In this document: one piece after another, positions 1 through 31,700 of the stretch
Position numbering within the stretch: the stretch's first letter is position 1
Layout: every line of letters starts with the position of its first letter
IMG/VR virus record: IMGVR_UViG_3300048597_000646
Coordinates: 1-31,700 of that record
Source: a virus
Length of the DNA: 31,700 nucleotides
Strand: one strand, 5' to 3'
Made by a program: the position numbers and the translations under genes
Notes under the pieces: model-generated
What the model was told of the DNA's origin: nothing
The model's database searches: none
What the model saw: only the letters and a program-made list of their open reading frames with translations

Positions 1-207
1 CTAAGATGCTCGGCTGATCTTAAAGCGATCAATCCAGCTGATCACCTCATCAGGATACCACCGCCGCGAGCGCTCGCTAGCTGATGGCAGCAGAATCGGG
101 CGGGGGAAACTTGGAATCTTCACCAACTTATCGCGCACATGGCGCGGCTTTTTTTGGATGTAATTGGCGATATCTGTAATCGTCCACAGCTTATCTGTCG
201 CACTCAT
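1..207 (-). CDS. AlpA/excisionase-like small HTH protein (68 aa)
   Basis: A short protein shaped like AlpA or MerR-type excisionases. A winged helix-turn-helix spans about residues 7-60: 'TITDIANYI' opens the first helix, a basic stretch (KPRHVRDK) follows, and the end 'RWYPDEVISWID' is typical of AlpA-like proteins. In this family such proteins bind att or operator DNA and control excision or late activation; that role is inferred here. It is the last gene of a three-gene leftward operon, and its ATG overlaps the upstream stop as ATGA, so translation is probably coupled. The stop codon is the first three bases of the window. It lies far from the integrase gene at 13504, which is unusual for an excisionase, so a regulatory role is equally possible. 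Confidence 0.75.
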   Translation of the reverse strand: MSATDKLWTITDIANYIQKKPRHVRDKLVKIPSFPRPILLPSASERSRRWYPDEVISWIDRFKISRAS

Positions 208-353
208 TTTGGAAACTCCCCTGCTATTACTGATTCATTATACATGGATGGCTGATAGGCTGAAATCTGGCTGCCAAACACCAAAAGCGCTGCCAGGAAA
301 CCTATAAAGCATCCGCCGGTAACAACTTCACTTATTTTTTCTCTGCGGCTCAT
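204..353 (-). CDS. Small single-pass membrane protein (49 aa)
   Basis: I recognise no family. The ATG at 353 overlaps the stop of the upstream 44-aa gene as ATGA, and its own stop overlaps the AlpA-like ATG in the same way. This double coupling is the main evidence that it is real. The protein has a basic N-terminus (MSRREK) and then a hydrophobic, glycine/alanine-rich segment at about residues 11-32 that could span the membrane. The tail is short and polar. The upstream context AAGGGGAAGC is a usable ribosome-binding site. Its regulation is inferred to be by the operator-controlled promoter at 514-542. Confidence 0.6.
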   Translation of the reverse strand: MSRREKISEVVTGGCFIGFLAALLVFGSQISAYQPSMYNESVIAGEFPK

Positions 354-484
354 AATGCTTCCCCTTTATCCTGATAGGTTTGTGGGTTGCATAGTGTTTG
401 CCTAATTGGCTTCACTATAAAAATCACTGCCCCTATTGGTGCCATGATTTGCTTGATGCTAGATTTGCTTTCGTTTGGTTTCAT
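350..484 (-). CDS. Small hypothetical protein (44 aa), first gene of the leftward operon
   Basis: I recognise no family. The ATG at 484 is preceded by a strong AGCAGGGG ribosome-binding site, and it begins about 23 bases after the predicted start of the promoter at 514-542. The protein has a charged N-terminus and a short hydrophobic stretch at about residues 14-24 (MAPIGAVIFIV) that is marginal for a membrane segment. The stop overlaps the next ATG (ATGA). Position, spacing and coupling support a real gene; function is unknown. Confidence 0.55.
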   Translation of the reverse strand: MKPNESKSSIKQIMAPIGAVIFIVKPIRQTLCNPQTYQDKGEAL

Positions 485-513
485 AAATCCCCTGCTTGTT
501 AGTAACAATTGAA

Positions 514-542
514 ATATTACCGAAACGGTAATTTAGTGTCAA
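514..542 (-). promoter_or_regulatory. Leftward PL-like promoter with embedded operator
   Basis: On the minus strand a perfect -35 box TTGACA (542-537) is followed by a 17-base spacer and a -10 box TAATAT (519-514). The predicted start near 507 gives a short leader before the ATG at 484. The perfect palindrome at 517-531 overlaps the -10 box and spacer, so a bound repressor would block the promoter. This predicts that the AlpA operon is silent in lysogens. Confidence 0.7.
517..531. promoter_or_regulatory. Phage operator, perfect palindrome (left cluster, site 1)
   Basis: TTACCGAAACGGTAA is a perfect odd-length palindrome. It shares the TACC-N5-GGTA pattern with sites at 554-566, 2639-2651 and 2673-2685, and approximately at 2614-2626. 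It overlaps the leftward promoter. Binding by the S24 repressor and/or the Cro-like protein is inferred from the shared motif and its placement at both divergent promoter regions. Confidence 0.75.
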
Positions 543-552
543 CAGAGATTTG

Positions 553-580
553 TTGCCAAATTGGTATTTTTTACTTTATC
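553..580 (+). promoter_or_regulatory. Weak candidate rightward promoter with operator variant (554-566)
   Basis: TTGCCA (553-558), a 16-base spacer and TTTATC (575-580) form a weak rightward promoter candidate ahead of the gene at 661. The sequence TGCC-AAATT-GGTA at 554-566 matches the operator pattern with one changed outer base. Its centre is 36 bases from the neighbouring operator at 517-531. The operator match is better supported than the promoter match. Confidence 0.4.
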
Positions 581-660
581 AACGAGAGGCTGGTTATATA
601 CTGAAAAACATGCTTACGCTGACACCAGCCTTGGATTATAAAGACATCAAAGGGGTTTTT

Positions 661-837
661 ATGGATGATATTGATTATAAGAATCTTCAAAATGAGATTC
701 GATATTTATCTCAGAAAGTAAAAAGACTTGAAATAAAGGTAGAGAATAAAACACTTAGCTGGCAGGGCGGCTTGTGGATAAGTTTCTGGTGTGCATTCCT
801 GCTCTTATCGCTCTCTAAATGTGCGGAGTATTTGTAA
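661..837 (+). CDS. Small coiled-coil plus transmembrane protein (58 aa)
   Basis: The start at 661 is chosen because AAAGGGG lies just upstream; the in-frame ATGs at 550 and 610 have no comparable site, and the first lies at the operator. Residues 1-35 are charged and heptad-like (NLQNEIRYLSQKVKRLEIKV), suggesting a short coiled coil. A hydrophobic segment at about residues 37-52 is a likely membrane anchor. The gene converges with, and overlaps by 33 bases, the last gene of the leftward repressor operon, which also encodes a single-pass membrane protein. The function is unknown; a membrane-acting early or immunity factor is a guess from context. Confidence 0.6.
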   Translation: MDDIDYKNLQNEIRYLSQKVKRLEIKVENKTLSWQGGLWISFWCAFLLLSLSKCAEYL

Positions 838-1119
838 TATCTCTTTAGTTTCCGTACTAACGGTGCTTATTTTATCGCCTATCATTAAGGGAGTAATATA
901 AGCGTACAGCGCACAAGTTATTCCTAAAATTGGCAGGCATATAGCTATTAACCCTTTATAGCTAACATAATGATTCAAATCATCTTTATTGATAGATTGA
1001 ACTTCAAGTGCTTTAATGCGCTCAATGACATTCTGATGTCGCTCGTCGTGATTTTTGTTGGTAGCATCCATCAAGCTTTGTAAGGCTGCTGACTGTGATT
1101 CCGTTTTTGATTCTGTCAT
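805..1119 (-). CDS. Membrane protein at the end of the repressor operon (104 aa)
   Basis: I recognise no family. The ATG at 1119 is preferred over an in-frame GTG at 1125 because GTAGG sits about 5 bases upstream of the ATG. Residues 1-55 are polar and probably helical. One hydrophobic segment spans about residues 56-78 (GLIAICLPILGITCALYAYITPLMI), followed by a charged tail. It is the fifth and last gene of the leftward run beginning with the repressor, six bases after the previous stop. Its place in a repressor-linked operon with lipoproteins suggests an envelope function in lysogens such as superinfection exclusion; this is inference. Confidence 0.6.
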   Translation of the reverse strand: MTESKTESQSAALQSLMDATNKNHDERHQNVIERIKALEVQSINKDDLNHYVSYKGLIAICLPILGITCALYAYITPLMIGDKISTVSTETKEILQILRTFRER

Positions 1120-1125
1120 GAACAC

Positions 1126-1302
1126 CTACTTTTCATCCACCAGCTTTTTAATCATAGCTATGGCCTCATCAGTAAGCTTGTCCATGTCAGATAATGCTTT
1201 ATTGTTTTCTGGTGTGATGGTGGATATTTTTCCAATTAATATTCGCTGTGCAATTTGAATTTGTAGGAATTTTATCATTAACTGATGTAATTTGTAGTCC
1301 AT
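1126..1302 (-). CDS. Small helical protein (58 aa) in the repressor operon
   Basis: This gene fills the gap between the second lipoprotein gene and the membrane protein gene. The ATG at 1302 lies three bases after the preceding stop, with CAGGTAAGTT upstream as a modest ribosome-binding site. The protein is mostly amphipathic helix, with a hydrophobic-basic N-terminal half and an acidic/lysine C-terminal half (MDKLTDEAIAMIKKLVDEK), and no clear membrane segment. I recognise no family. Tight packing with same-strand neighbours is the main reason to call it real. Confidence 0.55.
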   Translation of the reverse strand: MDYKLHQLMIKFLQIQIAQRILIGKISTITPENNKALSDMDKLTDEAIAMIKKLVDEK

Positions 1303-1305
1303 AAC

Positions 1306-1596
1306 TTACCTGATCAAATTTTTATTACACTCAATAAGAAGCTTCATTATTTTGCCTTCTTTGCCGTAATCTTCATATGCCCTACTTATTTCCTTATAAC
1401 CATTCGGGCAGACTTTCTGGGCTTCAATATCTATGGCCATTTTGGTTTCGGCTACTAGAAAGCGTCCGTTTTCTACCAGATCAATGCCCAGTGGCGGCGT
1501 AACGGTTATTTGTTTTCTGCCATTGCCTACATCCTGCACGGTTGCATTGGCGCAGGCTGCCAGCCCGAATACAAAAATAATACATATTCTGTTCAT
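1306..1596 (-). CDS. Small predicted lipoprotein (96 aa)
   Basis: The N-terminus reads MNRICIIFVFGLAAC, a short hydrophobic signal ending in an LAAC lipobox, so Cys15 is the likely lipidated residue after signal peptidase II cleavage. The mature part contains a probable beta-rich stretch (KQITVTPPLGIDLVENGRFLV) and two more cysteines near residues 63 and 89 that could pair. It follows the BamE-like lipoprotein gene by six bases. No named family is recognised. It would be anchored in the inner or outer membrane. Because it is co-directional with the repressor it is probably made in lysogens, and is therefore a candidate conversion or exclusion protein. Confidence 0.7.
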   Translation of the reverse strand: MNRICIIFVFGLAACANATVQDVGNGRKQITVTPPLGIDLVENGRFLVAETKMAIDIEAQKVCPNGYKEISRAYEDYGKEGKIMKLLIECNKNLIR

Positions 1597-1602
1597 AAAA
1601 CC

Positions 1603-2001
1603 CTAATCCTGTATTGTAGACAAATAATTCCCTTCAAAATACAGGTAGTTTCTGTATTGGTTTAATCCATAAACCCACTGCTCATGGCTACCATATCTAG
1701 ATGTTGTAGCATTAATATGGCTTGGATTTCCCCAGGCGGCTATTGCTTCACATTTAGTCATACCAACTGCAACACGTCCGTTTTTTACCGCCACTGACAT
1801 TTCATCCTGCACCTCTTGTCTGCGCTTTAACTCTTGATCTACAAGCTTAGAATTATGGAATTTATTACCATATGCCCTGCAAAGGTCTTTTGTCGCAATG
1901 TTTTTAATTTCTTCGGCGCTCATTTTTGATATTGCATAAGGTGAGTTTGCACAACCAACAAGCAAGTTAGTAACGAATAAAGCCACAATCAGCTTTTTCA
2001 T
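1603..2001 (-). CDS. BamE/SmpA-like fold lipoprotein (132 aa)
   Basis: The start at 2001 (MKKLIVALFV) is preferred over 2016 because it follows ATGGGGGG by a few bases and gives a classic lipoprotein signal ending in LVGC (Cys17). Residues about 80-130 match the SmpA/OmlA/BamE pattern: 'VGMTKCEAIAAWGNP', then an aromatic 'EQWVYG' and 'YLYFEGNYL'. In that family this small alpha/beta domain binds outer-membrane partners. It is the first gene after the repressor, with a 15-base gap. An interaction with a host envelope receptor or the Bam machinery is plausible but inferred. The domain match is by eye. Confidence 0.75.
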   Translation of the reverse strand: MKKLIVALFVTNLLVGCANSPYAISKMSAEEIKNIATKDLCRAYGNKFHNSKLVDQELKRRQEVQDEMSVAVKNGRVAVGMTKCEAIAAWGNPSHINATTSRYGSHEQWVYGLNQYRNYLYFEGNYLSTIQD

Positions 2002-2015
2002 AAACCCCCCATTCA

Positions 2016-2603
2016 TTAATTTGGCCTGATATTTTTCACCTTTGATGCCCAGAGCAATTTCTGGTCAATTATTGGTTTATAGGCTTCGTTAAACGAAAGC
2101 AAATGATAATGATGAGGCAGGCTGCCAGACTTCACCACTTTAAGCATCATGCTTTCATCGGCGCACTTCACTACGCATAGTTCATTTAAGCAATCAGAAG
2201 GCACGCCATCGGCGTAGCGTTCATAAAAAATCAGCCAGCCAGATTTAAAGGGCTTCATGCTATCGCCACGGATGCGCACTGCTACGCAATCATTACAATT
2301 TTCTGGTGTATCCACCATTTCAAAGCCATCGCCTTTGGCGTGATCATCGTAAGGATAAAAGCGCTCGCCTGCGCCAATATCGCCAACAACCGGCGATTGG
2401 CGGCTTGCGGCTGCATCAGCTATTATATCACTTGGCTCAACCCCCAGAGCGTTGGCATATTTTTCAAGCTCTTGAGTGCGCAACCCTCTTTCACCAGTTT
2501 CTTTCCTAAAAATAGTGACGGTACTAACGCCTAGCCTGTCAGCCAATTGCTCGCGGCTAAGCCCCCTGCTTTCTCTTATCTTCATAATGTTGTTTTTGAC
2601 CAT
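2016..2603 (-). CDS. Prophage repressor, HTH plus S24 (LexA-like) protease (195 aa)
   Basis: The N-terminal domain (residues about 8-62) is an XRE helix-turn-helix ('LSREQLADRLGVSTVTIFRKETG'). The C-terminal domain has the S24 self-cleaving layout: a candidate Ala78-Gly79 cleavage bond in 'GDIGAGE', the serine nucleophile Ser115 in 'GDSMKP', and the general-base Lys155 in 'MMLKVV'. These spacings resemble LexA and lambda CI, so RecA-stimulated induction is expected. The start at 2603 avoids the 25 extra residues of the longest frame, which would run through the operators; no strong ribosome-binding site is seen, and Met7 is an alternative. It heads a five-gene leftward operon and is divergent from the Cro-like gene. 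Confidence 0.9.
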   Translation of the reverse strand: MVKNNIMKIRESRGLSREQLADRLGVSTVTIFRKETGERGLRTQELEKYANALGVEPSDIIADAAASRQSPVVGDIGAGERFYPYDDHAKGDGFEMVDTPENCNDCVAVRIRGDSMKPFKSGWLIFYERYADGVPSDCLNELCVVKCADESMMLKVVKSGSLPHHYHLLSFNEAYKPIIDQKLLWASKVKNIRPN

Positions 2604-2613
2604 ATTGCGACCA

Positions 2614-2685
2614 TACCATTTTGGTTCACAATAAAAACTACCAACTCGGTAATTTATGTCTTGACTTGTTATTACCATTTCGGTA
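2614..2685. promoter_or_regulatory. Operator cluster between repressor and cro (three sites)
   Basis: Three copies of the phage operator lie in the divergent promoter region. TACC-ATTTT-GGTT is at 2614-2626, TACC-AACTC-GGTA at 2639-2651 and TACC-ATTTC-GGTA at 2673-2685. Centres are 25 and 34 bases apart. The last overlaps the cro promoter -10 box, and the first lies just upstream of the repressor start codon. The arrangement resembles the three-part right operator of lambda, suggesting differential binding by repressor and Cro. I could not recognise a convincing leftward repressor promoter. Confidence 0.75.
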
Positions 2686-2689
2686 TTTT
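2661..2689 (+). promoter_or_regulatory. Rightward PR-like promoter, predicted leaderless start
   Basis: TTGACT (2661-2666), a 17-base spacer and TATTTT (2684-2689) form a good sigma-70-type promoter. Six bases after the -10 box is the A of the cro ATG (2696), so the message is predicted to start at or near the start codon. The operator at 2673-2685 covers the spacer and -10 box. Confidence 0.7.
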
Positions 2690-2695
2690 CTCCTT

Positions 2696-2881
2696 ATGTT
2701 TTTAGAAAATTACATAAAAGATAACGGGTTAACATACGAGTCATTTGGAAAGCTGATCGGCGTTTCTGATGCCGCTGTGTCTCGTTACGTAAAAGGCAAA
2801 AGGAAACCTAAGCCGTCCATCATGAGTAAAATAATTAAGATTACTCAAGGCAAGGTTACGGCAAACGATTTCTATAAATAA
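2696..2881 (+). CDS. Cro-like HTH regulator (61 aa)
   Basis: This small DNA-binding protein is divergent from the repressor. Residues 13-38 form a helix-turn-helix ('YESFGKLIGVSDAAVSRYVKG') followed by a basic arm (KRKPKPS). In lambdoid phages such a protein competes with the repressor for the same operators and commits the phage to lytic growth. The start at 2696 is chosen because upstream in-frame ATGs fall inside or before the promoter and operators. No ribosome-binding site precedes it (the six bases are CTCCTT), which fits a leaderless mRNA. Confidence 0.85.
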   Translation: MFLENYIKDNGLTYESFGKLIGVSDAAVSRYVKGKRKPKPSIMSKIIKITQGKVTANDFYK

Positions 2882-2912
2882 CCTGCCCGCAAGAGGCTGG
2901 GATAACAAGGGT

Positions 2913-2946
2913 AATGAAAGCAGCTGTTTGGCTGCTTTCATTATTT
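2913..2946 (+). terminator. Hairpin terminator after cro
   Basis: A perfect 12-bp stem (AATGAAAGCAGC at 2913-2924 with its complement at 2931-2942) closes a six-base loop and is followed by ATTTT. The tract is short, so termination may be partial. This would suit an early operon that needs antitermination or read-through. Confidence 0.6.
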
Positions 2947-3037
2947 TAACAACAATATTAATTCGATTTAATAACATAGAGTGCGCCGCTACTATATTTA
3001 TTAAATCTTGTCAATCACAAACTAAGGAGGGAGTTTT

Positions 3038-3238
3038 ATGAATGAACGATTGAAACACCGCAGCCTGCCGCTTGCTGACAAGGCTAACTTCATAAAGAAA
3101 ATGCTTTTTCGTGAAAAAACCCAGCGCATTAAACAGCTAACGGGTGAAGCGCGCCGCGAGAAAATTGAGGAAATTGAAATTGCGCTGGATTGCATTGATG
3201 CGATTGACGCACATTTCAAACAAGCGGGGCAGCTATGA
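3038..3238 (+). CDS. Small charged helical early protein (66 aa)
   Basis: It is preceded by a very strong ribosome-binding site (AAGGAGGGAG), so it is probably the first and best-translated gene of the early operon. The protein is highly charged and helical. It is a diverged paralogue of the 65-aa protein at 5353: both have an N-terminal 'LP-ADKANFIKKM' or 'MPVAAKLSYVRRA' segment, a central basic helix, and a C-terminal 'A-D-IDAIDAH' or 'ECLDAIEAH' helix. The function is unknown. Its stop overlaps the next ATG (ATGA). No enzyme motif or membrane segment is visible. Confidence 0.7.
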   Translation: MNERLKHRSLPLADKANFIKKMLFREKTQRIKQLTGEARREKIEEIEIALDCIDAIDAHFKQAGQL

Positions 3239-3411
3239 GTAAATATCAATGGGTTGTTTTGGATGCAGTAAAACAACAAATGCGATGCAATCATTGTGAT
3301 GAGAGTGAGCCGCTATCTATCATTAATGGAAAACGGGTTGATTTTGCAGTTGGTGTTATGAAGGCGTTTTTTGCCGCTCATAAAAAATGTAGAAAAAGTG
3401 AGGCAGCATGA
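3235..3411 (+). CDS. Small CxxC...HxxxC putative zinc-binding protein (58 aa)
   Basis: The ATG overlaps the preceding stop as ATGA and its own stop overlaps the next ATG in the same way, so the whole frame is coupled. The sequence has Cys18 and Cys21 (RCNHCDE), then His49 and Cys52 (AHKKC), a spacing compatible with one bound zinc ion. The N-terminus 'YQWVVLDAV' is followed by the first Cys pair. I recognise no named family; small zinc ribbons of this kind are common in early phage operons. Confidence 0.6.
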   Translation: MSKYQWVVLDAVKQQMRCNHCDESEPLSIINGKRVDFAVGVMKAFFAAHKKCRKSEAA

Positions 3412-3824
3412 ACACATCATTATTGCCCGTGTACGAAGTAAACATGCTTGTTTGTGGGATGAATGCACGGATGCATGTGAGAGCGTCCAGCCGTGCGGAT
3501 GCCATTGCACTGGCGCATGAATATATGGTGAGCGCTGGCATGGATCCACGGCGCACCAATCTGGATGTGGCCAGTGCCAGTGAAATTAACATCATTGATG
3601 TGGAGGCGGTAGCCGCTAATGAAAACCGTGTGAGCGCCAAGCACCACGCACCCACCGTGGTGGATTACAATATTGATACAGGGCTTTTCGATGTTAAATG
3701 CGGCGGCGAATTCATTGAGTGCTTTGCTAATAGACGCGAAGCAGAAGGCTTTGCCCTTGAGCATGATCAGCTTGATTTGAGTCAAACCCCAGATCAGGCG
3801 GGTAAGTTGGATGGTAGAGCATGA
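3408..3824 (+). CDS. Hypothetical early protein (138 aa)
   Basis: The start at 3408 overlaps the upstream stop (ATGA) with GTGAGG just upstream. The N-terminal 45 residues look like a beta strand and helix ('YEVNMLVCGMNARMHVRASSRADAIALAHEYM'), the arrangement of small proteins that transform one repeated input value. The middle is loop-rich. Residues about 85-125 repeat a strand and helix layout ('TGLFDVKCGGEFIECFANRREAEGFALEHD'), so the protein may hold two related small alpha/beta domains. No catalytic motif is visible and no family is recognised. It overlaps the next gene by 14 bases. Confidence 0.65.
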   Translation: MNTSLLPVYEVNMLVCGMNARMHVRASSRADAIALAHEYMVSAGMDPRRTNLDVASASEINIIDVEAVAANENRVSAKHHAPTVVDYNIDTGLFDVKCGGEFIECFANRREAEGFALEHDQLDLSQTPDQAGKLDGRA

Positions 3825-4230
3825 TAATCATTTGCGCCACCAGTCGCTTTTTCGCGCGGTTATTTTGCAGGCAGTTACTGATGCAAAAAGCCGATCGAAC
3901 AAGCGTGAAAAACTCACCTACAAGCATGAGGCAGAGCACTGGCTTTTTTCTGATCGGAAAGATTTTGCCATGGTGTGCGAGCTGGCAGGCTGGCACCCAG
4001 ACCAGGTACGCCGAAAAGCCATGGATGCGCGCGCGCGCGGATTTTTTTGGAAAAACGCACCTGAACAAGCCATCAAAGTTTCTACCCAGCCGCAGAAGCG
4101 CGGCAGGAAGCGTGCGCAGGTGCAAATGGTGCTGCCGTTTAAGGTACGCCCTCACCCAGCACCGCCGAAAAAACCACGATGCAGGCGTGTGCTTACCTCA
4201 AACTTTGTTCAACTCCAACTGGCTTTATAA
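3811..4230 (+). CDS. Hypothetical early protein with 'FAMVCELAG' helical core (139 aa)
   Basis: Residues about 14-80 resemble short early proteins common in alphaproteobacterial phages: 'AVILQAVTDAKS', then 'EAEHWLFSDRKDFAMVCELAGWHPDQVRRKA'. This looks like a compact helical DNA-binding-type domain in which tRNA-like numbers of basic residues follow. The C-terminal part is strongly basic (PQKRGRKRAQ, APPKKPRCRR), consistent with nucleic-acid contact. The start at 3811 overlaps the previous gene by 14 bases. The overlapping frame at 3821 is a shadow. The function is unknown. Confidence 0.65.
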   Translation: MVEHDNHLRHQSLFRAVILQAVTDAKSRSNKREKLTYKHEAEHWLFSDRKDFAMVCELAGWHPDQVRRKAMDARARGFFWKNAPEQAIKVSTQPQKRGRKRAQVQMVLPFKVRPHPAPPKKPRCRRVLTSNFVQLQLAL

Positions 4231-4232
4231 AT

Positions 4233-4721
4233 ATGCAGCTCGCACTATTTGAAACCATCGACACTGCAAAGTTACAGTTCAGGCAGGCGCTTGAGCGCGG
4301 CGAGCACACAGATTGCCCGTGCTGTGGACGCTATGCGCAGATTTACCGTCGCAAGTTTCATTCGAGCATGGCAGTGCAGCTTATCAAGCTATTTGCTGCG
4401 GGTGGCTCTTTTAAGTTTGTGCATGCCTCAAAGCTGATCATCAACAATATGGCGGGTATTGGTGATTTCACCAAAGCCAAATATTGGGGGCTGATTTACC
4501 CGATGGAAAAACCAGAGGATCACACCACTACCAAAACAAGTGGTTTCTGGCGGTTGACTTCGCACGGGGAAGCCTTTGTGCGCGGATTAATTTCCATCCC
4601 GCGTGAAGTGGTGGTTTTTGATGATCGGGTGCTGGCCATTGGCGATGAAAAAACCACTATACGCGAGGCGCTGAATGATAAATTTGATTATGCTGAATTA
4701 CTGCATGGGGGTGTGGCATGA
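4233..4721 (+). CDS. Hypothetical early protein with N-terminal CPCC zinc motif (162 aa)
   Basis: The start at 4233 is chosen over 4179 because it lies two bases after the upstream stop and begins a natural N-terminus (MQLALFETID). Residues about 28-34 read CPCCGRY, followed by a basic helix (IYRRKFHSSMAVQLIKLF). The rest resembles a small winged-helix or mixed domain, with 'DFTKAKYWGLI' and 'GFWRLTSHGEAFVRG' reading like helix, wing and strand. DNA-binding is plausible. It is part of the coupled early operon; its stop overlaps the next ATG. No specific family is claimed. Confidence 0.7.
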   Translation: MQLALFETIDTAKLQFRQALERGEHTDCPCCGRYAQIYRRKFHSSMAVQLIKLFAAGGSFKFVHASKLIINNMAGIGDFTKAKYWGLIYPMEKPEDHTTTKTSGFWRLTSHGEAFVRGLISIPREVVVFDDRVLAIGDEKTTIREALNDKFDYAELLHGGVA

Positions 4722-4804
4722 CGCTTGGTTTATATATTCTCATTTGCATCCGATTTTTACCAACCGATTGCTTTGTGGAATCGGCCATGCTGGGGGTGAA
4801 CTAA
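4718..4804 (+). CDS. Possible tiny hydrophobic protein (28 aa)
   Basis: This frame starts with ATGA overlap to the upstream stop and ends with TAATG overlap to the next start, so it links two genes. The N-terminal half is hydrophobic (LGLYILICIRFL). It is too short for family assignment. It may be a real micropeptide or a coupling device that carries ribosomes to the gene at 4804. Confidence 0.35.
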   Translation: MTLGLYILICIRFLPTDCFVESAMLGVN

Positions 4805-5022
4805 TGATAACCCATAAACGCTTTGACATTGAAACCGTGGTAAAGCGCGGCAAAGTGCTTGGCTACCGCGTGCGCAGTACGCATGTCTATGGCTGCATGC
4901 AGGAAGCACCGATTGGCTGGCTAATCGGTAAACGCCATGCACGCACTATTGAGTTTCAGCCCAACATTTACAAAACGCGGTTGGACGCCGCTAAAGCGCT
5001 GGAAGCAGGCAACCATGAATAG
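4804..5022 (+). CDS. Small hypothetical early protein (72 aa)
   Basis: The ATG at 4804 follows GGGGGTGAAC, a usable ribosome-binding site, and overlaps the preceding tiny frame by one base. The protein is basic and probably beta-rich at first ('DIETVVKRGKVLGYRVRSTHVYG'), with a C-terminal helix ('YKTRLDAAKALEAGN') typical of small early phage proteins. I recognise no family. The longer upstream reading of this frame would overlap the previous gene and is rejected. Confidence 0.6.
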   Translation: MITHKRFDIETVVKRGKVLGYRVRSTHVYGCMQEAPIGWLIGKRHARTIEFQPNIYKTRLDAAKALEAGNHE

Positions 5023-5197
5023 TGATGAAACATTACGCTGGATTTCGATTGATCAGAGCCGAAATATCAACCGCTTTGGCGGTGTGGATAAGGTGATTGA
5101 GGATGCGCGGAAAATTTACAATTTTTTGAGTAATCGGAGCGAATGCCAGATTCTTATTTTAACAAAAACCCAAACCACGGATGCCCACCATGAGTAA
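5015..5197 (+). CDS. Small hypothetical early protein (60 aa)
   Basis: The start at 5015 sits just downstream of a GCAGG ribosome-binding site and overlaps the end of the previous gene by eight bases. The protein has a helix 'GVDKVIEDARKIYNFLSN' and then 'ECQILILTKTQT', probably a strand. No family or motif is recognised. The end overlaps the next ATG region by eight bases, in line with the dense packing of this operon. Confidence 0.5.
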   Translation: MNSDETLRWISIDQSRNINRFGGVDKVIEDARKIYNFLSNRSECQILILTKTQTTDAHHE

Positions 5198-5351
5198 ATT
5201 TATCGTTACCGTTTCTTACACCAAACGCTTTGAAAAGCGCATGACCATCTATGCCAGTGATGATGATGAAGCCAGCGAAAAAGCCGAAAGCATCGTGAGC
5301 AGCTGGGAAGGCGTGGAAGATGTAGAAACCACGGATGTGAGCGAGGAATAG
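5190..5351 (+). CDS. Small acidic early protein (53 aa)
   Basis: The protein opens with a beta strand (KFIVTVSYTKRFEKRMTIYA), followed by an acidic helix (SDDDEASEKAESIVSSW) and a short acidic tail. That layout resembles small phage proteins with a strand-helix-strand fold. The ATG overlaps the upstream gene by eight bases. No function can be assigned. The strong acidity could fit a DNA mimic, but the evidence for that is weak. Confidence 0.55.
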   Translation: MSKFIVTVSYTKRFEKRMTIYASDDDEASEKAESIVSSWEGVEDVETTDVSEE

Positions 5352-5352
5352 C

Positions 5353-5550
5353 ATGAAGAGTGAGCGCGAAAAACTAAGGGAAATGCCAGTGGCGGCAAAA
5401 CTAAGTTATGTGCGGCGCGCATGGGAACGCGAGAAAGAAATGCGCCTGCGCTACCTGCACGGCAAAAACAAAAACGTGAAGGTTGAGGAAGCCAATATTG
5501 TGATGGAATGCCTTGACGCAATAGAAGCGCATTTGAGGGGACATCCATGA
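5353..5550 (+). CDS. Small charged helical early protein (65 aa), paralogue of 3038
   Basis: The layout matches the 66-aa protein at 3038: a short N-terminal helix after 'LREMPVAAKLSYVRRA', a basic central helix (EREKEMRLRYLHGKNKN) and a conserved C-terminal helix ending in 'MECLDAIEAHL'. The two probably derive from a duplication that now flanks eight intervening genes. It starts two bases after the previous stop and its own stop overlaps the next ATG. No known family is recognised. Confidence 0.65.
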   Translation: MKSEREKLREMPVAAKLSYVRRAWEREKEMRLRYLHGKNKNVKVEEANIVMECLDAIEAHLRGHP

Positions 5551-5828
5551 CAGATAGACAAGTACAAGCAGTAGCGGATGCTATACATGAAGAGTGCCGC
5601 AAGCCTTACACAATATATGGTATTGGGTTTATGGAGCGAAAACGCCTCGCAAAAGCAGCCATAGAAGCATCAGACGCTAAGTATGTGCCTATGCTGGTGG
5701 AGGCTTTGCGAAAAATTGCAGAAGCTAGGCATCCGACAGGCAATGGTGATTTATTCGCCAGCTATAGCTGGTTACGCCAATACGCATGTGAAGCACTCAA
5801 CAGCTTACCAGAGGAAGTTAGTACATGA
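5547..5828 (+). CDS. Hypothetical early protein (93 aa)
   Basis: It has a GAGGGGAC ribosome-binding site, and its ATG and stop both overlap neighbours as ATGA. The sequence is largely helical: 'RQVQAVADAIHEEC' opens, 'ERKRLAKAAIEASD' follows, and the C-terminus 'PMLVEALRKIAEAR...WLRQYACEALNSL' resembles the ends of many small phage early proteins. No catalytic motif is present. It is coupled to the replication initiator gene, which may point to a replication role, but nothing in the sequence proves it. Confidence 0.65.
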   Translation: MTDRQVQAVADAIHEECRKPYTIYGIGFMERKRLAKAAIEASDAKYVPMLVEALRKIAEARHPTGNGDLFASYSWLRQYACEALNSLPEEVST

Positions 5829-6880
5829 GCAACGCCCGTTTTTGCATCATTCCTGCGCGCGCTTTGGGTGACACACGCATCAGCCGTAATGATGTGATGG
5901 TGCTGCTTGCCCTGGGGAAGTTTGGTGATAAGGACGGGTGGAGCTGGCCTAGCATGAAAACCATTGCGGAAATGATTCAGGCACATCATGTTTCAGTGAG
6001 TAAATCCATTAAAACACTTATTGATTGCGGCTATGTACAATCACGTCCACGCTACCGCGATGATGGCAGCCAAACATCAAATGAATACCGTATTTTATTT
6101 GATCAACCCGCCGAGCAATCCGAGCTTGATTTTGCTAAATCGGAAAACACCCCACCTGAACACACCACCCCCCCAGCCGATTCGCTACCCCCCCATAGCG
6201 TGGCGGCTATGCCCCCCATAGCCTCTGAGACTATGCCCCCCATAGCGCATACGCTATGCCTAATGAAGGATCCCACTTTAACGCCCCAGATGAACGAAAA
6301 GAATATTTCCCCGAACGTGCCGTTCGAGGGCGATAAAACCAAACATGATGGTTTTGAAGAATTCTGGAATTTGTGGCCGAAAGCACGTAGGTGTGAAAAG
6401 CCACATGCCAAGCGGGAATTTCAGGCGGCCATTCGTAAAACATCACCAGAAACCTTGCTGGCGGCGGTTAAAGTTTACATTCAAAGCGCCGAGGCGCTGG
6501 AAGGCTTTGCCCCCTACCCAGCAAAATGGCTCAAGCGGGAACGATGGCTGGAATGCGAAGTTCAGGCCGAAGGGCAGAAAACCGATATTGACCTTGCCAC
6601 GCTTGGTGGTGATGCACCTGGCAATCAATTCCTGTTACAGTTGCTCAAATATTTGCGCGCGCAGTTTGGGGATGCGATGTTTAGAAGCTGGTTTGCTGGG
6701 TTGCGATATTTTTCAACACATCAGGGAGTGCTCACACTGGTGGCACCAAGTGCCTTCATTGCGGAATGGATTAAAGCTCACCACGGAGTAGAGCTTAAAA
6801 AAGCCGCCTGCATGTTTTTTCCCGAAATACGCGAAATAGAGATTTCAGCCAATTTTACTACTCCCAAACGTGCCGCCTAA
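5825..6880 (+). CDS. Lambda-O-like replication initiator with a C-terminal DnaA-N-like domain (351 aa)
   Basis: Residues about 8-90 form a winged helix-turn-helix ('ISRNDVMVLLALGKFGDKDGWSWPSMKTIAEMI'), the type used by phage initiators to bind the origin. A proline-rich linker (about 95-150) is encoded by palindromic repeats that are probably the origin. Residues about 178-240 ('FEEFWNLWPKARR...PAKWLKRERWLE') match a domain frequent in phage replication proteins. The last 80 residues resemble the DnaA N-terminal domain ('FGDAMFRSWFAGLRYF...LTLVAPSAFIAEWI'), which in DnaA recruits DnaB helicase. It closes the early operon. Helicase loading is inferred, since no separate P-like loader is seen nearby. 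Confidence 0.85.
   Translation: MSNARFCIIPARALGDTRISRNDVMVLLALGKFGDKDGWSWPSMKTIAEMIQAHHVSVSKSIKTLIDCGYVQSRPRYRDDGSQTSNEYRILFDQPAEQSELDFAKSENTPPEHTTPPADSLPPHSVAAMPPIASETMPPIAHTLCLMKDPTLTPQMNEKNISPNVPFEGDKTKHDGFEEFWNLWPKARRCEKPHAKREFQAAIRKTSPETLLAAVKVYIQSAEALEGFAPYPAKWLKRERWLECEVQAEGQKTDIDLATLGGDAPGNQFLLQLLKYLRAQFGDAMFRSWFAGLRYFSTHQGVLTLVAPSAFIAEWIKAHHGVELKKAACMFFPEIREIEISANFTTPKRAA
6184..6260. repeat. Palindromic iterons inside the initiator gene, candidate origin
   Basis: Two full units, GCTATG-CCCCC-CATAGC at 6206-6222 and a near copy at 6230-6246, are each an inverted repeat spaced 24 bases apart. A degenerate unit precedes them (6184-6199) and a half unit follows (6253-6260). The spacing keeps the reading frame and yields a repeated 'MPPIA' peptide. 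In lambda the origin iterons lie within the O gene in the same place, between the DNA-binding and C-terminal domains. Origin function here is inferred. Confidence 0.65.
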
Positions 6881-6920
6881 ACCCTTTAATTATGGGGTTA
6901 TTCACCACAGGCGTTGAAGC

Positions 6921-7772
6921 ATGTTACTTGTACCAAAATCCCCAGAATTTACATGGCGCTTGCAAACCTCAGCAGGGCAACCATTAGATACGTTTGGGGT
7001 AAGTGTCACACCAGGTAATAATGCCATGGGAAGCTGGACGCAGTTAATTGCAGGTGCGAGCGTAACTGAGGACGTGTACGCTTTAGCAATAATGGTAGGC
7101 AATAACTTCATTGCGTCAACTTTACGAGATGGATTGCTTGATGTGGGTATTGATGAGGCAGGGGGCAGCAGTTACACCGTAAAAATACCATTCCTGACCA
7201 TCTGTGGTGCAGCAAATCCGCAAGTGGCTGCACCGATTACATTTTATTTTCCGCTATTTATCAAGGCAGGTAGTTCGATTGCCGTGCGCGCATCGGTGAA
7301 TAACGCTACCGTTGGCACGGTACGTTGTTATGCAAAACTTTACGGCAAACCAGTGCACCAAGAAGCTACCCGTGTTGGTAGTTTTGTGCGTAGTTTTGGT
7401 GATACACTTGCGTCATCACGTGGAACGATAATAACCGCAGGAACCACCAGTGAAGGATCATGGACGCAGCTAGGCTCTGCGACAGCCGAGCCACTTTGGT
7501 ATTGGAAGCTTGGTATGGGGATAGGTGATGCGACATTTACCGCGAATTATTACTTTGCTGACTTGGCATTTGGTGATGCGAGTAACAAAATAATCATCGC
7601 AGAAGATGTGCCAATCAGCGTGAATTCAGGAGAATATAAAACCGATCACTATTTTGAAGGTGACTGTTATCGCACCGTACCAACAGGCGCATTGATATAT
7701 GGCAGGCTGCAACGTAGTAACGCAACTGCCGACACGAATACATCGTTAATTGCTTACGGTATGGGGGGATAA
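6921..7772 (+). CDS. Virion/receptor-binding-type protein with internal duplication (283 aa)
   Basis: The protein is rich in Gly, Ala, Ser and Thr, with alternating hydrophobic strands and no cysteine-based motif, like phage surface proteins. It contains two related halves of about 140 residues. Each has a 'GSWTQL' motif (near residues 37 and 176) followed by an aromatic/glycine strand region, and each ends in a strand-rich segment ('CYAKLYG', 'LIAYGMG'). A two-domain beta sandwich is likely. It follows the replication gene by 40 bases, and the next gene starts directly at its stop. A tail-fibre or decoration role is inferred. Confidence 0.65.
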   Translation: MLLVPKSPEFTWRLQTSAGQPLDTFGVSVTPGNNAMGSWTQLIAGASVTEDVYALAIMVGNNFIASTLRDGLLDVGIDEAGGSSYTVKIPFLTICGAANPQVAAPITFYFPLFIKAGSSIAVRASVNNATVGTVRCYAKLYGKPVHQEATRVGSFVRSFGDTLASSRGTIITAGTTSEGSWTQLGSATAEPLWYWKLGMGIGDATFTANYYFADLAFGDASNKIIIAEDVPISVNSGEYKTDHYFEGDCYRTVPTGALIYGRLQRSNATADTNTSLIAYGMGG

Positions 7773-8111
7773 ATGGGCATTTCCATAACATCTGATTCAG
7801 CAACAATTGGAACGACTGAATATAGCTTGCCAAATGACAGTACATCGCTCACCGCGCAAACGGATGACTGCATTTTACAGGTATGGATAGACTTTGCAAA
7901 CATGACGGCGGCAGAAGAATATGAAGTGAAGGTGTATGAGAAAATCAATGCCGGCACTGCGCGTATTGTCTATAAAACCAACGTGATTGGCGCACAATCT
8001 CACCCGCTTGTCACCCCTTCGCTAATTGTGGGTGAGGGCTGGGATGTGACCGTGGATAAAATTGCGGGCACCGACAGAAGCATTGCATGGTCGATTCGTA
8101 AGATAACCTAG
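7773..8111 (+). CDS. Virion accessory protein (112 aa)
   Basis: It starts immediately after the previous stop, with GGGGGGA upstream. The sequence ('YSLPNDSTSLTAQTDDCILQVWIDFANM', then 'EEYEVKVYEKI') is of a type that recurs beside fibre genes in proteobacterial prophages. It looks like one beta-sandwich domain. Its role in the particle is unknown. The neighbouring repeat protein and fibre-adaptor gene suggest it belongs to the receptor-binding apparatus. Confidence 0.6.
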   Translation: MGISITSDSATIGTTEYSLPNDSTSLTAQTDDCILQVWIDFANMTAAEEYEVKVYEKINAGTARIVYKTNVIGAQSHPLVTPSLIVGEGWDVTVDKIAGTDRSIAWSIRKIT

Positions 8112-8121
8112 GGGGTAGCTG

Positions 8122-9591
8122 ATGACTTGGCTATTTCAGCCGATACCCGATGGCGCACAGCTGCTGGCGGTGACGACTACCCCAGTAGAAAATTCGCTGG
8201 ATGTGCGTTGGAATACCACTGGGAATGTCGGAAATAATCTGGATTTGAGGTATAATACCGTTGCTACGGTAATGAACGGCAGTGATTTGCGCTGGCATAT
8301 TAACAGCGCGGTGGATTCAAGCATTGATATACGCTGGAATCTTCTTAGCGCAATCACACAAGATGTGGATTTGCGTTACAATATTGTTGCCAATGTCAAT
8401 AGCAGCATTGATGTACGCTGGAATACCATAAGCACGGTAATGCAGGCAGTGGACGTGCGCTGGAATCTGCTAAATTCGGCCATGCAAACGCTCGATGCAA
8501 GATGGAACATCATCAGCCAGATTGCCCAGGATAGCGATTTGCGATGGAACCTCGCAAGCGTGGTGGCTCAAGATACCGATATACGCTGGAATCTGACAAA
8601 TGAAATCAACCAGCAGCTGGATGTGCGTTGGAACCTTACCAGCCAGATCGCACAAAATAGCGACTTACGGTGGAATTTACTTAACACTGCAATGCAAGTG
8701 CTGGATGTGCGCTGGAACCTTATCAACCAGATATCGCAAAATATTGATATCAGATGGAATCTAAGCAACCAAATTGCCCAGGATAGCGATTTGCGATGGA
8801 ACCTAGCAAGTGTGGTGGCGCAGAATAGTGACTTGCGTTGGAATATGGTATCATCCACGCAGGCTGACTCCACGCTTTCGTGGGATATGGCGGGAGTGGT
8901 GAGTGCTGATTATGAATTCAGGTGGAATGTACTGAATGGAGTAACGCAGGATGTTGATATTCGTTTTAATATTTTCAGTCTTATTCAGCAGAATGTGGAT
9001 GCACGGTGGGATATTGACGCGCTTGTAACTCAGCAAACCGATCTGCGTTATAATGTGCTAAGTAGCACGATGCAAACGCTCGATGCCATATGGAACATCA
9101 GCAGCCTGATTGCCCAGAATAGCGACTTGCGTTGGAATATAGCTACGTTGGTGGGGCGAAATAGTGACACCAGGTGGAATCTAATTGAAAGCATGCAGGC
9201 TGATTCCACACTTTCGTGGAATATGGCTGCGATGGTGAAGCAATCGGCAGATTTACGCTGGGATGCACTGAATGATGTGCATCAATCCATGCAGATCATA
9301 TGGCATCTGCTAGATGAGATTTTAACGGTAAATACAAGCGTATTACTACAATGGCAGATATTAAACGCTGTGAATGCGCGTATAGCTTTGCGCTACGCTA
9401 TTGAGGGCGAGGAAACCTTTGTGGATGGTGAGCGGCGGATTGATGCCGATGAGGAAAACCGCACGCTATTTTTGCCTGTAGAGAATCGTAAAATAAGACT
9501 CTCCCGAACGGGGGAGAGCCGCAGCATAATCATTCCAAGCGTGAGCCGAGCCATGCACATAAGCGATGACCGGCATCTGGATATTAACTGA
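8122..9591 (+). CDS. 14-residue tandem repeat virion protein (489 aa)
   Basis: After a 26-residue head, residues 27-390 are 26 back-to-back 14-residue units with the core D-(L/I/V)-R-W-N-(L/I) and a second half such as SQIAQNS. Two or three decayed units follow. The C-terminal 80 residues are different: charged, with 'ESRSIIIPSVSRAMHISDD'. A strand per repeat around the Arg-Trp-Asn core would suit a beta-solenoid or an elongated trimeric fibre; this is inference. Near-identical units 252 and 336 bases apart show recent internal duplication. I cannot name a family. Its neighbours, including a fibre-adaptor-like gene, point to a tail fibre or whisker. Confidence 0.7.
   Translation: MTWLFQPIPDGAQLLAVTTTPVENSLDVRWNTTGNVGNNLDLRYNTVATVMNGSDLRWHINSAVDSSIDIRWNLLSAITQDVDLRYNIVANVNSSIDVRWNTISTVMQAVDVRWNLLNSAMQTLDARWNIISQIAQDSDLRWNLASVVAQDTDIRWNLTNEINQQLDVRWNLTSQIAQNSDLRWNLLNTAMQVLDVRWNLINQISQNIDIRWNLSNQIAQDSDLRWNLASVVAQNSDLRWNMVSSTQADSTLSWDMAGVVSADYEFRWNVLNGVTQDVDIRFNIFSLIQQNVDARWDIDALVTQQTDLRYNVLSSTMQTLDAIWNISSLIAQNSDLRWNIATLVGRNSDTRWNLIESMQADSTLSWNMAAMVKQSADLRWDALNDVHQSMQIIWHLLDEILTVNTSVLLQWQILNAVNARIALRYAIEGEETFVDGERRIDADEENRTLFLPVENRKIRLSRTGESRSIIIPSVSRAMHISDDRHLDIN
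8200..9291 (+). repeat. Tandem 42-bp coding repeats (26 units)
   Basis: Each unit encodes 14 residues with no insertions or deletions over 26 units. Sequence identity between units varies: the unit at 8521 is nearly repeated at 8773 (six units later), and the one at 8860 at 9196 (eight units later). This pattern fits duplication of multi-unit blocks by unequal recombination or slippage. Confidence 0.9.
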
Positions 9592-9607
9592 AAACAAAGG
9601 ATGATTT

Positions 9608-10120
9608 ATGCCCATAGTAGCTGGTGATATTGATTTTTTTCTATCTGGTGGAGGATCTAACACGGATCCAAATGCGGCGCTTGGTGGCGCGATTTCCACT
9701 ACTACACAGATAACCGATGCCACGGTGGCTAATTTGTTTGATAATGTATCATCCGCTGAATCATCCGCTGGTGATACCGAATATCGCTGCTTTTATGTCA
9801 AAAATAGTCACGGCTCACTGTCACTGCAAAATGCGGTGGTTTATATTAATAGCAATACACCAAGTAGTGATACATCGGTGGAAATCGCGCTTGGCACATC
9901 CGCAGTGAATGGAACAGAACAAACTATTGCTAATGAAAGTACAGCACCCACTGGCACTTCATTTTCTACTGCTGCTGGTAGTGGCAATGCACTTTCCATA
10001 GGTAATATTCCTGCGGGACAACACAAAGCCATTTGGGTGAAGCGTATTGTGGGATCAAGTGCAGCAGCTTACAACGCTGATAATGTGGTGATTCGCGTAG
10101 CTGGTGATACCGCCGCTTAA
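9608..10120 (+). CDS. Virion structural protein, common prophage family (170 aa)
   Basis: The sequence has a widely seen prophage pattern: 'DIDFFLSGGGSNTDPNAALGGAIS' at the start, 'SAGDTEYRCFYVKN' in the middle, and 'IGNIPAGQHKAIWVKRIV' and a final 'VIRVAGDTAA'. Strands dominate, so a beta-sandwich virion protein is likely. Members of this type sit beside fibre or decoration genes; the exact role is not known to me. The start is preceded by AAAGGATG. It follows the repeat protein gene by 16 bases and is followed by the fibre-adaptor-like gene. Confidence 0.7.
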   Translation: MPIVAGDIDFFLSGGGSNTDPNAALGGAISTTTQITDATVANLFDNVSSAESSAGDTEYRCFYVKNSHGSLSLQNAVVYINSNTPSSDTSVEIALGTSAVNGTEQTIANESTAPTGTSFSTAAGSGNALSIGNIPAGQHKAIWVKRIVGSSAAAYNADNVVIRVAGDTAA

Positions 10121-10135
10121 TGTAAGGGGGGATGT

Positions 10136-10519
10136 GTGAGCAGAGTTAAAACCATTGCGAAAGATGACTTTGAGCAGCTTGATTATTTTGCGGATTACAC
10201 CGACGAATTAACTGAGCACTCAGATGATATTGCTACATCCACCTGGTTAGTGCCAAGTGACTCTGCCGAAAATCTGGGAACAGAGGCGCTTAATTTGGTG
10301 GATGATGTGACGGTGGATTATGATATTGATGCGCCATCCCCCAAATATAGAAATGGCGTTTCAGGCGCGGTGGCGATTAATTCCAAAATTACCAGCGTGT
10401 TTGTAGTGGGCGGTACTTTGGGTAACACCTACCGCCTGATGAATCGCATTACCACGGTGGAAGGCAGACGCTATTCACGGGTGATGGATCTGGTGATACA
10501 GCGCAAAAGCGAATGTTAG
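10136..10519 (+). CDS. Fibre-tail-adaptor-like protein (127 aa), GTG start
   Basis: The GTG at 10136 follows AAGGGGGGAT and gives the right N-terminus. The middle of the protein fits the pattern of phage fibre-tail adaptor proteins: an aromatic/acidic 'DYFADYTDEL', then 'IATSTWLVP', and a final 'GTLGNTYRLMNRITTVEGRRYSR' resembling an immunoglobulin-like strand pair. Such proteins link a fibre or base-plate part to the tail. It lies between two virion genes. No ATG start exists in frame nearby. Confidence 0.65.
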   Translation: MSRVKTIAKDDFEQLDYFADYTDELTEHSDDIATSTWLVPSDSAENLGTEALNLVDDVTVDYDIDAPSPKYRNGVSGAVAINSKITSVFVVGGTLGNTYRLMNRITTVEGRRYSRVMDLVIQRKSEC

Positions 10520-10529
10520 ATTATGCCAT

Positions 10530-11117
10530 ATGGTAGAGATTACTGTACAAAGTAACATTAAAGAATTTATCAGTGAGCTGAATGCGGTGCAACGCAATCA
10601 GTTGCCATTCGCCACATCCCGCGCACTGAATGATGTGGCGGTAGATGCCCAGGATGCGGTGATTAACGCAATTCCACATATATTCCAGAATCGGAAAAAA
10701 TGGTGGCTAAAAAGGCAGCCACTTGGCATTAAGGTGAAGTTTTCTAAAAAGCATGATTTGAAATCCAGCATATATACTAAAGCCTATTTTGCTGAAATTC
10801 AGGAAAAAGGCGGGCTTAAAACCCCAAAATCATCTAAACAGCTTGCCGTGCCAACAGATCGTGTGTCGCGCAAATATCGCACTTCGCATGGCGCACGTGA
10901 AATGCTGGCTGAGAGACAAAATGTTTTTAAAACCAATAAGGGTATATTTCAGCGCACAGGTAAGAAAGGTGCGGTACTGCTATGGTCGTATGCGCGCAGT
11001 GCCAAAATTAAACCGCGCTTTGGATTTTATGATATCTGCCACAAAGTTATAATGCGCCGCTTTGAGCAGCATTTTAAAAAGCGGCTTGAACAGGCATTAA
11101 GCACCGCAAGAAAATAA
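10530..11117 (+). CDS. Minor tail protein Z-like (195 aa)
   Basis: The N-terminus ('NIKEFISELNAVQRNQLPFATSRALNDVAVDAQDAV') matches the pattern of lambda-type minor tail protein Z and related neck proteins, where a long helix is followed by an 'ipfA-AlN' segment. The rest is strongly basic, with 'NRKKWWLKRQ' and 'RRFEQHFKKRLEQAL'. In lambda, Z helps connect tail to head. It is unusual here because the gene lies outside the main tail operon at 21848-30125. Function by resemblance only. Confidence 0.65.
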   Translation: MVEITVQSNIKEFISELNAVQRNQLPFATSRALNDVAVDAQDAVINAIPHIFQNRKKWWLKRQPLGIKVKFSKKHDLKSSIYTKAYFAEIQEKGGLKTPKSSKQLAVPTDRVSRKYRTSHGAREMLAERQNVFKTNKGIFQRTGKKGAVLLWSYARSAKIKPRFGFYDICHKVIMRRFEQHFKKRLEQALSTARK

Positions 11118-11172
11118 ACACCCTCCCCCGCATCCACCCCCAATTCATAATGCGGATACCCAGAAACAATGG

Positions 11173-11186
11173 GTTGAACGTTCAAC
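11173..11186. repeat. Perfect 14-bp palindrome upstream of 11206
   Basis: GTTGAACGTTCAAC is perfectly self-complementary and lies 20 bases before the next start codon. There is no T-tract, so a terminator is unlikely. It could be a regulatory-protein site; no second copy was noticed. Confidence 0.4.
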
Positions 11187-11205
11187 TTGTATAGGAGTTT
11201 TTAAC

Positions 11206-11628
11206 ATGAAAGATATTTACAATAATACCGTATTGAAACGGGCGCTCAGCCCTGTTTCTGTGTCAGACAATACAGCACAGGTAAGTCAGATTATCGACAC
11301 TAAAGGCTTTGGTGCGGTGCTATTTGGCATTTTGATTGGCTCTGTGGCGGATGCCGATGCTACCTTTGCCGTAACTGCGGATGAAAGTGATGCATCAGAT
11401 CTGAGCGGTAGCAATTCGGTGGCGGCAGCCAATATGGTTGGCACGCTTGCACTGGCTGGCTTTCAGTTCGATGATGATAATGAGGTGCGCAAAATTCTCA
11501 TTACGCCAGGCAAGCGTTATGTGCGCATCACCATCACCCCGACAGGTAACGCGAGCGCTGCGGTGCTTGCTGCCTTTGCGCAGCTGGTAGCGCCTACCTA
11601 CGCACCCGTTACGCAACCTGTTGCTTAA
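11206..11628 (+). CDS. Virion accessory protein (140 aa)
   Basis: A TATAGGAG ribosome-binding site lies about 10 bases upstream. The protein carries a pattern seen in many proteobacterial prophages: 'ALSPVSVSDNTAQVSQIIDTKGFGAVLFGILIGSVADADATFAV', then 'DESDASDLSGSN' and a C-terminal 'KRYVRITITPTGN'. The composition (small residues, alternating strands) fits a beta-sandwich virion or decoration protein. It is the last gene of the accessory structural block. The function is unproven. Confidence 0.65.
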   Translation: MKDIYNNTVLKRALSPVSVSDNTAQVSQIIDTKGFGAVLFGILIGSVADADATFAVTADESDASDLSGSNSVAAANMVGTLALAGFQFDDDNEVRKILITPGKRYVRITITPTGNASAAVLAAFAQLVAPTYAPVTQPVA

Positions 11629-11644
11629 ACTGTTATTATTTTAA

Positions 11645-11760
11645 TACTCTGCGCTTGGCTCTTACGAGTAGAAGTATTGCCCCTGCAAGGCGCGGATAAA
11701 GGGGGAACTGGAATGCCGCTAAGTGCCAGGCATGACACTCGGAGAGACGAAAATAATCCT
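11645..11760 (+). ncRNA. Possible structured leader or small RNA before the dNTP-hydrolase gene
   Basis: This 130-base gap has several self-complementary pieces. CTGCGCTTG can pair with CAAGGCGCGG (with one bulge). CTC-TTAC-GAG can form a small hairpin. AGTG...CACT and TTGCCCC...GGGGGAA can also form. I recognise no named riboswitch. It ends in the GGAGAG ribosome-binding site of the next gene. It may be only a leader with chance folding. Confidence 0.25.
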
Positions 11761-12042
11761 ATGACACAATTCAGAAAAAACGATGCAGGCAAAGTGAAAC
11801 TGGCTTATTTACCATTTGCCCAGCTTGAAATGATTTGCCGCGTGCTGGATCATGGTGAAGAAAAGTATGGGCGCAATAATTGGCAGCAGGGTGATTTCAT
11901 GCGCTATGCATCGGCATGCTTCCGCCACCTATTTGCCAGAATGAAAGGCGAAACGCACGATCCGCAAAGCGGCCTCCCGCACCTTGCCCATGCCGCCTGC
12001 TGTATTCTTTTCATGATGTGGTTTGATGATGGCCGCAAATAG
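11761..12042 (+). CDS. dATP/dGTP diphosphohydrolase-like domain protein (93 aa)
   Basis: The ATG at 11761 follows GGAGAG. The sequence matches the small MazG-like nucleotide-hydrolase domain found in phages: 'GEEKYGRNNWQQGDFMRYASACFRHLFARMKGE' and then 'DPQSGLPHLAHAACCILFMMW'. The Glu, Asp and His residues in these blocks are expected to bind metal. The related MazZ enzyme of 2-aminoadenine phages hydrolyses dGTP, but no PurZ-like gene is seen here, so a general nucleotide-pool role is more likely. It lies upstream of, and converges with, the NYN gene. Confidence 0.75.
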   Translation: MTQFRKNDAGKVKLAYLPFAQLEMICRVLDHGEEKYGRNNWQQGDFMRYASACFRHLFARMKGETHDPQSGLPHLAHAACCILFMMWFDDGRK

Positions 12043-12061
12043 CGAAGTTGCGCGAAAAAGC

Positions 12062-12118
12062 AAACTGACAGTTTATACTTAGCGCCTAGCCCATAGGCTA
12101 CTTTCCGTTATCAGGAAA
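12062..12118. terminator. Hairpins between convergent genes
   Basis: Three inverted repeats lie in this gap. AAACTG-A-CAGTTT is at 12062-12074, TAGCC-N4-GGCTA at 12087-12100, and TTTCC-N7-GGAAA at 12102-12118. Only short T-runs follow, so any termination is weak. The placement between two facing genes makes a bidirectional stop plausible. Confidence 0.35.
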
Positions 12119-12130
12119 TTTAATGCAAAA

Positions 12131-12760
12131 TTATGCGTTATCATTTGGAGGGGCATATTGTTCTGGCCGCTCAGCGCACAACTCTCCACTAAAAGAATAA
12201 ACTTCCTTATTAAATAAGCACTTTTCCAGCCTGCCTTGCGTGATTTCAAATAGTGGTGATAATTCGCGTGCTGACCCAAATCTTTTGGGCGGCGCAATCA
12301 CATGAAACTGTTTTTTTGGTTGCAACCTTTTTGCTGCTTTCATCGCTGGCACAATGTCAGTATCGGCGCTTATCAAAATGTAGCGTTCATGCCTATCCAT
12401 GCAGGCATCTTCAACAATTTGAATTGCGATATTTACATCCGTTTCTTTTTCTTCTGGTTTCTGCCATTCATGACGGCATTTAAGGCACTTTACTGGTTTG
12501 TGCTTGAATTTACCTATGTGCGTTTTAACACCCACAGCATGCAATGCATCGACATATTCACGGTGGCGAAGGAATACTTCATTATCCCATGTAGCGTATG
12601 CAGAAAAATAATGAACAGCGAACAGCTTTTCATCTTCCCTTAAAAAGGATTCTGAGAGTTTGTGCAGATCCAGCCATTTTAACCAAGGTTTGTTTAAGCC
12701 TCTAATCGCATAGTACAGATTAAAGCCATCAATATAAACCGCCACTCGTTTCACATACAC
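12131..12760 (-). CDS. NYN-domain (PIN-like) putative RNase with zinc knuckle (209 aa)
   Basis: The fold is that of NYN/LabA proteins. The first strand carries 'VAVYIDGFNLYYA' (Asp11, Asn14), a later helix has 'KETDVNIAIQIVEDA' (Asp108), and 'YILISADTDIVPAM' gives Asp133 and Asp135. These acidic residues form the metal site of PIN-type RNases. A CLKC pair (Cys92, Cys95) is inserted, perhaps half of a zinc site. It is the only leftward gene in the right-hand 29 kb, so it looks like a moron expressed on its own. A defence, anti-host or RNA-decay role is possible. The weak GGGGTG ribosome-binding site and the hairpin leader suggest controlled expression. Confidence 0.85.
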   Translation of the reverse strand: MYVKRVAVYIDGFNLYYAIRGLNKPWLKWLDLHKLSESFLREDEKLFAVHYFSAYATWDNEVFLRHREYVDALHAVGVKTHIGKFKHKPVKCLKCRHEWQKPEEKETDVNIAIQIVEDACMDRHERYILISADTDIVPAMKAAKRLQPKKQFHVIAPPKRFGSARELSPLFEITQGRLEKCLFNKEVYSFSGELCAERPEQYAPPNDNA

Positions 12761-12773
12761 CCCACAAATTAAA

Positions 12774-12818
12774 AGGCCAGGTTTTACCCTGGCCTATCTT
12801 ATGGGGCATGCCCATAAG
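12774..12818 (-). promoter_or_regulatory. Double-hairpin leader upstream of the NYN gene (possible attenuator)
   Basis: Read leftward, the first hairpin has perfect 8-bp arms (12811-12818 and 12798-12805) around a five-base loop. The second has 8-bp GC-rich arms (AGGCCAGG at 12788-12795 on the transcript and CCTGGCCT at 12774-12781) and is followed directly by TTTAATTT, a terminator-like tract. The NYN start codon lies about 14 bases beyond. A terminator in the gene's own leader suggests attenuation. No promoter was confidently found between 12820 and 13008. Confidence 0.55.
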
Positions 12819-13008
12819 GACGAACAATTTTATTGTCTCATAAAGTGAGGTAAACCGCAAGAACTATAACGCATTGAAACGCAAGAGTTATTATATTTTT
12901 TATGTATAGGATATGCTGGCTAGCGAAAAAAAATAAAAATTCCACCTCCCCTGCGGTTTTGCCGAATGTCATGTTGGCAAAATGTTGCAACCAGAGAGAG
13001 GAAATTTT

Positions 13009-13494
13009 ATGAGCGCATCAGAAAACATTAAAATGTCAATTTCAGTAGCTGGCGGTGAACCAATCCACACCGATACCAAAACATTACAGAAAGCTGCCAA
13101 GCTGGTGAAAAATTCTATTCCTAAACCACGCGGATTTCATGAGGTGGATGACGCGCCAGAAGTGGAAGCCAAGGCAGAAAAGATTTCTGAAAAATATGGA
13201 TTGCCTAAAGCGCATGTAAAAAAAGAGCTTCGCGCAGGCAGCGTTTCCGCTGAGCAATTGCGAACCATTATTCAGAGGGTGGAAAAGCTGGAGGAAGATA
13301 AGGCCGCCATTGGCGGTGATATTCGTGAGGTGCTGGCGGAGGCGAAAGGCAACGGGTTTGACCTGAAAGCCATTAAGCAGATTCTGAAAATACGGCGCAT
13401 GGATGAAAATGAACGCGCCGAGCAAACCGCAATACTGGAAACGTATATGGGTGCGCTTGGCATGCTGCCGCTGTTTGAAGGGTTAGAAGAATAG
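13009..13494 (+). CDS. GapR/DUF2312-family DNA-binding protein (161 aa)
   Basis: The start at 13009 follows AGAGAGGAAATTTT; the longer in-frame start at 12982 is not needed. Residues about 80-152 match the GapR/DUF2312 pattern closely: 'EQLRTIIQRVEKLEEDKAAIGGDIREVLAEAKGNGFDLKAIKQILKIRR', then 'EQTAILETYMGALGM'. GapR of Caulobacter is a nucleoid protein that binds overtwisted DNA ahead of replication. The present protein has about 78 extra residues at the N-terminus. It is nine bases upstream of the integrase gene, so a DNA-topology role in replication, integration or packaging is plausible. Confidence 0.85.
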   Translation: MSASENIKMSISVAGGEPIHTDTKTLQKAAKLVKNSIPKPRGFHEVDDAPEVEAKAEKISEKYGLPKAHVKKELRAGSVSAEQLRTIIQRVEKLEEDKAAIGGDIREVLAEAKGNGFDLKAIKQILKIRRMDENERAEQTAILETYMGALGMLPLFEGLEE

Positions 13495-13503
13495 GCAACG
13501 CCT

Positions 13504-14592
13504 ATGGCATACATTCAGAAGCGACTGCGAAAAAATGGCAAGGCAGCATTTATGGCTGTGGTGAGAAAAAGCGGCTTTCCTATGAAATGCAAAACTTTTG
13601 ATCGCTACGCTGATGCACGTGAATGGGCAAACATTAATGAATCCAATGTGCAGAAAGAAAAAATGGGAACAGCACTTGCCGCAAAAAACACCACGGTAGG
13701 CGAAATGATTACACGTTATCTGGATAATGTACTGGAGAGTAAGGCGGCAAAGGAAAGCTACATTAATATCCAGCGTAAGCAATTACAGTGGTGGCGCAAT
13801 AAGCTCAGAGATTTAAGGCTATGCCACCTCACTCCCTACATTATTAATGATTGCAAAGAAGAATTGGCAGGCAGGAATTTTAGCAGGCGAACGCCTGCAA
13901 CCATTAACCGCTACTTGGCGGCATTAAACCATGTGATTAATACAGCCATCAGAGAATGGGGATGGCTTGAGCAAAACCCTATCACTAAAGTGAATAAGCC
14001 AAAAGAGCCACCAGGGCGCACACGTTACCTGCTTGAGTCTGAGCTGGAAGCATTGTTATCACAATGTAAAAAGTGTGAGCGCAAACCGTTGTATTTGATT
14101 GTGCTGTTTGCGTTATCCACGGGCGCGCGCAAAAGCGAGATATTGCGATTAAAGCGTAAAGATATGGATCTGGTGCGCAATGTGGCCGTTGCTTATGACA
14201 CTAAGAATGGTGAACCACGCCAGTTATACTTATCGGGTAATCTATCACGGCTGCTTGCAGACCATATAGATAAGCATCAGCACCGCAGCACACAATGGGT
14301 ATTTCCCGCGAATCGCGGTAAGAGTTATGTGAACATTGAAGCGGAATGGCGTGCAGCACTCAAAGCAGCGGGTGTAAAAGATTTCAGGTTTCACGACTTG
14401 CGCCACACCAGTGCTAGCTACATGGCTATGAATGGTGCAAGTCCTGCTGATATTGCGGAAGCGCTGGGGCACAAGAGCTATGACATGGTGAAGCGATACA
14501 CGCACCTATCCACCACGCATGTGGCAAAGGTGGTTACAAGTATGAGTGAGAAGTTTTTAACACAGCAAGGGGAGCGGGAGGCAAGCCTATGA
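13504..14592 (+). CDS. int: Tyrosine integrase (362 aa)
   Basis: The C-terminal catalytic domain has the full tyrosine-recombinase set: Arg209 (TGARKSE), Lys234 (DTKNGEPR), His297 and Arg300 (HDLRHT), His323 (LGHKS) and Tyr332 (KRYTHLS). The N-terminal ~60 residues resemble an arm-binding region ('MAYIQKRLRKNGKAAFMAVV'), and residues 65-165 the SAM-like core-binding domain. Length is normal for the family. It catalyses integration between attP and attB. The gene lies mid-segment with phage genes on both sides. It starts nine bases after the GapR-like gene. Confidence 0.95.
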   Translation: MAYIQKRLRKNGKAAFMAVVRKSGFPMKCKTFDRYADAREWANINESNVQKEKMGTALAAKNTTVGEMITRYLDNVLESKAAKESYINIQRKQLQWWRNKLRDLRLCHLTPYIINDCKEELAGRNFSRRTPATINRYLAALNHVINTAIREWGWLEQNPITKVNKPKEPPGRTRYLLESELEALLSQCKKCERKPLYLIVLFALSTGARKSEILRLKRKDMDLVRNVAVAYDTKNGEPRQLYLSGNLSRLLADHIDKHQHRSTQWVFPANRGKSYVNIEAEWRAALKAAGVKDFRFHDLRHTSASYMAMNGASPADIAEALGHKSYDMVKRYTHLSTTHVAKVVTSMSEKFLTQQGEREASL

Positions 14593-14726
14593 ACCCCTCA
14601 CCAATACACATTCATATTTTTAACTTTCTCAATGCACCTGCGGAGGCATGGACACGCTTATGTGCATGGCTATGTGGTATTGAATATCATGGGATCATAG
14701 AAACGGATGATAGGCATGGCTTTTAA
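14589..14726 (+). CDS. Small hypothetical protein (45 aa) after integrase
   Basis: The ATG overlaps the integrase stop as ATGA. The sequence (MNPSPIHIHIFNFLNAP) is hydrophobic at first, then 'AWTRLCAWLCGIEYHGIIE'. Codon coupling is the main support. I recognise no family, and it may be just a conserved tail of the integrase operon. Confidence 0.45.
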   Translation: MNPSPIHIHIFNFLNAPAEAWTRLCAWLCGIEYHGIIETDDRHGF

Positions 14727-14835
14727 AACAAAAAGGTACTCCCTGGAACATCCCACGCGGGTCACGCGCAAGCCGCGATGCATTTTTAGATATAGGGTTT
14801 TAGAGCAAAGCCCGCCCTTAACGATAGGGAAGTAG
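14716..14835 (+). CDS. Possible small basic protein (39 aa) in the region upstream of terminase
   Basis: This short frame begins at an ATG with GATAGG upstream and ends just before the terS ribosome-binding site. The protein is basic (MAFKTKRYSLEHPTRVTRKPR). The same DNA includes a GC-rich island (about 14752-14783) directly ahead of the terminase genes, where lambda has its cos site. So the segment may be a packaging site rather than a gene. Neither reading is secure. Confidence 0.3.
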   Translation: MAFKTKRYSLEHPTRVTRKPRCIFRYRVLEQSPPLTIGK

Positions 14836-14840
14836 AGGTT

Positions 14841-15362
14841 ATGGGAAAAATCGTTTCAAAAGCTGAGTTGGCTATTATTTTAGGAAATAATGAGAAAACC
14901 ATTTTCCGCTGGCAAAAAGAAGGCTTGCCGATTGAGCAACAGGGAAGCCGAGGCAAAGAAAGTAAATTTGATACGGAAAAAGTGATTCACTGGCTAATGA
15001 ATCGTTCAAACAGTACGGATGAAGAATTAAAAAAATCGCGCATCCGTATGGCAAATGCTCAGGCAGAGAAAACCGAAATTGAGATTGAGGAAATGCGAAA
15101 CAATCTGATTGCGCTGGATAAGATGAAAGATCTGTGGGCAGGTGTTTTAGGTAAATTCCGCGCACGAATTCTTTCAATTCCCAGCAGGCTAACCCCCCAA
15201 ATTGCTATTCAACGTGATCCTAAAATGATTGAGAAATTAATTAAGGAAGCGCTTTACGAAGCATTAAACGAGTTGGCGGAATATGACCTTGAAACTAACA
15301 ACAAACGAACGAGCCGCCGCAAAGCAAGCATTGCACGTAGTGGCCGCTCCACCGCCGCTTAG
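14841..15362 (+). CDS. terS: Terminase small subunit, Nu1-like (173 aa)
   Basis: This is a lambda gpNu1-type small terminase. An N-terminal winged helix-turn-helix (residues about 5-55, 'SKAELAIILGNNEKTIFRWQKEGLP') recognises the cos/pac DNA. A helical linker with 'AQAEKTEIEIEEMR' follows, and a C-terminal region binds the large subunit. It has the AGTAGAGGTT ribosome-binding site and overlaps terL by 80 bases, a larger overlap than lambda's. It nicks and packages DNA together with TerL. Confidence 0.88.
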   Translation: MGKIVSKAELAIILGNNEKTIFRWQKEGLPIEQQGSRGKESKFDTEKVIHWLMNRSNSTDEELKKSRIRMANAQAEKTEIEIEEMRNNLIALDKMKDLWAGVLGKFRARILSIPSRLTPQIAIQRDPKMIEKLIKEALYEALNELAEYDLETNNKRTSRRKASIARSGRSTAA

Positions 15363-17166
15363 ACTTTCCGAGTGGGCGGATGCGTTTTTATTTCTATCCA
15401 GCGAAAATAGTGCGGAGCCAGGTAAATATTCCACGGCGCGCACACCTTACGTGCGTGAGCCAATGGACTGCATTACCTCATCAGAGGTAGAGGAAATTAT
15501 ATTGCTCTGGGCGAGCCAGACAGGAAAAACGACAATCTTTAACGCGGCCACGGGTTACTATATCCATCAAGATCCATCACCTGTGATGATGGTGCAGCCC
15601 ACCAAAGAAATGGGGGAAGCGTGGAGTAAAGATAGGTTTGTGCCAATGGTACGTGACACGCCTGTGTTAAATCAGCTGGTGAATATCAATGTTTCACGCG
15701 ATGGCGAAAATACCATTATGCATAAGCGCTTTCCAGGTGGCAACCTTACTATTGCTGGTGCAAATTCCCCTGCCTCGCTTGCTTCGCGCCCTAAGAGGGT
15801 GATGATGCTTGATGAAGTTGACCGTTTCCCCAGATCAGCCAAAAAAGAGGGAAGGCCATCAGGTTTGGCTATTGCCAGAACTTCCACCTTTTGGAACCGA
15901 AAAATATTAAAATCATCCAGCCCCACTATTAAAGGTGAGAGTGAAATAGAAGAAGATTACGACAGCAGTGACAAGCGCAAATACTGGGTTAAATGCCCAC
16001 ACTGCGGCGAAATGCAGAAAATGGTATTTGAAAAATTACAATGGCCTGATGGCGAACCTGAAAAAGCCGTGTATGTGTGCGCACATCATGGCTGCATTAT
16101 GCAGGATGGTGATAAATATTACATGCTTGCGCATGGTGAATGGCGCGCAGAGATGCCATTCAAAGGGCGCGCAGGATTCCAGCTATCAGCACTTTATTCA
16201 CCATGGGTGCCGTTTGGTACATTTGCCCGCCAGTTTGTGGAGTCAAAAGCGGATCCTGAAAAACTAAAGGTGTTTATCAACACCAAATTAGCTGAGACAT
16301 ATGAAGAAAATATTGATGGCGAAGGCGTTGAAGAAGATAGCCTGATTGCCCGTGTAGAAGATTATAGCGGCGCACCAGAAGGAGTGCTGATAATTACCAT
16401 GGCTGTAGATACGCAGGATGACCGGTTAGAATATGAACTACGTGGCTGGGGTGTTGATGAAGAAAGCTGGCTGATTGATTATAGGGTTATTCATGGTGAT
16501 CCGGGGCTGCCAGATGTTTGGCGTGATTTAAATGATATTTTGGAAAGTAAGGTGCGCCACGCCAGAGGCATAAACATGACTATCAGCACTGCCTGCATTG
16601 ATGCAGGCGGCCACCATGCCGAATCAGTTTATAAATTCTGCAAAACAATGCAGCGTCAAGGCAGGCGGGTGTATGCCATACGCGGCGCCAGCCAAAGCTG
16701 GCGGCCTGTGATTAGTAAAATGAGTAACAATAATTCACACAAAGTGAAAATGTTTATTGTGGGCACTGATACGGCTAAAGATACTATTTTTTCACGCTTG
16801 AAATCGGCAGAACCAGGTGCAGGCTATTGCCATTTCCCAGCACACATACCAGATCATTATTTTACTGGGCTTACCTCGGAAAAGCTGGTGAAGCGCTACC
16901 ACAAAGGGCGCACGACTAAGCAATATATTAAGAAAACGCAAAGCGCGCGCAACGAGCCGCTTGATTTATTTGTATACAGTCTGGCTGCGCTCAAAACGCT
17001 TACTATCAACTGGAATGCCTTAAAATTACGCCTTGATAAACAAACTCCAAAAAACACCCCTCCCACCTCCACGCCTTCCCCGCATACTGATGACCATGAA
17101 CCTACGCAAAGCAGCATTTGGCGCACGCGGCGTGGGCGGGGAAACGTTAGCAGGTGGCGTAGTTAA
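15283..17166 (+). CDS. terL: Terminase large subunit, gpA-like (627 aa)
   Basis: The protein is of the lambda gpA type. The ATPase domain has a Walker A variant 'ASQTGKTT' (residues 77-84) and a Walker B 'RVMMLDEVDRF' (172-182, Asp177-Glu178). A cysteine cluster (Cys238, Cys241, Cys266, Cys271) looks like a zinc ribbon. The nuclease part starts at 'TMAVDTQDDRLE' (Asp376), with 'ACIDAGGHH' further on giving another acidic residue. It powers DNA packaging and cuts cos ends. The start at 15283 gives the conserved N-terminal 'PLRLSEWADAF' region. Confidence 0.95.
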   Translation: MTLKLTTNERAAAKQALHVVAAPPPLRLSEWADAFLFLSSENSAEPGKYSTARTPYVREPMDCITSSEVEEIILLWASQTGKTTIFNAATGYYIHQDPSPVMMVQPTKEMGEAWSKDRFVPMVRDTPVLNQLVNINVSRDGENTIMHKRFPGGNLTIAGANSPASLASRPKRVMMLDEVDRFPRSAKKEGRPSGLAIARTSTFWNRKILKSSSPTIKGESEIEEDYDSSDKRKYWVKCPHCGEMQKMVFEKLQWPDGEPEKAVYVCAHHGCIMQDGDKYYMLAHGEWRAEMPFKGRAGFQLSALYSPWVPFGTFARQFVESKADPEKLKVFINTKLAETYEENIDGEGVEEDSLIARVEDYSGAPEGVLIITMAVDTQDDRLEYELRGWGVDEESWLIDYRVIHGDPGLPDVWRDLNDILESKVRHARGINMTISTACIDAGGHHAESVYKFCKTMQRQGRRVYAIRGASQSWRPVISKMSNNNSHKVKMFIVGTDTAKDTIFSRLKSAEPGAGYCHFPAHIPDHYFTGLTSEKLVKRYHKGRTTKQYIKKTQSARNEPLDLFVYSLAALKTLTINWNALKLRLDKQTPKNTPPTSTPSPHTDDHEPTQSSIWRTRRGRGNVSRWRS

Positions 17167-17715
17167 ATGGTAGATATTGCAACGATTGAGCCTGAGAGCT
17201 TTATTGCTGGTGACACAGTGAAGTGGAAGCGCAGCTTTGACGATTATAAGGCATCGGATGGCTGGGTGCTAAAGTATAATTTGCGTGGGGTGGCATCCAT
17301 TAACCTTACTGCCAGTACCAGCGGTGATGATCACCTTATTACTATTTCTGCTGCTACAAGCGCTGCTTATACAGCAGGGCAGTATAAGTGGATTGCTACG
17401 GTAGAAAAAGCAGGCGAGCGTTTCACTGTAGATGAAGGTTATACAGAAATTAAAGCGAATTATGCCACAGCAACCAGCATTACGGATGAACTGATTACGC
17501 TTAAAGCACATCTGGCGGCTATTGAGGCATATGTTGCCACGAACTACAAGCACTCAAGCTATGCCATTGCTGGCCGCTCTCTTACGCAATATAGCGTGAC
17601 GGACTTATTTATTTTGCGTGACCGCCTAGCCCGCCAACTCAAAAGCCTTCAAGATGCTGAGAAAGTGCGACGAGGGATTAATACTGGCGGTGTGGTACGT
17701 GTGAGGTTTACATGA
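17167..17715 (+). CDS. Head-tail connector with gpW-like C-terminus (182 aa)
   Basis: In lambda the small gene W lies here, between terL and portal. Here the C-terminal ~75 residues look gpW-like ('AIAGRSLTQYSVTDLFILRDRLARQLKSLQDAEK', then 'GVVRVRFT'). The N-terminal ~95 residues form a separate strand-rich domain ('SFIAGDTVKWKRSFDDYKASDGWVLKYNLRG') common in proteobacterial prophages at this place. So it appears to be a two-domain fusion. gpW seals the head and prepares it for tail joining. It overlaps the portal gene by four bases. Confidence 0.75.
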   Translation: MVDIATIEPESFIAGDTVKWKRSFDDYKASDGWVLKYNLRGVASINLTASTSGDDHLITISAATSAAYTAGQYKWIATVEKAGERFTVDEGYTEIKANYATATSITDELITLKAHLAAIEAYVATNYKHSSYAIAGRSLTQYSVTDLFILRDRLARQLKSLQDAEKVRRGINTGGVVRVRFT

Positions 17716-19247
17716 AAATAAACTTTTTTACACGAAATAAAAATTCGCAAAATAGGAATGAAACCGCTGCACCAAAACGCGCGGTGTATATGGCAGTGCG
17801 CCAGTATGCCGCTGCAAAAACAGATCGCCTAACAGCTGGATTTCTGGGAGTTACTGCTAGCGCAGATGCTATGGTGCGCGGCTCACTTACCCGCGCCCGC
17901 GCCCGTTCACGCCAACTGGCAGCAGACAATGATTATGCGCGGCGGTTTTTCAAACTGGCGCGGGTTAATGTGGTTGGCTCACAAGGGATAAGATTACAAG
18001 TGCGCTCTATTGAGCGCGAAACAGCGGATGGTATTATATATGATGACCGCGCCAACACCATGATTGAAACGGGTTGGTTGGAGTGGAGCCGGAAGAAATA
18101 TTGCTGCATGGATGGGCGCTTATCGCTGATTGATGTAATGCAGCTGATTGTAGAAACCGTGGCGAAAGATGGTGAAATATTTATTCGTAAGATCAAAGGG
18201 CGTGCTGCAAATAATAGCTTTGGTTTCGCACTGCAATTGATTGAAGCTGATCATATTGATGAAGCACTCATTGGCAACCTGCCAAATGGCAATCGTATCC
18301 GCATGGGAATTGAATATGATGAATGGAATCGGCCTGTTGCTTACCATGTGAATAATAGACACCCAGGCGATAGTTACACCTCGATTGGAGATGATAGAAA
18401 CCAGATTCAGCGAATCCCCGCTGCTGATATGATTCATTTGTATGCGATGGAGCGGCCTTCACAGTCGCGTGGCATGCCTTGGTTGATAACCGCTATGCGC
18501 CGATTGAATATGCTTGGTGGCTATGAAGAAGCAGAGCTGGTGGCAGCGCGGGAAGCATCCGCCAAAATGGGTTTCTATAAGCTCACCGAAGGCGCAGAGC
18601 TTAACCAGTTTGCACAGGATGAAAATGGCTATTTGATTCGTGAAGTTGAGGCGGGGCAAAACGAAGTTTTGCCACAAGGTGTAGAGTTTCAGCAATATGA
18701 TCCGCAGCACCCTACCGCCGCATTTGGCGAATTTGTGACAGCGGTATTGCGCGGCGCGGCATCGGGTTTAGGCGTAAGCTACAATTCACTCGCAAATGAT
18801 TTGAAAGGTGTAAATTTTTCATCCATACGCCAGGGCGTGTTGGAAGAGCGTGAGCTTTGGAAAATGCTTCAAACGTGGATTATAGAGCATTTCTGCGCTG
18901 ATATTTTTGAAGAGTGGTTATTAATGTCGCTCACAACTCAAAAAATCCCACTCCCCCTTAATAAGTTTGACAAGTTTAATGCACCTGTGTGGAGGCCGCG
19001 CGGCTGGCAATGGGTTGACCCATTGAAGGACGTAAAAGCAAGTATTGAGGGTATTAACGCGGGGCTTTACACGGCGCAAGATGTGGCAGCGCAGCAGGGC
19101 AACGACATTGAAGATGTTTACGCACAGCTAGCCGCTGAAAAGCGCCTACGGGAAAAATACGGCATCCAGCTGGCAAATCCAGATGTGGTGGGTATGGAAC
19201 AACTGTTAATTGAAGGGGATAGTGATGCAGGCAGCACTGGCAATTAA
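17712..19247 (+). CDS. Portal protein, lambda gpB type (511 aa)
   Basis: Sequence layout matches the lambda-type portal family: 'TASADAMVRGSLTRARARSRQLAADNDYARRFFKLARVNVVGSQGIRLQV' at residues ~48-100, then 'RGMPWLITAMRRLNMLGGYEEAELVAAREASAKMGFYK' and 'LGVSYNSLANDLKGVNFSSIRQGVLEERELWK'. Length is typical. The portal forms the dodecameric DNA gate of the head. It overlaps its upstream neighbour by four bases, and the protease-capsid gene begins inside its last 23 bases, so translation is probably coupled. Confidence 0.93.
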   Translation: MKINFFTRNKNSQNRNETAAPKRAVYMAVRQYAAAKTDRLTAGFLGVTASADAMVRGSLTRARARSRQLAADNDYARRFFKLARVNVVGSQGIRLQVRSIERETADGIIYDDRANTMIETGWLEWSRKKYCCMDGRLSLIDVMQLIVETVAKDGEIFIRKIKGRAANNSFGFALQLIEADHIDEALIGNLPNGNRIRMGIEYDEWNRPVAYHVNNRHPGDSYTSIGDDRNQIQRIPAADMIHLYAMERPSQSRGMPWLITAMRRLNMLGGYEEAELVAAREASAKMGFYKLTEGAELNQFAQDENGYLIREVEAGQNEVLPQGVEFQQYDPQHPTAAFGEFVTAVLRGAASGLGVSYNSLANDLKGVNFSSIRQGVLEERELWKMLQTWIIEHFCADIFEEWLLMSLTTQKIPLPLNKFDKFNAPVWRPRGWQWVDPLKDVKASIEGINAGLYTAQDVAAQQGNDIEDVYAQLAAEKRLREKYGIQLANPDVVGMEQLLIEGDSDAGSTGN

Positions 19248-21141
19248 ACCGCAAGAGGAACAGAAGCGAATTCAATCTGGCGTGCTCTACCGCGCCGCAA
19301 CAATTGGCAAGGTAGATGATGAGCGCCGCACGGTAGAGCTTTCATTTTCCAGTGAATCACCCGTTGAGCGTTTTTTTGGATTAGAAATTTTAGATCACGG
19401 GCTGGGCAGCGTTGTTATGGACTTCCTGCAATCAGGCCGAGCACCGCTGCTTGCTGACCATGATACAGGTATTCAGATAGGTGTGATAGAACGCGCTGAA
19501 ATTGGCAAAGACCGCGTTGGCCGCGCGGTGGTGCGCTTTGGAAAAGGCGAAACCGCTGATGCTTATTTTCAGGACGTAAAAGATGGCATACGCGCCAATA
19601 TATCCGTTGGCTACCGTATCCATCAAATGATTCTGGAGGAAACAGGCGATGGCGGGGAAATTTACCGCGCCACCAAATGGGAACCGCTGGAAATTTCACT
19701 TGTATCAATCCCTGCGGATCAATCGGTGGGAATCGGGCGAAGTCAGGATGATGCACGCGACATTGTAATTATTCAACGTAATCAAACTCAAACATTTTTG
19801 GAGAATAAACCCATGACTGAACCTAACACCCCTGCGGCCAACGTGCAACCTGCACCTGCTGCAATTACCGTGGATGCAAATGCTGAACGCGCTGCCATCC
19901 GTGAAAAAGAAACCGCACGCATCCGTGAAATCACGGCACTTGGTGCACGCCATAGCCTTAATGATAAAGCACAAGAGTTTATTGGAACTGGAAAAAGTGC
20001 CGATGAATTCCGTACATTAGTGCTTGATAATATTGGTTTGGCTAAGCCAGTGCAGACTGCAAGCAACGGATCAATCGGCTTAACCGAAAAAGAAGCCCGC
20101 GAATTTAGCTTTTTGAAAGTGCTTCGTGCTATGTCTGACCCTACTAACCAAAAGTTATGGGATGCCGCTTCTTTTGAAAGAGAGGTAAGTATTGCAACCG
20201 CTGATCAATTTAAGCACCGTAAATTCCGTGGGAACTTTGCTGTACCATCGGATGTATTGCTTACTCAGCGCAATGTGGGCATGCAGCAACGTGATTTGAA
20301 TGTTACCAATAATGCTCAAGGCGGCTACATGGTTGGCACTAATATCCAACCACAAAGCTTCATTGAATTGTTGCGCAACCGTATGATGGTGCGCCAGCTT
20401 GGTGCGCGTGTGCTTTCAGGCCTTGAGGGTAATATTACAATCCCAAAACAGACTGGTGCCGGCACTGCTTACTGGGTGAATGAGACTGGTGATATTACTG
20501 AGTCGCAACAAAGTGTTGGACAAGTGGCTATGTCACCTAAAACCGTAGGTGGCTACACGGAGTTTACACGCCGCATGCTGCTACAATCATCCATGGATGT
20601 TGAACAGTTTGTGCGTGATGACCTTGCACAGATTCTTGCAATTGGCATTGACCGCGCCGCGCTTAAAGGTAGTGGTACTGGCGGTGAGCCGCTTGGTATT
20701 CTCAATACCACTGGTATTGGTAGTGTAACGATTACCACTGGCACACTACCATTTTCTAAAATGGTGGATCTGGAAACTGAGGTGGCAATTGATAATGCTG
20801 ATCTTGGCACTCTGGCATATCTTGCCAGCGCTACGGATCGCGGCATTATGAAGAAAACCGAAAAAGCCAGCAGCACAGGTATTTATGTGTGGAGCAATAT
20901 GCCAGGTCAGGCAGGTGTAGGTGAAGTCAATGGATACCTTGCTTATGCTACCAACCAGCTTGCTGCTGATGAGGTTATTTTTGGCAACTGGGCGGAGCTG
21001 ATTATTGGTGAATGGGGTGTGCTTGATCTCAACATCAACCCATACAAAAAAGACCAGAGCGGCGGTGTATGCGTGACTGCATTGCAAGATGTGGATATTG
21101 CCGTGCGCCATGCGGAATCATTTGCCCGCACGACTGTTTAA
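19225..21141 (+). CDS. Fused prohead protease and HK97-type major capsid protein (638 aa)
   Basis: The ATG at 19225 follows GAAGGGGAT; an in-frame TTG at 19210 is less likely. Residues 1-190 are a prohead protease of the HK97 gp4/S78 kind, with His79 (LLADHDTG), Ser127 (ANISVGY) and the conserved 'WEPLEISLVSIPAD' (Glu156). Residues 197-290 are charged and helical, like a scaffold/delta domain. Residues 320-638 have the HK97 capsid fold pattern ('GGYMVGTNIQPQSFIELLRNRMMVRQLGARV', 'GTGGEPLGIL', 'GNWAELIIGEWGVLDLNI'). The fusion would place protease, scaffold and capsid in fixed ratio, unless an internal start is used. Confidence 0.9.
   Translation: MQAALAIKPQEEQKRIQSGVLYRAATIGKVDDERRTVELSFSSESPVERFFGLEILDHGLGSVVMDFLQSGRAPLLADHDTGIQIGVIERAEIGKDRVGRAVVRFGKGETADAYFQDVKDGIRANISVGYRIHQMILEETGDGGEIYRATKWEPLEISLVSIPADQSVGIGRSQDDARDIVIIQRNQTQTFLENKPMTEPNTPAANVQPAPAAITVDANAERAAIREKETARIREITALGARHSLNDKAQEFIGTGKSADEFRTLVLDNIGLAKPVQTASNGSIGLTEKEAREFSFLKVLRAMSDPTNQKLWDAASFEREVSIATADQFKHRKFRGNFAVPSDVLLTQRNVGMQQRDLNVTNNAQGGYMVGTNIQPQSFIELLRNRMMVRQLGARVLSGLEGNITIPKQTGAGTAYWVNETGDITESQQSVGQVAMSPKTVGGYTEFTRRMLLQSSMDVEQFVRDDLAQILAIGIDRAALKGSGTGGEPLGILNTTGIGSVTITTGTLPFSKMVDLETEVAIDNADLGTLAYLASATDRGIMKKTEKASSTGIYVWSNMPGQAGVGEVNGYLAYATNQLAADEVIFGNWAELIIGEWGVLDLNINPYKKDQSGGVCVTALQDVDIAVRHAESFARTTV
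19799..19815 (+). promoter_or_regulatory. Internal ribosome-binding site and in-frame start inside the capsid fusion
   Basis: GGAG (19799-19802) precedes an in-frame ATG at 19813 by about 10 bases. Starting here yields a 442-aa product with only the scaffold-like region and capsid. In lambda, Nu3 is made from an internal start of gene C, so an extra capsid supply from this site is plausible. It falls exactly at the boundary after the protease domain. Confidence 0.55.
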
Positions 21142-21150
21142 CTCCCGTTT

Positions 21151-21186
21151 GTTGGAGAAGCCTTTTAAGGCTTCTCCAACTTTTTT
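21151..21186 (+). terminator. Strong rho-independent terminator after the capsid gene
   Basis: Arms GTTGGAGAAGCCTT (21151-21164) and their complement (21167-21180) form a perfect stem with a small loop, followed by six Ts. It is among the clearest terminators in the window. It sits within the head operon, so it would set capsid transcripts higher than downstream genes or need antitermination. Confidence 0.9.
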
Positions 21187-21206
21187 AATTACACAAAGGT
21201 AATTTT

Positions 21207-21542
21207 ATGAAAGTTAAAATTCTCCGTAATACCATTGCCAGTGGCAAAACTGTTGCCTGCGGTGATGTTGTTGATTTGTCAGCTGCTGATGCAAAAACAC
21301 TGATACTCATGGGCAAAGCAACAGATTATTTAGGCGAACATGATTCAGATACGGATATGGATGACGTAGTGGATGCAGAAGCCGCCAGCGTAAGCGATGA
21401 GCTTAAAGCGCTTAATAAGGCAGAATTATTAGCAATGGCGGATAGATATGAAATCGAAGGCTGCCAGCGTATGAATAAAGCTGAACTGGTTGCCGCACTT
21501 AAAGAAGCAATAGAATCATTAGAAACAGCAGAAGCGAAGTAA
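21207..21542 (+). CDS. Head/neck protein with Rho-N-like C-terminus (111 aa)
   Basis: The N-terminal 45 residues ('MKVKILRNTIASGKTVACGDVVDLSAADAKTLILMGKA') match a small domain often seen right after capsid genes. The C-terminal 40 residues ('LNKAELLAMADRYEIEGCQRMNKAELVAALKEA') resemble the Rho N-terminal/SAP-like helical motif, a small nucleic-acid-binding element. An acidic linker separates them. It is just after the terminator, with AAAGGTAATTTT as its ribosome-binding site. Lambda FI, a DNA-packaging helper, holds the equivalent place, so a packaging role is possible. Confidence 0.65.
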   Translation: MKVKILRNTIASGKTVACGDVVDLSAADAKTLILMGKATDYLGEHDSDTDMDDVVDAEAASVSDELKALNKAELLAMADRYEIEGCQRMNKAELVAALKEAIESLETAEAK

Positions 21543-21543
21543 T

Positions 21544-21861
21544 ATGGCTTTTGCAGAAGATTTTAGCGTGTTTTTTGATGTGGATAATGGGTTTGCTATA
21601 GACTTCACCTATATCCCCAAAATAGGCGCAGAAATTGCTGCAAAAGGTATATTTGATGATGCCTATTTTGATGCATCGGGTGCTGAGGTAGCTATTGCAG
21701 GAAGTCAGCCCCGCCTTGTGTATACATCCGCTGCCTTTGCCACGCCAGAGTATGGTGAAGCCATTCGTATTGATAGCACTAACTATACCATTGTTGGTAT
21801 TCAGCCAGATGGCACTGGTAATACCACGTTAATTTTGGAAATAGCTGATGACGCATGTTAG
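21544..21861 (+). CDS. Head-tail connector, gpFII-like (105 aa)
   Basis: The layout resembles lambda FII: an N-terminal strand region ('FSVFFDVDNGFAIDFTYIPKIGAEIAAKGIFDDAYFDASG') and a C-terminal 'NYTIVGIQPDGTGNTTLILEIADD', the typical 'G-x-D-G-T-G' turn before the last strand. FII joins the filled head to the tail tube. It starts two bases after the previous stop, and the last 14 bases overlap the tail terminator gene. The size matches the family. Confidence 0.8.
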   Translation: MAFAEDFSVFFDVDNGFAIDFTYIPKIGAEIAAKGIFDDAYFDASGAEVAIAGSQPRLVYTSAAFATPEYGEAIRIDSTNYTIVGIQPDGTGNTTLILEIADDAC

Positions 21862-22291
21862 AAAACAGATTCGTGATGCATTGGTGGAAACACTGACAGG
21901 GTTAAACACGGTGAAAAGCCGTGTTTTTGCATCTCGCGTTCATCCAATGAATGATAACGAGCTACCTTGTTTGTTGGTGTATACACGCAATGAATCTGCC
22001 GCGCCGATTACTATGACGCGCCCACGGCGCATGGAACGCAGTTTGAGTGTAATGGTGGATGCGTGTGTAAAAATGGCGGCGGGCTACGATGATAAGCTGG
22101 ATAAAATCGCCGTGGAGGTAGAAAAAGCCATTTATAATTCCACCTCCCTACGTGCAATCGCCAAAGATATAGTGCTCACAGAAAGCGAAATCAAAATTAC
22201 TGGTGAGGCAGAAAAGCCAGTAGCAGTGATTTCAATGACATTTGAGGCAGTTTATTTTGTTGCCGAAAATGATCCTGAAACATTAACTTAA
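21848..22291 (+). CDS. Tail terminator, gpU-like (147 aa)
   Basis: The N-terminus 'VRKQIRDALVETLTGLNTVKSRVFASRVHPMNDNELPCLLVYTR' is characteristic of gpU-type tail terminators, with a helix, loop and 'LP-LLVYT' strand. Later strands include 'ERSLSVMVDACVKM' and 'AVISMTFEAVYF'. This protein caps the tail tube and joins it to the head. It overlaps the FII-like gene by 14 bases. Confidence 0.82.
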   Translation: MTHVRKQIRDALVETLTGLNTVKSRVFASRVHPMNDNELPCLLVYTRNESAAPITMTRPRRMERSLSVMVDACVKMAAGYDDKLDKIAVEVEKAIYNSTSLRAIAKDIVLTESEIKITGEAEKPVAVISMTFEAVYFVAENDPETLT

Positions 22292-22304
22292 AGGAGTATG
22301 ATCT

Positions 22305-22715
22305 ATGGCAACGCATTTGGGTAAAGAAGGTATTGTGAAGGTAGGTGGCACGCCAACAATTGTGGCGGAGGTACGGGAGTGGGAATTAAATGTTACCACT
22401 GATACCGCAGAAGATACCAGCATTAACACTGCACAATCTAATGGTGGGTGGCGCACCAACAAAGCCACTCTGCATTCATGGGAAGGAACGCTTTCATGCT
22501 TTTGGGATGAAACCGATACTAATGGGCAAGAAACACTCGATGCAGGTACAACGGTGGCGTTGAAATTATACCCAGAAGGTGATGGATCAGGTGCTACATT
22601 TTTCAGCGGAAACGCTATCGTGACTAGCATTTCACGCAAAGCCACGCTGGATGGTATTGTTGAAGTCAGCTTTGGCTTTAAAGGTAATGGCGCACTCTCA
22701 CAAACAACGGTGTAA
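22305..22715 (+). CDS. Major tail tube protein (136 aa)
   Basis: A strong AAAGGAG ribosome-binding site suits a high-copy protein. The sequence follows the tail tube family: 'GKEGIVKVGGTPTIVAEVREWELNVTTDTAEDTS', then 'WRTNKATLHSWEGTLSCFWDETD' and 'GNAIVTSISRKATLDGIVEVSFGFKGNGAL'. It stacks as hexamers to form the tail tube. The lambda gpV C-terminal Ig domain is absent here. It is followed by the chaperone genes, as expected. Confidence 0.88.
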   Translation: MATHLGKEGIVKVGGTPTIVAEVREWELNVTTDTAEDTSINTAQSNGGWRTNKATLHSWEGTLSCFWDETDTNGQETLDAGTTVALKLYPEGDGSGATFFSGNAIVTSISRKATLDGIVEVSFGFKGNGALSQTTV

Positions 22716-22718
22716 TTT

Positions 22719-23069
22719 ATGAATAAGCTGATTGAGAATGCAAAAGCGCATTACCGCCGCCTGGTGGATGAACCAAAAGAAATTCATGTGCCTGAATGGG
22801 GTGAAGATGGTGCGCCAGCGGTGATTTATGTCACGCCTATGACATTAAATGAGCGCGCCAAGCTTAATCGATTTGTGAAGAACAATATGGAAATGGCCGC
22901 CGAAGTTTTAATCTTGAAGGCTAAGGATAAAGATGGCAGCGCCTTGTTTACAAAAGAGGATAAGCCTGACCTGATGCGCAGTGTGGATAGTGCTGTTATT
23001 GCACGGATTGCTGAGGAAATAGTTGGTGGTGATGAAGAAACGCTGGTTGAGGAAGCGGAAAAAAACTAA
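22719..23069 (+). CDS. Tail assembly chaperone, gpG-like (116 aa)
   Basis: Position and layout are those of lambda G: after the tail tube gene, ahead of the tape measure, acidic and helical ('TPMTLNERAKLNRFVKNNMEMAAEVLILKAKDKDGSALF'). The normal stop is at 23067-23069, directly after the slippery site at 23060-23066. A fraction of ribosomes would shift -1 to make the longer GT protein. G and GT coat the tape measure before tube assembly. Confidence 0.85.
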   Translation: MNKLIENAKAHYRRLVDEPKEIHVPEWGEDGAPAVIYVTPMTLNERAKLNRFVKNNMEMAAEVLILKAKDKDGSALFTKEDKPDLMRSVDSAVIARIAEEIVGGDEETLVEEAEKN

Positions 23070-23221
23070 CAGCGGATGCGGATTTGCTAATGCTTTATGT
23101 ATTGGCTGAAAAGCTTGGCAGGCGCATCCCTGAAATGATGGAAATGACGGTTGAGGAATTTGCTGGCTGGATTGCTTATTTCCGTACTTGCGAAAATATA
23201 AGAAAAAAATCTAGCAAATAA
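23060..23221 (+). CDS. Frameshift extension giving the gpGT-like protein (51 extra residues)
   Basis: A-AAA-AAC in the zero frame (23060-23066) is a canonical -1 slippery heptamer. It abuts the G stop codon. After the shift, reading resumes at 23066 as CTA-ACA-GCG and runs to the stop at 23219-23221, adding 51 residues ('LLMLYVLAEKLGRRIPEMME', then 'VEEFAGWIAYFRTCEN'). The fusion is 167 aa. This T domain normally contacts the tail tube protein. It also has its own ATG at 23090, without a good ribosome-binding site, so frameshifting is the better explanation. Confidence 0.85.
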   Translation, partial: KKLTADADLLMLYVLAEKLGRRIPEMMEMTVEEFAGWIAYFRTCENIRKKSSK

Positions 23222-23232
23222 TAGAGGGAATG

Positions 23233-24867
23233 ATGAAGGGTTTATCATTTGATATTTTTGCGAAGGATAAAACTGGGCAAGCGTTTGATGCTGTAAAAAA
23301 CAGAGTGCGCGGGCTAGATGATTCATTCAGTAAGCTTAAAAAAGCTGCTTTGGTATTTGGCGGTGGCACAGCTATATTCGGATGGTTAAAAGGTGCAGCG
23401 AGTGCAGCCGAGCACATTAATGAGCTGAGCGCGCGCCTTGGCGTTTCAGCGCAAGTGCTTTCGCAATATCAACTCATTGCAGGCGAAACTGGGGTTGAGC
23501 TTGATAGCATAGGTAAGGCCATGCAGATGCTAGCCAAAAATTCGGTAGAGGCCAGCAGCGGCAGTGGTGCTGCAAGCGAAGCATTGAATAAGCTTGGTAT
23601 TGATGCGCTTAATTTCAAGAATTTATCCATTGATCAGCAATTTGCATTGGTTGCAGAGAAAATACAGGGCATTGAAAACCCCTCAGAGCGGGTGAGTATT
23701 GCCATGGCGCTTATGGGCAAATCTGGTGCTGAGATGTTGCAAGTTATGGAGAATGGCGGGCAAGGGCTTCTAGATATGCAGCGTAAAGCGGATTCGCTTG
23801 GTATTACGCTTGATAACACAACTACAGGTGCGATTGACAGCATGATGGATGCGTTTGGAAATCTTGGCTTACAGGTAATGGCGCTAGGACAGCATTTGTT
23901 GAGTAAGTTTGCGCCGATTATTGAATTTATTGCAGAAACATTGCAGGTGGTGCTGGCTGGTGCCATTATCATTGTGCGTGATGGTTTCCGTGCAGCCATA
24001 CAGGTGATTATTAATTTTATTGGCACTGTAGTGAAAGGGCTTGGTTTCCTTACAGAAAAATTATCCATTCTCCCTGGCGAAGTAGGTGACACATTTAAAC
24101 GCCTTGGTGATTCATTAAAAGATTATGGTGGAATATTGCAGAGCGTGGATGCCTCCACTGACAAGCTGGTGACTACCGTTAAAAAAATAAAGCCACCCGC
24201 TGATGATGCGGCACAGAGCCTTGATAAACTGAGTCGATCCAGCAGACGTACAAAAGATAAAGTAAAAAGTGATTTTAATGAAATGGGCAAAGCTGCCAAT
24301 GATAATGCCATTGATATGCGTAGCATTTTTAAAGACTCAATCACCGATATCGGGCGCGACTTTACAAGCCTGCGTGATGTTGCCAGCAATGTGCTGAATA
24401 GTATCGGCCAGAAATTGCTTGAGATGGGTACCAACAGCATTACGGATGCGCTTTTTGGCAGCAATAAGCAACAAACATTACCGTGGTTGCAGCCCGTGGG
24501 AGGAAATGTATTAGATGGGATATTTGACAGCATTGGTAGCACTTTTGGCGGTTTTTTTGCTACAGGCGGCACGCTCAAGCCTGGGCAATGGGGAATTGCG
24601 GGAGAAAATGGCGCGGAGCCGATATTTGCAGGGAATACACCATTGCAGGTGATGTCTAACCGTGATGCTAATTCTATGGGATCTGGCAGTGTGAGTAATA
24701 CGGGCGCAGCACCTATTCATGTGACACTAAATATATCCACTGGTGTTTCACAAACGGTACGGGCTGAAATTCGTAATTTACTGCCGCAAATCACTGAAAG
24801 TGTGAAAGGTGCTGTAGCAGATTCACGCATGCGCGGCGGACGATTTGCATCCGCTTTTGAGGGGTAG
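23233..24867 (+). CDS. Tape measure protein (544 aa)
   Basis: GAGGG at 23224-23228 fits the ATG at 23233 better than the adjacent 23230. The N-terminus ('GLSFDIFAKDKTGQAFDAVKNRVRGLDDSFSKLKKAA') is typical of tape measures, and a hydrophobic stretch lies at about residues 220-275. The C-terminal 'FATGGTLKPGQWGIAGENGAEPIFAG' is the standard end motif of this family. Tape measures set tail length; at about 1.5 angstrom per residue this would give a short tail of roughly 80 nm. It is expected to be coated by G/GT. Confidence 0.9.
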   Translation: MKGLSFDIFAKDKTGQAFDAVKNRVRGLDDSFSKLKKAALVFGGGTAIFGWLKGAASAAEHINELSARLGVSAQVLSQYQLIAGETGVELDSIGKAMQMLAKNSVEASSGSGAASEALNKLGIDALNFKNLSIDQQFALVAEKIQGIENPSERVSIAMALMGKSGAEMLQVMENGGQGLLDMQRKADSLGITLDNTTTGAIDSMMDAFGNLGLQVMALGQHLLSKFAPIIEFIAETLQVVLAGAIIIVRDGFRAAIQVIINFIGTVVKGLGFLTEKLSILPGEVGDTFKRLGDSLKDYGGILQSVDASTDKLVTTVKKIKPPADDAAQSLDKLSRSSRRTKDKVKSDFNEMGKAANDNAIDMRSIFKDSITDIGRDFTSLRDVASNVLNSIGQKLLEMGTNSITDALFGSNKQQTLPWLQPVGGNVLDGIFDSIGSTFGGFFATGGTLKPGQWGIAGENGAEPIFAGNTPLQVMSNRDANSMGSGSVSNTGAAPIHVTLNISTGVSQTVRAEIRNLLPQITESVKGAVADSRMRGGRFASAFEG

Positions 24868-24869
24868 TT

Positions 24870-25490
24870 ATGCCAATTACTTACCCACTCACGCTGCCTA
24901 CAATCACGGGTATATCCTCTATCAATATACGCCCATTCAGCGTGGTGGCGGTTGCTGAATCACCTTTTACGCTTTCACAACAGGTACAGGAATATGCGGG
25001 GCAACGGTGGGAGGCTGATGTTACCCTACCAATCATGAGCCGCGCAGAGGCTGAGGAATGGAACGCTTTCTTTTTGAAGTTGAACGGCAGGCGCGGTACA
25101 TTTCTGATGGGGGATCCCGCTGGAAGTACACCGCGTGGGGTGGCTACAGGCACCCCCTTAGTAAAAGGTGCTGGGCAAACAGGTAATACGCTTATTACTG
25201 ATGGCTGGACAACTTCTACCGCTAATATTTTACGTGCAGGTGATTATGTACAGCTGGGGACTGGCAGCAACGCTCGTTTGCACAAAAACCTTGATGATGT
25301 TAATTCTGATTCAAGCGGCAATGCCACACTCACATTATGGCCAAATATTATTACAGCACCCACTGATAATGCCGCGCTTACTATCACTGCCGCAAAAGGG
25401 GTCTGGAGGTTATCTACAAATGTAATGGAGTGGAATATATTCCCGCCCGCCATGTATCAAATTGCATTTACTGCCATGGAAGCATTATGA
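24870..25490 (+). CDS. Minor tail/distal tail protein (206 aa)
   Basis: This family follows the tape measure in many alphaproteobacterial prophages: 'YPLTLPTITGISSINIRPFSVVAVAESPFTLSQQV', then 'GQRWEADVTLPIMSRAEAEEWNAFFLKLNGRRGTFLMGDPAGSTPRG'. In lambda the place is that of gpM. It probably forms part of the tail tip. The middle has an insertion-like segment ('LGTGSNARLHKNLDDVNSDSSGNATLTLWP'). GAGGGG is upstream. Its stop overlaps the next ATG. Confidence 0.8.
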   Translation: MPITYPLTLPTITGISSINIRPFSVVAVAESPFTLSQQVQEYAGQRWEADVTLPIMSRAEAEEWNAFFLKLNGRRGTFLMGDPAGSTPRGVATGTPLVKGAGQTGNTLITDGWTTSTANILRAGDYVQLGTGSNARLHKNLDDVNSDSSGNATLTLWPNIITAPTDNAALTITAAKGVWRLSTNVMEWNIFPPAMYQIAFTAMEAL

Positions 25491-26041
25491 GCCGAGCACT
25501 AAGCAATGATATGAAAAATGCTATTGAGGCAAATGTTATTCGCCCAGTGCTTTTGTGTGAAATTAATACTGCTGGTGGATATGTGCGCGTGTGGACTGGT
25601 GTTGGTAATCTGGTGTTTGATGGCAATACGTACCTTGGTGTTGGTGATTTTGGCGGTGTTTCTGAAATCAAAGAAACCAGTGATTTACAAGCGAATGGTG
25701 CGAAGTTTTCATTGTCAGGAATTAGTGAAGAATATGTATCCCTTGCGATGCAGGATGTAAGGCAAGGGTATTCAGCCAAATTATATTTTGGCGCAGTTGA
25801 TGAGAATAACTCACTGATTGTCGATCCATATCTATTATTTCAAGGCATTACCGATGTGCCGCAAATTGAAGATGATGCAAATGATTCTGTGATAAGTATC
25901 AGCGCTGAAAACAGGCTGATTGATTTAGAAAAATCAGAAGTAAGGCGCTTTACCCCAGAAGATCAGGCCATTGATTACCCAGATGATAGGGGTTTTGATT
26001 ATGTGGCTGCTTTACAAGAAAAAGAAATCAGGTTTGGATAA
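25487..26041 (+). CDS. Tail-tip protein, DUF2163/gpL-like (184 aa)
   Basis: The start at 25487 overlaps the upstream stop (ATGA). The N-terminus resembles the DUF2163-type tail-tip family of gene-transfer agents and related phages ('RPVLLCEINTAGGYVRVWTGVGNLVFDGNTYLGVGDFGGVSEIKET'). Strand-rich middle and 'NRLIDLEKSEVRRFTPEDQAIDYPDDRGFDYVAALQEKEIRFG' at the end support this. It would sit at the base of the tail next to the peptidase and J-like protein. It lacks the four-cysteine iron-sulfur cluster of lambda gpL, since only one Cys is visible. Confidence 0.75.
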   Translation: MSRALSNDMKNAIEANVIRPVLLCEINTAGGYVRVWTGVGNLVFDGNTYLGVGDFGGVSEIKETSDLQANGAKFSLSGISEEYVSLAMQDVRQGYSAKLYFGAVDENNSLIVDPYLLFQGITDVPQIEDDANDSVISISAENRLIDLEKSEVRRFTPEDQAIDYPDDRGFDYVAALQEKEIRFG

Positions 26042-26454
26042 TGGCGCGGCTGGCTGACTGGCCGACACGGCTTGACGCAGTGATCATATCAGCGCGCGCG
26101 CATGAATTTGCCTATGGTCAGTTTGATTGCGTTAAATTTGTGGCGGAATGCGTAGAGGCGCAGACAGGTATTGACCATTACCAGCCATGGAATGGCTTGT
26201 ATAACTCCAAAGAAACCGCCTATTCGTTACTCCCCAAGCCAGATGATTTATGTGAATCTATGCGCATGATGATGGTGCATTTAAATTATCCAGAGTGCCA
26301 TCCAAATTTTGCGAAGCGAGGGGATGTCGTAATGATTGATATTCATGGAATTAAAGCATGCGGCATTCATCTGGGACGCTATGTTGCCATGGTAACGCAT
26401 CAGGGTATTGCCATGATGCCTACAAAACATATTATTTGCGCATGGAGCATATGA
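26041..26454 (+). CDS. NlpC/P60-like tail peptidase family (137 aa)
   Basis: It has the short-form layout of tail cell-wall peptidases of gene-transfer-agent type: 'RLADWPTRLDAVIISARAHEFAYGQFDCVKFVAECVEAQTG', with the likely nucleophile cysteine in 'QFDCVKF' (residue 29). Further His/Asp candidates follow in 'RGDVVMIDIHGIKACGIHLG'. The domain helps DNA entry by cutting peptidoglycan or may be only structural. The gene starts one base inside the previous stop (TAATG). It precedes the central tail protein as expected for lambda K and J. Confidence 0.75.
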   Translation: MARLADWPTRLDAVIISARAHEFAYGQFDCVKFVAECVEAQTGIDHYQPWNGLYNSKETAYSLLPKPDDLCESMRMMMVHLNYPECHPNFAKRGDVVMIDIHGIKACGIHLGRYVAMVTHQGIAMMPTKHIICAWSI

Positions 26455-26455
26455 T

Positions 26456-29365
26456 ATGCCACCAGTCGCCGCTGCTGTAGCTGGAAGTTTAAGCAGTTAT
26501 TTTGCAGGTATTACACTTAGTGGATTGATCGCCAATGCCATTTTGAGCTTTGCGGGCAACTTTGTGCTTGGCGCACTTTCTAAAGCTATTGCAGGGAAAC
26601 CAAAACAATCAGGTAATGCCGCATTTAATCAAGAGCGCACACAGCTTATTAGGCAGGCAATTACTGCGCGCCGCATTGTATATGGCACCACTAAACTTTC
26701 TGGTGCGCTGGTTTTTGCTGAATCTACCAGTAACGGCGCAAATGCAGCCAAGCCAGCAAAAGCTAATAAAATGATGCATTTCGTTATTGCTATTACTGGG
26801 CATGAATCTGAATCCATTGAAAAGATTTATTTGAACGAAATACAGCTCACCCTTGATGTCAACGGGTTTGCCACGAATGCGCCTTATGGAAAAACAGTTA
26901 CCAATGATGTAAACTTAACGGCTAACATTGCAAATATAGTGGTTTTAAGCGGAGTTGCCACTTGCACAACTCATACTAACCATGGATTTCAGGTTGGCGA
27001 TATAGCGCGTATTACAGGTATGGATTCAAGAGTTACAGGAAGCTTTACAATCACAGGTGTTACTGCAAATACATTTACTTTCAACAGTGTTTCGCGCAAT
27101 GCAACGTATAGCGGTACAACATCCCCAAGATCCATTACATCCGTCAATCGTATTACATCATCAATACAAAGTTATGTGCGGGTAGAAAAATTTCTAGGTG
27201 GTAGTAATCAGGCAGCAAGCAGCCAGTTGATCAATGATGTGGGAAGTTTGTGGACAAATAATCACAGGCTGCGCGGCGTTACGTATATTTACATCAGGTT
27301 TGAGCACGATAATGATGTTTTCCCTACGGGTGTGCCGAATCCATCTGTATTGTTAAAGGGGAAGAGGGTGTATGATCCGCGTGATGGTTTGACAAAATGG
27401 AGCGATAACTGGGCGCTGTGTGTACGCGATTATTTACTTACTGCAAAAATAGCGACTGCCAGTGAGATTGATGAAGATAGCGTTATCACAGCTGCTAATA
27501 TTTCAGATGAGCTGGTAGTGCTTGCTGGAGGTGGGACTGAAAAACGTTACACCTGTAATGGAATGATAGAAACGGATCGCAAAAAGAAAGATATATTGCA
27601 GGAAATGCTTACGGCTGGTGCAGGTAAAATTGTATATACGGGTGGAAAGTGGAGTATTATTGCAGGGGCATGGCAAACACCTGCGGCAGATGCACTTACA
27701 GAAGATGATTTGGATGGTGGAATCTCTACTACTACACGCATTTCTAAACGCGAATTATTTAATGCCGTGAAAGGTGTACATGTTTCTGCGGCAACCGCTT
27801 ATCAATCCACCGATTTTCCAGTGGTAACAAATAGCACTTACCTTGCAGAAGATAATAACGAGAGAAACTGGAAAGATATTGAGCTGCCATTTACCACATC
27901 CGCATCCATGGCGCAGAGAATTGCTAAAATTGAACTTGAAAAAGCGCGCCAGCAAATAACTACCCATTGGCCATGTAAATTAACCGCAATGCGATATAAA
28001 GCGGGTGACGTTATCCCAGTAACTTATGATCGCTATGGGTGGAACAACAAGCCTTTTGAAATTGTTGATTGGCAATTTGCAATAAGAAATGAAGGCGAAT
28101 CCAGTCGTCTAGGTGTAAATTTATCATTGAGAGAAACTGCATCAGGTGTTTATGACTGGAATAATGGTGAGGAAACCACTTTTGACCTATCACCAAATAC
28201 CAATCTGCCAAGTGCATTTAACGTGTTGCCCCCTGGAATGCCAAGTATTACGGAATCATTATATTCAACCCGTGATGGATCTGGTGCAAAAGCAAAAGCC
28301 ATAGTTTCATGGAGTGCAAATAATATCAGTACCACAACAGATACATATCAACTTGAATATCGCAATATATTTGATGCCGAGTGGTCAATAGTGCCAACAA
28401 CCAGCGGCACCACTTATGAAATATTTGATATAACGCCAGGGCGCTATGATTTTCGCGTGAAGGCAATTAACCGCCTTGGCGTTTCTTCTGAATATACACC
28501 GCGCGTGACGCAGGAAATCTATGGATTGTTAGCGCTGCCTGCGGATATAACAGGCTTATCATTGCAGGCTATATCAAGCATTGCTCTATTCCGCTGGGAT
28601 GTACACCCAGATTTGGATGTGCGTGAAGGCGGCAAAATACTGATTCGCCATAATGAAGCAATGAGTGGAGTAAACTGGGCAAACTCTTACACAATCAGCG
28701 AGGCCATCCCAGGCAATGGCAATATGGCAACCACTGAGTTAAAAGCAGGCACTTATTTATTCCGCGCGATGGATTCATCCGGTCAGCTTTCTGTAAATGC
28801 CACAACAATTACCTCAAAAGATGCGACATTGACAGAATTCACTACACTTACTACGTTGCAGGAAGATCCGCTGTTTACAGGCACTCATACCAATACCCTA
28901 GCAGATGAAAGTGTTTTAAAACTTACTGGTGCTGGCCTGATTGATGATGTTTCTGATTTTGATAGCTTAGAAAGTATTGATGATTTAGGTGGCGTAATTG
29001 ACACCGGCACTTATTATTTTGATGCAGGTATTGACCTTGGAACAGTAAAGCGCGTACGAATTGAAACCAGTATTGAAATGCTGGCAGTAAATGTAAATGA
29101 TTTAATTGATAGCCGCACTAACAATATAGATGACTGGCTTGATTTTGATGGCACCGTGGACGGTGCATCAGTGGATGTATATGTCGAAGTACGCGAAACT
29201 GACGATAATCCCAGCAGCTCCCCTACATGGAGCGATTGGAAACGTGTAAGTGTGGCAGATTATTTTACACGTGGGCTAGAGTTTCGCGCCATCCTTACTT
29301 CAAATGACCCTGCTTATAATGTGAATGTATCACGGTTGCGTGTAGCTATTAAAGAAGTGGTATAA
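26456..29365 (+). CDS. Central tail fibre/tip protein, gpJ-like (969 aa)
   Basis: The N-terminus has a glycine-rich hydrophobic stretch ('LSGLIANAILSFAGNFVLGALSKAI') and the sequence 'ARRIVYGTTKLSGALVFAEST' found in J-type tip proteins. Residues about 156-215 ('VVLSGVATCTTHTNHGFQVGDIARITGM') look like an inserted small beta domain, similar to FCCH-type domains. Residues about 592-690 form a fibronectin type III domain ('TYQLEYRNIFDAEWSIV...YDFRVKAINRLGVSSEY'). The C-terminal 250 residues vary and probably carry receptor contacts. It is shorter than lambda J (1132 aa). The protein forms the tip that contacts the host. Confidence 0.88.
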   Translation: MPPVAAAVAGSLSSYFAGITLSGLIANAILSFAGNFVLGALSKAIAGKPKQSGNAAFNQERTQLIRQAITARRIVYGTTKLSGALVFAESTSNGANAAKPAKANKMMHFVIAITGHESESIEKIYLNEIQLTLDVNGFATNAPYGKTVTNDVNLTANIANIVVLSGVATCTTHTNHGFQVGDIARITGMDSRVTGSFTITGVTANTFTFNSVSRNATYSGTTSPRSITSVNRITSSIQSYVRVEKFLGGSNQAASSQLINDVGSLWTNNHRLRGVTYIYIRFEHDNDVFPTGVPNPSVLLKGKRVYDPRDGLTKWSDNWALCVRDYLLTAKIATASEIDEDSVITAANISDELVVLAGGGTEKRYTCNGMIETDRKKKDILQEMLTAGAGKIVYTGGKWSIIAGAWQTPAADALTEDDLDGGISTTTRISKRELFNAVKGVHVSAATAYQSTDFPVVTNSTYLAEDNNERNWKDIELPFTTSASMAQRIAKIELEKARQQITTHWPCKLTAMRYKAGDVIPVTYDRYGWNNKPFEIVDWQFAIRNEGESSRLGVNLSLRETASGVYDWNNGEETTFDLSPNTNLPSAFNVLPPGMPSITESLYSTRDGSGAKAKAIVSWSANNISTTTDTYQLEYRNIFDAEWSIVPTTSGTTYEIFDITPGRYDFRVKAINRLGVSSEYTPRVTQEIYGLLALPADITGLSLQAISSIALFRWDVHPDLDVREGGKILIRHNEAMSGVNWANSYTISEAIPGNGNMATTELKAGTYLFRAMDSSGQLSVNATTITSKDATLTEFTTLTTLQEDPLFTGTHTNTLADESVLKLTGAGLIDDVSDFDSLESIDDLGGVIDTGTYYFDAGIDLGTVKRVRIETSIEMLAVNVNDLIDSRTNNIDDWLDFDGTVDGASVDVYVEVRETDDNPSSSPTWSDWKRVSVADYFTRGLEFRAILTSNDPAYNVNVSRLRVAIKEVV

Positions 29366-29366
29366 T
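29358..29366 (+). promoter_or_regulatory. Extended -10 promoter candidate before the fibre and lysis genes
   Basis: TGGTATAAT is a full consensus extended -10 element, at the very end of the J-like gene. A weak TTGCGT (29336-29341) lies 19 bases upstream. Transcripts would start near 29373, about 55 bases before the fibre gene. A 15-base palindrome (TCTGAAT-A-ATTCAGA, 29394-29408) lies in the leader and could be an operator. Confidence 0.45.
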
Positions 29367-29426
29367 TTAGTATCTCCCATATACGCAATTTTCTCTGAAT
29401 AATTCAGACAACAACCGAGGGGTTTT

Positions 29427-30125
29427 ATGTCTGAGGATTTTCTTTTATCTAACCAAAATGGCGGGGGTTTTCGCACGGAATTAAATCTTATACTTGCAGA
29501 AATACTAAGAACAGGTCGCGGCAACTCACGCCCTACTACCGTTGCAGATGGCAGGCTATGGGTGGATGATAACACACCATCATCAACTGTTTGGACATTA
29601 TACATGGTTGATGGTGCTGATGATATAGTAATTGGCACCATAAATACTACCGCGCACACATTTGCACCTGCTGGCTACGCTATTCTTGATGAAGATAACA
29701 TGGCTTCCAACAGCGCAACCGCGCTGGCAACGCAGCAAAGTATCAAAGCCTATGTAGATGCCTCCGTTCCATCAGTGCCAACACTTGCACATAACTCATA
29801 CACACCAACAGCAACTAACGTTTCAAACGTTGCATCCTCATCACCTTATGAAACAAGATATCTTCGTATCGGAGATATAATAAGTCTAAGCGGCGCAGTG
29901 GATGTTACGCCGGCTGGTACTGGTAATTGTCAATTAGGTATTTCAATACCAGTCGCATCTGCTTTTACGACATTAGTACAAGCATCCGGCACTATTGTGG
30001 CTTCCAACAATGACCGTGGATATGTTGCTGCGGATGCCACGAATGATCGGCTGCAATTGCAGTGGAGTGCATCTTCAACATCAGTGACTACGTTGTGGTG
30101 GAACGCAATTTATAGAATCATTTAG
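29427..30125 (+). CDS. Tail fibre protein (232 aa)
   Basis: The N-terminal half anchors ('GGGFRTELNLILAEILRTGRGNSRPTTVADGRLWVDD'), and the middle has the fibre signature 'DEDNMASNSATALATQQSIKAYVDA'. The C-terminal ~100 residues ('RYLRIGDIISLSGAVDVTPAGTGNCQLGISIPVAS') resemble a strand-rich head domain that may bind the receptor. A CCGAGGGG ribosome-binding site precedes it. It is separated from J by 61 bases containing a promoter candidate. No fibre-assembly chaperone gene is recognised next to it. Confidence 0.8.
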   Translation: MSEDFLLSNQNGGGFRTELNLILAEILRTGRGNSRPTTVADGRLWVDDNTPSSTVWTLYMVDGADDIVIGTINTTAHTFAPAGYAILDEDNMASNSATALATQQSIKAYVDASVPSVPTLAHNSYTPTATNVSNVASSSPYETRYLRIGDIISLSGAVDVTPAGTGNCQLGISIPVASAFTTLVQASGTIVASNNDRGYVAADATNDRLQLQWSASSTSVTTLWWNAIYRII

Positions 30126-30153
30126 AAGTTATGCGTATTCAAGGGTATTAGTA

Positions 30154-30699
30154 ATGATAGGATTTATTTCAGGCATCACCAATGCCTTACGCGGCAAAGG
30201 TTTCATTAAAACGTGGGTGTTTAATGCCGCCGTAGGTAGTTTTATTGCTGGATACACAGTGAATGGAATAGCCTTTTCCCCGCTGTATCATATTGCATGT
30301 TGCATTATCGGCGTTGCTATCTGGAAATCTAGGGGATGGGGGCTGTATTTTTCGGCATTTAACGGTTACTGGGATAGAACGCAAACAGAAGTGCGGTGGA
30401 TAGATTCAATAGGATACAAAATTGTACCTTTTGTCGATGCACATAATTTGAGAACCAACCGGATGCGCGGCCTTATATGCATGGCCTTTCGTGGTGCAGC
30501 ATATTCCGCGCCACTATTTATTTATCTGGGATTCGTACTGCATCCGCTTTCTTTTTTCCTGTGGCTACTGATGGTAATGCAGGGCGTATTTTACTGGGCG
30601 GCATACTGGGTTAAAAATGATTTCAATGGTGGCTTGCAGGTGTCTGCGGCTGAGATTGCAACTGTTTGGTTTATGGTCGATTTGATAGGGCTGCTATGA
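30154..30699 (+). CDS. Multi-pass membrane protein (181 aa)
   Basis: It has about four to five hydrophobic segments: near residues 20-40, 43-58, 108-127 and 130-150, and a final one at 165-181. No family is recognised. It starts the lysis gene cluster, so a holin-related or envelope-modifying role is possible, but the length is unusual for a holin. Its stop overlaps the next ATG as ATGA. It could also be a lysogenic conversion factor carried between fibre and lysis genes. Confidence 0.65.
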   Translation: MIGFISGITNALRGKGFIKTWVFNAAVGSFIAGYTVNGIAFSPLYHIACCIIGVAIWKSRGWGLYFSAFNGYWDRTQTEVRWIDSIGYKIVPFVDAHNLRTNRMRGLICMAFRGAAYSAPLFIYLGFVLHPLSFFLWLLMVMQGVFYWAAYWVKNDFNGGLQVSAAEIATVWFMVDLIGLL

Positions 30700-30929
30700 G
30701 CGAAGAAAAAGAAAAAACGCGGGATGAAAAGATAGACAGCATTTTATTGTTGGAATCTAAACTCACTCGCATGGTTGAACTGTTTGAAGCCATAGAATCG
30801 GCGCTAAACGTTTTTGTTAAACTGGGTGAAGCGCTTAAATGGTTGATAGGGCTTGCTGCCGCATTTGTGGCAGGCTGGGCGCTTTTAAAAGGCATGTTTA
30901 ATGGTCAGGGATTTTACCATGAGCGTTAA
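30696..30929 (+). CDS. Small coiled-coil membrane protein, candidate holin (77 aa)
   Basis: The start at 30696 overlaps the upstream stop. Residues 1-20 are highly charged and helical (MSEEKEKTRDEKIDSILL), and residues about 48-65 ('WLIGLAAAFVAGWALLKGM') form one membrane segment. It overlaps the endolysin gene by 11 bases. The combination of size, one membrane segment and position just before the endolysin fits a class III-like holin or pinholin. Direct evidence is missing, since holins lack conserved motifs. Confidence 0.6.
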   Translation: MSEEKEKTRDEKIDSILLLESKLTRMVELFEAIESALNVFVKLGEALKWLIGLAAAFVAGWALLKGMFNGQGFYHER

Positions 30930-31386
30930 AAAGAAAATAACAGTTGGTGTTTCCGCAGGCAGTATCGCTCTTGCCGCTCCACTTATTGCCTACTGGGAAG
31001 GGTACAGCGGCAAGGCTTATTATGATGTAGTGGGCATCCCCACACAATGCTACGGTGACACCAAGCACGTTGAATTTGATAGGATAAAAAGTAAGGAAGA
31101 ATGCCAGCTGCTACTGCGCGAAGAAATATTATTATACGCACGCGCTGTAACCAGCGCTATTCACACACCTCTTGGCGATAATCAAAAAGCCGCCTTTACC
31201 TCATGGACTTACAATGTAGGCATTGGTGCAATGCAGAAATCTACTTTGGTTAGAAAAGCAAACGCTGGTGATCTGCGCGGCGCGTGCAACGAACTGCTAC
31301 GTTGGAATAAAGCAGGTGGTGTTTCGTGGCGGGGATTAACCAAAAGGCGTGAAGCGGAGCGTGATTTATGCTTACAGGGCTTATAA
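30919..31386 (+). CDS. Endolysin, GH24 lysozyme with SAR-like N-terminus (155 aa)
   Basis: The start at 30919 gives a basic N-terminus (KKK) followed by a weakly hydrophobic Gly/Ala/Ser-rich stretch (about residues 8-25), the form of a signal-anchor-release sequence. The catalytic triad of T4-type lysozymes is in place: Glu27, Asp36 and Thr42 with the 8- and 5-residue spacing. Cys44 and other cysteines may rearrange after release. 'FTSWTYNVGIGAMQKSTLVRKANAG' and 'GLTKRREAERDLC' are typical of R-type lysozymes. It degrades peptidoglycan at the end of infection. Confidence 0.92.
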   Translation: MSVKKKITVGVSAGSIALAAPLIAYWEGYSGKAYYDVVGIPTQCYGDTKHVEFDRIKSKEECQLLLREEILLYARAVTSAIHTPLGDNQKAAFTSWTYNVGIGAMQKSTLVRKANAGDLRGACNELLRWNKAGGVSWRGLTKRREAERDLCLQGL

Positions 31387-31700
31387 AGTTTATTGGTTTC
31401 ATCGGTAAATATTGGCAGGCATTTGCCGCCATTGGTTTTGGTGCCTTCTGTTTTATTTGGGGTTGGCAATGGAGCAGCAACCAATGCGAGGCAGAAAAAA
31501 AAGCCGCCGCCTTGCAATTTGCGGTGCAAGCAAACCAGAAATCATTGGCATACGAAGAAACCATCAAGCGCCTGCATGAAAAAAGCCGCAGCAACCGCGA
31601 AAGGATTATTTATGAAACCAATAAGCCTGATTATCATTGCATCATCCCTGCTAACGGGGTGCAGCTTTATCAATCCGCCTTATCCAGTGATTCCCGCTAA
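31368..31700 (+). CDS. Rz: Inner-membrane spanin Rz-like (110 aa)
   Basis: The N-terminus has one membrane segment (about residues 16-34, 'YWQAFAAIGFGAFCFIWGW'), followed by a charged helix ('EAEKKAAALQFAVQANQKSLAYEETIKRLHEKSRSNRERIIYET') that would span the periplasm. It overlaps the endolysin gene by 19 bases and ends at the last base of the window. With the nested Rz1 gene it forms the complex that fuses inner and outer membranes in lysis. Confidence 0.85.
   Translation: MLTGLIKFIGFIGKYWQAFAAIGFGAFCFIWGWQWSSNQCEAEKKAAALQFAVQANQKSLAYEETIKRLHEKSRSNRERIIYETNKPDYHCIIPANGVQLYQSALSSDSR
31612..31700 (+). CDS. Rz1: Rz1-like outer-membrane spanin lipoprotein, nested in Rz and cut by the window end
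   Basis: In a different frame inside Rz, ATG at 31612 follows AAAGGA and begins a signal sequence ending in the lipobox LLTGC (Cys17). After it comes a proline-rich run (NPPYPVIPA), typical for Rz1. The gene continues beyond base 31700, so its end is unknown. Its overlap with Rz is the classic lambda arrangement. Confidence 0.8.
   Translation, partial: MKPISLIIIASSLLTGCSFINPPYPVIPA

What the first reader, a model, noticed from the sequence alone, without database searches (positions are those of the whole stretch)
805..2603. Repressor-linked operon with two lipoproteins and a membrane protein: candidate exclusion or conversion system
Five leftward genes are packed with gaps of 3-15 bases behind the repressor: repressor, BamE-like lipoprotein, second lipoprotein, small helical protein, single-pass membrane protein. 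This is the rexAB position of lambda, normally active in lysogens. Seen directly: order, spacing, lipoboxes (Cys17 and Cys15), membrane segment. Established: lipoproteins next to repressors in other phages act in superinfection exclusion. Inferred: these four proteins form an envelope-located exclusion or conversion complex. I recognise no described system with this set.
Basis: partly seen in the sequence, partly recalled or inferred. Interest (0 to 1): 0.8.

Follow-up and report, generated by a model that had tools for sequence, protein, structure and literature searches.

The report
Lipoprotein genes behind a prophage repressor
A dormant virus of an alphaproteobacterium carries, in one operon with the repressor that keeps it dormant, two small lipid-anchored envelope proteins and a membrane protein that most likely help the infected cell shut out other viruses; the layout follows a known type, but the protein set itself appears new and untested.

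Summary
Five leftward genes lie head to tail at 805-2603: an S24-type phage repressor, two lipoproteins (lipobox Cys17 and Cys15), a 58-aa helical protein and a one-span membrane protein. They are the only two lipobox ORFs in the whole window, and 0 of 1000 shuffles reproduce the tandem ORFs. New here: a 17-bp palindrome (ATTACCGAAACGGTAAT) sits in the spacer of a strong leftward promoter (516-532) and of the cro promoter (2671-2687), with a third copy at 2637-2653. The excisionase-side genes and cro are therefore probably repressed in a lysogen, while the four extra genes follow the repressor with no operator of their own. Lipoprotein 1 ends in a BamE/OsmE/BLIP-like fold (AlphaFold plus Foldseek). 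Exported proteins with this domain sit beside the tape-measure gene in Moraxella phages and in another prophage; in Moraxella this is exactly where HK97 keeps its exclusion gene gp15. They also sit beside XRE regulators and a restriction system in integrative elements. Lipoprotein 2, the small protein and the membrane protein have no convincing relatives, and a four-protein complex is unsupported. Best reading: a lysogen-expressed, envelope-located superinfection-exclusion cargo, lipoprotein 1 most likely the effector (about 0.5). Unproven without expression and plating data.

The parts
2016..2603 (-). CI/LexA-type repressor, HTH_3 plus Peptidase_S24 (sequence shows GDSM and an Ala-Gly site, as in self-cleaving repressors)
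   Evidence: Pfam and PHROG matches; relatives annotated LexA/CI repressor in alphaproteobacterial phages
1603..2001 (-). lipoprotein 1, 132 aa, lipobox LVGC (Cys17, Ala at +2), helical N-terminal part, C-terminal BamE/OsmE/BLIP-like domain (residues about 75-132)
   Evidence: full-length relatives L028 (39% identity) and L024 (24%)
1306..1596 (-). lipoprotein 2, 96 aa, lipobox LAAC (Cys15, Ala at +2); no convincing relative
   Evidence: no acceptable hits
1126..1302 (-). 58-aa probable helical protein; coding likely but not proven
   Evidence: 3-base gap to lipoprotein 2 and ribosome-site-like AGGT; codon score not decisive; no family
805..1119 (-). one-span membrane protein, 104 aa from ATG (106 aa from GTG 1125), polar/helical N-terminal half
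   Evidence: hydropathy; no relatives
2671..2687 (.). probable operator ATTACCATTTCGGTATT inside the spacer of the cro promoter TTGACT-17-TATTTT (2661-2689, + strand)
2637..2653 (.). probable operator ACTACCAACTCGGTAAT, between cro promoter and repressor start
516..532 (.). probable operator ATTACCGAAACGGTAAT, near-perfect palindrome, inside the spacer of leftward promoter TTGACA-17-TAATAT (542-514)
552..568 (.). weak fourth operator-like site GTTGCCAAATTGGTATT, 36 bp from the 516-532 site (the two repressor-side sites are 34 bp apart)
   Evidence: score 13.0, next best in window 9.4
2697..2881 (+). Cro-like HTH protein, start of the rightward operon
   Evidence: HTH_3 E 3e-9 for the ORF 2621-2881
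1..207 (-). small HTH protein, excisionase-like, under the 542-514 promoter
   Evidence: phrog_4996 E 4.7e-14; weak excisionase families

Best explanation
The operon is the lysogenic (maintenance) transcription unit of an alphaproteobacterial siphophage prophage. The repressor binds the ATTACC-GGTAAT palindromes, shutting the rightward cro promoter and the leftward excisionase-side promoter, while its own leftward transcript continues through four accessory genes, so that these are made in the lysogen. Lipoprotein 1 is lipidated on Cys17 and, with Ala at +2, probably sorted to the outer membrane; its C-terminal BamE/OsmE/BLIP-like domain acts in the periplasm as a protein-binding module. The most likely job is superinfection exclusion: it binds either an incoming phage's tape-measure/injection proteins or the periplasmic side of an outer-membrane receptor and stops genome entry. 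Lipoprotein 2 and the membrane protein are separate or auxiliary envelope cargo. Shown: gene order, lipoboxes, membrane span, operator and promoter layout, domain fold (model), domain contexts elsewhere. Inferred: repressor binding to the palindromes, expression in lysogens, outer-membrane sorting, target and phenotype.
For: Operators over both lytic-side promoters and none in the operon. Fold of lipoprotein 1 residues 68-132: pLDDT 79, Foldseek best hits OsmE 4dm5 prob 1.00 and BLIP-like 3d4e TM 0.70, viral hits named phage lipoproteins at E 1.2e-4 and 1.1e-2. In Moraxella phages Mcat32 and Mcat10 the exported relative (phrog_11546, which also matches lipoprotein 1 at E 2.5e-10) lies between tail-chaperone-region genes and the tape measure, the exact slot of exclusion moron gp15 in HK97. 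In prophage L047 it follows directly a 1485-aa ORF read here as the tape measure by size and place. L036, an integrative element, has XRE regulator + full-length relative + two exported genes. L037 has the exported pair beside XRE, a Dam-type methylase and DpnII endonuclease. A related phage G002 lacks the lipoproteins, as expected of cargo. The operon is AT-rich (38% GC against 45%). Precedents: ltp behind cI (PMC3952083), with its tape-measure link and that of gp15 cited in PMC10883804, and Llp jamming FhuA from the periplasm (PMC9586334).
Against: No expression or phenotype data. Position and fold are guilt by association: the same domain is also fused to other N-terminal parts in Bacillus-type plasmids and in apparently chromosomal proteobacterial proteins, where exclusion is not implied. 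The fold model rests on two sequences and the Foldseek PDB E-values are 0.04 or weaker. No relative has a tested function. Three of four proteins have no informative homologue.
Confidence: 0.5

Rival explanations
1. Lysogenic conversion unrelated to phages: the lipoproteins change the outer membrane (stress, grazing or host-surface traits, as lambda Bor or the host lipoprotein OsmE might) and benefit the lysogen.
For: Best fold match is the host envelope lipoprotein OsmE; the same domain occurs in apparently chromosomal proteins without a phage nearby (L024, L027, L030-L035).
Against: Repeated placement beside tape-measure genes and in an element with restriction genes favours phage-phage conflict.
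Confidence: 0.25
2. Independent morons: only one gene (lipoprotein 1 or the membrane protein) has an active role and the rest are passengers with separate histories. (This can be true together with the best explanation.)
For: Only lipoprotein 1 has relatives; partners differ in L036 and L037; no family for the other three.
Against: Very tight spacing without internal promoters or terminators above chance suggests selection for joint expression.
Confidence: 0.4
3. A Rex-like abortive-infection pair (cytoplasmic sensor plus membrane effector) rather than an entry block.
For: Same place as rexAB; a small helical protein is followed by a membrane protein with a polar, possibly coiled-coil N-terminal half.
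Against: No relation to any PADLOC model except weak matches; sizes and topology do not fit RexA/RexB (own knowledge); two lipoproteins are not part of Rex.
Confidence: 0.08

Closest known systems
TP-J34 Ltp (Streptococcus thermophilus prophage exclusion lipoprotein)
   Same: Lipoprotein gene in the lysogeny module, leftward behind the repressor, with cro divergent; made in the prophage state (PMC3952083).
   Different: Gram-positive, cytoplasmic-membrane anchored; lipoprotein 1 here is carried with a second lipoprotein and a membrane protein, and its fold matches are BamE/OsmE/BLIP-like; Ltp did not appear among the matches.
HK97 gp15 (exclusion moron)
   Same: Envelope protein of a siphophage moron; lipoprotein 1 relatives in Moraxella phages occupy the same slot between tail chaperone and tape measure.
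   Different: gp15 is a short inner-membrane protein without a lipobox; in the window the gene is in the repressor operon, not the tail cluster.
T5 Llp and Cor-type lipoproteins
   Same: Small phage lipoproteins of the Gram-negative envelope; Llp blocks its receptor from the periplasmic side (PMC9586334).
   Different: Only a signal-peptide-level match to the Cor PHROG (E 0.023, residues 6-26); no shared domain.
OsmE/BamE/BLIP-fold proteins
   Same: Helix plus four-strand sheet; Foldseek prob 1.00 to OsmE; conserved GMT...W-G-P motif resembles the BamE G-T...G-P motif.
   Different: No Pfam BamE hit; the family has its own motif (EQWVY, YLYFENG) and a different N-terminal part.
lambda rexAB
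   Same: Genes cotranscribed behind the repressor in the lysogen.
   Different: No relation in number, topology or sequence.

Membership tests
Repressor-linked exclusion lipoprotein (Ltp type) | lipobox signal peptide | tested here: met
   Cys17 and Cys15; the only two in the window
Repressor-linked exclusion lipoprotein (Ltp type) | located in the lysogeny module, same strand as the repressor | tested here: met
Repressor-linked exclusion lipoprotein (Ltp type) | sequence relation to Ltp | tested here: not met
   no Ltp-like record among phage hits of lipoprotein 1 and no such Pfam family
[quoted passage not shown]
   needs RNA-seq and infection assays; the operator layout only makes expression likely
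BamE (PF04355) / OsmE | profile match above the curated cut-off | tested here: not met
   no PF04355 hit at E up to 1; OsmE model E 0.034, 14 bits against cut-off 65
BamE (PF04355) / OsmE | BamE/BLIP fold | tested here: met
   model pLDDT 79, OsmE prob 1.00 though E 0.04; profile comparison with BamE E 2e-4, prob 45%
Cor/Llp exclusion lipoproteins | mature-domain sequence match | tested here: not met
   Cor PHROG matches signal peptide only, E 0.023
lambda RexAB | cytoplasmic RexA plus multi-span RexB | tested here: not met
   two lipoproteins and a one-span protein; one hydrophobic stretch; no Rex family match
S24 phage repressor | HTH plus S24 domain, repressor PHROG | tested here: met

The most novel reading that the evidence does not exclude
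A family of mobile, exported BamE/BLIP-fold proteins, placed either behind prophage repressors or beside tape-measure genes, is a general class of phage-entry blockers that bind injection proteins or outer-membrane receptors in the periplasm, and this operon is a two-lipoprotein, one-membrane-protein version working across both membranes.
Probability: 0.2. Interest if true: 0.75.

Novelty: new variant of a known kind. Interest (0 to 1): 0.45.

Why it matters
If right, it adds a fold (BamE/OsmE/BLIP-like) to the few known envelope exclusion proteins, in an alphaproteobacterial prophage where I found no described example, and links repressor-linked lipoproteins to tape-measure-adjacent morons through one shared domain that can be tested with single-gene plasmids.

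Tried and rejected
Close relatives of lipoprotein 1, lipoprotein 2, the membrane protein, the repressor and the replication protein in IMG/VR: only one, the domain in L002. Lipoprotein 2 against phages, plasmids and 385 + 399 genomes: only weak hits (Tritonibacter plasmid E 0.06 in an unannotated stretch; genome hits E 0.003-0.009, two of them inside frames of 834 aa), not accepted. Folding lipoprotein 1 from a single sequence failed (pLDDT 41), so only the two-row domain model is used. Nearest related phages (CRP-811, CRP-821) show no annotated repressor or integrase and could not be used for synteny. The operon order was not found behind the repressors of Mesorhizobium, Paracoccus or Ruegeria phages, and no lipobox ORF was found there. 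PADLOC hits of lipoprotein 1 (E 0.003, overlapping the signal peptide) and Pfam matches of the other three were judged chance. Considered and rejected: lysis/spanin genes (the phage has an Rz-like spanin at 31368-31700).

Full report
WHAT THE WINDOW IS. The window is a whole IMG/VR record of 31,700 bases. It starts and ends exactly at stop codons, which suggests a provirus trimmed at gene borders. It encodes a siphophage: terminase, portal, protease/major head fusion, tail tube, tape measure, tail fibre J-like protein, endolysin and spanin, an integrase and a GapR homologue. The nearest TerL in a genome is 74% identical, in the Alphaproteobacteria MAG UBA3002.

THE OBSERVATION. The five leftward genes are real as described. 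Gaps are 14, 6, 3 and 6 bases (0 with the GTG start of the last gene). The two lipoproteins are the only two lipobox ORFs in the window. Tandem ORFs of this kind never arose in 1000 dinucleotide shuffles. The weakest member is the 58-aa ORF, whose codon score does not separate it from another frame. The stretch 805-2016 is AT-rich: only 2% of windows of that size in the record are as AT-rich.

REGULATION (new). A 17-bp palindrome, ATTACCGAAACGGTAAT, occurs at 516-532. Variants lie at 2637-2653 and 2671-2687, and a weak one at 552-568. The three strong sites score 22 or more; the next sites in the window score 13.0 (552-568) and 9.4. Leave-one-out ranks are 2 to 3 of all positions. In the pattern scan, 0 of 100 shuffles gave as many matches, against an expectation of 0.04. 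Two of the sites sit in the 17-base spacers of promoter-like elements: TTGACA-TAATAT leftward at 542-514, towards the excisionase-like gene 1-207, and TTGACT-TATTTT rightward at 2661-2689, towards the Cro-like gene. The number of promoter-like sites in the region is at chance level (9 found, 9.2 expected), so it is the coincidence with operators that carries weight. This is the lambda-like plan of two operator regions. No operator lies inside the operon, so the four extra genes most simply follow repressor transcription in the lysogen. That step is inferred, and so is the binding of this repressor to these sites.

LIPOPROTEIN 1. Its last 60 residues form a recognisable domain with invariant G-M, W-G, G and Y residues. 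It is shared with proteins on plasmids of Polaromonas, Priestia and Bacillus, an IMG/VR element L002, Moraxella phages and genomic elements. The model of this domain (window plus L002, pLDDT 79) is a helix followed by four strands. Foldseek finds OsmE (prob 1.00, E 0.04) and a BLIP-like protein (TM 0.70) in the PDB and named phage lipoproteins in BFVD. Sequence profiles give weak but concordant BLIP, BamE and OsmE hits. It fails Pfam BamE membership. So it has the fold but is not in the family.

CONTEXT OF RELATIVES. (a) In Moraxella phage Mcat32 the exported relative lies between a tail chaperone/tail protein pair and the tape measure, and the gene order is the same in Mcat10. In HK97 exactly this slot holds gp15, labelled a moron product and a known superinfection-exclusion protein (cited in PMC10883804). 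(b) In the prophage L047 the relative, with a signal peptide, follows directly a 1485-aa ORF that I read as the tape measure from its size and position after the tail genes; it had no PHROG hit when its C-terminal part was tested. (c) In L036, an integrative element (integrase, XRE regulator, possible replication gene), a full-length relative (39% identical to lipoprotein 1) starts an operon with two more exported proteins, divergent from the XRE gene. (d) In L037 the relative and another putatively exported protein lie beside an XRE gene and a Dam-type methylase, with a DpnII endonuclease and a PADLOC candidate defence ATPase nearby. (e) Seven or so other relatives in genomes are apparently chromosomal proteins with a different N-terminal part, a caution against a single function. 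In an evenly drawn set the domain is rare: 3 of 385 genomes of the class (E up to 1e-4) and 9 of 399 of the phylum (E up to 1e-5).

OTHER PARTS. Lipoprotein 2, the 58-aa protein and the membrane protein have no acceptable relatives anywhere searched. The claim of a four-protein complex therefore has no support. The related phage record G002 (TerL 71%) has no lipoprotein 1; its repressor is followed by one membrane protein. The lipoproteins are thus dispensable cargo, but an envelope gene behind the repressor recurs.

MECHANISM. The best-supported reading is an entry block made in the lysogen. Published precedents cover both routes: tape-measure-directed blocks (TP-J34 Ltp, HK97 gp15; PMC10883804, PMC3952083) and receptor jamming from the periplasm by a small lipoprotein (T5 Llp, PMC9586334). 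With Ala after the lipidated Cys, both lipoproteins would by the E. coli +2 rule (own knowledge) go to the outer membrane. A BamE/BLIP-type domain is a plausible protein-binding module; BLIP is a protein inhibitor. None of this has been tested for this protein.

VERDICT. Observation confirmed; interpretation partly supported. A new variant of a known kind: repressor-linked envelope cargo, with a domain not previously tied to exclusion as far as the papers searched show.

Noticed in passing
window 661-837 (+): A 58-aa ORF (coiled-coil-like, then a C-terminal hydrophobic segment) with a good ribosome site runs head-on into the membrane gene and overlaps its 3' end by 33 bases; codon score not supportive.
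   Followed up: partly
window 13504-14592 and 1-207: Integrase lies in mid-genome between tail-like genes and the terminase, far from the excisionase-like gene at the record's left end; L003 has the same GapR-integrase-terminase order. Unusual for an integrated prophage; att sites not seen.
   Followed up: partly
window 12131-12760 (-): Lone reverse-strand NYN-domain protein (Pfam E 1.6e-13), possibly another moron or defence gene.
   Followed up: no
window 8122-9591 (+): 489-aa protein built largely of degenerate protein-level repeats around DxRWNL; not detected as DNA tandem repeats.
   Followed up: partly
window 12982-13494 (+): Phage-encoded GapR-like chromosome-binding protein (Pfam E 7.8e-29) next to the integrase.
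   Followed up: no
L037 967-7139: Integrative element with DpnII endonuclease, Dam-type methylase and a PDC-S46 ATPase near exported BamE-like proteins.
   Followed up: partly
L020 4067-5003: Related phage: HTH repressor overlapped by a single-span membrane protein gene, another repressor-linked envelope gene.
   Followed up: no

Follow-up and report, generated by a model that had tools for sequence, protein, structure and literature searches.

Alishewanella phage LSH1 (2026) carries a three-gene module, gp34-gp35-gp36, that is included in a virion mass-spectrometry survey, and the available portions of that report describe gp34 as a long protein whose N-terminal domain is lyase-like and whose C-terminal region is poorly predicted, maybe repetitive, and left uninterpreted (PMC13243795). 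The same portions report that a protein of the module resembles the GP4 fibril (HHpred match to 8JOU_g, E 0.0075), that a further module protein has an Ig-fold, and that the three genes always co-occur among LSH1-related IMG/VR genomes (PMC13243795). The long protein of Slicko01 is described there as sharing only the N-terminal domain of gp34 (PMC13243795). A search of the whole of Slicko01 gave no match to the repeat or partner models used in this work, and by eye its long protein looks to be built of a different, longer repeat. Repeat-built phage appendages are already known, as is the PHROG family phrog_6079, 'tail protein', whose profile matches the protein studied here but whose name is silent on a 14-residue unit, an Ig-like partner, and a gp15 fusion. 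The new elements are a recurring module of a repeat protein and its partner, and the link of this module to gp15. Repeats of similar length are found in triple beta-spiral shafts (adenovirus, reovirus, PRD1), which feature a repeat of ~15 residues whose turn has a conserved Gly or Pro, and in YadA-type head repeats, which feature a 14-residue unit with small residues of the SxAxG type.

The window, which is the whole stretch of DNA that was analysed, comprises the 31,700 bases of the IMG/VR virus record IMGVR_UViG_3300048597_000646. It encodes a 489-aa repeat protein, REP, at 8122..9591 on the plus strand, an Ig-like partner protein, PART, and a Gp77-like protein. These three have the same composition as LSH1 gp34-36, a likeness that is drawn by description only from the available portions of the LSH1 report. 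The lyase-like beta-helix at the N-terminus of gp34 is not present in REP, which has only 26 residues before its array, and the virion survey covers the LSH1 module whereas the window module is known from its genes alone. The window gene at 10136-10519 is, by Pfam score, a member of the family of the podophage GP4 adaptor Gp77 (PF23148). GP4 is a podophage whereas the window is siphophage-like, and the likeness is one of adaptor family. KVP40-like Vibrio phages share with the window the 14-residue repeats and an adjoining PART gene. Their array, however, extends a T4 gp15 domain, and KVP40 has no Gp77 match, whereas REP has no gp15 match in Pfam or PHROG. The likeness to YadA-type and triple beta-spiral proteins lies in 14- and ~15-residue repeats that form surface fibres. 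REP differs from the triple beta-spiral in its unit of 14 residues, which has no Gly- or Pro-dominated position, and from the YadA type in the absence of SxAxG; its unit is [LIF]xW[DN][ILV] with polar flanks and has no Pfam match.

By gene content, the window is a temperate siphophage-like genome. It encodes a lambda-type portal, a gpA-type terminase, head, connector, tail tape measure, and distal tail proteins, and a J-type central fibre (26456-29365), as well as an endolysin, an integrase, and a repressor. A single 643-aa gene at 19210-21141 matches major head protein families, one of which is named head and protease, and this suggests a fused protease and capsid protein. The gene run with REP comes after a replication gene (5825-6880), within which a 24-bp tandem repeat of ~2.5 copies is located at 6189-6260. 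Upstream of REP and also on the plus strand, a 283-aa gene (6921..7772) and a small 112-aa gene (7773..8111) have no Pfam or PHROG match and no relatives in the loci that were compared. Judged by placement alone, the 283-aa product is possibly a payload of the appendage arm proposed below, and both genes could encode the exposed end of the appendage. Downstream on the plus strand, PART (170 aa, 9608..10120) matches phrog_13135 (function unannotated) with E 3.2e-31, and the Gp77-type fibre-tail adaptor (10136..10519) matches PF23148 with E 3.1e-11 and a score of 44.1 bits, where the cut-off is 27. The next gene on this strand (10530..11117) encodes a gpZ-like minor tail or neck (tail completion) protein that matches phrog_1924 (E 7.8e-29) and phrog_27 'tail completion or Neck1' (E 4.6e-4); its Pfam Minor_tail_Z match is below the family cut-off. 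This gene likely shares an operon with the REP, PART, and Gp77 genes. The gene at 11206-11628 matches phrog_5707.

REP consists of a 26-aa N-terminus, 27 in-register 14-aa units, a 17-aa step, two further units, and a C-terminal tail. The strict units span aa 27 to 404 without gaps (8200..9333, plus strand), the step is a register jump of 17 residues from W394 to W411, and the step and the last two units (W411 and Y425) occupy 9334..9417 on the plus strand. The tail (9418..9588, plus strand) features R-x-hydrophobic-x-hydrophobic motifs of the ENRTLFLPVENRKIRL type. The unit consensus is D-[LIV]-R-W-N-[LI]-x-x-x-[IV]-x-Q-x-x. The Trp position is occupied by W in 23 of the 27 units and by Y or F in the remaining four, and D1 is found in 23, R3 in 23, and N5 in 22 units. 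Autocorrelation gives a lag-14 identity of 0.369, where 1000 shuffles average 0.079 and do not exceed 0.128, and a 3-unit DNA pattern that was derived from REP itself has 8 matches in the window and 0 in 100 shuffles. A first-pass annotation of this DNA had described at least 26 uninterrupted 14-residue units with Trp in almost every one, and the present count of 27 strict units, or 29 with those past the step, agrees with that description. The same annotation had proposed block duplications at 252 and 336 bases. A 167-nt block is present in three copies: relative to the reference, those at spacings of 252 and 336 are 60% and 72% identical, where in-register lags of the gene generally give ~0.40-0.51 identity. 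Block duplication is supported, clearly for 336 and more weakly for 252. A Pfam search of REP matched no family and an NCBIfam search gave weak, uninformative matches only, so the earlier statement that no named family with this repeat was known holds for Pfam, but it overlooked phrog_6079, which matches REP with E 4.3e-19 in four stretches, the best of them at aa 274-423.

Degenerate peptide scans with the whole of REP found no relative in viral_contigs or genome_contigs, and a spaced 3-unit Trp pattern retrieved 45 stretches from IMG/VR viral_contigs, of which 41 pass a repeat model. Four loci that failed the model (L008, L009, L039, and L042) were removed before counting, and L040 was kept in the counts with a weak pass (E 2.9e-8). 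The repeat model was trained on the pattern loci, so that its scores for those loci are not independent, and the partner counts are. Additionally, relatedness among many of the loci (L014/L025 and L012/L016/L018/L024/L030/L038 are examples) means that the counts do not represent independent events. In genome_contigs, 8 of the 115 matches listed pass the repeat model and 3 of those have PART; these are the only PART loci among the matches listed. L117, which is repeat-positive and without PART in a locus that is cut, looks like a true relative. The repeat-positive loci L056, L080, L139, and L156, which also are without PART, look like chance matches by eye. Matches in Verrucomicrobia phage P8625 and in Klebsiella PeteCarol (the one inspected among 21 Klebsiella records), which run antisense to annotated tail fibre genes, were excluded, and six-frame searches of the P8625, PeteCarol, and Enterobacter phage BHUENT1 loci gave no match to the repeat model. 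Antisense tail fibre frames in L196 (3318-5222) and L199 (2334-5255), of which the P8625 one belongs to a SHAEG-type 14-residue repeat, mimic the Trp repeat and give spurious tblastn matches.

The family consensus is D-[LIF]-x-W-[DN]-[ILV]-x-x-x-[VAI]-x-x-x-L, in which the search pattern partly determines positions 2, 4, 5, and 6. Position 10 is free of it; in 69% of 686 units it holds an aromatic residue or L, I, V, or M. Position 3 is R in 43% and Q in 13% of units, with other residues in the rest, and the Arg is not general to the family. The stacked Arg-Trp ladder that the first-pass annotation had called conceivable finds no support in this composition, and its broader idea of a fibre survives as that of a tail or appendage repeat protein, in keeping with phrog_6079 and with the Gp77 gene two genes downstream. 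The family arrays keep the 14-residue register and are interrupted by irregular steps, of which 26 of 40 are 17 residues long; segments of 5-6 units between irregular steps are found in L004, L005, L033, L041, and L173. The relatives are 15-42% identical with a near-invariant Trp, an observation that is partly circular because the rows were picked by the Trp pattern. In L194 (5550-5993) and L175 (6510-8198), the genes beside PART show by eye 14-residue patterns of this type in which Trp is scarce or absent, and these suggest that the repeat family may exceed the reach of the Trp pattern. ENRTLVVEPENRTL is one example of the R-x-hydrophobic-x-hydrophobic motifs that lie in the tails of many relatives. 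There are 49 such motifs in 35 family tails, compared with a shuffle mean of 22.4 and a maximum of 36 (1000 shuffles), and at least one motif is found in 23 of the 35 tails, a number that the best shuffle equals. In the ten relatives that were scanned, phrog_6079 matches six, and Pfam domains precede the array in two, a SASA esterase in L172 and a weak ConA-like match, below the cut-off, in L122. A minor tail protein match lies ahead of the array in L013. By these profile matches, what precedes the array varies between relatives. The number of units varies as well: counting in one and the same way gives 27 for the window and 34 for L036, whose PART is 81% identical.

The repeat pattern alone had been used to retrieve the 41 repeat-positive loci, and phmmer with the PART of the window as query detected a homologue in 28 of them. 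PART is on the same strand as the repeat in all 28 and within 500 nt of the repeat frame in 21. As a control, which is only rough because the genes concerned may lie outside the flanks, identical settings recovered TerL from 3 of the 41 loci and nothing for the major head protein, tape measure, or J. A whole-record search of 14 records adds one PART (L003), giving 29 of 38 distinct records when loci of one contig are merged. PART was not found in the other 9 records, among which L012, L023, and L045 have arrays that are cut by the contig end. In the reverse search, which started from PART and gave 27 loci, a repeat protein scored above threshold in 10 and in none of the other 17; among these 17, only the Trp-poor patterns of L175 and L194 were seen by eye. 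By these gene searches PART is usual beside REP, yet the latter 17 loci indicate that it also exists independently. A PART homologue of 38% identity is present at 16136-16719 of NZ_CP053546, a Paenarthrobacter sp. YJN-5 plasmid that is typed as conjugative, perhaps in a phage-derived region. AlphaFold2 predicts PART with high confidence (pLDDT 94.4, pTM 0.90) as an Ig-like beta sandwich. A Foldseek search of this model against the PDB gave no match at E 0.001 or better, and a structural second look returned generic sandwiches, including pilins, with Z up to 8.0. The predicted fold was matched to the N-terminal domain of a glycoside hydrolase, 8k2h (Z 8.0, rmsd 3.2 over 132 residues), to PorA (Z 7.8, rmsd 3.5 over 113 residues), and to the pilin FimG (Z 7.0, rmsd 3.6 over 116 residues).

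Gp77 (PF23148) was searched in 38 REP-bearing records, which comprise 30 of the 38 pattern-set records, 7 PART-found records, and KVP40. It is present in 14 of them, with 13 scores exceeding the family cut-off, and none of 14 control genomes has it; many of the 24 records without a match are fragments. The direct order REP-PART-Gp77 is found in nine records (L004, L005, L010, L033, L036, L041, L043, L173, and L180), L027 has the order REP-Gp77-PART, and L044 has REP-Gp77 with PART absent. Among 116 neighbouring proteins from part of the loci, Gp77 is the commonest Pfam family (8), followed by SU10_adaptor (4).

The repeat is also found in KVP40-like Vibrio phages, where it is fused to the C-terminal side of gp15, a tail sheath stabiliser. 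In T4, gp15 is the tail terminator and forms a ring at the head-proximal (neck) end of the tail. KVP40 gp15 matches the solved T4 gp15 (4huh) at residues 3-221 with E 9.2e-53, and beyond residue 221 it consists of a 14-residue array that matches phrog_6079 with E 4.7e-8. The gene that follows is PART. The arrangement of a gp15-array fusion and PART is also found in ten further annotated Vibrio phages and in one unannotated record. Behind cores that are 85-100% identical to that of KVP40, the extension varies from 144 to 310 residues: it is 144 in ValKK3 and VH7D, 227 in QD01 and VS2, 241 in KVP40, phi-pp2, and V07, and 310 in F86. For these eight phages the boundary between core and array was set by motif; for nt-1, K567, D480, and 1.081.O it was set at a fixed position, and their lengths are approximate. 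The differences from the KVP40 extension are 14 residues, which is one unit, and 97 and 69 residues, which are both one short of a multiple of 14, so that array length changes mainly, not solely, by whole units. A variable unit number, suggested as a possible means of adjusting host range or reach, had been anticipated in the first-pass annotation, and variation in number is found both here and between L036 and the window. The search found no Gp77 match in KVP40, whose array also has no R-rich tail, and both absences fit a gp15 fusion that substitutes for the adaptor. In Vibrio phage 1.081.O (MG592456, L211 1877-2070), a part of the coding 14-residue repeats in the gp15 gene is annotated as CRISPR spacers. 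A LamB-specific receptor-binding 'collar fiber', VPK567_0422, has been inferred in KVP40-like phages, according to the available part of that report (PMC12028318). In Vibrio phage K567, the gp15 array and PART (L208 917-2749) come after VPK567_0422, which by locus tag lies five genes before gp15 (VPK567_0427). The two Vibrio phage papers that were searched for gp15 do not mention it, and limited literature searches found neither the 14-residue repeat nor the gp15 extension described.

The structure of REP was predicted as a single chain by AlphaFold2 with the full protein and 33 relatives. The model has a mean pLDDT of 68.8 and a pTM of 0.63 and features about one 12-residue strand per unit; the pLDDT of blocks is 73-81 to about residue 310 and 62-68 past that. 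This monomer prediction, which had been proposed as a check in the first-pass annotation, thus gives a regular strand pattern at only moderate confidence. With Foldseek, neither the PDB nor a set of viral models yielded a match to the REP model at E 0.001 or better. When 14 chains were compared by VIA-align, the model was matched to CsgA (Z 17.7, rmsd 9.5, 259 residues) and to the Phi92 tailspike (Z 16.6, rmsd 4.6, 343 residues), with autotransporter beta helices also near the top; the matches are mostly beta-solenoids. The model suggests that REP is an elongated beta-rich rod, and the likeness to solenoids supports such a rod but is no proof of a solenoid fold. A unit-lag test found excess similarity at lags 1, 3, and 4 and no clean 2- or 3-unit period, and a fixed unit count per coil is not favoured. 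PART, the Gp77 gene, the KVP40 gp15 link, the 17-residue steps, and the C-terminal tail all lie beyond what the first-pass annotation had noted.

We consider it probable that REP is the beta-rich, length-variable arm, or shaft, of a virion appendage that is mounted through Gp77 or gp15 and carries the Ig-like partner. Each 14-residue unit would form roughly one amphipathic beta strand and a short turn, with L2, W4, L6, and V10 on one side and D1, R3, and N5 on the other, and the units would stack into an elongated beta-rich rod that is most likely solenoid-like. The number of units would set the length of the rod, and this length would change mainly through gain or loss of units. In the window phage, the R-hydrophobic C-terminal tail and the Gp77-type adaptor would anchor the arm to the tail or neck, whereas in KVP40-like phages the arm would be anchored by its fusion to the tail terminator. 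PART may dock on the repeats in both mounting types, and the appendage may function in host adsorption. A bolder version, which we put forward only speculatively, is that tailed phages share a swappable 'arm kit' in which PART clips onto successive units, perhaps through pilin-type strand complementation, so that the number of units would set both the length of the arm and the number of PART copies, with mounting by Gp77 or by gp15 fusion.

The main structural rival to the solenoid is a trimeric sheet fibre, in which REP would form a beta-prism or triple-beta-spiral-like shaft instead of a single-chain solenoid; REP would then still serve as an arm, with a different fold. Phage fibre shafts are mostly trimeric, and the segments of 5-6 units that recur between irregular steps in several relatives would suit such a shaft. 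The single-chain model resembles solenoids, however, and the unit lacks the Gly or Pro turn position of the triple beta-spiral, which makes the trimeric shaft a possible but clearly less favoured fold. A different role is assigned to the array if REP is a receptor-binding tail fibre at the distal tip, where the array itself would bind the host, Trp and Arg would form a carbohydrate surface, and unit number would alter avidity. The PHROG 'tail protein' match is consistent with such a fibre, as are the enzyme or lectin-like domains before the array in 2 of 10 relatives (L172, and L122 below the cut-off), but these variable domains sit outside the array, the array of KVP40-like phages is fused to the terminator at the neck end of the tail, and the window already has a J-type central fibre. 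We consider a tip fibre unlikely.

The array could also be a flexible linker, that is, a little-folded spacer conserved for composition only. The moderate AlphaFold2 confidence and the free variation of array length point in this direction, and the authors of the LSH1 report consider a linker role for the C-terminal region of gp34, as described in its available portions (PMC13243795). Such a spacer is difficult to reconcile with strict 14-residue spacing across 27 units, with alternating hydrophobic positions, with the Trp that persists among divergent relatives (partly by choice of the rows), and with the recurrence of the 17-residue step, and we regard it as improbable. Finally, the 42-bp periodicity and the CRISPR spacer annotation of part of such an array in 1.081.O raise the question of a DNA-level feature, a CRISPR-like or minisatellite array without protein function. 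Between-unit agreement at codon positions 1, 2, and 3 of REP is 0.47, 0.58, and 0.35, and all six codons are in use for the conserved Arg, so that with the third position least conserved, conservation acts on the protein. Additionally, Tandem Repeats Finder at its default score reported no array at REP, and the relatives share a protein pattern; a DNA-level explanation has next to no credibility.

If REP is the length-variable arm of a virion appendage, phage genes that are now called 'hypothetical', including the extended gp15 of KVP40 and its neighbour, would become one recognisable virion module. This module would have a testable assembly rule, and arm length could be compared between near-identical phages. 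If the LSH1 module is homologous, the arm would also explain the C-terminal region of gp34 and the Ig-fold protein of that phage.
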